Shown here: positions 1 through 64,000 of the stretch, one piece after another
Layout of the letters: each line of letters begins with the position of its first letter
Position numbering within the stretch: position 1 is the first letter of the stretch
Assembly: GCA_900175165.2 (NCBI GenBank)
Contig: FWWN02000674.1
Span: 119,404-183,403 of the forward strand
DNA length: 64,000 nucleotides
Origin: Rhizomucor pusillus
Lineage: Eukaryota; Mucoromycota; Mucoromycetes; Mucorales; Lichtheimiaceae
Direction of reading: 5' to 3'
Position numbers and translations under genes: made by a program
The notes under the pieces: generated by a model
What the model was told of the DNA's origin: nothing
The model's database searches: none
Seen by the model: only the letters and a program-made list of their open reading frames with translations

Positions 1-112
1 CAATCCGCCGTTGCCGTTGCATGTTTAATGTACATAAACTCCTTTCTCTTTTTTTCCTTGTAGTTATCTTTGCATGGATGATTATAGTGATTAAAAATTA
101 GTACTGCTGCTA

Positions 113-1113
113 TTACTCTATGGGATCTCCCCATTGATTCCTTCGAACTGCTCCGCCGCGATCCTCCGTCTCCTCTCGTGTTCTTGGTAGCTCATCAGGA
201 ACCTGTTCGGCAGCACGTTCTGCAAAAGTATTTGGTCGTCTCTGTGGTTCTGATGGCGGTGCTTTCATGGCTTCACTGCGTATTTTTGCCCATGCACTGT
301 CTGGCGCATTCTGAGCGCGAATCCTATCCCACGCACTCTCTTGCCGAGTTCCCTGTTGCTGTGGTTGCTGTGGTTGCTGCCATTTTGGTTGCTCAGGAGG
401 AGTAGCTTGACCACCCCAGGGAGATGATTGCTGTTGCTGCTGCTGAACCGGCTCCCGCTCAAATTCAGATGACAGTCTACCGTAGTCGTTCGCGTGCTCG
501 GAAGCAAACTCGTCAACGTTATTTGATGATGATGATGAATGTGGCGCTGTTGGTCGAGGAGGTGGTGGAAGCCGCTGGCGACCTTGCGTGGCAATTTCCC
601 GCCTAAATGCAAAGTGGTGAGACTCGGCGAATGCTGCAACAAGTATATTAGATATTTACTGCATATCTTTGATGAGTTGGATGATCCTGTCGGCGTGAGG
701 GGACTGCTTTACGGTATTAGCTGCGGAAAGTGTCCCGGCAATGAGACCGACTTGGGCAGCGACGAAAAATCCACCGCCTGCAAACAACGCAGCTTTCAGA
801 GGAGAAAACCGTCGTCTTATACCTATCAAAATGTTATATCAGTATATATATACTGTTGCTTGGCATGCTTTTCTAGATAATGATACTTGCTATAAACAAG
901 CATAGTAGTCGTGCCGACGAAGCCGCCCAAGTTGCCTATGTGGAATGACGCGTGTCAGCAATGTGTATTACAGTGAGACGTTGAGAGAGTTGAGTGAATC
1001 GTACGGTAAGTTAGCACTTGACGGCGTGCAGTATCAATTGTTTGGACTTCTTGCTCAGACAAGTTATATTCCTTAACACGGTCTCGAATGCGCTGCAAGG
1101 TTTCGTCGTTCAT
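113..1113 (-). CDS. OCIA domain-containing protein (mitochondrial/endosomal membrane)
   Basis: Four-exon model: 1113-1005, 935-887, 815-660 and 602-113, summing to 267 residues. The N-terminal half holds an OCIA-like block: an acidic/basic start, then ARRQVLTYRNLGGFVG, a hydrophobic stretch, then LFAGGGFFVAAQVGLIAGTL, compatible with paired membrane helices. The C-terminal half is low complexity (poly-Ser, poly-Gln) and ends RNQWGDPIE, a tail like that of other fungal OCIA proteins. The second intron is the least certain: donor at 886, acceptor chosen after TATAAG at 816 because the nearer AG breaks the frame. OCIA proteins of animals sit in mitochondria or endosomes and affect respiratory complex assembly; the fungal role is not established. 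The family call rests on memory of the domain, not a search. Confidence 0.66.
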
Positions 1114-1460
1114 GGTGGTGGTGGTTCGAGTTTCGAAAAGGAAGGTGCTGCCGACACGATCTCCGCAAAAGTAATGAATGCTCGCCGCTCCCGGTTCTTG
1201 TGGTACCTCAACTTGACTTTCCTCTTTTCTTTCGAATCGAGTATATGCCAACGTCTTCATATTTGCTTGCAGCAGTTTAGAATTCGCGCTTTTGTTCCGT
1301 ATCTATAAATATCATAGGACACTGTATTGACAACTGTCTAAGGTACGTTTTATCAAGCACCAAACGGTTGCCCTCCCACCTTGAACAAGATGAATGACGA
1401 TACCCTGTCATCTACGCTTGACAATAGTTAGCGTCTCTCTCCTTTGCTCATTCTTTCCCA
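1114..1460. promoter_or_regulatory. Divergent promoter region
   Basis: Intergenic stretch between the OCIA gene (-) and the RRM gene (+), both transcribed away from it, so it should hold both promoters. A TATA-like tataaatatca lies near 1302-1312. I see no gene or clear operator here. Confidence 0.35.
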
Positions 1461-3383
1461 ATGGCAAGCCCTCAGTCCGGTAACACCACTCCCGAGCCAG
1501 CATCGAGCAGCAGCACCGATGTTCGCAACAAGCCAGAAGCTGAACAGAAGCAGCAGCAATCTCAGTCGGTGGCAGCGGCGGCGACAGAGGTGAAAGCAAG
1601 CAGCAGCAGCAGCAGCAACAGCGTGCCTACCTCGCCGCCGTATCCCCCTACTTACAGAGCCGCGGCTTACGTTGATCCTTCGCACTACGATCCTGCTCAC
1701 CATCACCATCCTCATCCGAATGGTTTTGATCCCAACGATCCCGCGGCTTATGCAGCGTACGTGTACCCCTTGAGCCCTCAGTTTTCAGTGCAATACTATT
1801 CAGACTATGGCAATGGATACCAAAGCTACCCTGGATCACCTGCATTACATCCACAGTCGCCGCCTATGAACCCGACGAGCCCGCCCTTCAGTCCGACGTT
1901 TCAATATCAGCATCATCAACAGCCGCCGGCTGCTTCAGGCATTACGCTCTCGCCACCGACGCATGCGTACGTGCCTCCTCCGCACTCTCATCATCATTTT
2001 CCACCTATTCACATTTCCTCCCCGGTTTTGACGGGTGCTGCCTCCGTTCCTGGCTCGCCGCCCCACCAATTTATACAGCCGCTCCCTGCGCCATTCAGCC
2101 TTTCGAGCGATCTGCGCCAGAAGCGAAACCAATCTAACCAGCACCACCAATCTTCTGATCAGCAACAGCAGCAGCCTGTCCATTACCACACTCACAATGT
2201 CTATGTTCGTGGCCTATCGCCATCAACTACCGATGAATCTTTCCAGGAGCTATGCAGTGTGTAGGTGCCAGGGTTGCTTGCTTGGAAGGAAGGTAGTTGC
2301 TGACGCTAGAATTTGTCTCAGGTACGGCAAGATCACGTCTTCCAAGGCAATCATCGATCAAAAAACGGGTGAATGCAAAGGATATGGTTTCACAATGTAC
2401 GAAAACGTCGAGGATTGCCACCGAGCTATAGAGGGTCTAAACAAGGCTGGACTGCAAGCTTCATTTGCAAGAGTGGGACAGGTAAGAAAAATCTTTACTC
2501 CCACGTTGCGGTAAATTCAAATATTTTCCCATTAGGAGTCGTTCAGCTCTCGCTTGAGGAGTCTACAGGACGAATCATCGACTAATATTTACATTTCGAA
2601 TCTGCCCCTGGACATGACAGAACAGGTGACGATCTCTGTTTATGATGAATTTGTTCACTTCAATGCTGGGAAAGCTGACAATAAATGTCCTACAGAAACT
2701 CGAGGAGCTTTTCCAGCCTCACAAGACAGTTTCCAACCGAATCCTGAGAGACCCAGTCTCTAACATTAGCCGCGGCGTTGGATTTGCGAGGTAACAAAGA
2801 GAAAAATCGTGTTATGTGCATTGCTGATCTGACCGTATTTAGAATGTCCGACCGCGCATCAGCAATTGCCATCATTGAAAAGTTCAACGGCCAGACAGTA
2901 GACGGATCATCTGCCCCGCTCCAGGTTCGCTTTGCAGACTCACCTGCGCAAAAGAAACTCAAGAACCAAACCGCTCGCAAACGAATGATTCGGCCGCGTG
3001 ATTTCCAGGCAATGGCCGGATTCCCTATGCGCACAATGATGCCTATCACTCCAGAAACGATGCTCGGAATTGCACCAGCGGGTGCGCCTGCCCATCTCTA
3101 CTATTATGAACAACAACAGTAAGTCGATTGGTCTTGTAAAGTGAAATAATTGGATACAGCGTATTCATTAAATACGGAAACTTAAAGCTACGTACACTAC
3201 CCGGTACCCATGCCCACAGTATCCACGGAACTTCCAGCAGACGAACACGGTGGATTGCACCGGCAGTCAGCTGCTCCCCTCGCATCCCCTCCAGACGAGG
3301 ATGTCAAGGACCTATCGTCTGCCATGGAAAAGCAGCTCCACGTATCACCCAACAGTGAATCGGTTGCCGTCAGCCAACAATAG
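1461..3383 (+). CDS. RBMS/MSSP-like protein with two RRM domains
   Basis: Six exons (1461-2260, 2322-2481, 2536-2625, 2696-2790, 2843-3118, 3188-3383) give 538 residues. The first ~245 residues are disordered, rich in S, P, H, Y and Q. RRM1 follows, starting NVYVRGLSPSTTDESF with the RNP1-like KGYGFTMYEN; RRM2 starts NIYISNLPLDMTEQ with RNP1 RGVGFARM. This tandem arrangement, including the ILRD and GVGFAR blocks, is typical of the RBMS (MSSP) family of single-stranded RNA/DNA-binding proteins. The C-terminus is acidic and disordered. All introns are short GT-AG. Likely a cytoplasmic mRNA-binding regulator; its targets cannot be read from sequence. Confidence 0.85.
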
Positions 3384-3759
3384 TTTCTAATTCTGTGGTT
3401 TCTAATGAAAAAGCGCTCTTTCCCTCTCAGGTTGCCGCTCCTTTTCTAGAAGAATTGTTTTCGTCTTTCCTTGATTCATCAACAACCAAGTAGAATAAGT
3501 CCATGATTTTCTTTTTTTGTCTTTTTTTCTTTTCTCGTTGATGTTGATGCAACGAGGCTATCGAGCTCTGCCCCTCTTTTTTTGTTTTCAAAGAAAAGAT
3601 TAAATCTTTTGTGTTTAATTCAGTCCATTATCATCGATGCTGATGTAAAAAACATTGTGCATGATATCTAGAACTCTGACTCAATGGTAACCGAATACTC
3701 GTCTTGGACCCGCTTTTTAAACCGTGGCTTGGTGACACAAGGTATCTCGCTTTTCAAGC
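3384..3759. other. Intergenic, T-rich 3' region and Cox16 promoter
   Basis: Contains T-rich runs near 3505-3535 and 3575-3600, probably the 3' UTR of the RRM gene, followed by the promoter of the Cox16 gene. No coding potential was recognised. Confidence 0.4.
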
Positions 3760-4208
3760 ATGCCAACTTTCCAGTCGAAACCGTACAATAAGAACAGCTC
3801 GTTCGATGTCCTTGCAGCAAAAGTAAAACGACGACCGCTGTTACTGTTCGGTCTGCCATTTGTGACTATCATTGTCGCGGGATCCTTTGGGTTGGCGCAA
3901 TTGACGCAAACACGCTACGATCATCGAGACATGAAGGTCAAACAGGTATGTCTTTTTCACACGTCGAAGGAAAAAACACAGCTCGAGTAATAACCTTTTT
4001 CTCTGAAAGGTTGCCAAAGAAGAGTCGCTTGGTATGGCAAAGAATCGTCGCAAGTTAAGCATACAAGAGGAATACTGGGTAAATATTATCTACATTTCCT
4101 GGTACTAGTTGCAGTCTACTGATATTTACCACGACGCAGCGGCTGCAAGCAAAAACGGACGAGGATTGGGAGCAAGTGCGAATCGAACGACCACCCGGAG
4201 TGGAGTAA
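3760..4208 (+). CDS. COX16: Cox16, cytochrome c oxidase assembly protein
   Basis: Three exons (3760-3945, 4010-4078, 4140-4208) encode 107 residues. The sequence KRRPLLLFGLPFVTIIVAG followed by SFGLAQLTQTRYDHRDMKV is the classic Cox16 signature: a single inner-membrane helix followed by a polar YDxxDxK segment. A second conserved block reads RRKLSIQEEYW. Cox16 is a small mitochondrial inner-membrane protein needed to assemble complex IV. Length matches the family (about 100-140 residues). Both introns are GT-AG and exon phases sum correctly. Confidence 0.9.
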
Positions 4209-4319
4209 CAATTGTGTAATAATAGATGTGTATATACCCCAAATGATTTTAATGATATTATTGTTATTATTGTTGAATGAAAAAAGGAAAAAGAAGCAGA
4301 AGAAAAAAAAATACAACGA

Positions 4320-5266
4320 TCATGCAGCTTGGTTAGCCTCTTGGATCAGTTCAGCCAACTCTCCCGATGCAGCGAGCTCCTTGACGATATCGAGACCGCC
4401 GATCAACTCGCCCTTGATGTACATTTGCGGATAAGTAGGCCAGTTCGAATATGCCTTCAAACCTGCAACGACAACGTCAGCAACTTGTAAGTATTTACAA
4501 ACTTTAATGTACGTACCTTGGCGCACATCCTCATCGGACAAGATGTTGAAAGAGCTGTATTTAACTTGACGTTCGTTCAAAATTTCAAGCAACTGACGGG
4601 TGAATCCACATCGAGGCTGGAGAAGTGGGTTCATTTAATATTTACGTGAAAGAGAAGTGTGTGTGAGTGTGTGTGCACATATACGTACCTGCTGTGGAGT
4701 GCCCTTGATAAATAACATGACGGGAGCGCTGTTGATAAGCTCCTTGAGGCGGGTATTCAAGTCCTTTGCAGATTTGACATTGTTTTCGAGACCAGGTTTA
4801 CCAGCAGCAGCAGCATTGGAGACGCTCTTTGCATGCTTTCCAACTGCATTTGCTAGCTCAGCAGCCTTTGCGCCCTCGACACGTTCAACTTCTTTGCCAT
4901 TCTACACCGTGATACGCCAGTCAGCCACTTATCGCCCGCCTTGCATCCACTCTGATTTACCTTTAGGATAATGAATAAAGGAACCGCATCAATCTCAAAC
5001 TGCTCAGAGATATCGGCAAAGTTATCGGCTTCAATCTAGATATTAGTATTAGTCTTTCTGTCCACCTTGACAATTGCTGGTAGCTTATTAATCACCTTCA
5101 AGAATGTCAAGGAAGAAAACTTTGTCGCCAATTCTGCGTAAACGTCGTTCATTTGCAGGCATGGCTCTGCCCAGGGTGCCCAAAAGTTGAGCACGGTGAC
5201 AGAATCCTTCTTTGCTGTAAGATCAGCGAATTGAGCGTCGCTGGTAATGTCTATGAGGTTTGCCAT
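4320..5266 (-). CDS. GRX4: Monothiol glutaredoxin with thioredoxin domain (Grx3/Grx4/PICOT type)
   Basis: Five exons (5266-5096, 5035-4961, 4901-4689, 4616-4517, 4462-4320) encode 233 residues. Residues 1-100 form a thioredoxin-like domain with WAEPC in place of the redox-active WCGPC, as in yeast Grx3/4. Residues ~125-233 form a glutaredoxin domain with [20 protein letters not shown], then the [16 protein letters not shown] block that binds glutathione. The family acts as a [2Fe-2S]-glutathione hub for iron sensing and cytosolic iron trafficking. The active-site motif reads CGFT instead of the near-invariant CGFS; see findings. The methionine at 5266 is the first in a good domain context. 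Confidence 0.92.
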
Positions 5267-5585
5267 GTCTAACAAGGATCGAAAAAGTAGTGGATGGTAT
5301 AGCTGGGCGGGATCTCCCCGCAAAGCTGGATGGCTGAAGTATTATTTTCATCAGTGGATTTTTGATTGGAGCGATCTTTGCTCACCTTTGATGCAGAGTT
5401 TGATATTTCCTTCCTTATAACCGGTACAATGCAGAAATCAAGCAACGGATGTATAAGTTGATGGTGTGCACGAGAGCAGACAGGAAATTTCGATAGATTT
5501 TAGAATACAACGGAAAAGCAAAGTTAACGTAAAAGACACCGTACACGAAAAAAGTTTTTACAGATACTATATACAAAAGTATAGC
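5267..5585. other. Intergenic: Grx promoter and upstream gene 3' end
   Basis: Contains the promoter of the glutaredoxin gene and the 3' flank of the next minus-strand gene. Nothing else was recognised. Confidence 0.35.
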
Positions 5586-7331
5586 TTATACTGGATTTGT
5601 TCGCCGTCGTCGTTTAAAGGAAGATCCTTCTTCTTCTAAATCTCCTGGTAGATTCAAGTTATGTGTATTAATAGGCTGCTTCTCGCACTGCAAACTTCAC
5701 TGTTGATGACCTACCACTATCTCCTCTGTATCTGGAGCGTTTTTCGCGATATCTTCTGTCTGGGTCATAAATCTCAATCCAAAACGGGTTTGTTTTCAAG
5801 GAGCCATCGGGACCACTGGCACAAACCAAACTGAATTAGCTCGAATATCTAACATCGCATGTAGCTGGTATACTTACGGCACATGCTCTGTCCGACGCAG
5901 TTTTACGTGGGGTATTTGCTGTACTATCTCGCGCATGACGCCAATGTGCTTCTTATCCGGTGCATTTGGTGGCTCCTAAAGTCTCTTTGTCAGACGACGC
6001 TTGAAGACTGACATGCTAAAAATTAGACTTACCCGGTTCGTCTGCTGCTGCTGATGCCCTCGGTAAACATCCCGTATAAAAGTAGAAGACGGAAGTACAC
6101 GCACTGCTCCCTGCAAATTGTGTGGCCGTATAGGCAAGGCTGCTGCTGGTTTTGTGATGCGATTAGGTCTAGGGGAACGCTGGGGTGATGAAGGACGAAT
6201 AGGCGATTTGGAGGGTGGAGACGGTAAAGAGCTATTATCTCTGAACGGTACAGACATACGGGTATGTGATGGATTGGGGCTGGCTGGCAAGCCCTGTGAT
6301 GGAGGAGGAGGAGGTAGAGGTATAGGTGACGGTGCCGAGGGCTTCGTGATGGATTTCAAAGATTCTCTGTATCCAGCAACCTAGAAATCTGAATTAGTTT
6401 TTTTACTCCATAACAGCAACGTTGCTTGCAGTGCTTGCCTCTTTTTGCAAATGCATTATTTGTCTTTCCAAGCGAGCCACGCGCTCATCGTAATCTGGAT
6501 TTACGGCTTCTCCAGAAGAAGATGGCACACTGTTTGTTTTTGCCACGTTACGTTCTTGCTTTTTCGGACTAGGTGTAGGTGATGTCTGCAATACCGGCTC
6601 TTGCACCGCGGTACCAAACGACCCTGAGGTATCATTCTCATCAGAGAAACTTTCCGCAGTTGCAAAAGATGTCCGGCTTCTTTCAAGTGGTCGTGGTTCT
6701 GCTGCTTTTTGCAGTTGCTGCTCCTCTTGCTCTGCTTGAGTAGCTTCTTCCGCCTCACTCCGCAACCTATCCAGCATTGTGCTTAATTCTTGAATTCGTT
6801 GCAGCCTGCTAGAGTGACTTCGTCTCCGTGGATCACGACTGCGGGATATAGACGATTGGGAAATCGAGGATCGGGTGCTTTGTCTTGAATGTTTACCACC
6901 TTTTCCACCTCGGATGTCAGCCAACTCTAGGACGCTACATTTGTTGAATGCAACTACTTACTATTCGAATAGCTGGACCAGTACTGATCCAGCGTAGGTG
7001 TCAACGGCGGTGAACTGATTTGAGAATATCCCTCGTCTACGCGCTGCTCAAAAGATTAAACTTTTATGCAATATATCAACCGTCTCTTTCCACAACATAC
7101 CGAGGCGACCGTGACTTGAACGTTGGATGCATTAGGGGGCGATCGGAAACCCATACTTCCAAAGAAGCGCTCGAATTCAGAGTTTGCATAACTGACCGTT
7201 CTCTTGACCGTCGTAGCGACGCTGTCCCAGAATGAGGGTGATTGACGCGCAGAGTCGATTGCACCGTTAGAGTCGCTGTCCTCCGCTCTGAGTGTCTTTG
7301 AGGACGGCTGCCATCCAAAGCCGTCTGCCAT
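5586..7331 (-). CDS. Proline/serine-rich protein of unknown function with coiled coil
   Basis: Unrecognised multi-exon gene. The proposed start at 7331 gives MADGFGWQPSSK (a second Met lies 6 nt upstream). An N-terminal block FWDSVATTVKRTVSYANSEF ends at the donor 7100. The middle exon (about 6920-6410) is S/R-rich, then predicted coiled coil (SRLQRIQELSTMLDRLRSEA; YDERVARLERQIMHLQKEA). Next is a proline-rich stretch (about 6390-6033), then a conserved-looking end: MREIVQQIPHVKLRRTE, then TNPFWIEIYDPDRRYREKRS and a basic KRRRR tail. Exons 5975-5878, 5815-5715 and 5644-5586 are well supported. Two upstream introns (near 6960-6920 and 6430-6380) are very short and uncertain. MREIVQQIPHVKLRRT resembles an actin-binding WH2 motif, which is only a suggestion. 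Confidence 0.6.
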
Positions 7332-7337
7332 GTTCAT

Positions 7338-7984
7338 GATGTTTACGTGCTTACAAAGAGGTGTTCTTTGTGCAGACAGCAGCGACTTGGACTTTGAAAA
7401 TCTTGCAAAGAACAGGAACAAAGGGAGTCCGCTGTGGTGCTGCTTGCTGCTTTTGTGCTTGATTTTGCGGACCGCTGAATTAAACAATGTCATGATCAAT
7501 ATTGGTCAGCCAAAGATTCGCACTGAGGGCCCCAAAATCGTCTTGGATTGACCGCATAATGGGACAAGATTCTGTCTTCTTGATGATTGTATCTTCATAT
7601 CACAGCGAAGCGCATGATTCCGAGATATGAAAAGGTAGGATATCATACACGAATCTGCAGCAATAATTTCGACGTGAGAGCGACAAAACAATCTTTTCTT
7701 TTCAGACCGGATAGAAACAAGCTTTAGCATATCGTAGTCAAGAAGGGAAATCGTGGGTGATGATGATAGAATCATTGATTGCGCATCGCCCAGCAGTTTC
7801 CTAATATCTTAATGGACAAAGTAGAAAAGTACGACGGACACTACATCCATGGCTGAAGCTATTAAACAATTGCCAGGTCTGATAATGTATAATTTGTTTC
7901 GGTGGTTTTTCTATAGATGGGGAAACATGGAAATAAGGGTGGATCTTGAGATGCTTGATGTATAATATACTCGATCTATGATAA
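7338..7984. other. Intergenic region, no gene recognised
   Basis: About 650 bases between two minus-strand genes. An 89-codon minus-strand frame (7775-7506) has no recognisable similarity and no clear Met start. Probably promoter of the unknown gene plus 3' UTR of the O-fucosyltransferase-like gene. Confidence 0.35.
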
Positions 7985-9540
7985 TTACAATGCAAAATAA
8001 TCCATGGGCAAACGGATAGTGGGGTTTCCGGCGCTGTATGCTTGCAACCTTTCTTCCATGATTCGCTTTGTGAAACTACTTTGTTTGCCGCAAACAGCCG
8101 GTTTCCCTGCCAAAAAGTACTCTGCTCGCATGGCTACGAGCTTGTCGATAATTCCAAGTACACTCATATCTGGTGGTCGCACCGGCGAAGTGACGGGGAT
8201 GAGGTTCCAGTGGTCAGCCGGTAGCTCTTCGTAAGGAATGGGTTGATTTTCCCGTTTAAGTATAGTGAGATATACATCGAGATTGGTGTAAACGTATTTG
8301 ATAGCATCGTGATGGTCCTGCTTTAACTCGCTCGGTTTAAATGACATTGATTCTGGAACTGCTTTCGAAGTGTTCAACAAATGAGGATAATCCGTCAAGA
8401 GGAACAAGCGGAGAGGTTTCTCGCTGCGACTTTCGATGTCCTTGACCTTGTTCACAAGGGATTGAGCACATGGGACCATATTCGTGACAGGCTCTAAGCG
8501 CTCCATACGCCAATGAATAGCTACAAACGGGCTCAATTGCTCAGCAATCGCATCCGCAATCTTCGTCCAACGTTTACTGTATGACAAGGGAGTATATGCT
8601 TCAGGATTTTCAATGTAAGTAAATCTGGCAAATGGGTTAGCAGCTTGTCACATAGCATGGCTCGGTTTCATTACTCACCGACGATCGTAAAGCAAGCTGA
8701 TAACATCGAGCGGCGGAGCCTCGCCATCCCCTATGTATTCCCTCTTGCGTGCTTCATCCGACAATGCATTTAAAAGAATCTCGGTGTAGTTTCCTTCTCT
8801 CCTGCTGAAATCCTCCGGGTCGTCGAGATAAAATCGCTTTCTAGGCCAGCCTGTGTAATCCAATATGCCTTCGTAGCAATTCTTTGCCTTGTCCAAGAAA
8901 TGCAGATTTTCGCTAATCTCCACGTAGACTTCTTGCGATGTAGGAGTTTCGACCTGGTTGCGCTCGGTAATCCATTTGTTGAAATCCTCTACAGTGATGA
9001 AACTAAAGTGTTCTTGATTCTGCAAAAGCCAGTCGTCATCGTAGTAAAAGCTAAACGGGTATTTGCGACAGGCGCCTAGATGAGAGCTGTGGACATTGGG
9101 TAAAACAATAGTGCGATCGAGTTTGCCCGAGAGAAAAGCGAGCTGTCGAAAGTGTTCTTGAGCCTTGGACTCTGCAAATATCCTAGTTACTCGGAATGTT
9201 TCCCCAACAAGTGAAGATTCTGTATCTGACCTTGCTCCGTGATCGCGACCGGAAGCATAAAGCGACAGCGATCACGTCCACAATATTTTCGGTCGATCAT
9301 TCTTATCCTTGATTCCTTGTCAATCGGATCGTTTCGTTGCTGCCATTCAACTTGAAGCGTTCCATCTGGTCGCATTTCTTGATGACCTTGCGGTCGAACA
9401 TATTCGAGGGTATCAAAAGTGTCATCAACGATTGGAGGGGTATTGCGAGAAACAAAACGTCCCGAGAAATAAAAGAACAATAAAATAAAGCACAGCAGTG
9501 CGAGGTTGCGTCGCAGTGACCTTCCGTTCCATAAAGGCAT
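7985..9540 (-). CDS. O-fucosyltransferase-like type II membrane glycosyltransferase
   Basis: Three exons (9540-9231, 9171-8679, 8624-7985) encode 480 residues. A short basic N-terminus (MPLWNGRSLRRN) precedes one hydrophobic segment (LALLCFILLFFYFSGRF), the layout of a Golgi/ER type II enzyme. The lumenal part starts with YCGRDRCRFMLPVAITEQ and has LAFLSGKLDRTIVLPN, a block like the start of GDP-fucose protein O-fucosyltransferase folds. FVAIHWRMERLE is a candidate for the conserved basic (HxR-type) sugar-nucleotide motif, followed by LRLFLLTDYPHLLN. The C-terminus CGKQSSFTKRIMEER resembles the family's ending that checks folding. Acceptor protein and sugar are unknown. A more distant relative lies at 57.6-59.0 kb. 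Confidence 0.7.
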
Positions 9541-10379
9541 TCCCAGAATGGCGCGCAGAAAGAGAGAAGAGAAACAAAATGTTTGACAGTGAAAAAATAG
9601 GTTTGGTGACACAACCGCTTTCGGGAGCTGTCGATCTCTTTGGTTGTCGGTTGCCAAATTCGGCAATCGTGTTCGCTCTTGTCGACGTCAAGACGGACAA
9701 TGCGTGTATTTCTCTCTGTCACAGGAGACACACGCACATGCTCGTTGCTCGAAAACATGTAAATTATATGATTTCTCATTTAATTCCTCATTTATATCCT
9801 TAAATACAATAATCGCTACTTGTCGACTAGTCATCGGTTTTGGAGCTAATGCCTTTTACCACAGCAGACTAAACTACGTAAGGAACAACTAGTACTATGC
9901 AGTTCGATCTAATGTATCGAATGGTTTGCATTTCAAGCAGCAGAAATTTGAGCTTATGATATTTCACAACAAGGACAAAGGTCCCCGTAAAATCGCCAGC
10001 AGAGTATTGCTATTAGAAGTACTGTATACGTACATTACGTCTATGCACATACTTAGTAGTTCGACATATGTCGAGTGTAACTCTCAGAAAAAGCAGGACA
10101 CAAAGTGTTATGCATTAAGTACCGCGTGGTTGAACAAGTAGTTGGTGAAGAAGAAGATTAATGGTTGCTTGTTACATGTTCGGGACTACATAATGGAATC
10201 TGGGGCGCATGCAAGTTTTCAAAGGTCAGCAAGGTCAGCACCGGCAGCTGGCTGCGCTGCGGGAAGGGCGGCATTGTCGAAACATCGATTCGGCTTTCTT
10301 CTTGCGAATTCTTGTCCAAAAACCTTGGCGCTCTTTTTCTCCTCCCCCTTTTGCTCCTCGATTGCAATCGTGCCAACTC
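9541..10379. other. Intergenic divergent region
   Basis: Lies between two divergently transcribed genes. Several 60-100 codon frames occur on both strands, but none has domain-like sequence. Probably promoters of the O-fucosyltransferase-like gene (-) and the Hse1 gene (+). A C/T-rich run at about 10330-10365 precedes the Hse1 start. Confidence 0.35.
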
Positions 10380-12617
10380 ATGTTCTCAAAGACTAATCCT
10401 TACGACGAGATCGTAGGTACGTATGTCAATGTACACTCGTATGCGATAGAGACAATGCTGAGCCTGATGTGCTTAGCCGCGGCTACGGACGAAAATCTCA
10501 CCTCTGAAAACTGGGAACTTATCCTTGGAGTCTGTGACAAGGTCTCTCGAAGCCCTCCGGATAGGTAAATTTTATCAGTGGGGTCTCGCTGCAAATGCCA
10601 AGCTCTTGGCTGCAGCTTGCAGAAAAAAGAAGACTAATATAGATTGTCAGCGCCCGGGATTGCATCACAGCAGTGTCAAAGCGATTCACAAGTCGAAATG
10701 CTAACGTGCAACTCTATGCATTGACGGTAACTATTACGATAGTACACCGTGTAGTCACGCGGGCTTAACAGATTGTCATTCCAGCTCGCAGAAGCCTTGG
10801 TGAAGAACTGCGACATCGCAGTTCACCGCGAGATATCCTCGCGCATGTTCACAAATGCCTTGACAAAGATGATTCATGATAGAGTATGTAGTGAAACATA
10901 TTGATAAAGGAAGGGTATACTAAGCTGGTCGATAGTCGACGCACGAAAGTGTCCGAAAACGAGCATTGGAGTTCATCCAAATGTGCTCTCATGAATTCCA
11001 AGCAGACACATCTCTTGGTCTAATGAACGAAGTATATCACAACCTTCGATCTGAGGGCATCCAGTTCCCGAATCCTCAAAAGCCCAAGAAGGAATACACT
11101 CAGGTACGCATTCAAGCTACGTGATCTCCCAGGGTTTTAAATCAGCTAATTCAAGCGATGCCACAGTCTGAATTGGATAAACAAAAGGAGGAGGAAGAAC
11201 TTCAACTGGCGCTGGCACTTTCCTTGTCTGAATCAGAGAATCAGAGGTCTACATATAGAGTGAGTCTGTGCAAGCATGTAGCCTCAAAGCAACGGAAAAG
11301 CTAATCCCATTTCTCTTAGCCCTCAAGCTCGGTGGCTGCAAAGACTACTACGTCGACGCAGGCAACTTCTGCCACAGCGTCAGGTACCACAGCCAATCAG
11401 CCAAACCCATCTTCCCAAGAAGCTGCACCGAAAGTGTCGAGAGTACGTGCTCTTTATGATTTCCAGCCAACTGAGCAAGGAGAGCTTGGATTCCAGAAGG
11501 GAGATATTATCCGAGTCATCGAAAGTGTCTATCGCGATTGGTGGAAGGGCGAACTGAAGGGCCAAACCGGTATCTTCCCTGTGAATTATGTGGAAAAGAT
11601 CGTTGATCCTACACCAGCCGATTTGATGAAGGAGGCGCAGATGGAAGCAGAAGTGATGGGTGAAATCCAAAATGTCGAGCGATTACTCGATATGCTTTCT
11701 CGAATCGACCCACAGCGAGATTCATTTTCCGAGAATGAAGAACTTCAAAACCTTTACAACAGCACGCTTGCCATCCGCCCAAAGTTGGTCAGATTGATTG
11801 AAAAGTACAGTTTGAAGAAAGGTATGAACCGCAAAATAGAAAATTACGGTCAGGAGACTAATCCCCTCTCTCTCTTTCTCTGAAAACTATTAGACGAGTT
11901 GGTTGCATTGAATGAGAAGTTTTTGCAAGCTCGAACAATGTATGACCGAATGCTTGGTTCGTCTATTGCAAAGTATACTTCTCCTCCAGGTACTATCTTT
12001 TGGAACGATACGAGACTATGTGGTACGAATGCTAAACCCATTTATCAGCAGCACACAATGGTTATATGCCGCATCAATATGTTGGATATGAACAGCATCT
12101 CCAGCAGCAACCCCAACCTCAACCCCAACCTCAACAGCAACAGCAGCAGCAGCAACCTATTTACAGCGCTCCGCCGCAGGAACCATACATGGCCTATCAA
12201 GCGAACCAGCCTTATGGCCAAGGATACCCGGTTCAGCCATCACCGGTTGCTCACCACCAGCAACCTCAGATCCTTCAGCAGCAACAGCAACAACCACAGC
12301 AATCGTCGCAGCCTCAAACTCCTCAGCAGCAACAAATGCCTCAGCAGGCTCCTTACAGCCCACCAGCACAGGATGTGTATGCTGGCTATGCTCAGCAGCA
12401 ACAGCAGTCGGCATACAATCAGGTTTACCCAGTCCAACCTTCTCTAGCAACACATCACCAGGCGACGCCGCAAATCCAGCATGCCTCGCCTCCTCCTCCT
12501 CCTCCTCCGCAGCAGCAGCAAACATCTCAGCCGCCAGTTTACCCCCAGACTACGTATCCTGCTCCTTCCCAACCTTACCCAGGTGCTACGCAGCAAGCGT
12601 ATGCGCAAAACTATTAA
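10380..12617 (+). CDS. HSE1: Hse1/STAM, ESCRT-0 subunit (VHS-UIM-SH3-GAT)
   Basis: Nine exons (10380-10416, 10477-10564, 10651-10726, 10785-10883, 10936-11103, 11167-11259, 11320-11821, 11894-11989, 12052-12617) sum to 574 residues. Domain order: VHS (residues ~1-140), a UIM (EEELQLALALSLSESE), an SH3 domain (VRALYDFQPTEQGELGFQKG to GIFPVNYVE), a GAT-like helical region (NVERLLDMLSRIDPQ to YDRMLG), and a Gln/Pro/Tyr-rich tail of ~180 residues. This is the exact architecture of yeast Hse1 and animal STAM, which with Vps27/Hrs sorts ubiquitinated cargo at endosomes. The Q-rich tail has many CAG/CAA codons and is length-prone. Confidence 0.93.
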
Positions 12618-13248
12618 CCCATGTCAAATAAAAATTTTCTTATCAACGGCTGGATAAAAAACAGAAGTGCCCCATTTGTGAAAACAAATGCATGCTGCTG
12701 AATTAAAATGAAGCACTGATCGAGATCGAGTATGAAACATTCGTACTTGCTTGTGATTCGCTGACTTTTGGAAGATTTCAGCAATGTATGTAACTCAAAA
12801 AATGTCAAATTCAATTGCCACTTCACCCTTCTAGAATGATTCTATCGCTTGCTTTGCCTAACGATATTCGTCATTTCCAGCTGTACAAGTCGTATATGAA
12901 CATAGGTGAGAAAAGACAGTCCAAGATATCGTTTCTCACGGCGTGCGGACGTAGGTTGGGATGGGATTTCCGGGGTGCGGGGAAGTTGGAGCAAGAAACA
13001 AGGGAAACCGTGTCCACGGGCGGTCGTCCAAAAAAAAAAGAGCAAGTGAACATCCTGTCGTGTCAGGTCTTTGTGCCTTTTTCTTCACTCTGCTTTCTCA
13101 CGAAAGCTGTGCATGTATTTTTCATACTCGGCTTGTCATTTTTTCGGTGACCACCAGCCAACAGCAGCCAGCCTTTTTTGATCAAATATATCCATCAGGG
13201 CCGAATTGGCAGGTTGTTTATTCCCTTTGATACGTAGCCCGGACGGTT
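12618..13248. other. Intergenic, promoter of the histidine kinase
   Basis: Two plus-strand genes flank this stretch, so it holds the 3' end of HSE1 and the kinase promoter. No coding sequence was recognised. Short frames at 12815-13150 overlap each other on both strands without domain-like sequence. Confidence 0.35.
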
Positions 13249-16200
13249 ATGAAACGGCCCTCCACTGGCGAATCACAACCTCATAATTCAAAGCGACCCT
13301 GCACTCGATTACCCCCGCAGCAACAACCTTCTACTTATAGTACTACTGCTCCCCCACCAACCACTACCATGGCAAATAACACCAACGCCGTCCTGAATCA
13401 CATTCACGACATTGTCCAAGATCTGGAACAAGGCCATCTCGACGTTTGCCTTCGAAAAGCGCTCAAAAACGATGCAATCAAAACTCTATCCCCAGAGGAA
13501 AGCGCTCTGGCGATGGCGGTCGATAACGCTCTCAAGAATATAGCACAGCGCCAGCTCATGCTAGAGACCGACAATCTCAGATACAGGATTGCCATGCAGC
13601 AACAGCATCAGCTGCTCACAGCAGCAGCGCACTGCGACGACAATGCTGACGGCAACGACGATCAATCAATAGACCCAGATAATGCACTTAATTCCAAGGT
13701 CAAGTCGATAGACGCTCGATGCTCTACATCTGAAGAAGGTATTGCCTCTGTCAAGGAAACGTCCTTGCTGGATAAAATACAGTTACATGCTGCCACACCG
13801 CATTCAACATCATCATCAATACCGACTGGGTATTTTGGCAAGTATACCTTTTAGATACTTCTGTAAGTAGCATAATGGCTTACTTTTTCTTTGCAGCAAT
13901 ATCACCAATTTCTGAACCTTCTGCACCATCTCTTGCAACCTCCCCAACTGCGACGCCTCCATTCTCCACACCACCAGTAGTAACAACAAATAATACATCA
14001 CCTGTATACTACCGAGCACTGTCACCTCCTCTCTTGTCAATACCACCACCGTCATCCTCATCTAATACCAGTCCTGAAAATATTGTATGTCCTGATTGTG
14101 TTGTACAGGCCGTCGAAGTGGCATCCTCCGTTCTTGCCGGTAAACTCGAACAACGCATCACCTGCAACCACGAAAGATATGTGAATGGTACTGTAAGCCC
14201 CTCTTCGCCAATCAATCTTTTGAAGAACACAATGAATGCCATGACCGATCTGTTGAAGCGACTTGCCGACGAATGCATGTATGTTGCTCACGAGACAGCT
14301 GTGAAAGGCAAGCTTGGAGTACAAGCCCGGTGCGATCGTGAGATGAAGGGCATATGGAGAGACTTTGTTGTCAATTTAAACACGATGACTCGCAGCCACC
14401 TGGAGCAAGTTCGCGACATTGCCGACGTATCGACTGCCATTGCACGAGGGGACCTGAGCAAAGCCATGACTGTACCCGTCAAGGGCGAAACGCTTGTACT
14501 CAAGAATACGTTCAACACAATGGTAAACCAATTGAACCTCTTTGCATCCGAGGTTTCTCGAGTTGCACACGACGTGGGCACTGAAGGTCGGCTTGGCGCT
14601 CAGGCCACCGTGGCGGGCGCAGATGGCATCTGGAAAGAATTGACAGATAACGTCAACACCATGGCTGCCAACTTGACCAACCAAGTCCGCGACATTGCCC
14701 AAGTCAGCAAATCCGTGGCTCGCGGCGATCTTACAAAGAAAGTGACAGTCGAAGTGAAAGGCGAGATGCTGGATTTGAAAAACACAATCAATACGATGGT
14801 CGACCAGGTAACCAACAACAGTGCCTCTCTCTGTTGTGCGACGTCAGAGCTTAACTTTAATTTTCAACATCAATGCTTACCAATGGCTCATTGCTTAGCT
14901 TTCTACATTTGCGACAGAAGTCACTCGTGTCTCGTTGGAAGTTGGAACCGAAGGAATTCTCGGCGGCCAAGCTGTTGTCAAGGATGTAGCCGGCACGTGG
15001 AAGGACCTTACTGACAATGTCAACATGATGGCATACAGAGTTACAAGCCAAGTACGCGACGTTGCTGTCGTAGCAAAAGCTGTAGCCCAGGGCGATCTGA
15101 GCAAGAAAGTCACAGCTGATGCTCAAGGCGAAGTGCTTGAGTTGAAGAATACGATGAACCAAATGGTATGTAATCAGCCATGTCATTCAAGTTATTCAAC
15201 ATCCGTCTCATTTTGTTTACTACTAGGTGGATCAACTGACCTTGTTTTCGGCTGAACTGCGGCGTGTATCGCTAGAAGTCGGCGTTGAAGGGAAATTAGG
15301 AGGACAAGCTGTGGTCAAGGATGTCGGTGGTGCATGGAAAGACCTCACTGATAATGTAAACACGATGGCTGCAAATCTCACTACCCAAGTACGTTCTATC
15401 GCTGGCGTGACAAAAGCTGTTGCCATGGGCGATTTGTCAAAGAAAATTGAGGTTGAAACACGCGGCGAAATTCTCGACCTCAAGAACACTGTGAACGACA
15501 TGGTAGACCAGCTTCGTGTTTTCTCAACAGAGGTTACACGCGTAGCAAAGGAGGTCGGCACTGAGGGCAAACTTGGCGGTCAAGCCCGTGTACCCAATGT
15601 CGGTGGTACCTGGAAGGATCTAACAGATAATGTAAATACGATGGCAACCAATCTCACCACTCAAGTCCGTTCCATTGCCGTGGTAACCAAAGCCGTGGCC
15701 AACGGTGATTTATCAAAGAAAATCGATGTCGAAACGAGTGGCGAAATTTTGGATCTGAAAAATACTGTAAACGATATGGTCGACCAATTGAACGTGTTTG
15801 CAGCCGAAGTTACTCGCGTCGCAAAGGAAGTTGGCACTGACGGCAAGCTCGGGGGCGAAGCGATCGTACCCAATGTCAGCGGAACGTGGAAAGATCTGAC
15901 CGACAACGTCAATACGATGGCAGCCAACTTGACGACTCAAGTTCGATCCATTGCACTCGTTACCAAAGCTGTTGCCAAGGGTGATCTATCCAAAAAGATC
16001 GATGTCGAGACGAGCGGCGAGATATTGGAACTCAAAAACACGGTCAACAACATGGTAGATCAATTGAACGTTTTTGCGGCAGAAGTTACAAGAGTCGCCA
16101 AGGAAGTAGGCACGGAAGGAAAGCTGGGTGGACAAGCACTGGTACCCAACGTGGATGGAACGTGGATGGACTTGACGGATAACGTTAACCAAATGGCTGC

Positions 16201-19200
16201 AAATTTGACGACTCAAGTGAGATCCATCGCCGAAGTCACAAAAGCCGTAGCCAACGGTGATCTTAGCAAGAAAATCGAGGTTGAAAGTGGCGGCGAGATT
16301 CTCGAGTTGAAGAATACGGTTAACAATATGGTGGATCAATTGCGTGTATTTGCGTCCGAAGTGACTCGCGTGTCCAAGGAAGTTGGCACCGAAGGCAAAC
16401 TCGGCGGTCAAGCCGTGGTTCAAGGAGTTGCTGGGACCTGGCATGAATTGACAGATAACGTCAATATTATGGCGGCGAATTTGACGACTCAAGTACGTTC
16501 GATCGCAGAAGTAACAAAGGCAGTTGCCAGCGGCGATCTGTCAAAGAAGATTGAAGTCGAAACTCGTGGTGAAATTTTGGATCTAAAGAATATCGTCAAC
16601 GATATGGTGGACCAGCTACGTGTTTTCGCGTCTGAAGTAACAAGAGTTGCGCGTGAAGTCGGCACAGACGGTAAACTAGGTGGACAAGCTATTGTTTACG
16701 GCGTTGCAGGCACCTGGAAGGACCTTACGGATAACGTCAACACAATGGCTGCCAATCTGACAAACCAAGTACGCTCTATCGCCGAGGTTACCAAAGCAGT
16801 AGCCTTGGGTGATCTTTCCAAAAAGATCGAAGTAGAAAGCGGCGGCGAGATTCTCGAACTCAAGAATATCGTGAACAACATGGTTGATCAGCTTCGTATC
16901 TTCGCGTCTGAAGTTACTCGAGTGTCAAAGGAAGTCGGCACAGAAGGAAAATTGGGTGGTCAAGCGATCGTTCAAGGTGTTGCTGGCATGTGGAACGAGC
17001 TTACGAACAATGTTAATATCATGGCAGCCAACCTCACAAACCAGGTCCGCTCAATCGCTGAAGTTACAAAAGCAGTGGCTCTTGGTGATCTAAGCAAAAA
17101 GATTGAAGTCGAAAGTGGTGGAGAAATCCTGGAACTTAAGAATACTGTAAACGACATGGTGGATCAACTACGTGTCTTCTCCACTGAAGTGACCCGAGTC
17201 GCGAGGGAAGTCGGAACTGAAGGAAAGCTTGGAGGGCAGGCTATTGTCCAAGGTGTTGCCGGCACTTGGAAGGACTTGACGGATAACGTCAACATGATGG
17301 CTGGGAACTTGACAACCCAAGTCCGCTCGATTGCCGATGTTACTACCGCAGTTGCCAAGGGCGATCTGTCACGGAAAATTGACGTAGAAGTACAAGGTGA
17401 AATTCTTGAGCTAAAGTAAGTCAGAAAATGGTTACATTGCTATAAATATACATGTGCGAATATCAGCAAAACTCATTATATCTATCTAGGAATACGGTGA
17501 ATTCGATGGTCGATCAGCTTCGCGTTTTTGCGGCCGAGGTGACACGCGTTGCAAGAGAAGTTGGTACCGAGGGCATGCTAGGTGGCCAAGCGACTATCGT
17601 CGGTGTAGATGGTACATGGAAAGACCTGACCGATAATGTGAACTTGATGGCTAGCAATTTGACCGATCAACTTCGCGCCATCGCCGCCGTGTGCAAAGCC
17701 GTTGCTCAGGGAGACCTGTCAAAAAAGATCGAAGTTGAAGTGCACGGCGAAATAGCTGAACTCAAGAACACAATTAATACCATGGTGGATCAGCTCAATT
17801 CCTTTGCTTTTGAAGTGACAAGAGTCGCACGCGAAGTCGGCACAGAAGGCAACCTTGGTGTTGAAGCACGAGTCAAGGGGGTTGGTGGTGTGTGGCTCGA
17901 AATTACAAGCAATGTCAACACAATGGCTAGCAATTTGACGACCCAAGTACGTGCTTTCGCGCAGATTTCGGCGGCTGCGACGGAAAACGACTTTTCACGA
18001 CTTATCACCGTCGAAGCATCTGGTGAAATGGATGCCCTGAAAACCAAAATCAACCAAATGGTGGGCTCGTTGCGCGATGCTATCCGCAAGAATGGTCAAG
18101 CAAGAGAAGCGGCAGAGCTTGCTAATCGATCAAAGAGCGAGTTCTTGGCTAACATGAGCCATGAAATCCGCACACCCATGAACGGTATCATTGGCATGAC
18201 ATCTCTGACGCTTGAGACAGAGTTGACAAGGCAGCAGCGCGAAAATCTTATGATCGTGTCAAGTCTCGCCAATACACTTTTGACAATTATCGATGACATT
18301 TTGGATATCTCCAAAATAGAAGCTGGAAGGATGACTATTGAAGCGATACCATTTTCATTACGTTCCTCAGTCTTTAGCGTACTCAAGACGCTCGCGGTCA
18401 AAGCCAATCAGAAGAATTTGGATTTGATTTACAATGTTGATCCTAACATTCCAGACCAGCTTATTGGCGATCCTCTTCGCTTACGACAAGTTATCACAAA
18501 CCTAATTGGAAACGCTGTAAAGTTTACAGCGCGCGGTCATGTTTCCCTGGAAACGCATCTAGTGGAAACAGACGGTGATTATGTAACACTACAACTGTCT
18601 GTTAAAGACACAGGTATTGGCATTCATGAAGATAAGCTGCAAATCATCTTTGATACCTTTTGCCAATCTGACGGAAGCATCACGTAAGTGAAAAAAAAAA
18701 GAAAGCAAAGACCTCCATTTCTGGTTTGCATAATTACATTTAATACTTCTACCACATAGTCGCGAGTTTGGAGGCACTGGTCTCGGACTGTCAATTTCAA
18801 AGCACCTCGTACAGCTCATGGGAGGCGAGCTATGGGTAGAGTCCAATTACGGCCATGGCTCTCAGTTTTACTTCACCGTCAAGCTGCGGCGATACACTCT
18901 CGATGAAGAAGAAGTGCTTGCGAAGATGTTGCGATTCCAAGGCCGACGCATACTGTTTGTGGACAACAAGTATGATCAAGCAGACACCGCGGGAAAGATT
19001 GATCGGCTCGGACTGCAAACGTTCCGAGTGTGTAACGTTGAAGAGGCAACAGAGCTCGCCAACAAACATGAAGGTCGGAGCAAGCCGTTCTTCGATACCA
19101 TCGTGATCTCGAGCATGGATGACGCGGAGAAGATACGAGAGATTACATCCCTGAGATACATGCCTGTTGTGCTTGTTGCACCGGAAATTCAGCAACTTAA

Positions 19201-19788
19201 GATGAAATCATGCATTGATTATGGTATCACAGGCTACTTTATCTCTCCGTGCAACCTAGCTGACCTAGCTGACGCGCTCCAACCGGCGCTGGAAAGCCAC
19301 GCGGCTTTACCGAGCGACGGAAACGAACTATTGCCACTGAACATTCTGCTGGCCGAGGACAATGTTGTGAACCAAAAGCTGGCTGTGAGGTTCTTGCAAA
19401 AGTATCGCCACAACATCAAGATTGTGTCGAATGGCAAAATGGCAGTGGAAGCGTTCCAATCTCACGGCTTTGATCTGATTCTTATGGATGTCCAGATGCC
19501 AGTGATGGGTGGATTTGAAGCGACGCAGAAGATCCGAGAAATTGAACGCGAATCTGGCTCAGATACCCGTATACCCATTATTGCTCTGACGGCGCATGCT
19601 ATGATTGGTGACCGCGAACGATGCTTGCAAGCAGGCATGGTAATAAGGATCACGTTACATTTCCAGAAGGCTGTCACAGCATTTTAACCTTTTGTTCACC
19701 GTAGGACGAATATGTCACCAAACCTTTGCGTTTCCCGGAGCTCATCGCCGCTATTAAAAAGTTTACACCGCGTTTTGCTACCCGTTGA
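13249..19788 (+). CDS. Group III (Nik1/Os-1-like) hybrid histidine kinase with 13 HAMP units
   Basis: Seven exons (13249-13738, 13897-14807, 14899-15165, 15227-17415, 17490-18683, 18760-19639, 19705-19788) sum exactly to 2004 residues. After a disordered N-terminus, ~92-residue repeats run from about 14250 to 18070. Each has the pattern LTDNVNxMAANLTxQVRSIA, then [15 protein letters not shown], [17 protein letters not shown] and [12 protein letters not shown] count 13 GDLSKK-type HAMP units plus a degenerate one at the start. HisKA follows ([20 protein letters not shown], phospho-His in SHEIR), then HATPase (N box GNAVKF, G boxes DTGIGI and GTGLGLS), a degenerate receiver, and a receiver with [13 protein letters not shown] and a late Lys in TKPL. 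There are no membrane helices, so it should be cytosolic. Family members sense osmotic stress and fungicides through the HOG pathway. The first intron (13739-13896) is the only in-phase choice found. Confidence 0.9.
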
Positions 19789-20695
19789 CAATGTTGATGC
19801 GGTAGATATAGATTGCATACCGCTCGCTTTAAAACTAGTCTGGCTACTAGTTATGTTGTGTTTCCTGCGATGTATTCCATTTTATTTTTGGATTTAAAGT
19901 GTACAATGGTCCCTGCAGAAGGTATTTTTATTTCTTCGATCCATGTGTGCTGGAGGGCGCGCGCTCGGATCTTGTTCCAAAGTAGGCAACAAAAGCTTAT
20001 TCCTCCTTGCGCAACCAAAGGCATTTGGAACGGGTTCGCCGGCTTGTATCCACATTGTGAGATAGATGGCTGAACTGTATTGTGTAGGAGCGAGCTGTAT
20101 CGCGTCCATTCCAAGCCATTGGGAGAGCAGAACGCGCAACGGAAACGCGTTTGCTTAATGATATCATGCCACGCCAAGCAGGACTGGAGCTGCAACCCGT
20201 TATGGTAAAACTTAGGTGTAACCTTGGAACTGTGGCTTGATCCTCGCTCATATCCCAGGCAACTGCATGGCACGCATCCGGATTTTCATTTTAGGGTATT
20301 TAGAAAGCATTACTGTTGACTAGGATACATAGCAGCTCAGGCATATGCAGGTGTCAGGAGGGCAGATTATCAGTGCATAAACAAAGAAAAGAAAAAATAG
20401 AGGGTCTAAATAATAACTTTGGTTAACAACTCACTGTGACAAGAACTCATACAGTGATTTTTTTCACTATGGATGCCAAGCACGCAAATGAATCGCTTCA
20501 TACTATTAACGCATCTGCGTTGTTTCTCGGATTGCCTCCCGCCACGTTAGCACTGTATCACAAGAGAAAAAACCTGTACTGTGGCGCTTATCCACTCTAA
20601 AACAATGGCAGTTTTCCTATATATTCCCCCTCTATCTCCCTTCCGTCCGTGGCCTTTTTCCGTTCCTTGTTTACCATCTTCTTTTTCTTTCACTT
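19789..20695. other. Intergenic region with an unresolved minus-strand frame
   Basis: A 140-codon minus-strand frame (20273-19851) and a second overlapping frame (20139-19894) occur here; neither starts at a convincing ATG or shows a known domain. Otherwise this is the 3' flank of the kinase and the promoter of the small coiled-coil gene. Confidence 0.3.
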
Positions 20696-21082
20696 ATGGG
20701 CGGTATGCCTACACTGTTCTACAAATTTCCACCACCAGTTCCCATTCCATCGACTCGTCGCGATGTTCGTCGTCTAGAGACAGAACTTACCTGCCTTCAG
20801 AACGAGTACACTTACATCTGCATCATGTTTGACTCTCTACGCAATGCATTCTACGCGAAAGCACTGCAGCAACCGTCTCAATTCACAGCTGTACCGGTCT
20901 TGTACCATCGCCAAGGACGTGGAGACATAAATCGAGAGATGCTCGCCGCATATGACGATCTGACGCTCAAGCTGCGGCAATTGGAACGCAAAGTGGAGAA
21001 ACTTGAAAGCGAACTCTGCGCCGTCAAGGAACAGCTTACCAAGAAACGAAGGCTAAATGATAATTCGGTGCAATGGGTGTAG
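20696..21082 (+). CDS. Small coiled-coil protein, function unknown
   Basis: Single-exon frame of 128 codons starting MGGMPTLFYKFPPPVPIPST. A Pro-rich N-terminus is followed by a helical region, and the last third has a clear heptad-like pattern (LTLKLRQLERKVEKLESELC), ending in a basic KKRR stretch. I do not recognise a family. Length, codon use and absence of internal splice sites make it a plausible gene, possibly a lineage-specific protein. The ATG at 20696 follows a C/T-rich leader. Confidence 0.55.
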   Translation: MGGMPTLFYKFPPPVPIPSTRRDVRRLETELTCLQNEYTYICIMFDSLRNAFYAKALQQPSQFTAVPVLYHRQGRGDINREMLAAYDDLTLKLRQLERKVEKLESELCAVKEQLTKKRRLNDNSVQWV

Positions 21083-21512
21083 CACTACCCCGATCGCGGA
21101 CGCAGGCGGACGCGAATATATGATGTATGTTTGGAAAAGAGCTTTGTTCTGTTCACATCCAAACATGTACTGTGTGCTGACGTGTGTCTAGGAGAACTAT
21201 GTATATCACTTATTGACGACTGTGCAAACCAGAAGGAAGAAGAGAGACGAAACATGCACACACACAACATAACATTTACGCGCGCGCAGTCAAGTGGACA
21301 ACCTCTATTACTTTGCGCTAGCATCAAGCGACAGAGAGGATCAATTTATCATATATAATATCCTTATATAGTATACATATCATATGGAGAAAATTGTACA
21401 TAGGATCTCCCAAATCATCTTCCATGCATATACTTTATCTTTTTTATCCCATCTATCATTTTATTCTGCCATCTATTTGTTACCCCCTCGTCTTTGACAG
21501 CAGATGATGTTT

Positions 21513-21559
<47 letters not shown>

Positions 21560-21999
21560 CCACCCTACTCTCGCCTTATGCCCAACTATGTGCAGCCTCA
21601 TCATCATCATTAAATAACTACAAAGCATAAGTTTATTAATGGCGTACAAAAAAGATAATCCGATCCTATCACTCGATCGACGATCCTCTTTGGGTTATTA
21701 AGAATCTCTGAAATCAGGTTATGAATGGTAGGTACACTCTTCGTGCTGTTGAGTCTATGATTTTGATAATGTATTCTTGGCCGACCACCGGTTGCTACAA
21801 TGTGTGCAAAGAGTGAGACAGGTTGGCATCATCATGGCAACACGTGAAATTCGCCGCAAGCAACGCGGCCCTGGTTCTTTGCAACAATACTCCGCTTTCC
21901 CGTTCCCGGACGAGGCCGTGTTCGGATAAACAATCTTCGTTTTTCTCCACACCCAACTACCCCCCCCTCTCTGCATTGCCAATTCACGGGCACATAACG
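21083..21999. other. Intergenic region with microsatellite
   Basis: About 900 bases without a recognisable gene. Contains a compound microsatellite (listed separately) and the promoter of the succinate dehydrogenase gene, including a C-rich tract at 21961-21968. Confidence 0.4.
21513..21558. repeat. Compound (TC)13(TA)10 microsatellite
   Basis: An uninterrupted TC dinucleotide run of about 13 units passes directly into a TA run of about 10 units, in non-coding DNA upstream of SDHA. Likely polymorphic between strains. Confidence 0.95.
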
Positions 22000-24285
22000 A
22001 TGTTTAAACTCTTACAGTCTACGTCGCCTGCTGCAGTAAAGTATTACTGACGACAAACTGCTACATTGCCTTGCTAACGCGAGATTTTAAAATTTTCTTT
22101 GCGTCCCATATTATCAGTCACGAGCAACCCGTGAGTTTGACAGAACATTGTTGGCCCCTAAACACAACAACAACACACAACTAACATTTAAACATTCCAG
22201 GTGCCTTGACTGGACGCACTCTTGCACGCGGTCTTCATGTCTCCAAGCCTGCTATGCAGGTCATGGCAACCAACCCCTTGCGTGCAAAGGAAGCATCCGT
22301 AAGTTGCAGTGTGTGTGATTCACGTTGTGATTACGATTCTTACGCCAGCGTGTATACAGGGTCCTATTGCTAGCAAGTACCCCGTTATTGACCACGAATA
22401 CGACGCTGTTGTTGTTGGTGCTGGTGGCGCTGGTCTCCGTGCAGCCTTTGGTCTCGCTGAAGCCGGTTTCAATACCGCGTGTATTACCAAGCTCTTCCCC
22501 ACTCGTTCTCACACCGTCGCTGCACAGGTATGGGCGGATCTGCTGATCTGCTATGCAAAATCTAAATTGTCTAAATGTTGTTTGTAATATTCAGGGTGGT
22601 ATCAACGCTGCTTTGGGTAACATGACAGAGGATGACTGGAGATGGCACATGTATGATACCGTCAAGGGATCTGACTGGCTCGGTGACCAGGATGCTATCC
22701 ACTACATGTGTCGTGAGGCACCCAACACTGTCATCGAATTGGAAAACTACGGTGTGCCTTTCTCTCGTACCCCTGAAGGCAAGATCTACCAGCGTGCCTT
22801 TGGTGGTCAGAGCTTGAAGTACGGTAAGGGTGGTCAAGCATACCGCTGTGCTGCTGTCGCCGATCGTACCGGTCACGCTATCTTGCACACTCTCTACGGT
22901 CAATCTCTTCGCCACAACACCAACTACTTTATCGAATACTTTGCTCTTGATTTGATTATGGAAGATGGTGAATGCAAGGGTGTCATTGCTCTTAACATGG
23001 AAGATGGTACTCTCCACCGTTTCCGTTCTCACAAGACCGTCTTGGCAACTGGCGGTTACGGTCGTGCTTACTTCTCATGCACTTCCGCCCACACTTGCAC
23101 TGGTGACGGTAACGCCATGGTTGCCCGTGCTGGTCTTCCTCTTCAGGACTTGGAATTCGTCCAGTTCCATCCCACTGGTATCTACGGTGCTGGCTGCTTG
23201 ATCACCGAAGGTTCCCGCGGTGAAGGTGGTATTTTGATCAACTCTGCTGGTGAACGTTTCATGGAACGTTATGCCCCTACCGCCAAGGATTTGGCTTCTC
23301 GCGACGTCGTCTCTCGTGCCATGACCTTGGAAATTAAGGAAGGCCGCGGTGTCGGTCCCGAAAAGGATCACATCTACCTCCAATTGCACCACTTGCCCGC
23401 TGAAGTCTTGCACGAACGTTTGCCTGGTATTTCCGAAACCGCTGCCATTTTTGCTGGTGTTGATGTTACCAAGGAACCTATTCCCGTACTTCCTACCGTC
23501 CATTACAACATGGGTGGTATCCCAACCCGCTACACCGGTGAAGTCCTGCGAGTTGATGAGAACGGCAACGACCAAATCGTTCCTGGCTTGTACGCTGCCG
23601 GTGAAGCCGCCTGCGTCTCTGTCCACGGTGCTAACCGTCTCGGTGCCAACTCTTTGTTGGATATTGTCGTCTTTGGTCGCGCTGTTGCCCACCACATTGC
23701 TGACACTCTTGAACCCGGCACTCCTTTGAAGCCCTTCGCTGCTGATGCTGGTGCTGACACCATTGCCAACTTGGACAAACTCCGCAACGCCGACGGTGAC
23801 AAGTCCACTGCTGAAATCCGTCTGAAGATGCAAAAGGTCATGCAGGCTGACGCTGCTGTCTTCCGTACTCAGGAGACTCTCGACCAAGGTGTCAAGAAGA
23901 TCGATGAAGTCTGGCAATCCTTCAAGGATGTCAAGGTCACTGACCGTGGCATGATCTGGAACACTGATCTCACTGAAACTCTTGAACTACAAAACTTGTT
24001 GACTTGCGCAGCACAAACCATGCACGCTGCTGCTGTCCGCACTGAATCCCGTGGTGCCCACGCGCGCGATGACTACCCCAACCGTGATGATGAGGTGAGA
24101 TAACGCAATTCTGCTCGATGTAGGACAACCTCTAAACTATTATGTAATAGAAATGGATGAAGCACACTCTTTCATGGCAAGACCAAGAAACCGGTGAAGT
24201 CAAGCTCTCATACCGTGGTGTTGAGGCCAACACTTTGGACGAGAACGAATGCAAGCCTGTCCCACCATTCGCCCGTGTCTACTAG
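22000..24285 (+). CDS. SDH1: Succinate dehydrogenase flavoprotein subunit, mitochondrial
   Basis: Six exons (22000-22035, 22118-22130, 22201-22298, 22360-22527, 22595-24094, 24151-24285) sum to 649 residues. An N-terminal presequence ([20 protein letters not shown]) fits mitochondrial import. The FAD-binding start [20 protein letters not shown] is followed by [16 protein letters not shown], which carries the His that binds FAD covalently. [20 protein letters not shown] and the active-site Arg region ([28 protein letters not shown]) are intact. The C-terminus [16 protein letters not shown] is typical of eukaryotic SdhA. It is the catalytic subunit of complex II, oxidising succinate to fumarate. 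Exon 2 is only 13 nt; see findings. The large exon shows strong codon bias, consistent with high expression. Confidence 0.96.
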
Positions 24286-24537
24286 ATGCGATGTGTAGAA
24301 ATGTAAAAAACAGAAAAGGAACCAAAAATGCACATTCAAAATTGAGAGGGTTTTTCATAAATGCAATGCTACTTTGCTATTTTTGAAGGCAATGATATTT
24401 ATAACAACGATCTATGTATACGAATGGAACTAAACAGTGATTGGGGGAAGAAGAAGAACGTAGCAGCGGCTGCAAGCATAAGGGTATGGTTACATTGTAG
24501 TGAGGAATCTAGTTGTGGGAAGAGGGAATCTTTCCTT

Positions 24538-26328
24538 TTATGATTTTGCGACCGGATGCTGTGGGGAAGATATGTACGGCGCTTGTATCATTTCTGGAGC
24601 TTCTTCCAGGGCGACCATCATGCCCATCAGCATGTGTGGCGTATTGTGGCAATGCATGGCCCAAACACCTGGATTATCCTAAAAATATCCATATCTAAAT
24701 TGGTTTTCCGTCTTGCATATATTCGAATATCAACTTACAGCAATGATGCGGATTTTTGTCCACCCGCATCCGACTACTTCGTTTGCGTGGGGCCCGTTGG
24801 GATCCTCGAGTTCGGGGTCCAACTCTGGGTAGGTTAGAGTGATATCACGATAAACCGGGCTAGGCACATTGCGTATATTTCGATCACGTTGCTCGTCGTA
24901 CTCGCCAGGACCATGTGCGATTTCCCAGTGGGAGTGTCCGTGTGTATGCCAAGGGTGGGTTCGGCATGGCTCACCTGGTTTGTGCGTCGCCTGCAGCACA
25001 AAGTCAACCACCTCGTAGTATTTGATCGGATATGTTCCTAGCATCGCATCGTAGCCTTGTGCGTGGTAGGTTTCCGGGAGCCGTCGAGTGCGTCGGTAGA
25101 TATCATGTAAAATTGGCGATCCAGGTTCGGTAAACGAAACGCCGTTGATGAACCACCGCGAGGTACCGTCTGGCATCCGTGCTTCGGTGGAGCGAAGTTT
25201 GATGGTCCTGGAAGCGCTTCTGCTGACAATCGGATCAACGCCGTAGAGAGGTTCCAAGTCAGACCATATCCAGTGCGGTACTTCGTTGGCAAGTATGGGT
25301 GGATCCATGGGTGGCAAGGTCACGGATGGGTTTGGATAGATCTTGTTGGGCACGTTGTAGCGCAAAAGAGCGTATCCATTGGAGGACGAATCGACGCCTT
25401 CTGCCCACAGCCTGCTGGTCTGTATAGCATAGTCGCGAGGTGCCTGATCTGTGTTGAGCAAGACGGAGAAACGCTGACCGGGAGTGACTTCGAGGAACGG
25501 TACCGTGTACGGCTTGACAAGTTCACCGTCGACTTCGATTACCGTCAGGTTGTGGTGCGCGATAGCGAACCCGAGAGTACGAAACGTGGTTGATCCAATG
25601 ACTCGTAAGCGGTATGTCTTGCCTGCGTCGACGGGTACAATGGAGTAGCCCTTACAGTCTTTAGACAGTTTACTTTTGGGATCGTGTATGGTTTGGCCGT
25701 TGACAAGTACGCTGTCAGCTTCGGGTATAAAGTCGAACTGGGGTCCCAGTAGGAAATCTTCAAACTGGTTGCGCGGGCGATGCCACCATTCGCTCAGCAT
25801 GATAATACGTTCATCGTCGTATTCGTAGGGACCATCCATGAGTTTTTTGTTATTATTTTCCGAATCGCTGTCGTATACAATAAATGCTCCAAACACGGTT
25901 TCCTCTTGCAATCCAACGTGGGCGTGGTAAAAGTATGTGCCAGCCTGGTTAACGACTCGAAAGTCGTGTGTAAACTCTTGGCCCGGTGGGATCGGATGCT
26001 GCGTCAGAAAGGGGACTCCGTCTGCAAAGTTGCTGCCGTACTGCCGGATACCGTGGTAATGTATTGCGGCGTGTTCACTTGTTATATTCTCGGACAGCAT
26101 GTTTCGAACAGTGATCTGGACGCGTTCTCCTCGAGTCACTTTAATGGGAGGTCCAGGAAGCTGGCCATTGACCAACAATGCAGACGAGGAAATATAGTCC
26201 GAGCAATCAGGATTGAATGTATTGCTTGTTGTTGTAATGTTAAGTTCGAACACCTTGTCTGCTTTGGCAGAGTGTAATAAAAGGCACAGTAACGCGAGAA
26301 AGTGTATTAGTTGAAAAATATGTGACAT
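24538..26328 (-). CDS. Secreted multicopper oxidase (laccase / ascorbate oxidase-like)
   Basis: Two exons (26328-24739 and 24678-24538) encode 576 residues. A signal peptide (MSHIFQLIHFLALLCLLLHS, cut after AKA) is followed by three cupredoxin domains. Copper motifs are present: AAIHYHGIRQYG, GTYFYHAHVGLQ, HPWHTHGHSHWE and, after the intron, WAMHCHNTPHMLMGM. The last supplies the type 1 Cys and His with Met in the axial position, as in ascorbate oxidases and unlike high-potential laccases with Leu/Phe. No membrane helix follows, so it is not an Fet3-type ferroxidase. Several N-glycosylation sequons (for example NIT, NLT) occur. The substrate cannot be assigned. Confidence 0.88.
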
Positions 26329-28594
26329 TGTATTGTTGGATGCAAAAAGTGGAAAAGAAAAAAAAAACAAGAGACGCGAAGGGTGCGAGGGGTGGAGAAG
26401 CAGGTAAACTGTTGATGTTGGATCTCAACAATCTATAAAAATATAGGACAACACATACATACACAACAAATCGTCCTCGTAGCAGAAATTGTTTGTTGCC
26501 GACTGTCATGGAGAAATAAAATTGGGCGCCACCGTCATTGCAATTTCTTTTTGGACGGGTTACCGTCATTCGATACAACGATCGGTTAACTTCTCAATTT
26601 CCTAGTCAATTGTCTAGCCTGTTGCTGCTAAACTAATGATACCGCTTTACAGACGACGAATGAGGACCTGGTGCATGAAAGTTGAGGGGCCACGCTAAAC
26701 AAGATGCAGCTGTATCGTTTATCCAGGAAATGGGGCCATGCACTTACATATACATTTACATTTACATTTACATATACATGAATGTTTTTCCTTTTGATCA
26801 TATTACCGCGTACCATATGCGCTACACATGGAGTTAGGAACACAGACACGATAAAGTATAGACTACATACGAGCGCCACATTTTGATGTTCGTTTGTTTG
26901 TATGTATTTCATCTTTTTGTTTGTAAGCCTCTTGGTATCGTCTCATTCTGTTGAAAACTAACAAGGAGACCCAAAAAGGGTTGTCCGTGCATTTTCGAAA
27001 ACGGACGGGAGGAGGAGGCTGAACAGAGAAGATCCGAATATTCCTTTTTTTCTTTCGAGACTGACGCCGTACAAACTATATTTGCTAATATCAGCAGCAT
27101 CGTGCCGTTGGCGATCAATGTCGGAAAGTTATCTAAGGTTTACTTAGCACGCAGTCATCATTGCAGTAGCAGCTGAACATACAGTATCATACCTAAAGAC
27201 AACTTTGAAACGCGTTACTGTAAGCATTCAGCTTTTCTTCTGCTCGCTACTGGAAGTTAATATTGTTGCTGTTGTGACAATAATGCTGTATATTCACAAG
27301 CTGGCAAAGAAGATAACATAGCGCGTTCAAGTTTCTTTGGAACCTTAACAATGTTTGACGGGGGATTAGGTAGCGCTTTTGCACCTTCTTTTTCCGCAGT
27401 CATTTGTAGATATCAGGTCCTACGCATACACAGACGGTGCGAAGCAAGCGATAGAAACCCAGCTAATGTTAACTCATCAGAGAAATTTTGCGTCAGAAGG
27501 GCCACGTTGAACGTTACACAGTGCTATCAGGAGCGATTAGCGCGTGCTCCGTGCAGGATCGAGAAGACGATCACCAACCCAGCTCAGCTCTGCCAAATTA
27601 TTGGCAACTTTGCATTATTCGAGACAAAGCCAATAAATTTTTTCAACTCGTCGTGTACTCTGTCTTCCCATGTCAAATTGAATATCAGTAAGTGTGGTTG
27701 CAACATTCCAGTATAAACTGAAGCAACTGCATGTAGATATGTATTGCAAAGATCTTCTGGCAAACACGATCAAACAATAACGGTTGTGAGTACTATCGCC
27801 AACTTCCACCGTAAAAGGCCACCATCCACCTATATGTCGACATTAGTCCTTGGGAGCACTTGGACACAATGTCAAGTCAGGTGAGCACATTTTGTTTGGG
27901 CATATTATTATCTAGGCGCATTTACTGGTAAAATATCTGACAATCGAGGATGCATAGCGATTGAATCACATGAACGCGCGACATGGAGCTTTAGGCGGGC
28001 AGAATGAAGAAACTTCCCTTTCAGGGAGCCCATAAATGGTTACATATGTGAGAGTATTCAAAAACAACATAGCAACAACTAAAGTCATCCCTTGGCACTC
28101 GTGATTGATACAATGAATAAACAAACAGTCTGTACAAAGGGCAGATGAAGTCGTCTGTTAATATATGGCCTATATCCATACTCTAAATGAATTCGTAAAA
28201 AGGATTAAGTGTAATGCGGCAAACGTCTCCCGTAGCTGCGAGATCCGCGTCAATCGATGCACAAAGAGGCCCCCATACCACGCGGAAACGGGAGCAACCC
28301 CTGATCCAAAGGCGAACAGCAGCTCTTTTGCGTTTTCAGGTTCCGAAACGGTTTGTAGTCGGGCCTCTCACATTGGGGGCTCTGCGCGCAAAAACCACCT
28401 ACCCTTTTTTTCTCGAAGTTCAAAAGCCCTTCCTCCAGTTTCTACGGTTAATGTACTTTGTCTAATTTCTTGTCCCTTCCGTTCACAGCTGCTCCACATA
28501 AGCTTTCACTGTAAATAGCGAATACCCCTTATCCCTTTCACTTCCCAAGCAAGCAATCTTATCACACACACGCAATCAATTCCAACTTTATAGC
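26329..28594. other. Gene-poor interval of about 2.3 kb
   Basis: The largest gap in the window. It lies between the divergent multicopper oxidase (-) and Cdc4-like (+) genes and must contain both promoters. A plus-strand frame at 27351-27716 (121 codons, ATG start) and one at 28165-28518 are open but show no domain-like pattern. A hexamer repeat occurs at 26744-26779. C/T-rich tracts just before 28595 fit a promoter. No RNA gene was recognised. Confidence 0.4.
26744..26779. repeat. Hexanucleotide tandem repeat, (TTACAT/ATACAT)6
   Basis: Six consecutive hexamers: TTACAT, ATACAT, three TTACAT and ATACAT. Non-coding, upstream of the multicopper oxidase gene. Confidence 0.9.
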
Positions 28595-30828
28595 ATGCGA
28601 TCACCTTCACAGCAGAGTCGTCCTATTTTGCACCCCAAGTCTTTGCGCCGTACATCGAGTCTCCATCGACCGACAACCGTGGAGATCACAATGGAGCCCT
28701 GCTCGTACGATACGCAGGTTGTTCGCAACACCGACTCTGAATACCCTTTGTCTGATGCTACAACCCCGCCAAGCATACGCCACTACATTGAAAATCTGCC
28801 TTACTCTTCTGATCCTCCCTTAATTGAACCCATGGCAGAGAAAAAGGTTAGGACTTTTAAACAGGCTACAGCTGGCTTGGAAATTCTACGTTGCATTGCT
28901 AACCTTGCTGTAGGAGCCCGCTCCTCTCTCACCAGGCAAACGCCGTGTTGATACCATCCTGCCGCAATCAAGCTCTGATTTTACATCCTCATCCTCCTCC
29001 TCATCCTCAAGTAGTTCCTCGTACTTTACATTATCTCGTCAAAAGCGAGCAAAGATCGGCGCAAAGGTGGATGATGGCGCCTACATCGGCCAGTACGCCA
29101 TCCCATCCCCGTCATACCCTGCCAGCCAAGCCGAAGACACGGACATGGAAGAAGACTGCAACAATAACAACAAGGATGTGCTTTCTGAACTGCAGCGATT
29201 ACCTGATCTGGTTCGCGAGTATGAAATGCTGCCAGCACAGGTCAAGAACTATGTCCTATTTCAACTAATGAAGCGGTCTGGCGTAAATACCCTGCAATTT
29301 ATCAATTCCATGATTGTTCCGGTTCTCAAGCGGGACTTTTTAACACACTTGCCACTGGAAATAGCAATACACATAATCAGTTTCCTGGATGTTCAGTCTC
29401 TGTGTCGCGCAACCCGTGTCAGCAGGAGATGGAAGAATATCATCGATACCAACGGTGCGACGTGGCAACATCTCTTAGACGATTACGGTTTCAAATACCA
29501 AAAAATGTTGCTGACACCTACTACGATGGACGCATACCGTAACAACAACAGCAACTCACCGCTTGCGTCTCCCAGTTCATTCCTTCACGATATGGAAGTA
29601 GATGACCTCGAGCCTTTGAAGCCTGCGCATCCTTACAAAGACATCTTTCGACGTGAATACGTACTGCGTTTGAATTGGCGCCGCGGTAGAGTGAATCAGA
29701 TGGAATTCCAAGCACATCCTCCTGGTCACGTCGTGACATGCTTGCAGTTCGATGACGATAAAATTGTCTCCGGCGCGGACGATCATGTAATCAACGTTTT
29801 TGATACCAAGAAAGGAGAACTCAAGCGCCAGCTGCATGGCCACGAAGGCGGTGTCTGGGCATTGCAGTACGTCGACAATATCCTTGTCAGCGGTGCTACA
29901 GACCGTACCGTGCGAGTTTGGGATATCGAACGAGGCGTCAACACTCATATCTTCAATGGTCATACTTCCACCGTCCGATGCCTGCAGATTGTAATGCCAA
30001 CCGAAGTAAATGGTCGCTTGGAACCCAGCGTGCCATTGATCGTTACTGGATCGCGAGACTCTACACTGCGAATATGGCGTCTACCAATTCCTGGACGCGA
30101 CGAGCCCTTCGACGGCATCGGCGTCAACCCTTACTTTATGCATACACTCACGGGCCATTCAGGATCTGTGCGTTCATTGGCTGCTCACGGCAACACGCTT
30201 GTTAGCGGAAGTTACGATTTTACAGTATGCGTTTGGGATATCGAGCGAGGAGAGTTGCTTCATCGCATGGAAGGGCATACTGCAAAAGTCTACTCTGTTG
30301 TAATCGATCACGAACGAAATCAATGCATGAGTGGCAGCATGGATAGCACAGTGCGCATTTGGGATATCGCTTCTGGTCAATGTCTTCGAGTACTTGAAGG
30401 CCACAGCATTCTAGTGGGACTCTTGGGACTCACTCCCAACTACCTGGTGTCAGCGGCGGCAGACTTTACACTGCGTGTATGGAATCCAGAGACGGGCGAG
30501 TGTCAGCAGACTCTAAGGGGACACCGAGGTGCGATCACATGTTTCCAGCACGATGACGAAAAGATTATTTCCGGCTCGGACGGTGGATTGAAAATGTGGG
30601 ATATCAAAACTGGAGAGGAGATCCGAGACCTTATATACGGCGTCAGTGGAGTCTGGCGAGTAGGCTTCGATCGCCGTCGAGTCGTTGCTGCAATACACAC
30701 GTAGGTTTTGCAAATGCAGCTTTTTGTCTCATCGTTACTCGTTTCTAATTTTTCTTCTGAACAACAGCGATCGCGTTACAAGCATAAGGATTTTAGATTA
30801 CGGAGTGTATGGACTCGAAAACACTTGA
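28595..30828 (+). CDS. Cdc4/Fbw7-like F-box and WD40 protein, SCF substrate receptor
   Basis: Three exons (28595-28846, 28914-30700, 30768-30828) sum to 699 residues. A Ser-rich N-terminus is followed by a D-domain-like helix (LSELQRLPDLVREYEMLPAQ), an F-box (DFLTHLPLEIAIHIISFLDV) and seven or eight WD40 repeats, many ending VRVWDI or VRIWDI. The dimerisation helix plus F-box and eight-blade propeller layout fits Cdc4/Fbw7/Pop1. These SCF ubiquitin ligase receptors recognise phosphodegrons, for example on CDK inhibitors and transcription factors. Arg residues typical of the phosphate pocket (SGSRDSTLRIW, SGSYDFTVCVWD) are present. Met30-like identity is possible but less likely. Confidence 0.88.
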
Positions 30829-30871
30829 CAATATAAAAATTGATACGCATTGCTGCTACGATATAACCTCT

Positions 30872-32656
30872 TTATTTTTTGAATGGAGTTTCTTTTTCGA
30901 CTCCAGTCGCTTGCTCAACGCGTTTTTTCAAATGGTTCCAAAAGCTTTCAAAGATATCCCTATCATCGCCGCTAACCCAAGTACCGACGAGTTGTGTGCT
31001 AGAAGATGCCATGCTTTTGGTTCCTAGTTCAAACGTAAACAAAGGATGCTCTTGCTCGTCAATCTTTTGCCGCTTCTTGAGTTGTCGCCGCGCAGCTCTG
31101 GACCAAGTGTTTGCCTTTGGAGAACCAGAGAGGGTGGGACCATTTGCTTTAAATTGGATACCCAGGTCTTGGAGAATGGTTTGCACTTGGTTCTGCACAT
31201 ATTCTGTCGTACCGCCCAAGGTAACCGTAAATTGCGATTTCGGCCGGTATTCTTCCAAGCTGCTAGCCTTATTCTAGCGAAGCTAATCCATTAGTATACT
31301 CCGTGGCCTGTTACATCATATATAATTGGTATACATACAACGCGGGCAGATCCAAACGACCAGGCTATTCCCCAGCGTTTCGTCTTGCCTTGGCAAAACT
31401 CTGTCACCACGTAGTTTTGAATCTATCCATGGCCGCCGGATTAGAAAGCCATGGTCAATATACATATGCCTCTGGATATATACTTGCATTTAGTTCTCTG
31501 AGCTTGTTTACCAGCGGCCACACCGTCCGTTTCAGACCAATCAGGCTTGTGTACCATCTACTCTCAAGTTAGAATATTGAGACGCTTCAAGTAAAGTTAG
31601 ACGATATTTACCGGATCCTGTCCTTGTATATCAAGCTCTCGTTGATGATACGTTCAATGAATCCATACTCGCCACCTTCAGTGATCATCTCGGTGTCGGA
31701 GCCTGTGCAAACAGCAGACGGCTCGAGTTCTTTATTCTCTCGGCCTTGCTCGAGTTCTTCCTTTGATGAATAGAATGGCGGGTTGCACATGCAAAATGCA
31801 TATCTATTTAGATTTCAATCTAGTGTTGGCAAACAATCCATATATCGAAAATCGTTCAGCCCAGAATACCCACCTCTGATCCTTTTCCAGCACAAAGATA
31901 CGATCTGGATTATCATTGTATTTTATGCTTATGCGATCGATATATCCATTTCTTTCCACGTTTTCTCGAGCATGCTTCACAGACGTTTCATCGATATCTG
32001 AATCAAGATCGTCAGCAACCTTTTTAATTACGTGTCTGTACGCTTCAGCGTCTTGCCTGTTCCTAAAAACGACCACTCCGAATCGAGAGCACAGCCTAGC
32101 AAAGGATATATGCAAGAAGCGCCAACGCCAATGTCAATTCCGCGGATATCTTTTCGTTCTTCGGCGGACAGTGTCTCTTGAATGATATCTTGGATCCACA
32201 AGATATAATTCAGCCTATCGCCGTCAGGTAAATAGAAGAGCTCCCAATTGTAGGAAAGCTACGTATCACTGGACCTGTTTGGAACAGGAGGGCAAAGCCG
32301 GTCGGGCGGCAGATACACATCAAGATCAAAGTCGCGTGTCAGTAGGCAGCGAGTAAACTCTCGAACTGCAACTGGGTCTTTAAAGTCGATGTACGGCCGA
32401 TCATGCTTATCCTTTTGTACGCTTGAGGAGGAAAGTGAAAAAGAAGACAGTAAGCGTGCGATGCAGGATGATCGAGATCGCCAACCCGTAATGGGACTTA
32501 CAACGGTCGAAATGTTTCGAATGTTTCCGCCAAGGTTGCAAAGTTGGGTGGTGCGCGCGCGTAAGGATTGCGCGGATGCATTTGGGACTTTTGTTCTCTT
32601 TCACTGTCGACATCTTCCCGTTGCTCCTCTTCTTGGACGCGCTTCCTCTTTTGCAT
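30872..32656 (-). CDS. METTL16-type U6 snRNA / RNA N6-adenosine methyltransferase
   Basis: Eight exons (32656-32502, 32421-32275, 32214-32057, 31997-31874, 31803-31612, 31557-31464, 31422-31339, 31273-30872) sum to 451 residues. The start of the fold, MHPRNPYARAPPNFATLAE, is the hallmark of METTL16/YbiN proteins. The SAM site GIDIGVGASCIYPLL and the catalytic NPPF motif (FCMCNPPFYSSKEE) are intact, as is TEFCQGKTKRWGIAWSF. The family methylates the U6 snRNA ACAGA box adenosine; S. pombe Mtl16 does this. The C-terminal part (GGTTEYVQNQVQTILQDLG) resembles the VCR-like extension. One intron uses a GC donor; see findings. Confidence 0.92.
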
Positions 32657-33087
32657 GATAAAGAGTCAAAGAAATTCCTTTTGCGGCACGACACGAAACT
32701 GTTGCCTTTGTATTGCGTCCTTTTTCTCAGGATACGAATCTGTAAAGAAATTCAGTTGAACGTTGCAATGTTATTAAGCATTATCGTTTGATCTAATGGC
32801 AGTTTCGTAGAAGGTTGAGTTTGACGCTTGGAAGATACATCTTGCTCAGACGCCGTCTGATTAAACAGAATAGTCAAATGTGGTTGGCAGAGTTTTTTGT
32901 AATTCAATGTGACGAAATAATAGTTCATGCAGGATATTAGCGCGACAAACCACGTAATTGCGTGATGAAAGGTACAGCAAGCAAGATTGTACGATAAACG
33001 TCAGTGCTTTCTCTTGCATTCGGCAGCGGAGATCAGTGCGCGTTGTGTGATGTAACAACTACGATCAGCCCAGAAACTCGTCATCGC
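32657..33087. other. Intergenic, METTL16 promoter
   Basis: Upstream of the METTL16-type gene and downstream of a possible Cys-rich minus-strand gene. No coding sequence recognised. Confidence 0.35.
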
Positions 33088-33325
33088 CTATTCTTCGCCG
33101 TCGTCGAAATTATTCAGCTGCGTTAAAAGAGAAAAAAGTCGCTGACAAAACTTTGGAATAACCTTTTACCCGACATTCCGCACAAGTACGACGTTGTCTT
33201 CGTAAGCACGACCACGATCGACCCACCGCGTGAGAGACTTGGGTCTTTTCGTGGTAAGCAAGGCACGTGTCACACAAGAGATCGGGCGTACAGCATTTTT
33301 CCCCCACGACAACCAGCACTAGAAT
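33088..33325 (-). CDS. Possible Cys-rich small protein (3' exons only resolved)
   Basis: A minus-strand frame rich in Cys pairs (EKCCTPDLLCDTCLAYHEK, then SWSCLRRQRRTCAECR) runs to a good donor after 33173. A 51-nt GT-AG intron then leads to a short last exon ending NNFDDGEE and a stop at 33088. The C-x2-C pairs suggest a zinc-binding fold. No Met start is in frame in this exon; a first exon upstream (toward 33420) is likely but I could not find an in-phase splice. I do not recognise the family, and it may be a remnant. Confidence 0.3.
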
Positions 33326-33339
33326 GGCTGTCGTGACCG

Positions 33340-33927
33340 TGCTGAATCATCAAGCCTCCAACGAATATGATTGGCCGCTTGCTAGGGTACTTTCAAGGCA
33401 AATGGGGGAGCTACATCCATTTTCGACGACGATATACCTTTTCAATACATGTAAAATCCTATTGATTCGTGTAAAGAAGCACCGCTAGACTTGGAATGCT
33501 CACTATACCGTGAGTCCTGGTAGTGTAGTAAATTACATTTCTCAAATTTAGGTGAATTTATTGTGTTTACTCTTCGCAAACTGTGAGACAAGTGTACATC
33601 CAGGCACGTTCTGTCGGTTGCCCTCGCTTGCTCGCAATGACTGCAGTGTCAAATAACAAGCAGCATATTGTATTTTAAGCAATATTGCTGCTTCTTTGCA
33701 TTGGCTTTGTAGACCAGACGTTTCCGCCGCCCTCTCTTTAACAGACCTTTACATCTTGGGCTGCTTTGGATTTCCAAAAGCGGTAGTGCCCCAGTTATAT
33801 ATACCCGAATATCGGGGGAGCTCTATATTGCAAACACTCCCCCAAGCCATCGAATATCTGGGCTGGCTATAAAAGGTTGAGCTTTGACGCATAAAGTTTT
33901 CTAAGATCTTTCTTTTCCTCCCCACTC
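33340..33927 (+). promoter_or_regulatory. Catalase promoter with TATA box and GC-rich inverted motifs
   Basis: TATAAAAGG at 33868-33876 lies about 52 bases before the catalase ATG. Upstream are a CCCGA-ATA-TCGGG inverted repeat (33804-33816) and facing GGGGGAG (33814-33820) and CTCCCCC (33837-33843) copies. These G/C blocks stand out from the AT-rich surroundings and resemble stress-element-type (CCCCT core) sites, though none matches exactly. Confidence 0.5.
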
Positions 33928-35932
33928 ATGTCAAAAAACATCCTCACTACCTCCAACGGCAACCCTGTTGAAAACAACCAGACCTCCCAGACTGCTGGTT
34001 TCTGGGGCCCAGTGTAAGATTCACACAGGCCTGCAGTACGCTCGTGCAAAGGGAAAACGCTTACATGTATTTTACTCCTTTACAGCCTTATCCAGGATTT
34101 CCATCTCATTGACAAGCTCGGTAAGTCAGTCAGTTTGATCCTCTCCCTTTGCGAAAATTTAAATCCATGCACTTAACTAACGTGGATCAATATATATATA
34201 CAGCTCACTTTGACAGAGAGCGAATTCCCGAGCGTGTTGTCCACGCAAAGGGTGCTGGTGCCCACGGTGTATTTGGTAAGGAAGAAAGGATAGTTTGAAA
34301 CGATATATAGATTAGGCCGAATTCATCAAACTGCACACAGAGGTCACGCACGACATTTCACACCTCACTAAGGCCAAGTTCTTGAGCCACATTGGCAAGA
34401 AGACTCCTGTTTTCATCCGTTTCTCCACCGTCGGTGGTGAGAAAGGCAGTGCTGACACTGCTCGCGATCCGCGCGGTTTTGCCGTAAAATTCTACACTGA
34501 GGAGGGCAACTGGGACATGGTTGGCAACAATACTCCCGTCTTCTTTATCCGCGATCCTAGCAAATTCCCTGGTACGATACGTCGTGTGCGTCTTTCACAT
34601 ACTTACGAGACATACTGATGGGAAAAAAATTGTGTAGATTTCATTCACACTCAAAAGCGTAACCCACAAACCAACTGCCCCGACCCAGGTGAGACAAAAG
34701 CGGTGAAGCCTAATAAAAATTTATGCGCGTATGATTAACAGAGTTTATCTCCTGCTAAATAGATGCATTCTGGGATTTTTTGTCGCTTGTCCCCGAATCT
34801 ATCCACCAAGTCACCATCCTCTTCTCCAACCGTGGTACCCCCGATGGCTATCGTTTCATGAACGGTTACTCTTCTCACACTCTCAAGCTCGTTGACGACA
34901 AGGGCAACTTCAAGTACGTCAAGTGGCACTTCAAGAGTGACCAAGGTATCAAGAACCTCAAGGCCGATGAGGCTCAGAGGCTCGCCGGCTCTGATCCCGA
35001 CTATGCCACCCGCGATCTCTTCAATGCCATCGAGAGAGGCGACTATCCATCCTGGACCGTCTATGTCCAAATCATGGAACCCGAGGATGCCAAGAAGTAC
35101 CGCTTCAACCCATTCGATGTCACAAAGATCTGGTCTCATAAGGTATGTATCCTGTGCGTGGTGTATACGCGTGTGTGTGTGTGTGCACATGTGTGTGGGA
35201 ACCACCACCCCAAATTCCTAGACGTACATGTGGATGCCTGACTTTTCGAATATCACATGTATAGGACTATCCTCTTCACCCAGTTGGCAAGATGACTCTC
35301 AACCGCAACCCTGAAAACTACTTTGCCGAAACTGAGCAGGCCGCCTTCTCTCCATCTCACATTGTCCCTGGTATTGACATTTCTCCTGACCGTATGCTTC
35401 AGGGCCGTCTCTTCTCTTACCCTGACACCCACCGCCACCGTCTTGGTCCCAACTACACTCAAATTCCCATCAACCAACCCAAGTCGCGCGTTGCTAACCA
35501 CCAGCGCGATGGTTTCATGGCTGGTATGTGTGTGACACGCTCGAAAAAGAAAAAATCATGCAGTATTAAGTTTAATTCCTTTTTTGAATAGTCAACGGTA
35601 ACGGTGGTTCCGCACCCAATTATGAACCCAACTCGTTCGGTGGACCTTACCAGAACAACTTGGCTGCCACTACTTTCACCGCCGAGGAAATCTCTGGCTT
35701 GACTGGTCGCTTCACCTACGAATTGACCGACGACGACTTTGTGCAAGCCGGCGATTTGTACCGCTTGTTAAGTCCTGAAGAGAAGACTGACTTGGTCAAC
35801 AACATTGCCGGTCACTTGAAGAACGCAAAGAGGCACATTCGCGAGCGACAAATTGCACACTTCAAGCGTGCCGATCCCGAATACGGCCAGCGTATCGAAG
35901 AAAGTATCCTTGCTTTGCTGTCCAAAGCTTAA
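33928..35932 (+). CDS. Catalase, clade 3 small-subunit haem catalase
   Basis: Eight exons (33928-34013, 34086-34120, 34204-34275, 34341-34571, 34638-34688, 34763-35142, 35265-35523, 35592-35932) sum to 484 residues. The catalytic His lies in [19 protein letters not shown], the Asn in [16 protein letters not shown], and the haem-ligand Tyr in [14 protein letters not shown]. The [20 protein letters not shown] block is invariant in the family. It breaks down hydrogen peroxide. The C-terminus ends SKA, a weak candidate for a type 1 peroxisomal signal; there is no N-terminal signal peptide. Strong codon bias and a TATA box suggest high, regulated expression. Intron 6 holds a GT repeat. Confidence 0.96.
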
Positions 35933-36485
35933 AAAATCCTCAACATGTTTCTTTCTCATTATTTCTTGTATATGAGTAATAAAATTAGCACAATCCACAT
36001 CCAGCTTTGCATTGATGCTTGACTTTGCTACTGCTCGCCACAACCTCCGCGCTCAAATTGAGGAAATTGGGCAAATGCTCTTGTGAGAAAACAGAAAAAT
36101 AAAGCGGGAGGTATTCCCAAAGTCATGGAGCGCTATCGGAATACCAATGTCTGCATTATCAAAATGGTTTTTGTACTTCATATGTTGCGTGAACGACTGC
36201 TCCATAATATCGTCTACTGGTGGATTTTGATCATTACTAGTAGATGTGATGTCACTGTCTGGCACTTGCGGCGAATATGAAATTTCCTGTAGACTGAGTT
36301 GCAGTTGAACAAAGAAAGAGTGGGATATAAAGAAGCTAATTACTTGAGATAGTCACGTCATTGTTGTATCCGCAAGCACCCACTTCGATTGGAGACCAAA
36401 GCGACCACATTTTGTCCAAAACTTTAAACACTAGTTCCCTATTTATTTCTTTTGTAGATTCCAAAAAGATGAGGATAAAGCTAGT
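35933..36485. other. Convergent intergenic region with unresolved minus-strand exons
   Basis: Between the convergent catalase and alcohol dehydrogenase genes. A minus-strand frame 36265-36053, extendable upstream to an acceptor near 36288, reads DITSTSNDQNPPVDDIMEQ and looks protein-like. A further minus-strand ATG at 36410 starts MWSLWSPIEVGACGYNNDV before a donor at 36340. The two do not join in phase with the splice sites I can see. This could be a small gene or a relic. Confidence 0.3.
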
Positions 36486-37939
36486 TTATGACGAATTTAT
36501 ACTAGGAGCCTGGTTAATACGTAGCCCTTCCACATTGCTGGTCAATGTAGCTTCCTCCTGGTCTTCCGGTGCAACAAGAACAGCTCTATATCTAGCTTTT
36601 CCGTGATGAACGCGTTCCATAGCTTCGGAAATACCTTCCGCAGTCTAAAAGGATTGTAACGTGAGCAATACACGTATTTTTCTCACAGGTTCAGAACAAG
36701 CATTAACATGCCAGTGGATATTCTTCAATTTGAGCGCGGATGTTGTGACGAGCCGCAAAGTCCAGCATGAGCTGGTTCACCTTGCGGCCTCCAAGGATAG
36801 CACCGGTAAAGTTCTTCTGGTCTAATAAGAAGGGAAGCACATTCTTGAACTTGATCTCTCCAGGAGGGATACCAACAAGTCGGAAATTACCGTTGCTGTG
36901 TGCGCACGCGCGCAAAAAGCGAGAGTTATTAGCAACGTCGTGGCCCAAATAATCGCATAGACTTACGGGTTGAGTAAATTGAGGTAGACATCATAGTCGA
37001 TATCGTCGCTGATAGTGCTCAAGATCAGATCGAACTTTTCAGCGTTTTCGACAAACTCGGGTGTGAAATCCTTGGAGCACCAATACTCGTGAGCACCAAA
37101 CTTGAGTGCTTCCTCCTTCTTGGAAGGATTGCTTGAAATGGCGACGACGTAGCAGCCCCAGGCACGAGCGAATTGGAGTCCCAGGTGGCCCAGACCGCCG
37201 ATACCGGCAATAGCAATGCGCGCGGTGGGAGAGACATTGGCTCCATAAATAGCAGAGAACACGGTCGAACCAGCGCACATCAGCGGACCGGCGTGTTTGG
37301 CTTCAATACTCTTTGGAATCTTGTACACAAATCTGGTACAAACGCATAAATGTGAATTATTATCATGATGCTATGAGCATTGCTCTGTTTTACTAATTTT
37401 ACCTGGCGTCACACACAGCAGCGTAGGCAAAACCATTGTTCTTGCCGTCAGGGAACATGTGTCGCTTTCGGCACATGATATCGTTACCCGAATGGCATTG
37501 GAAGCAGTTGAGACACGACGATTTCATGTACGCATAACTAGAAGATGGATAACAAGAAGCAACTTAGCATTAAGCATGTACTACATTCAATTTTACATAC
37601 CCGACAAGTTCGCCTCTCTTGAGATGTTCGACCTTGGGTCCAAACTCGACAACTTCACCGACAGCTTCGTGGCCAAGCACAGCTCCGGGAGGCAGCAAGT
37701 CAGCAAACATGACATCGGTGTGGCAAACACCGCATGCCTTGACCTTGATGAGAACTTGGTATTCGTCCAATGCAGGAGCTTCGTGTGTGATCTTTTCAAC
37801 CTCGTAGTGGGGTTTACTGCAAACATATGTACACGATTCAGTGTACGCGTTCAATGCATCATCATCAAAGCAAGCTCGCTTACCCAGTGGTGGCGAAAGC
37901 TTCGAGAGTGTAGCCCTTGTGAGTGTATCCTTTGCTCAT
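36486..37939 (-). CDS. Zinc-dependent alcohol dehydrogenase (Adh/cinnamyl-ADH type, MDR family)
   Basis: Six exons (37939-37884, 37816-37601, 37537-37403, 37332-36967, 36895-36712, 36644-36486) sum to 371 residues. Catalytic zinc ligands are in KACGVCHTDVMF (Cys) and AVLGHEAVGEV (His-Glu). The structural zinc loop SSCLNCFQCHSGNDIMC has all four Cys. The cofactor site reads IAGIGGLGHLGLQFARAWG. A tail beyond the usual end is rich in T/S/N. NAD or NADP preference is not settled. The last intron uses a GC donor (see findings). A TATAAATA box at 38015-38022 lies about 76 bases upstream of the start, in keeping with an inducible gene. Confidence 0.92.
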
Positions 37940-38014
37940 GTTTTTGAAAGATAGAGAAAGATAAGTATGTAGACGAGAATGTAAGAAGAAAAGGGAAAAA
38001 GCCAAAACTCGTGG

Positions 38015-38022
38015 TATTTATA
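38015..38022 (-). promoter_or_regulatory. TATA box of the alcohol dehydrogenase gene
   Basis: On the minus strand the sequence reads TATAAATA, about 76 bases before the start codon at 37939. Confidence 0.5.
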
Positions 38023-38219
38023 TTAGAAAGTTATCGAGATCCGTTGCTTTGGTGTCAATGATCTGCAACGGCACAGCCAACCTTGTGGTGTCACAGAAAC
38101 TGGCTGCAAGGTCTGACGATAGTTTTCCATATCTCCAGATCTGCAAACGTTTTATCCCATTTGGAGTTACAGTCCACATTAGTCTAGCTTTATTTTTATT
38201 TTTTCTGCTGTTACCATCA

Positions 38220-38492
38220 CTACTGGCCCTTGAGTATATCCAACAAGGAATTGCTCTTCGCTGGCTGCTGTGGTTCCTCAGCCTTCCTCAACAATTGGAT
38301 TAAGGGATGAACGCTCTCGGTCGCGTTAGAGAGTCCATCCGGAGCACCAGTTTTAGCTTCTTTTGGCTCTTCAGCACCGTTGCTGCTGCTGTCAGGCTTC
38401 TGCGCACTCTTTAGAAGGTGCAGTAAGGGATGTTGCTGCTGCTCAGGCACAGGCACAGGCTTTTGGTGATTCTCAATTGATGGTGCCCCTGG

Positions 38493-38524
<32 letters not shown>

Positions 38525-40204
38525 GCTTGTTGTAAGAAGCTTGCTGCAACGTGCTCATCAGATCGGATGGGGAGTTGTTCTTGTTATTACTATCATTATT
38601 GGTGCTGCTAATGCTTCCTTTAGTGAGGGTATTGAGCAGAGAGTTCTTGCGTTTGGCTTCACTTTCAGAGTCGGGGCCCGATGGTTCATTGACACCCCTG
38701 TCTGTGCTTCCCTAATATCAAAAGCATGTACGTTATTACCTTGGCATTTTCTATGTTACACACCCAACGTGGTTTGTCGCTCGCGGACTTACACCACGAC
38801 TTTTCAGCATTTCTTCAACAAGGGATGCACGATGCGCAGTTTTCGGCGTTGCTGCTGCAAAGGTTGAGGATTTGACTCCTGATGTTGCAAACAGCTGTGC
38901 CAAAGCGTCGGGTTGCTTGGAAGGTTCTACTGCCTTGTGTAACTTCTCCGCTCCACTGCTTTTGCTCGACACGCTCGAGCTTGTTGGCGATTGATCAGTT
39001 ACTCCAAGCAATGATTTCAACGTCATGGTTGACTCCTTGGGTGGAGAGGACGCCGTCGCCGCCTGAGCCTCAGCCACGTTCTGCTTTGATGATGATGACG
39101 ACGATGCTTTCTTCTTTTCCTGACGCGAGGTTGTTTTCTCCTTTGAGGGTACCTTACTATTTCGCTTTGGTTGCTGCTGATTATAGTCACCACCTCCTTT
39201 CCTTCGCTGCAGCTCCTTGCGTAGGGTTGGTATAGTTTGTTTAAGTTTGCTGTTGAAGTTATGAACGATAAGCATTCAAAGTTTAACCTTATCAGTAATT
39301 AACATACTTCAAAAATGGCACAACCATGTAAAAGGGGCCAGGTTTAACATTTGGGTTCAATCCTGGTAACTCGTCCAACTTGAACCATCGTATGTCCTAT
39401 GCCGTCATTGTTATCCCCTTGTTCTCCTATTTCGGCAATTAACAGGCTGTTCTCTTTCTCACGTACACTGATCTCATTTCGTGTCATGGCTTGGAATTTG
39501 GTATCTTCTGGTACACCAGGCACCAGATACAAGCGGATCAATTTGTTGTTCATGGTTCGCTGGATATATGTCTTGCTCATCAACGTAGTGATATCATATC
39601 CTGTCTCTTCTTGCACCTGGACACGCGGGCATCAATGATACGATGTAGTATGCGCGGCTACAGTCCTCCATTTACCTCTCTAATTGCGCAGTGATCGTAT
39701 TCTTCGTTTTGGTTAATCTTTCCCCTGGGAAAGCTCCACGTATTTCCTTTCCATCCCTTGACGAGTATGCATTTGTCCAAATTCTCATTCATAATGATGG
39801 CGCCGCAAACGGGTATACGGAACTTGTATTCCATGAATTGCGCATACAGCCCATCGTGATCGGCTGCCCATTTTGCAAGCAGGTGGCAGTGCTTGAAAAG
39901 TGCTGTTGTCGTTAAGGATTGAATCACGTTATCTCTCCTTCTTTGCTCAATGTTTTAATCAATCTGATAAAGAAAAGAAAAAAAGGATATTTCTTGAAGA
40001 AAAAGTCTTGAGTTGGAACGACGGTAATCTCGGCTGGATCATGCGTACAAAGTCTTCATAGAACCAATGTGCCTGTTCCACTTGGAAACAGATGCGTTCG
40101 GCTGTCAATTCCACGTCAGGCACGTTCACGACGAATCGACTGCGAAGGCAAGAGTCGTTAGGTGTTAAGTTGATCGCGGCGCTGTTGCGACGGTTTCCCG
40201 CCAT
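38220..40204 (-). CDS. DCP2: Dcp2, mRNA decapping Nudix hydrolase
   Basis: Six exons (40204-39991, 39899-39676, 39616-39467, 39396-39308, 39249-38793, 38711-38220) sum to 541 residues. Box A at the N-terminus: ERICFQVEQAHWFYEDFVR. The Nudix motif GKINQNEEYDHCAIRE, continued as VQEETGY, matches GX5EX7REUXEEXGU exactly. Box B follows (DIRWFKLDELPG). The rest is disordered with Lys/Ser runs, a poly-Gln tract of about a dozen CAA codons (38490-38526), and several short leucine-rich helices such as LLHLLKSA, LIQLLRKA and a terminal LLDILKGQ. Dcp2 removes the 5' cap in P-bodies; the leucine-rich motifs recruit Edc3 and other partners in yeasts. Intron 1 (39990-39900) has U12-type ends, see findings. 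An ATG 9 nt upstream could also serve. Confidence 0.95.
38490..38526. repeat. TTG/CAA trinucleotide tract coding poly-Gln in Dcp2
   Basis: Uninterrupted TTG repeats on the plus strand (CAA on the coding strand). A single codon type throughout makes it slippage-prone and likely length-variable. Confidence 0.9.
39900..39990 (-). other. U12-type AT-AC intron in DCP2
   Basis: The 91-nt intron begins ATATCCTTTT, the canonical U12 5' splice site. It carries ATCCTTAAC (39919-39911), the U12 branch site, 12 nt before a terminal AC. No GT donor exists in the region, and splicing restores the conserved TFSSRIFKHCHLL of Dcp2 in frame. Confidence 0.85.
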
Positions 40205-40438
40205 GCTAACCATGCAAGATCATCGAGCACCTCCTCGAGGGTGCCTGTAGCTAAAATGTTAGGCTGTTGCATCAAAGCTTGAAAAGTCTATCGGTGAGAA
40301 CACTGCTGCATACAACGATGACCGCGGCTTTCATTGGCGCCGCCGCTGGCTGGCTGACTGGCGGCGCACAAGCTCAGATAATACCAATGAAACGATCTCA
40401 CGATGTTATTTTTTTTTTTACATGGAGAATACATTTAA

Positions 40439-43211
40439 TTACTGCGATGTGAACATCAATGTTACTAAGCTGTACATATAGAGGGGTATGACGATATTAT
40501 CATTTTGTAAAGAAAATGCTTCCAACAATGCTTAATGGATCGAATAGTGTGAGTTGAATGCAAACACTGCAGAGTATATGTATACATCACTCACCGGTCA
40601 AAGTCGTCGTGACAAAGAAGGAGAACCATTCCCTTTTACCGATGGATGCCAAGAATTGTTTTGAGCCGCTAACCCCAAAGAGAGCAGAGACATATATCGT
40701 AAACAACGAGCTGATGTAAACAGCCGCGATAAATGCCACTGTGCCCTCAACTGATTTTTTCGCACCTGGCCAACGATGCCGACCAAATCGCTTTCCGACC
40801 AGAGATGCCTATTTTTACAATACAATTAGTCCAACAAACTGCTTAGAATCTGGCACGGTAAATATCATACCGCAGCATCTCCAAATCCCAAAGAGATGAT
40901 TCCAGACATTGTAGCCAATAAATTTGAACTATTGATTAAATAGATCAATTTCTTCATCTGAAACAGATATCGGCTCTACTAGTTCGGTTACCCTTCCAGC
41001 CAGACGGGACCTGCGCAGCCCAGTAAAAGATAAATATGACTGAGAATGACGGGACCAAGGTCACGATTGTCAATGAACTCTGTCAAGAACATGTGGATGT
41101 TTTTGCCATATGGCCAGATGGCGAAGTATCTCAGATACTCCAGAAGCATAAATGCTGATAATGCCACCGCAAAAGCCAAGCGTATAAAAGAAACCTTCAA
41201 TTGAGAAGATTAATACAGGTGCCTTGCAAAGTAAGGATATATAAATACCTCAAATAAGACACCTGGAATAAACATGGCAACTGCGAGTCCATGAAACAGC
41301 TTTCGTTTCTTGTTGAGAGCACTTGTCAAAACTTTGTTTTCTACTTCGCTTGAAAACATGGACGATTGCTGTTGTGCGTTTGGGTTTACAAAATCAAGCA
41401 CAAGCACCCAAACGACGATTGTAACTGCAACTGCCAAGGCCCAATAGACACACAGCGACAACCGCGACGGGGACAAAAATACAAAGGAGAGAACCCTAGT
41501 CTTTGTCGGTTTACAAGACAGCCACATTGAACCGTATCTGACACTCACCAGAGAAAAGGATTCTCTCCCATGATACGTTGACACAACGGCCCGATAGCAA
41601 AAATGACGATTATTGCTACCAACGCATATACAGCGAGAGCAATCATCATTCTTTGCTTGTAAATATCGGTAGCAGTGTAGGTCGATGGCGACATGCGCCA
41701 GAAAGGCTTTTGGGCAAGTCGTCGCGACCTTCGCAACAGAGGATAGGCTGCAATGCCAATAAACGCCATTCCAAGTACAACAGCATGTGACAATACACTT
41801 TCATTCTTGATTTCCTGCGCCAGCAGAAAATCCGGGAGATCGTTCGGAAATGTCTAAACTTGATTAAATCGATTGCCCAAACTCATAGCCGCTGTTGACC
41901 ACACTTACTACTATCGCAATATATTCCAAAGAGCCGTAAAACACTATCGCAGCTGCTTGCGAAAGTATGCACATCTCGCCCAACGTAAAGCATTTTTTCA
42001 ATGCAACGGCGCATATGTAAAGAGCCCATTGAAACGATGCAATTGTCAGGATAGTCATGATTGCTGGTATACTGGACAGCGCCGGTGTAACTGCGAGCAG
42101 GCGTGTCGTGAGATACGTAAAGAAAGTCGATACAGCGATGCTAATTAAAAGTAATCCGCGTTTGCGCAAAGTGCGTTTGAACGGTTGTATGTAGCAGTTG
42201 ATGAGGAGTAAAATCATAAATATCGTGCCTGTCAGTACAATTAACTCTAACTTGGCTTGTACACGCACTAAAAGCCTATCATTAGCAAATCATGGCCAGA
42301 TTCAGCACAAAGCCGCATTTACATACAAAGGTGGAAATCGTCGTTTCCCTGCAGAGCTACATCCTGAAGTTTGGCAAACGCCACCATTGGCAGTAGCAGC
42401 AATCCACACAGGATGCCATCGTCTGCGCTAGGTCTAATCAATGCACATCAGATATATCATCGCGGATAAACGGCGTATATAAAATAGATACCTCACTGAG
42501 CTCTTGCCAGATCCATACAATCCCATCTTGCCAAAAGCAACTGCTGCGGTTTCAGTCACGCTGCTCGGTTTGAGCTTTCGCGTTGTAGGCGAAGACAAGG
42601 TTTCAGAATCGAACGGATCTGCTGACGACGAGTGTGCTGGAGAAGACATCTTGCCGGTGTGGTTGTCAGCATTACTCGAACGACGCACCAGCAAGGCCCA
42701 TCCACCGAGAATAAAGAGTGTCCATGCTACAGCACCACGCATCGTCAAAACAACGTAACAAACGGGGGCAAGCAAGTAGAAATCAAATTATTACCGATCA
42801 AAACTGGTCCACTGAAACGCAGCGTCTTCTCTCCTCCCTGCAGCGTTTTCCACAGCACCCAGAAATACGTGCCCACCCAGAGCCTCTGTTCCCACCGTAA
42901 ACTGGTCGTAGCGGACGGTGGGTGCTCTGCAAAAAATGTCATGACAGACAGTGTCCCCGTTGGTTGTTGAGCATTAGCGTCGGCAGAAGAGGGTTGTTGG
43001 CTTTTTAACTGCTTTTGAGCTCGCTTCCTCCGAATTATATCAGCAGTGCGATTCTCTTCAACAGACGATGAAGACGCGAAGCCCTCGTCCTCTACTACAC
43101 CGTGTTGATTGTTGTTATGTTCCGTCGTGTTGGTAATGGTGTAAATCAGGTAATGACTCCAGCGAAGAAACCGGCAGGAATAATGGAACAATTGCGGCGA
43201 ATCATTTGCAT
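40439..43211 (-). CDS. SEC59: Dolichol kinase (Sec59/DOLK), ER membrane
   Basis: Many-exon gene for a polytopic membrane protein. Diagnostic blocks near the C-terminus are KRKLFHGLAVAMFIPGVLFE, LLEYLRYFAIWPYGKNIH, then FIDNRDLGPVILSHIYLLLG, then GDAAASLVGKRFGRHRWPGA followed by KKSVEGTVAF, and the last exon LLEAFSLQNDNIVIPLYMYS. These are the CTP-binding and catalytic parts of dolichol kinase, which makes dolichyl phosphate for N-glycosylation, O-mannosylation and GPI anchors. Numerous hydrophobic segments precede them. The last intron is 40594-40531 and the stop is at 40439. The N-terminal exons (43211 to about 42795) are hydrophilic; the start at 43211 and the first splice are uncertain, and the protein is longer than usual. 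Confidence 0.87.
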
Positions 43212-43318
43212 GTGAAATTTGGAAGAATTGATGCTGCCCTGGTGGGCTCGTGCCACTGTTGAGTTTTTTTAAGTTGAATCTTTCTGGTCTATGAAGTTAC
43301 TGTTGTCTATCTTGTTTT

Positions 43319-44860
43319 CTATTCTTCATCTTCTAACAGTGATTGTAATACATAATGTTCTTGCAATGGCTTAATGACCCGCATCAAGTCCTCGCCAGAA
43401 AGTATAGGTTCCAATTCATGCAGTGTCAAATTGATACGGTGATCTGTTACGCGATTCTATGAGGGAGAGTGTGTGTGTCAGTTCCTCGTCCTTGCATCTG
43501 CAGATGATTTATTTACCTGTGGAAAGTTGTACGTTCGAATCTTTTCAGAGCGAGTAGCTGTTCCAATCTGTTTCTTTCGCGCATCTCGTCGTGCACTCTC
43601 CTTCTTCTCACGCTCCATTTCAAAGAGTTTGGCACGGAGCACTTTGAGCGCTTTCGCCTTGTTCTATACCAATAGATGTTTGTTATCGTCGCTGTGTTCG
43701 CATACTGCCTCTTCTTGTAAATTGTCAATTTACCTTGTGCTGTGATCGTTCGTCTTGCATCGCCACAGTCAGGCCGGTGGGTATATGGTGAATTCGGACT
43801 GCACTGTCTGTAGTATTTACATGCTGGCCACCTGCACCGGACGATCTATATACATCTATCCGGAGGTCAGAATCTCGGATTTGCACTTCAACCTGTGGGG
43901 ATGAAAATCAATTACATTTAATCTTACTATGCACTAACGAGTTCCTTTTGTTTTACCTCGGTCGGTTGTGGCATGATCGCGACGGTGATTGTTGATGTAT
44001 GTATCCGACCCTGAGTTTCAGTAGCAGGGACTCGCTGTACTCTGTAAATCCTGACTGTAAGCAACAACTAATTAATCTATCGAAACTTGGGAAATACGCA
44101 CCGATGTACTCCAGATTCAAATTTTAATAATCCAAAGACGTTCTTGCCAGCTACGTTCACCGTAATATCCTAATTATTTTGTTTTTCGATATTAATCCAC
44201 ATCCATCCGGACAAGAACTATGCGTGTTGACATACTTTGAGACCTTTGAAACCAACGCCTTCCGATTTCGACAACGGTTCCCATTTCCATCTTTGCAACT
44301 GTGCGAATCGTTCATACATGTTTGCCATTTCGGCCGTAAACAGTGCTGCTTCGTCGCCTCCTACACCTGCTCGGATTTCTAGGATCGCACTCGCCTCGTC
44401 TGCGGTGTCTTTGGGCGCCAGCTCGGTGATAAGATCTCGTTCTATCTCTCCAATGCGGGATGTTACTTCTTGGAGTTCCTCCCGCGCCATTTCAGCCATT
44501 TCCTTGTCTTCTTGACTCGACAGCATGGTCTCCAGCTGCTGCAACTCGCTCGTGCTTTTTTTCCACTCTTCATACAACGACTTTGTACCGGCTATATTGG
44601 CAAGTTCTATGGAGGCTTTTGACATGTTTTTTGGATCCAGCGTATTGTCATTAAGCTGTGCTAATATTTCGTCGTGCCGTTTCGCGAGTGCAGATAGTCG
44701 CTGCTGCAAAGGTGGAGTGATTCTTGACGATGCAAGCGGCGACGATGCTAACGATCCGTTCAATATGAGTCTCAGCGTACAATGTATTCCTGTCTGCACC
44801 GGCACCTTTGGTCGAGTACAGGCGTGCTACGCCTGCGATCCGTCTCAAGGACCAAGTCAT
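43319..44860 (-). CDS. MRF1: Mitochondrial peptide chain release factor 1
   Basis: Multi-exon gene starting [18 protein letters not shown], a mitochondrial presequence. A first intron of 58 nt (donor after 44807) joins the RF1 body: helical domain ([19 protein letters not shown]), [18 protein letters not shown], and the catalytic GGQ in [38 protein letters not shown] and [14 protein letters not shown] are also typical. The GGQ motif triggers peptidyl-tRNA hydrolysis at UAA/UAG codons on mitoribosomes. The C-terminus ([15 protein letters not shown]) is complete. It faces the EngB gene head-to-head with about 120 bases between the two starts. Confidence 0.93.
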
Positions 44861-44978
44861 GAAGGAACGTTGCAAAGAAAGAGAGAAAAAGGACAAGCCC
44901 GAAAAATTGGCTGCTAAACAAGCAGTATCTCGGTCCCGCCGACAACCGTTTTTCTCTCTCTTTGCTGCTTTCCAAACA

Positions 44979-46020
44979 ATGATATGCAACAATAGTCTTC
45001 GCTTGCGATGCGGCATTGCGCGTTTTCATTCTCTTCGCCCACTTTGCAGAGAGTTCCTGGAGCCGGGATCTAAGGGATCGTACAGACTGGTGTCATTCCC
45101 GGAACCTGATCCGCTTACTCCGAGGCAAGCTGCGTTTGCAAACAGCATATTTGCAAAGCCTGCAAGGTTTATGAAAAGCATACAGTCTGTCGATCAATTG
45201 ACAGGCACAGGATTTAACGAAGTACGTTGTGTCTTTGTTTTTGTCGTTTATGGATATTGTTCTGATATTTTCGGGATAGATTGCATTTGTTGGTCGAAGC
45301 AATGTGGGCGTAAGTTGCTTACCTTAGCCATGACAAGCCTGTCTCTGTAACTAAACAAGTGTCACACAGAAATCGACGTTAATCAATCGCATTACGAACA
45401 ACAGCAAACTTGTCAAAACATCGAGCAAACCGGTAATACAATGGCTGATTGTATACAAGGAAGTTTCCAATTGAAATTCATCCGGATATATAGGGCCACA
45501 CTCAAGCATTGAACCTCTTCAACGTCGCCGAAAGACTAACTCTCGTGGATATGCCTGGCTACGGCTTCCGGTCTCAGACAGAGTGGGGCGATTTAATCTT
45601 GAGTTACCTTGGAACACGCAAAGAGTAAGCAAAGGGAATGCCCATTTGTCACCACCATCTGATTATCTCACTCCACATCCGCATAGGTTGAAACGACTGT
45701 TTATTGTCATTGATCCTATAGCTGGAATCAAGGATACAGACAAGCAAATCATGAAGATCCTTGATCAGCAGCCTCTATCCTATCAAATAGTTCTGACAAA
45801 GCGAGATCGGATGACAGACGAGGCATTCAACAAGGCAAAAGCAGAGATTGAGCAGTACCTTGTGAAGCATGCCATATGCTGCTACCCCGAACTGCTTTCG
45901 ACTGGCATGCGACGGAAGAGCAAGTCAAAAGCAAAAGATGAGGCACGTTATGAAGATGATATAACTAGAGTGCGATGGAGTATATTGAAAGCTGCTGGAA
46001 TTAAACCCAAGGGCGCTTGA
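44979..46020 (+). CDS. EngB/YihA-type GTP-binding protein, probably mitochondrial
   Basis: Five exons (44979-45221, 45280-45309, 45370-45432, 45494-45624, 45687-46020) sum to 266 residues; exon 2 is only 30 nt. G1 is GRSNVGKS (spanning a splice), switch I includes SSKPGHTQALNLFN, G3 is VDMPGYGFRS and G4 is LTKRDRM. This is the TrmE-Era-EngA-YihA class, with the YihA-specific PGHTQ and MPGYG. Bacterial EngB assembles the 50S ribosomal subunit; fungal versions carry a presequence and are inferred to act on the mitoribosome. The leader (RLRCGIARFHSLRPLCREFL) fits mitochondrial import. Confidence 0.9.
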
Positions 46021-46174
46021 GTCCTGTTCATCACGTTCTTTCAGTGTTGAGTGGGAGAAAATGCAGCCGACCCCGCAATTTTGCTTACCAAACTGAAAAA
46101 GCATAAAAACCAGTCGCCTGTCAGCACCGAGTTAATCCCTTAGCTTTACCTCTTCTCTTTTTCACATACAAACA

Positions 46175-47607
46175 ATGGCACCCAACCTCCCTTACCCTAT
46201 CCGCCTCAATCCTTTGACTGACTCTCAAGTCACCCGCGTTGGTGTAAAGTCTCCCGAGGACGTGGTCGTCGTGGCCGCTGTCCGCACTGCCATGACAAAG
46301 GGCCGCAAGGGTGGTCTCAAGAATACCTTGGCTGATGGTAAGGAGAATTGGTTAGTTGTATATATGTATATCTCTGTGCTAAGCAGAACATATCATATAC
46401 AGAGCTCTTGCGTAACGTTTTCAAGGGTGTTGTCGATCGCACCGGCATTGATCCCAAGCTCGTCCAAGATATTTGCGTTGGCAACGTAGACGGTAAGGGT
46501 GGTCTTGCCACTCCTGCACGCATGGCCGCGTTGGCCGCTGGTTTCCCAGAGACTACTAGCGTCAGCACCTGCAACCGTCAGTGCTCATCTGGTTTGCAAG
46601 CTTGCGTGACCATTGCTTCGTCGATCCAGGCCGGTCTCATTGACATTGGTATCGGTGCTGGTGTCGAGTCCATGAGCAACGACTATTTTGACCGCAACCG
46701 CTTGTACTCGAAAAAGATGCCCAAGGAAGTCCCTGCCACTGCTGACTGTCTTGTTCCCATGGGGTAAGAAGATTAAAACTTTGAGTTTTGCACACATGCA
46801 GAAATATTGATCATTTATTTCTTACAGCATCACATCCGAAAACGTTGCTGCCGAGTATGGTTTGACACGCGAGGAACAGGATGCCTTTGCAGTTGAATCC
46901 CACAAAAAGGCTGCCGCCGCTCAAGCTGCCGGATACTTTAAGGAAGAAATCATTCCTGTCGAGGCTACCGTCTTGGACAAGAATGGCGAGAATCCAAAGA
47001 AGGTCCTTGTTGACAAGGATGATGGTATCCGCGCCAACTCCACCGTCGAAACACTCGGCAAGCTCAAGGCTGTCTTCAAGGCTGATGGCTCCACCACCGC
47101 TGGTAACGCCTCTCAAATCTCTGACGGCGCTGCTGCTGTCTTGTTGATGAAGCGCAAGATCGCCCAAAGCCTTGGCTTGCCTATCCTTGGCAAGTACGTT
47201 ACTTCATGCACCGTTGGTGTTCCTCCCCGCGTCATGGGCATCGGTCCTGCCTACGCTATTCCCGTTGCTGTCGAGCGCGCCGGCCTAAAGTTGGAAGATG
47301 TTGATATTTACGAAATCAACGAAGCCTTTGCTTCGCAGGCTCTTTACACTGTCAAGGTCCTTGGTATCCCTAAGGAGAAGGTCAACCCCAAGGGCGGTGC
47401 TATCGCCATTGGCCATCCTCTTGGGTAAGTTGAAATAGATTTTATGTAACAGTAAATCGATGTATTCATGCTCTCTTTAGCTGCACTGGTGCTCGCCAAG
47501 TTGCCACCCTTTTCCCTGAACTCAAACGTCAAAACAAGCGCATTGGCGTTACCAGTATGTGCATGGGCACCGGTATGGGTATGGCTTGCGTCTGGGAACG
47601 CGAGTAA
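46175..47607 (+). CDS. POT1: 3-ketoacyl-CoA thiolase (acetyl-CoA acyltransferase)
   Basis: Four exons (46175-46337, 46403-46763, 46828-47424, 47481-47607) sum to 415 residues. The nucleophilic Cys lies in SVSTCNRQCSSGLQA, the catalytic His in GGAIAIGHPLGCTG and the second Cys in TSMCMGTGMGMA; NEAFASQA is also conserved. This is the last step of fatty-acid beta-oxidation, cleaving 3-ketoacyl-CoA. The sequence groups with the peroxisomal Pot1/ACAA1 type. The N-terminus has RLNPLTDSQV, which misses the R-L-x5-[HQ] PTS2 spacing by one residue, so targeting is unclear. The C-terminus ends ERE, not a PTS1. Confidence 0.94.
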
Positions 47608-47939
47608 CTTCGTAGAAACTATCAAATGTAGCTGCTCCCTGTATCAAATTTTGTAAAAGGATAACTTTTGTATTTAGCTATTGGATATTAACAGTTCAAT
47701 GAAGAACATCTATACCGTGAATACCGTATAACATTGACCCCTTCAGTTCTGGTTCACCAGATCTTGCCCTCGCCGATTAGCCGCAAAGTAACAGGCTCTT
47801 TCTTAATTGACACGTCTGTTTTCGTCATTTCCTCTTAGTAAGACGAAAATAAGAACAAAGGCTTACTACAATGCCCAAAAATCATGCGTGTCATATATTT
47901 ATACATTTTTACAAAAAAGATAGAACGTAATATGGGGGA
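47608..47939. other. Convergent 3' intergenic region
   Basis: AT-rich stretch between the 3' ends of the thiolase (+) and Spt23/Mga2-like (-) genes. It should hold both polyadenylation regions; no gene seen. Confidence 0.4.
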
Positions 47940-50900
47940 TCAAGCAGCAGATAGCATTTTCAAAATGTCACGATAAGTGTTTGAATAAAGGAACTGATAA
48001 ACAAGATAGGCCACCATCACTACACAGTTACGTTAATATCCGGATATTTTTCAAGTAATGCATAGCTAAATATCACTTACCAACAAGCATTGGTACCCAA
48101 AATGCAAACAGTCTCCTGTCATTCTGCTTCTTTGCTACTGAAGTTTCTAGCGCTGGCATTTGGAAGCTGTCGTAGGATGAACTAGCGACCGATGATGATG
48201 GGCCGGACTCCGCAGCAGTGTATGCATGAAGATGATGTTGCTTCCTATTGGGTCGCTGCGTCGATTCTTCGTGCTGTTGTTCTTGCTGATTGCTTCGAGC
48301 ACCCATAGCATAAGCCAAGGCCATATACCAAGCCAAAGCCTGTTCTGGTTCGTCTGTTGAGTTATTTCTGTGTCCATTCTGCTCACCAGTAAACAGAACA
48401 GACATGTTGTGAATCATTGTCGTTGGCCGGGGCAATTGGAGAAGATGGTCAGCTATAGCTTTGAGGTTCAAGTCGGCGGGCTTGGTAGGGATATTGTTCT
48501 TGAGGATCTGGAGGAAGGAGGTATCGTTTGAGGCAGATCGCTGATACGTTGGTTGTTGGAAGTGCGATAGTGTTCGCTGCATCCATGTCTTGTTTTCACT
48601 TGGTGGCATATCGTCATCTGAAGATATAGCAAGATCTTGGTCGTTTACTGCCTGAGCGTCTGGAATCTCATCTCCTGAATTCGATTCTGCGTTTGCAAGT
48701 TCCAGATATTGGATAGATTGTAGTTGCGGACGTGAGGCCAGCCGCCGCCGGTGTCGAAGATTGGTCGGTTCGAATTCACCGCTGCCGTTTGTCGAAGAGT
48801 ACGATGAATCCGAGAGATATGATCCATTCCAGTTCGCTGTCACGTCACGTTCTTCCACATCGCTACCACCTAACCATACGCTATCATTGTCATAATCGTC
48901 GTTATCAGCATCGGCACTCTCATCAAACGAAGTGTCGATATCGGCACTCATGGCGTCCGAAAGGATGTCATCAGGCTGAGACGATTCGGAGGTCTCTCTA
49001 TCCTCCAGAGGCAGATATGATAACAACAATGACCGTATTGTTCCGTCTTTTGCCAGATGCATTGCTCGTTTGTTGGCATGATTTGCAATCGTGGGATTGG
49101 CGGAGCCCTCATCTAATAGTGTTCGTACCACTTGCTCGTGGCCGAGCCACGCCGCGTAATGAAGCGCTGTGGAACCATTTCGATCCTGTATATCGACTAT
49201 GCAACCGAGATCAAGAAGAGCCAGAGTCAATTTGTTGAAGCCAAGCATAGCTGCAAGATGAAGCATGGTGTGCCCTTGAGAATTTGCAATCGATACATCT
49301 GCTGGTTTAACATCTTCCATGGTATCCATGACTTCAAGCACCTGGATAATGTGCCTCTCGAGGCTAGCTTGTCGCTGATGCTGCTGTTGGCCGCCACCTT
49401 GTTGCCCGGAAGCGGCACCACTGGATCGTCCCTGGTCGCCACCCTGTACAATCCGCATGGCAATCTCTCGAGCATCCTCAACTTTGCCGGTCATTTTAAG
49501 ACCGACCACTTGCAGCGCAAGTTCCATTAACGCGCGATCATTTTCGTTATAGTAGGTGAAAAGCATGACTTCCTGGGTATCCATAACGACTGGGTATTCT
49601 TTGAAAGACACAACAACAGGTCCAGGTTCTGCAACCGCTGGTAATATACAGACTAGTGTGTTTGCTGACCAAAAATGCGTGCTGGAAGCAGGTGTTTCGC
49701 CGAACATACAGGTTAAGCCAGGTCGAAAGTTTGTTCCCAGGATTGTCACTTCGATACCACCGAATGTAGGACCTTCGTTTGGAATAAGACGTTGCAACTG
49801 CGGTCTGTCTGCATTTGTCGAGGATTGTGTAGGAGCAGATGTGGTTACACCACCCAGGCTGCTCATTGGAGCTAAATTGCCGAGCATGTCTTGACCTATC
49901 TGTAGTTGTGCTACACCAGGCGATGCTAATGACGCATTAGATACGTTTATGGGAAGTGTAGAGGCATGATTCATAGCGTTCATCTGTTGCGGCTTCTCAG
50001 GTGACTGAGGAGTAGGACGTGGCTGGATTGTAAGCTGCGAGTTGTTCAAAGAGTTTAGCGGATACTGCATAAAATTAAGGGGATCAGCACCGTTTTGCCG
50101 CTGCGACGTGGAAAGTGGTTGGTAAGCTGTTGCTGCCATCACCGCTTGTGTATTCACCGCATCTGTTTCCGTTCGAGGGCGTTTTCTTCCAGCTTTTACT
50201 TTGTTCGATTTATGGTCGTCGGTAATCATGATCGGTGGTGAGATGCCAGTTGCAACGCGTTTACCGGTGTGATCATGCATCTCAAAGTAGATGCTGATAA
50301 TTACCCGTAAATACCATTTTTTGCGGTTGAATGCATGGTTCGTGTACTTACCAAAACCCGACTCTCTCGTTGTGATGTCTGCAGTAACATGTGATCCGCG
50401 TAGGCAAAATGGTGTCGCCAGAGCTGAAATCGACGACTTCTGAGCAGTTGAAGAGTAGGACCTTCTGCTCTTCGAGGGCCAAGGATTTCTCGTCGTCGGC
50501 AATGCGCTTTTCTTCTTCGGTTTCAGCTTTGATTCTATTTTCCTTGCGGCGCTGAGATCGCTTTCGCTGGATGAAAATGAAAATTAGGACTGATTTTGGG
50601 GAAATGGGTCAAAAAATTTCGGAAGTGATGATTACCTCCCGCTGAATACAGCCAAGACATGTAACGACCCTTCTTGTGGGATCGCTTGCGCAAATGACAC
50701 GTGCCGAAAGGAAAAGCATTTTGTCTGGTCTTAGCGGCAGATCGTTGCTATCAAGTCCAGCGACTTTGCTGCCATTAGCCGCATTTGCAAGCATGACCTG
50801 TCGTTTGAGCTTATCTTTGGCGACCATGTGCTCTGGTAGCTTTAGATGGGACCACCACTGTGCCTTGTCGCCGTCATCTGTCACCAATTGTATGCAAAGT

Positions 50901-51975
50901 TTAATTTGAGTCTCTACGCGAGACTTGGCACCTGATTGTGGCACTCCCAGAACACGTATCTGCATGCTACAGGTACATATGAGTAATTCCGTCTGTGCCA
51001 CATTTTGCTTTTTCGACTAATTCAGCGCATACCCTGAGCTTTTGTTATTATTTTCCAGTCCAAATGTACCGTTTGGTGATAAGATAGATGGTGCTGCTGA
51101 AGCTGAAACAGGCGGCGTAGTCGCGGCTGCAGACGCAGACAAAGCTGCTTGCTGAGGTGTGTTGCTGAAAGAAAAGGGAAAAAATTCAGATAAGCAAGAA
51201 TTCTGGAAAAAAGCACACTGCCGCATACTTACAAGGATGTCGGGAAGCGCACAGGATAGTTTGAAGCGAGATAGTCTGTGAAGTTTCGGGCCAAATTCGG
51301 AATGGCTTGAGGGAATGGGTTGTGAGTTACGTTTGCAAAGAACTAGAGTTACAGAGATGAGTCGTCTAGGGTTTCACGGCCAAGTTAAAACAAATAGGCA
51401 AACAGTGGGCTTACATTGTTCACGCCTGACCAAAATGTCTGATTTGATCCTGGAGCTGATACGTTAGAAGGCTGCAGAGGTTCAATGACGTTGCTGCTAG
51501 CTGGGGACTGCGTCATTGTCGAATTGAGGATTGCAGGCTGCGGGCTGGGATGTCCTGGGACGGATTGCGGTGAAAGTGCACTCGTTTGTGATTCTGCTTC
51601 TGCTGATGCTTCGCCCATTGATTGGTCCTCTTCTTCCAACGATGTATCTTCAGGTCGCCGCTGCTGTTGTTGTTGTGATAATTGCTGTTGCATAAAATAT
51701 AAAGGGTTATCTGGCGAAAGTTGGTCGAGTTTGTGAAAAAAAGACTGGTCGATGAAAGGTTGTTGTACATGCATCGAGTCGTCGTGGGGCTCGCTGGTGG
51801 AAGAGCCGGAAGGTGAATCGCAAGTCTGAGGTGTCTCTTCTGATGTTGTGGGCAGCGTTGAAGGTATTGCCTGTGGCATTGCGAAGCAAAGAAGAGACGA
51901 AGGAGACTTAGGGACCGAATGTGGAGTCGGGTTCAAAAAATTGTTGGATCTTGAGTCTGGTTTTCGGGCGGTCAT
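47940..51975 (-). CDS. Spt23/Mga2-like membrane-anchored transcription factor (IPT/TIG, ankyrin, TM)
   Basis: Multi-exon gene. After a disordered N-terminus comes a conserved DNA-binding-like region (MQIRVLGVPQSGAKSRVETQ; KVLLFNCSEVVDFSSGDTIL; RITCYCRHHNERVGF; GISPPIMITDDHKSNK). An IPT/TIG domain follows (LQRLIPNEGPTFGGIEVTIL), then ankyrin repeats (GHTMLHLAAMLGFNKLTLAL; NGSTALHYAAWLGHEQVVRT). A single C-terminal membrane helix is split by the last intron: FAFWVPMLV joins VMVAYLVYQFL in the exon 48019-47940. This matches yeast Spt23/Mga2: ER-anchored factors released by ubiquitin-dependent processing to induce the OLE1 desaturase when membranes become too saturated. The intron that restores RVGF-C-IYFEMHDHTG lies near 50350-50290. 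Confidence 0.9.
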
Positions 51976-52796
51976 CCGACTCGCCGCTTCATTTCGCCGA
52001 AGAGATTTAAGACAATAACTTGTACGTGGTAGTAAGTTTCTCTATATACATATACGTATACATCATGCTTTGTCTTTGCGACTCCAATTATGTACGCATA
52101 TCTATTAGATCTTTAGGAAAATATCTAAAGTCATCATCGATCTTTTTCATCAAGTGATTATAAATAGTGCTCCTAAATGCTTACATAGCCTCCATTGATT
52201 AGTTGGACCCATGCTTCCTGGTCACTGGACTCAGTCTGACTGCAGCTTTAGAGATGGCAACAACGCGTGTAATCATGTGAACGAGAGAACAACAACAATG
52301 CAGCATTGATCAAACAATTGCTGTTCAAGTATTGATAGTCTGCTGCTGTCACTTGATGTCAGCAATTTCGGGTGATGAGCTTCCGGTATAGAGAGTAAAT
52401 TTATAAAGACACCCCGCATCGAACACAATGTTGTTATATATGCGTAGTTGTTACAAGGAGATGGTGACATTATCTCCTTCCAATTCTCTTTGGAAATTGG
52501 GAAAGGTTGGCCTAGATCAGAGCAAAAATCGTAAGCTGAAATGTATTTCCGACACGCAGTGAGATGTAATAATTTTACGGCAAGTGCATACGATGCAGCA
52601 ACTGAAGAATAAATACGAATTTGGAAGTGAGGTTGTCAGGGAGAGATGGAAGAATGCTTTTCATTTTACTTTGTTTTCTTTTTTCTATTTATTCTCCTTG
52701 AGCAACACGATAAAGAGAATCATTCCTCGTGAAATTGTGTTTGGGCAGTTTTCCCCCTTCCTTCCTTTTCTTCCAACTCGCCATTCAACATATAAA
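51976..52796. other. Divergent intergenic region
   Basis: Promoter space for the Spt23/Mga2-like (-) and protease (+) genes. The protease frame stays open upstream to about 52584, but the signal peptide argues for the start at 52797. No other gene recognised. Confidence 0.4.
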
Positions 52797-54064
52797 ATGG
52801 TATGGCCTGTATTTTTATTGACAATCATCATCCCGTCCGTTGTGGCGATCTACAATGGAACAACAGTTACCGATCCGACTATCTATCCATTCTTCGTTAT
52901 GCTCGGCAATCCGCATGTATGCGGTGGAGTCATTATTTCCTATAATCCACCCATAGTGCTCACAGCAGCCCACTGTGTAGCTGACGCGCATCATCCTTCG
53001 ACGCTGCCGCTGGGAGCAAGTAATCCTTACTTCGCCGGGTTCCGCGGCACAGACCGCCGTAAACACAAAATCAACCGAATCGTGGACTGGGTGATCCATC
53101 CATCGTACATGGACGTCCGAGGAGAGATTGATATGCATTACGACATTGCGCTTATCAAGCTTCATGTACCTATCGAACCTTCATCGTCGGTGTCCCGAGT
53201 CGCTTTATGGCCCGAACAAGAAGAGTTGATAAACCCACGGCAGGGTGTACTGATGGGGTTCGGATATTTGGGAACTGCCGATCAAGACCAGGCAAACATT
53301 CTACAGCAAATGGTTCTAGACGTATCACGTTTCTCCCTTGCATCCCAGGAAATGATCGAGGCAGTTACTCCCCTGGACTTTGGCTGGGCTTGCCACGGTG
53401 ATTCTGGTAACGTTTAAAAAAAGACCCGAGATGAAGACTGGCTATTTACTGACAACATGATCAAATTCAAGGCAGTCCTCTTGTAGTATACAGAGCTATC
53501 GAAAGCAGCAGCGGCAAAATCAGCTTTGCTCCATTTGCTGCTGGTGTCCTCGCACGTATCTTTGGCGTCCACGACCCCGACCAAACCCGAGCTACTTGCC
53601 CGATACCATACAAGTTGCAAAGCAAAGTGCCTACTATTATTCAAAGCTTTTGCAACATCTCTGGTGCTTTAGACTGGATATCTATGGTGACGGGATTCTC
53701 CAAGGAGACGCTGACGGATCCATTTGCTGTGCCGGAATGCAAGGATAACTGTACTGGACGCTGGCACTCGATTAAGACGGATTTTGACAACAACAACAAC
53801 AATAAATGGCATATTGGCTTTGCAGACAAGGAATTTAACGAGGCACACCCAGAAAAATGGTGGATGGGACCAGTCTTTCAAGACGGTATCACCTCTTTTG
53901 CGACAAGCACAAGACCCAGCTTGCATATGTTTATTGTACTAGTATCTACCTTATCGCAAACCCACAACTTTGTACACTTGTTGCATATTCTCTTCCGCAA
54001 CATTTTCAGCCTTTCGGGCTCCTTCATCCAAAACATTAATTACATATCCCATATCACCTCGTAA
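52797..54064 (+). CDS. Secreted trypsin-like (S1) serine protease
   Basis: Two exons (52797-53406, 53472-54064) encode 400 residues. A signal peptide (MVWPVFLLTIIIPSVVA) is followed directly by IYNGTTVTDPTIYPFFVML, so the usual IVGG activation site is altered and a propeptide is short or absent. The triad is complete: VLTAAHCVAD, HYDIALIKL and WACHGDSG joined to SPLVVY across the intron. The S1 pocket residue six before the Ser lies in FGWAC, not the Asp of classical trypsin, so specificity is unclear. A ~150-residue extension follows with few Cys, ending in a hydrophobic run. The stop overlaps the end of the convergent TrpRS gene. Confidence 0.78.
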
Positions 54065-55328
54065 CCGTTCAAGTTCTTTTTGGATCGGCATTAGTCGTTC
54101 AACGATGGCGTCGGCCACGCGATCCTTGAAAACTTTGGTGCTAGTCACACCCTCAAAGTCTTTAACTGCTTCTTCAATCTCCATCTCGCGCACTGCACTG
54201 TAAACACTCAAGAGGTTGGATACTCCTGGCCGCTCTTGGACGTCATAGCTCACGCCTTGTATGGAGTCGGTGACCGCACGGCGAATTTTGGCATGAATCT
54301 TTTCCGGCGTATCCGTCAAGTTTATGCGTGAGTCTTCGGATCGATCTGATTTAGACATTTTGTTGGTTGGATGCTGCAGGGACATGATCCTCTTGGTTGC
54401 TGGTGCTGTATTCCATATAAAGTAAAATTATTTAGTCACCAAGTAAAATGCTTCTCAGATGGAGCCACACGTACGGAGAATCGCATTTGGTTTCGGGAAA
54501 ATCTTATGTTTGAACGTCTTGTTGAAAGCACCGGCAATATCTCGTGCTAGCTCGAGATGCTGTATCTGATCCTGTCCAACAGGCACATGCGTTGCCCTGG
54601 AATCTTTTTAGTACATGAAACGTACGATTGCGTGTTAAATAAAAACAGTACTTGTAGAGGAGGATATCAGCGGCTTGCAGAACCGGATAATCGAACAATC
54701 CCATCTTTAGGCCTGTCGTCAAGGATGTATCTGCCAAAATTTCGGCGTGTGAAATGGACGCATTGCTGCCCTTGTTCATTTTCGACTATGTGCCCGAGCA
54801 ACATTGGTAAATATGGCTTTGCGTTGCAGAGGGCTACAGGTACGCTACCTTCCACTGCGTCATTCTGCCTAGCCATCCGACGGGAGTGATACAGTTGAAA
54901 ATCCAAGCCAATTCTGCGTGAGCCTTGACTCGGCTTTGTTCGAACAAGACACTGCGCGTGGGGTCGACGCCACATGCAAGTAAACTCGCGGCCATATCTA
55001 ATTTAGCTTTTCGCAACTCTTCTGCGTTCTGAGGCATGGTGATAGCGTGTAAATCGACAATGCTGTAATAGTTGAGGGTCGGCTTGCCGTCTGGTTGACT
55101 TTGGAGATTTGCCCAGTTGGACAGGGCACCGAGGTAGTTGCCCAGGTGAGGGATTCCTGTAGGCTGGATACCCGAGAATATTATACGTGGCCACTGAGTA
55201 GCAGTCGATAAGGTTGCCTATACTCATTTCAGAGTTTACAAACTGGAACGCATTGCCATGTTGCTTGAAATGCGTTCCGTACCTTGGTCCCCATGTCGCA
55301 AAAGACAAGCTGTCAAAGAGGAGTTTCA
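53951..55328 (-). CDS. MSW1: Tryptophanyl-tRNA synthetase, probably mitochondrial
   Basis: Bacterial-type TrpRS in several exons. The class I HIGH-like signature is [45 protein letters not shown], then MTQWK joined to [26 protein letters not shown] and the KMSKS motif ([16 protein letters not shown]) follow. The C-terminus VYKVVGLR stops at 53951. Introns resolved: about 54847-54787 and 54653-54608, plus one near 54470-54400. The N-terminal exon from 55328 ([15 protein letters not shown]) is uncertain because I could not find a splice that keeps phase. Bacterial-type TrpRS in fungi normally serves mitochondria. Confidence 0.87.
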
Positions 55329-57604
55329 TTTTCAAAATTTATGATGAGCCATGAAAGCCAGTCTTTTCTGCTTCCCCATGAATTACTTGATAAAATACCG
55401 ATGATGATGAGCTAGAACAACGATCATAATATTTTATTCATTTACTTTTCGTTTTTTCCCTTCCATTATTTGTATTTAATGTTGAGGGTATAATGATGGC
55501 TGAAGCCATATTGCACAGGAAGTTCGGTTCCCGGTCATCCCTTTTGTATTTATGTGCGACCTCCATAGTCTCGGCGACATTTTTGTAGTATTTTGATATA
55601 GGAAGGAGAGGAAACGCGAAAGAGCGCAGCATATGGTTGTTCCATGTGAGAAAACGGGTGACGGTAGATAAAGACTCATGCGTTGCATAGTTTGTCCTCG
55701 ACTTTTGCTGATGGTCGCAGCAAAGGCTGGTCGTATATGTAGGAAACTGCCCGCGAGATAGAATGAATGAAAGGGCGTCTGTTTCAGACCTTTTAAAAAA
55801 TATGTGGGATCCCTGTGGCCCCGCCTGCAAGGTACATACGATAAACAGCTTAGATATCTTGTCAACAGAAATCTGCTTAGTTCGGCACATGTAGTACTGG
55901 CATTTTTCATAAAGCGATCTTGGCTTCGATGAGATGTGGCGTGAAACATGTGCATATAAGTCGCGTTCCATTGCATAGACGTCTGGTAGAATCCAGGATA
56001 TGAATAAGCATAACTGGCTGAACGTAGTTTACACATAATTCATGCGGAGGTAGGCCAGGCAAATCAATGGAATTTAACATTTCGACGGGATAAGGTTACT
56101 GAAGTCTTCAAAACCCTCGGTTTCTGTGGCGGCTTTGTCTAGAATCGAGTCTGTTAATCGATCATTTATTGATATCCTAAATCATAAGTTTGAGTCTGTG
56201 TCAGTTTTGATATTACCTTTGCCTGCAGCGTTATCTTCAGGATTGGGAATACTTGGGAGGGAATGAGAGATGGTTCGACAAGGATATCAATTTCCTGTGT
56301 CCTATTTACTTTGCAAACATAGCCCTGACGGCAATCCATGACAGACATGGACATCCTCCTGTACTCCCGAAAGGCGGGTCGTGAGCCTTATTGCAAAGTC
56401 TACTATAACTAAGCTAAATTACTTAACGGCTTTGGTGCAGCGAAATTGTTTTGGCGGTACAACGATGTCCGCCCGATTATTCGTCTTGTTTGCAAGACGA
56501 CAGAACATGTCTTTCATCAACTTCGGTGGGTAAAGTTAACTTTCCACGATCTCTTTTTTTCCAATACCAGTATCATCGACCTTGCCGCATTCGGACAATC
56601 CATATCCCAGATTGTTTTTTGACTGAAAACAAGTCCGGGCGGATTGCAGATATTGCCTGCTGCTTTTCCTGCCCGTGTCTTAAAAGTGCTTGATAGATAT
56701 TAGTTCCTCTCCGCAGGTTCAGGAGCCGCTTACGCCATTGCTCACGGTTGGCAGTGAAGCTTGGCGCACTGTATATTTCCGGCCAGTCGTGTCTGATTAA
56801 TGCAAAAGTTGGGTTTGTCGTTCCTCCGATCCTAGCTTATAATCGTAAGGCTTGCTGAATCCAAACATCTTGTGCCCTCAACAACGCAGGTGTTCTGCAG
56901 ATTTGGAAAGATAGGTGGATACTGGACTCTAGAGAGAGTTTACGAGAAAGAAAGTGACCTGACTACAAGTAAGAGAGTTACATAAAGAAAAATCACATTA
57001 TACTTTCATTGTCCGTTGCCAGCATGTCATTGTCGTTACAAGTATATCACCGCATCAATGCTATGATTATCGATTATAGGTAAGGTTTGCCAAAATTGTT
57101 ACAGTTACGTATCAGACGCACCAAAGATCGGTGATCTGTGGCGGATTAAGCATGCATCCGGAGGAGCTTTTTCTGGAGTTATTTATTGTTACACTGCGTC
57201 GAACTGAAATCGACAATTCAACCGAGACCGACGTCGAAGAACAAGAAGAAAAGTTATGCGTACATAGATTTATAGAATCTTTCTGCCGTCGTGGATTTGC
57301 TGTTTGTTTGTGAATACAAAATTCTTTAGATACTGATACGGTGCTTGCATCCCTCTCCGAAAGCACATGCGACGGAGAAGTATACATGCAGAGATTACGA
57401 CTGAAGAAGCATTATGCAGAAGAACGCTCAAGTGGTGGCTTTTGATAGAACTTCGTTCTGCATCATCAGGGGACAGATCTCTTTCTTGCTAGTTCTCCTT
57501 TTGCAGCTCCCTTACGCCCGGGGGTCCACATTGACAAGGACTTTAAAACACTCGACATCTTGCGCCCAAAAAAATGCACCCATTCTCTCTTCCCATCTCG
57601 TATC
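55329..57604. other. Interval with unresolved minus-strand frames
   Basis: About 2.3 kb. Two long minus-strand frames overlap in different registers, 55971-55438 and 56036-55476 (listed separately). A third minus-strand frame at 56354-56166 starts MSMSVMDCRQGYVCKVN and runs to a plausible donor, so a multi-exon minus-strand gene may exist. From 56700 to 57400 I see nothing convincing. Confidence 0.3.
55438..56354 (-). CDS. Hypothetical minus-strand gene, model unresolved
   Basis: Candidate exons: 56354-56214 (reads RTQEIDILVEPSLIPSQVF before a donor), and one of two overlapping frames, 177 codons (ends NTNNGREKTKSK, stop at 55438) or 186 codons (stop at 55476). No known domain is recognisable and I could not decide which frame is used. 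It may be a degenerate gene. Confidence 0.25.
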
Positions 57605-59019
57605 ATGATCCGTCGACTATATCGTCCTTTGGGAGGATTGATGATTCTGCTGGTGCTTGCACTTGTTCCCGTCACGTATTATACTTCTCAGCCTGCGCAT
57701 CTAAATCGATTAACGCTGCGTGCAACCGACGACGAACCAAGAAGAGCCGACCAAGAAAAATTCATATCGTACTTCCCATACGGGTGAGTTTGGCTACTGC
57801 CTCGCATAGAGCCACTTAAACCTCACAGTGTATGGCAGTAACTTTTTCGAGCAGCAGGAATCTTTTCGCGCTGCTATTCGACTCGGCTACGATACGAACA
57901 GAACAGTTATTGCTCCACATCTGCGCCTCGGTGACGATGTACCGCGCACGTCATTTATCGACTTGGCCATTGCATACACACCATGCATAACGTGTGTGGA
58001 GATTCCGTGGTCATCGCTGTACGATCTTTCTCCGTTGGAAAAAGAATTTGGCATCCGGATCGTAGAGCGAGCTGGGCATGGATGGGGCAAGCAAGAGACC
58101 TGGCTGAACGGACAAGTAGAGAGTATAGCGCACGTTGAAGTGGGACGCGCAAGAAAGCAAAAATGGACGGAGGCAGTGTATCAGTGGATCCGGACGCCAC
58201 GTCGGATGAGGCGTATCCACTCATTGTCTGAGCTGAAAGCATTGCAGGAGCAAATTGTACACTGCGGTTCCCTGTCTGGTTCGTCGTTGCGAAAGGATCT
58301 AAGCAAAAGCGAGTCTCAGGTACTGTTGCATCAAGAAATGATGACACGTATAATGTCAAGACCACGGGGCATCGAATCGATCGCTCAGGCAGCTGATCGC
58401 ATCGTCGACAGTCTCGGAGGAGCGAACAACTTTAGCGGCCTAGCGATCCACATGAAAGAGTACGTTCGACACGGAAAAGACAACGCAGACATATCCCCAA
58501 AAGCGTACCAAAAAGCTGTCAAGGAACTCATACTTGAAATGTATGGAAACATACCGTTAAACGAAGCCGTGTCTGCTTCGATGCCGATCGAAGGAGAGTC
58601 GACTTTACAGCTTGTGATAGCAGAAAATATTCACGTGAGAGACAGGAAGATTTTGTTGGATGCGTGCTTGGACTATCGGCGAAAAATGGATCCTCAATAC
58701 CCAATATTTTACCTATTCAGCGGCGTTACCGATATACTTGTATATGATGCTCTCTCCGAGTTCTTCCCATGTACCTTTTCCATGCAAGACATGCTCGATT
58801 TCCGCGTCATTGATGATAACTGGTCCGATCATCCCTCACTCTTCCTTCCCATACTCGATATTCTCATTGCTTCCCAAGGCAAGTTTCAACATGTGTCAAG
58901 ATACAATTTGTTGTCACGGCCTAACTCTGTTCTGAATAGGCTACTCCTTCTTTGAGATACCACAAACTCCCATGACCTCCATGATCGCATGGCAGCAAAA
59001 TAACAATACAGTAGCCTAG
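57605..59019 (+). CDS. Fungal O-fucosyltransferase-like type II membrane protein
   Basis: Three exons (57605-57783, 57839-58878, 58940-59019) sum to 432 residues. A basic start (MIRRLYRPLG) and one hydrophobic segment (LMILLVLALVPVTYYT) mark a type II Golgi/ER protein. KFISYFPYGNFFEQQESF and NRTVIAPHLRLGDDVPRT match the N-terminal block of GDP-fucose O-fucosyltransferase-like fungal proteins. Later blocks include SGLAIHMKEYVRHG and YLFSGVTDILVYDALSEFF, and the last exon GYSFFEIPQTPMTSMIAW resembles the family's C-terminal motif. The final intron uses a GC donor (findings). The catalytic HxRxD-type Arg is replaced (IHMKEY), so activity is doubtful. Confidence 0.72.
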
Positions 59020-60187
59020 GTTGTACATAATAGATGCAAAAAAATCATGTGAACTCTCACAGAGAGGATGATATCATTGAGGAACAATAAACAGGCAATA
59101 AACACCAAGTGATTAATCATCCAAACAAAACGTAAACAACTTGCTGTACCTGTGGGAAAAAAGAAAGGAGTGACCAATTGAGTAAATTCAAGGGTATGTA
59201 CAAGACTTTCAAATCCTTTACAGAGGAAAAAAGTATACTAGAAAGCAGGTCGTACCATCTCAGATGTTGCATTTCACTTGCTCGGGTTTTGCCCTATTTC
59301 AGAAACTTTCAAGAGGCGCGCTTTTCCAGAAAGATGCTTACACATTCATGTTACCACGTGTACAGCGATTTGTACGAGGGATCTTGCATCAGAAGACATC
59401 ATGCTTCAGAAGAATTGAGAAAGTTAAGAGAGAGAGGTGGCAATCTTGAATATAATATGTTTAATTGCTTCTCTTTTCTATTCCAAGGTTGCGAATCATT
59501 GAATATATTATTAAAGTTGGCTGGATTTGTCGCAAGGTTCTAGTTCTCGCACGTATCTGTCTCTGAGTTTCTTTTCGTGTCGTTCAAGCCGTCCCCTGTT
59601 TCATGGTAATCAAACGTCAAGTACCTTACTGCCAAGTTGAATATGCACACGTTCAGTAAATATATTCAATCTCCAAGACATTGAATCAGCAGCAAGCTGT
59701 AGTTTGACCGTTGTTGTAAGCTCCATGAATATAAATATACCCCAATTTCTGAGAGCCCCACTTGAAGTTTCCTTTCTCTGAACCGTAAGTGAAAGGTGAC
59801 ACCAGGAAAAAAGTAATGCTGTCATTGGCAGTGTTTCAAAATGCAAGGTTTCAACCATGGAGAACCAGATACCAACGGATAAGGATCCGCCGCTCTTTTC
59901 CCTCCTCCCTCTTTCCTTTCTCACATCACCTTTCAAACCTTTACTATTGTCACCTCTCTCTTGTGCAGAGAGGAACAATAAATTCCTTGTTCTAGAAAAC
60001 AGATATACGCGCTGTGCCCCCACGTGGTAAAGATACCGACTTTGCCACTCCCCTTGACGACGACGATCGCCTCCATTCCCAATCTTCACCGCGCACTCAC
60101 ATAGTTGAAGCCAATACAACGACGGTGGTACCGAGTTAACCTGCCAAAAGAGAGCCTTGCGTGTTGGAGTCCTTTTCTCTACATAGT
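59020..60187. other. Intergenic region with a long antisense frame
   Basis: Holds the 3' end of the O-fucosyltransferase-like gene and the promoter of the FAR1-like gene. A 245-codon minus-strand frame (60347-59610) spans much of it and runs antisense to the first exon of the FAR1-like gene; see findings. A plus-strand frame at 59178-59543 lacks an ATG start. Confidence 0.3.
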
Positions 60188-62083
60188 ATGACAAACCAGC
60201 CGGCTGAGCCACACAATGCAGCTGCAGCAGCGTCGAGCCAAGCTGAAATTCAGGTTCAACAACAGCAACAAGCGACGACTTCGGTAAGCTGTGGGGAAAA
60301 AGAAAAGGATGGGAACATATTCCCAATTTTCTGGGGGAAACTCGCATCTAATAGCCAAAGTTTACAGCTTGAACCATTCTACGAGCAGCTGCTCAAGATG
60401 CATTTTACGGACAGCGTATCAGCCATAGAGCATTGCCGAGATCTTTGTGCGCAGTATGGTTTCACGGTGAAGCAAGAGTCCAGTATGCATCGGGTAAGTC
60501 ATGGAAGTACAAGCTTGCTCACTCATATATCAATGCAATTTAAAAAGAATATTTATGTATACTGCTCGCGTGAAGGCCTGCCTGACTCGCAACGAAACCC
60601 GAGATCAACTCCAAAACGCAAAAGGCCTTCGAAGCGATGCGATTGTCGGTGGCGAGTGGTTTTGTACGAGCGCGAAGGCCGTTGGCAGTTTCGGAAATCG
60701 CTCAATCCTGAAGCCGCCAAACACAACCATGAACTTATGCGACCCGAGGAGATCGATCGAAATTGGCCCCGCAAAGTGATCGATATGATATATGAACTCG
60801 CACGAACCAATTTACCCACAGCAGATATCCGTGCAAAAGTGCAAGCTGAATTCCCAGATATTAGCTGGAACGAGCGAAGATTCTACAATCGCTTGTCGGA
60901 AGAACGTACAAAGATTCGGCATCGAGAAGCAGCAGCTCGTGCCCGCCATTTGACAAGTATATGGACGCGATTGTGCATGGCTGTCGCAGGGAATGAGGAA
61001 CTCTCTGGATACGTTGAGTCAGAGATACTAAACTTGCTTAACACTGCTTGCGAAATGGCTCGCTTGGACCGAGACACATTGGTGGCGCCCACGTTTGCGG
61101 ACGAGACACCATCCACTGTACAGGATCAGCAACAGCAACAACAAGAACAACAAGAACAACGACAAGAGCCAATCGCCGAATCTAGCCGAGTTACGGCGCA
61201 AGGGGCAGCAACATCATCGTCAGCGCAGGTATAGCACCGAGAAACCGGCCAACTACAAACCGCTTCAGCATTGACAAGAAGTTCGTAGATAAGGAAAGAA
61301 CCAATGCCGCGGAGAACTTCCAAACAGTCTTCCAGTGCATCCAAAGGTCCAGATGCTCCAAGAGGTTTTATCAAGGTCACCATCCCAGAACACTCTTTCA
61401 ATGTCAAAATCCATAATCAAAAGGTAGTCAATGAACTTGCAAAGCACCCTCGCAAATCAAGGTCGACCGATCCCGCTGCCGACCACGATGCTATCCGAAA
61501 ACTTCCTAGAATTAGCCATCAGCACGGTTTCCCACATACAAGCACACTTTACCCTGGCGCCGCCGCCGCCGTTGTTGCTGCTCCAGGACAGCATCCATTG
61601 TATCCTCATCCATCTTCGTCATCGTCCTTTGTATATCAGTACAGCGGCAATGCGGTTATGCCGCAGCAGCAGCAACAGCAACAGCAACAGCACCGTCAGG
61701 AGCAACAACAACAGCAGCGACCGCTGCAACCTCACCCGCAAGCACCTATGCCATATGGATTTACTCGGTTTCAACCTCCTGCGCATCCTACGTTCCCGCA
61801 TCCACCACCAACAGCTTACCCGTCTGGCACCCCGATACCTATGCAGTACTCACCTGCATCCAATGAGCCTACGATCCATCCAGCGCTGCAGTCCGATCCA
61901 CCGGCACCTAGGCAGCAGGAAGAGCAGCAGTTTGATGAACTTTTGCTACCAACTCGCAGACAACAACAGCATCATCGAACGAATAGCGGTGCTTTTACCG
62001 CCACTACTGCTTCATCCTCGTCACCCACTCCCAGCGCCGGCATGTACGTAGCACAACCGCCACAACCACCTCCAACCACCTAG
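60188..62083 (+). CDS. FAR1/WRKY-GCM1-like zinc-binding protein with Gln/Pro-rich C-terminus
   Basis: Proposed four exons (60188-60283, 60368-60493, 60548-61228, 61289-62083) sum to 565 residues. The spliced N-terminal half reads SAIEHCRDLCAQYGFTVKQE, then NIYVYCSREGLPDSQ, KRCDCRWRVVLYEREGRWQF and AAKHNHELMRPEEIDRN. The C-x-C-x-W and H-x-H pattern is that of FAR1-type (WRKY-GCM1 superfamily) DNA-binding domains, shared by transcription factors and MULE transposases. No transposase core follows; instead an acidic/helical part leads to Gln runs. The last intron (61229-61288) is inferred: it joins the frames in phase and removes the TAG at 61232. If it is not used, two genes would lie here, 60188-61234 and 61304-62083. 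Confidence 0.7.
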
Positions 62084-62490
62084 TCCGTGAAAGTATATTA
62101 TGAACTGGCAGTCCTAGCCGCACGCGTTCCCTATTCCATTATTGTACCCTTTGTATATATGTAAACTGTAACATCTGACAGAACGTTATTTGCTTGCAGG
62201 TCCAAGCAAGCACGTGTGCAGAGGAAGACTTGATTTTAAATTATCCAAATGATGAAAATCCCCACCCTTGCTATGAGCCCTTATCTTATGTTTTGGCCAT
62301 TATCAACGAAGGCTACATGTATGCATATTTGTAAAAAAGAAAGGAGTCTATAAATGTACGTATATATTTATCAAGCATATGTGTTGCTAATTCTCAGTAT
62401 ATCATTTACATTGGATAAAAGTTATTTCTTCCGAATAAAACCCCATCTAAATTCTGACTCTGGCACCGCGATACAGTGAATCCAACAAGC
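62084..62490. other. Intergenic, 3' flank of FAR1-like gene
   Basis: AT-rich with repeated ATG/TAT steps; probably 3' UTR. The left boundary of the downstream transposon may lie here, but no clear terminal inverted repeat was seen. Confidence 0.35.
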
Positions 62491-62581
62491 GATGTCGCCG
62501 CCAATCACAATTGATGTCGCTAGCCAACCAAAAATGAAGTCGCTGGACAATCGAAATTGAAGTCATTGCCCAATCAAAATC
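62491..62581. repeat. Four imperfect ~23-nt tandem repeats upstream of the transposase
   Basis: Units of 22-23 nt: GATGTCGCCGCCAATCACAA.., GATGTCGCTAGCCAACCAAA.., GAAGTCGCTGGACAATCGAA.. and GAAGTCATTGCCCAATCAAA... Each has GA(T/A)GTC then CCAAT-like sequence. They sit about 190 bases before the transposase start and could be sub-terminal transposase-binding repeats. Confidence 0.7.
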
Positions 62582-62767
62582 AACTTCGCATATTTCAGAA
62601 ATGGAAGTCGTGTTTTTTAGCTTAGAAATCATTGTCCACTCGAAAAATATTAATCGCGGGCACTGCTTTTCAGGTGTATTTTTAATCTTTGTAATTTAAC
62701 ATGAGTACAATATTTTTATGAAGATGGATGTGGAAATGTAGTTGATGAGAATGGTGGTCCTGAACCC

Positions 62768-63867
62768 ATGGATTACATCGTTGATCAGAATGGATTTGTA
62801 GTTGAGACGATTGCCACTCATTCTGAATATTTGAAACATGCGGCTTCTAGCGAATCTTCTCAGACCTACCCAATGCTGGTAGAAAAGTCAAAAGAGGACG
62901 ACGTCCGTATGAAGGAAGCAAACATAAAACGGAATTATGTTCGCTATACTGCCCAGGATACAGCTAGGTTTTTTTATCTGAAGATTGAAAAGTGTATGAG
63001 TGCGTCAGCTGCAGCGAAACAGTTGGGCATTCACATTCGAACTGCTCAGAGATGGGTTAAGCAATATAATGCGTGTCCTGACAGTATTTTTGACAATTGT
63101 AAGCAGGTTGGTCGTAAATGCATCTTGACCGAAGAGCATAAAACGGCTGTTGTTGAAGTGACCGAGCATTTATTGAAACGATTCAATGATCTTAAGGTTT
63201 CGCGCTGCACTGTTTATAACTTTATGAGACGTGAATGCAACCTTTCGTTGAAAAAAAGCAGATTTTCATTCTATCGAAAGAAACAGTCCAGCAAAGATTG
63301 AGGAGCGGTACGATTGGGTTTGTAAACATGAAACGCCCAAGAGCTTGGTCCAAAAAAGGTACCCGTGCTATTGTTACCAGGCTCTACTACGAGAGCAAAC
63401 ACAACATCAATATTGGGCGCAGGTTTGATCACAGTCCGCGTGAAAAAACCAAGACCTGCCAAGAAGAGAAAGGCTGATGGATATATTAGCTCAGGAACTG
63501 TAACAGGTCACTACATTAGTTCTTAAAAACGACTCTCGATGAAATGGACAAATATCCACATATGAAAGGTCACTATGTAGTTATGGATAATGCACCCATT
63601 CACACGCATGAAAACATAAAGAAGTATATTGAGTACCGAGGATATAAATGTGTGTATCTTCCTACTTACTCTCCTGAGCTTAACCCAATAGAACAGTTCT
63701 GGGCAGTGGCAAAGAGTACGGTTAAGCGTCATGGGTTTTCGCAGGAAGACACTCTTTCAAAAAGAATTACAGAAGCCTGCAAAAGTGTGGAGAAAAGTCA
63801 CTTCAAAGGCTTCGTTTCGCATTCTTACAAGTGTTGGGATAAATGTCGAAACAGAGAACCCATGTAA
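62768..63867 (+). pseudogene. Tc1/mariner-type (DDE/IS630 superfamily) transposase, frameshifted
   Basis: The first frame (62768-63301, 177 codons) carries an HTH: ASAAAKQLGIHIRTAQRWVK. A second frame resumes at about 63310 with NMKRPRAWSKKGTRAIV, then the register shifts again near 63385 (NTTSILGAGLITVRV in another frame). The last frame (63544-63867) holds YVVMDNAPIHTH and CVYLPTYSPELNPIEQFWAV, the second Asp and the third acidic residue of the DDE catalytic triad. The segment expected to contain the first catalytic Asp (around 63300) appears deleted. At least two frameshifts and one small deletion make it non-autonomous. No restored sequence is given. Confidence 0.85.
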
Positions 63868-64000
63868 TGGCTACAGCAAAAGTCAATAGTGCAGCGATAA
63901 GAATCAGGCAAGCAGTAATCAGATAAGCAACATGCAATTTTTATTTTTCAATGTCGGTCATGCAACATTGATTCTTGTCGAAAGGATGTCGAGAAAAAAA

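Follow-up and report, generated by a model that had tools for sequence, protein, structure and literature searches.

A probable U12-type AT-AC intron in the mRNA-decapping gene DCP2 of Rhizomucor pusillus and an apparent variant minor spliceosome in the same genome

The gene for the decapping enzyme DCP2 of Rhizomucor pusillus very probably contains a genuine U12-type AT-AC intron, which runs from 39990 to 39900 on the minus strand of the 64,000-nucleotide stretch of contig FWWN02000674.1 that we analyzed (the window). We put the probability of this reading at about 0.93, and the sequence, the gene model, the traces of the intron in related fungi and the minor-spliceosome parts found in the same genome all agree with it; the splicing itself we infer. 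Overall this looks like an intron of a known class that is served by an apparent variant of the minor spliceosome.

The complete DCP2 model occupies 38220..40272 on the minus strand, with the ATG at 40272 and the stop codon ending at 38220. Script-based removal of six introns leaves a coding sequence of 1623 nt for 540 amino acids that is open throughout and has a single terminal stop, which bears out the exon total divisible by three given in a preliminary description of this DNA. A Pfam search with the first 245 amino acids found DCP2 box A (PF05026, 108.2 bits) followed by NUDIX (PF00293, 63.4 bits), both over cut-off, and this order of box A and then Nudix domain identifies the product as a DCP2 decapping enzyme. 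Five introns of this script-spliced model are of the GT-AG type, namely intron 1 (40140..40210), intron 3 (39617..39675), intron 4 (39397..39466), intron 5 (39250..39307) and intron 6 (38712..38792). The remaining one, intron 2 at 39900..39990, is a phase 1 intron of 91 nt that is assigned to the U12-type AT-AC class from its sequence, the spliced model and a genome-wide pattern.

Two other features of the window are recorded here. The plus strand holds a hybrid histidine kinase-like gene at 13776-19687 (named by eye), with kinase and receiver parts after a HAMP-type repeat run in which the motif GDL[ST]K occurs 11 times, three frames summed. On the minus strand a 303-amino-acid open frame at 23075-23986 lies antisense to a succinate dehydrogenase/fumarate reductase-like frame at 22547-24103 on the plus strand, and is probably a by-product of codon bias.

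The outline of the DCP2 AT-AC intron is ATATCCTTTTTT...TTCAATCCTTAACGACAACAGCAC. Its 5' splice site ATATCCTTTTTT (39979..39990) can pair with the U11 5' end (AAAAAGG) and with U6atac (AAGGA), and the letters from 39990 to 39981, ATATCCTTTT, agree with the U12-type consensus ATATCCTTT, so that the perfect U12 donor of the preliminary description is upheld. The branch region TCAATCCTTAAC lies at 39911..39922, and its TCAATCCTTA is reverse-complementary without a mismatch to UAAGGAUUGA of locus L009, this genome's U12 candidate, which is discussed below. Within this region ATCCTTAAC at 39919-39911 matches (T)TCCTTAAC near the 3' end of the intron, exactly at positions 2-9 and with A at position 1. 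Letters and coordinates had thus been given correctly, and what needs correction is the description of this site as one mismatch from TTCCTTAAC, since A is the commonest base at branch position 1 of these AT-AC introns and pairs with the U12 candidate. The branch A at 39912 is followed after 12 nt by the end of the intron, an AC at 39900..39901 in both the sequence and the spliced model, exactly as first described; a distance of 11-13 nt from branch site to 3' splice site is optimal (PMC3584512). In the spliced model the exons join as AGA A/TT TTC, which gives FSSR-I-FKHC, and translation through a retained intron stops after 80 amino acids, ahead of the Nudix domain. The combination of ATATCCTT, then TCCTTAAC 20-90 nt on, then AC occurs once over the two strands of the window taken together, against about 0.0009 occurrences expected from a first-order Markov model, and this sole strict-pattern occurrence coincides with the point at which the Dcp2 frame calls for an intron. 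The rejoining of TFSSR with IFKHCHLL at Dcp2 family spacing also agrees with the fetched proteins: a simple expression for this spacing matched 87 of 128 (41 had no match), and 80 of the matches keep the same four-residue spacing as R. pusillus, while five of the other seven are models that read through the intron.

Traces of the same intron are evident in DCP2 proteins from other fungi, where introns were deduced from read-through in protein models. The named best DCP2 matches are nearly all from Mucorales, and in a tree of 23 rows the copy in the window groups with Syncephalastrum, Dichotomocladium, Zychaea and Lichtheimia (100/98), with its long branch making its place inside the Syncephalastrum/Lichtheimia group unsure. 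An exonic A followed by ATATCCTT reads N-I-L when translated in frame, and K/R-N-I-L follows directly after the box A motif F-S-x-K/R in seven of the 128 fetched proteins. These are the proteins from Radiomyces (P0009), Cokeromyces (P0018), Syncephalis (P0048), Lichtheimia ornata (P0123), Basidiobolus ranarum (P0089) and Basidiobolus meristosporus (P0125) and a metagenome protein (P0121), those with names all belonging to Mucoromycota or Zoopagomycota. In the Radiomyces protein the entire intron appears to be translated (NILFF...ILN-SFT-L, 105 nt), and the ILN in it corresponds to ATHCTNAAY, which places an A at branch position 1. In P0018, P0048, P0089, P0123 and P0125 only the donor side is visible and P0121 goes out of frame, so among the relatives branch position 1 can be read in a single species. 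The models of Lichtheimia corymbifera and L. hyalospora are properly joined as FSEK-IFKHC. P0103 joins FSAR-IFKHC with its neighbouring introns seemingly read through, and its organism may therefore lack the DCP2 intron, or else the contig may stem from a transcript spliced only in part. Since proteins from Mucoromycota and from Zoopagomycota alike read through at this residue, the DCP2 AT-AC intron is probably old and would date from before the split of these two groups.

Other ways of splicing this region have to be set against the AT-AC reading. An intron with the same ATATCC start could end as AT-AG at the CAG at 39905-39903, which keeps the frame open and lies 9 nt past the branch A. The product would be FSSR-TL-FKHC, with one residue inserted where 80 of the 128 Dcp2 proteins keep four, and the 12 nt to the AC suits the published optimum (PMC3584512) better than 9 nt, so that we give this end only a slim chance. 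Even more improbable is that no minor intron is used and that the gene is spliced there by a GT-AG pair, for example 40048 to 39892 (EDF/HCHLL). The models of four relatives do use such pairs and omit part of box A, with P0014 and P0093 reading EDF-HCPLL (the jump from EDF to HCPLL is that of Syncephalastrum and of one Phycomyces model) and P0100 and P0102 reading CFQ-HCPLL, and 40048/39892, the R. pusillus counterpart of the EDF-HCPLL pair, has an open frame. Indeed, the preliminary description went too far in stating that no usable GT donor is nearby: in a scan reaching from 90 nt upstream of the intron's AT to 80 nt downstream of it, donors at 40064, 40048, 40022 and 40019 give nine open GT-AG joins. 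However, each of these deletes or alters box A residues, which the 80 proteins with regular spacing retain, P0007, a further model from Phycomyces blakesleeanus, shows FSAK-IFKHC in full, and under GT-AG splicing the donor and branch site would be conserved for nothing. The AT-AC intron from 39990 to 39900 is thus the reading that we retain.

The DCP2 intron has siblings across the genome (24.45 Mb in 353 contigs). The pattern ATATCCTT-N25..55-TCCTTAAC-N7..20-AC gave 15 rows at 12 distinct places (three duplicates dropped), and the same pattern with N56..86 gave nine rows at eight distinct places including DCP2 (one duplicate dropped), where a duplicate is the same intron with a second acceptor. 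The genome therefore has at least 20 AT-AC introns by strict pattern, with DCP2 among them, against none for the reversed-pattern controls in both gap ranges and about 0.15 expected per pattern from a Markov model of the window. At positions 9-10 of the donor, where the pattern imposes no base, all 20 introns read TT. Spliced peptides were prepared for 19 of them, with acceptors picked by hand among open ACs and later checked by script; L038, which has no convincing frame, was left out. Ten of these peptides have a Pfam match over cut-off (DCP2, TatD, IPK, Ion_trans twice, IBN_N, RNB, Prefoldin, Gaa1 and MIOS) and nine have none, and the splice junction falls inside the match in eight, IPK and the second Ion_trans being the exceptions. 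Phases 1, 2 and 0 account for 10, 5 and 4 of the 19 introns. In the gap range N25..55 the GT-AG counterpart of the pattern has a single match versus 12 for AT-AC; this match, L027, the sole strict-pattern GT-AG minor intron, has a weak open-frame context and was left uncounted. With this ratio of 12:1 compared with 8-9 AT-AC and 8-12 GT-AG minor introns in Phycomyces (PMC2846911), the genome looks AT-AC-rich, although strict patterns may under-count GT-AG.

Several of the sibling introns are of note for their host genes. L019 and L025 are similar genes with the AT-AC intron at the same residue (FFL/MR-DAMLDS), L025 being weakly TBC-like below the Pfam cut-off, and this intron may therefore predate their duplication. 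L016 and L032 are ion-channel-like stretches (Ion_trans over cut-off) with AT-AC introns; voltage-gated channels are known hosts of minor introns in animals (PMC8767276). L023 is an RNB-domain ribonuclease gene (Pfam RNB; DIS3-like by eye) and is a second RNA-decay gene with an AT-AC intron.

We searched the same genome for components of the minor spliceosome, whose absence had been named in the preliminary description as evidence that would speak against a U12-type intron. Profile searches found U11 at 75.2 bits (Rfam cut-off 39), U6atac at 50.1 bits (Rfam cut-off 33) and the PDCD7/U11-59K C-terminus domain at 30.5 bits (cut-off 27), and none of these three is over cut-off in any of 14 control genomes, which are bacterial or archaeal where named. 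Components are thus not wholly absent: two of the four snRNAs that the preliminary description proposed to look for, U11 and U6atac, are present, U12 is represented by a sub-threshold candidate, and U4atac was not found. Specifically, an Rfam search for U4atac had no match at E up to 10 among the best 48 of 772 candidates that were scored, and a pattern designed for complementarity to the U6atac of this genome matched only U6atac's own antisense.

In regards to U12, Rfam RF00007 has no match in the genome at the default threshold. At a relaxed threshold there is one match, L009, with 24.7 bits against a gathering score of 53 and a genome E of 0.078, in a search that scored the best 42 of 1147 candidates; its E is 0.042 when L009 is searched alone, and when it is searched with three other loci it is missing from the matches up to E 0.1. 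Features of the locus include AUGCCU, GAGUAAGGA, AAUUUUUU as an Sm-like site and a hairpin of 8 bp, and it reads AUGCCUCAAUUAAUGAGUAAGGAUUGAUGAGG where the Rfam U12 consensus has GAGUaAGGAAAAuAA. An animal-type U12 23-mer has no match in the genome with up to three mismatches, since L009 diverges after GAGTAAGGA. No other match to ATGCCT...GAGTAAGGA was reported in the genome, and a reversed control of the L009 5' pattern had one. In the predicted fold of L009, GGAUUGA pairs with UUUAAUCC downstream, so the UUGA may belong to an extended stem II, which would need to unfold before these bases could pair with the branch site. On this evidence we treat L009 as a putative U12, an RNA predicted to start with AUGCCU and to carry GAGUAAGGAUUGA, and as a candidate rather than a member of the family. 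With its genome E of 0.078 it would probably escape surveys such as that of PMC10639083, where an Rfam E of 0.01 is the limit for calling U12.

The branch-recognition bases of L009 are complementary to the branch sites of the genome. Position 1 of the branch site is left free in the patterns, and among the 20 AT-AC introns it is A in 17, T in two and G in one (p 5e-7 relative to an intron-body A content of 0.298); upstream of it position -2 is T in 13 of 20 (p 0.01), position -1 is C in 10 of 20 (p 0.001) and position 0 is A in 10 of 20 (p 0.046), with all of these p values treating the introns as independent even though L019 and L025 look like paralogues. By these leanings the leading bases of the introns, TCAATCCTTA, complement UAAGGAUUGA of the U12 candidate. 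In animal-type U12, GUAAGGA is followed by AAAA, whereas the four bases past the core of L009 are UUGA, with the complementary U facing the A of branch position 1. When all 256 continuations of GUAAGGA were ranked against the 20 introns, UUGA came first both by mean duplex energy and by number of Watson-Crick pairs and second, after UUGG, once G-U pairs are counted; the animal-type AAAA ranks 176, 63 and 122, respectively. All 20 introns pair more strongly with L009 than with the animal U12 sequence, some of them by only a few tenths of a kcal/mol, and the DCP2 branch region forms ten unbroken pairs with L009. A U12 reading GUAAGGAU was predicted from the first 12 introns ahead of viewing L009, with the prediction put in writing afterwards. 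This complementarity both supports L009 as a true U12 and suggests that the U12 branch-recognition sequence, in its UUGA form rather than GUAAGGAAA, and the branch sites of the introns have changed jointly, which we consider likely from sequences that come from one genome and one consistent outside branch site (Radiomyces). A joint change of minor-intron signals and spliceosome is reportedly also found in Physarum (Larue, Elias and Roy 2021), with thousands of minor introns there versus tens in R. pusillus.

Against a joint change, the UUGA of L009 may be unrelated to the A-rich branch position, a possibility that concerns the joint change only and not the intron, and whose odds stand apart from those of the rival splicings. 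L009 could be a pseudogene or a chance match, as its low covariance score would favour, but it has the AUGCCU, GAGUAAGGA, the Sm-like site and the hairpin listed above, and a chance origin fits poorly with UUGA being first among 256 by both mean energy and Watson-Crick pairs over 20 introns when AAAA ranks 176 and 63. The true U12 could have been missed, given that only the best 42 of 1147 candidates were scored, yet the ATGCCT...GAGTAAGGA match reported in the genome is a single one. Finally, UUGA could be there for the extended stem II, in keeping with the pairing of GGAUUGA inside the predicted fold, but this role leaves the TCAA of the introns unexplained. Taken together we regard an unrelated UUGA as unlikely, and a joint change of U12 and the branch sites remains the reading that we prefer.

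Minor introns in Mucorales are already known (PMC2846911; PMC10639083). Bartschat and Samuelsson (2010; PMC2846911), who used two methods on ESTs, gave one AT-AC and 2-3 GT-AG minor introns for Rhizopus oryzae and 8-9 AT-AC and 8-12 GT-AG minor introns for Phycomyces blakesleeanus. The U12-type introns of these fungi share with those of R. pusillus the donor RTATCCTTT, the branch UCCUUAAC, partly AT-AC ends and U12-type snRNAs, whereas R. pusillus differs by its larger number of AT-AC introns, its preponderance of AT-AC over GT-AG within the same gap range and a branch position 1 that is mostly A. Larue and Roy (2023; PMC10639083) reported 205 minor introns in Rhizophagus and the highest density in Basidiobolus; R. 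pusillus has in common with these other non-Dikarya fungi that minor introns are kept and that the phases follow the order 1 > 2 > 0, but the Rhizophagus motifs are close to those of animals and plants and the R. pusillus branch motif and U12 candidate are different. A parallel is seen in Lichtheimia corymbifera (PMC4133162), where four of five AT-AC splicing RNAs were found, U4atac was undetected in assembly or reads, U12 is shortened with an extended stem II and a missing third stem, and the second half of U6atac is divergent. R. pusillus is like this species in that U4atac was not found; U11 and U6atac are present and U12 has a candidate. The branch-recognition bases and the particular introns are described here from a different genome and are not discussed in the available portion of PMC4133162. 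In the available portions of the open-licence literature we found no description of the DCP2 intron, of its apparent presence in Mucoromycota and Zoopagomycota or of a changed U12-branch pairing.

The complementarities of U11, U6atac and the U12 candidate to the DCP2 intron are direct features of the sequences, and the splicing reaction would proceed as in known minor spliceosomes. U11 (5' AAAAAGGGC) would bind the donor CCTTTTT and U12 the branch region with its A bulged, U6atac (AAGGAGAGA) would then replace U11 on the donor, and the exons would be joined as AGA A/TT TTC by the minor spliceosome encoded in the same genome. In this lineage U12 would have exchanged GUAAGGA-AAAA for GUAAGGA-UUGA as its branch-recognition sequence, with the branch sites of the introns shifting alongside towards TCAA-TCCTTAAC, giving a longer helix. 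A more speculative proposal, which we hold to be rather doubtful, is a rewired minor spliceosome in this branch of the Mucorales, in which U4atac has been lost, the major U4 chaperones U6atac, U12 and the introns have jointly moved to a new branch helix of greater length, formed by TCAAUCCUUAAC and GUAAGGAUUGA, and ancient minor introns, the one in DCP2 included, persist and are still functional.

If the joint change is confirmed, nature would have supplied a compensatory test of the U12-branch helix. With two related genomes in which U4atac was not detected (R. pusillus, and Lichtheimia as published in PMC4133162), it becomes directly testable whether a minor spliceosome can work in its absence. 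For these fungi the AT-AC intron explains why some gene models misread DCP2. With the intron left in, translation would end before the catalytic Nudix domain, and given this truncated product DCP2 decapping may depend on U12 splicing. That a core gene of mRNA decay has kept a minor intron of such apparent age shows how long these introns persist.
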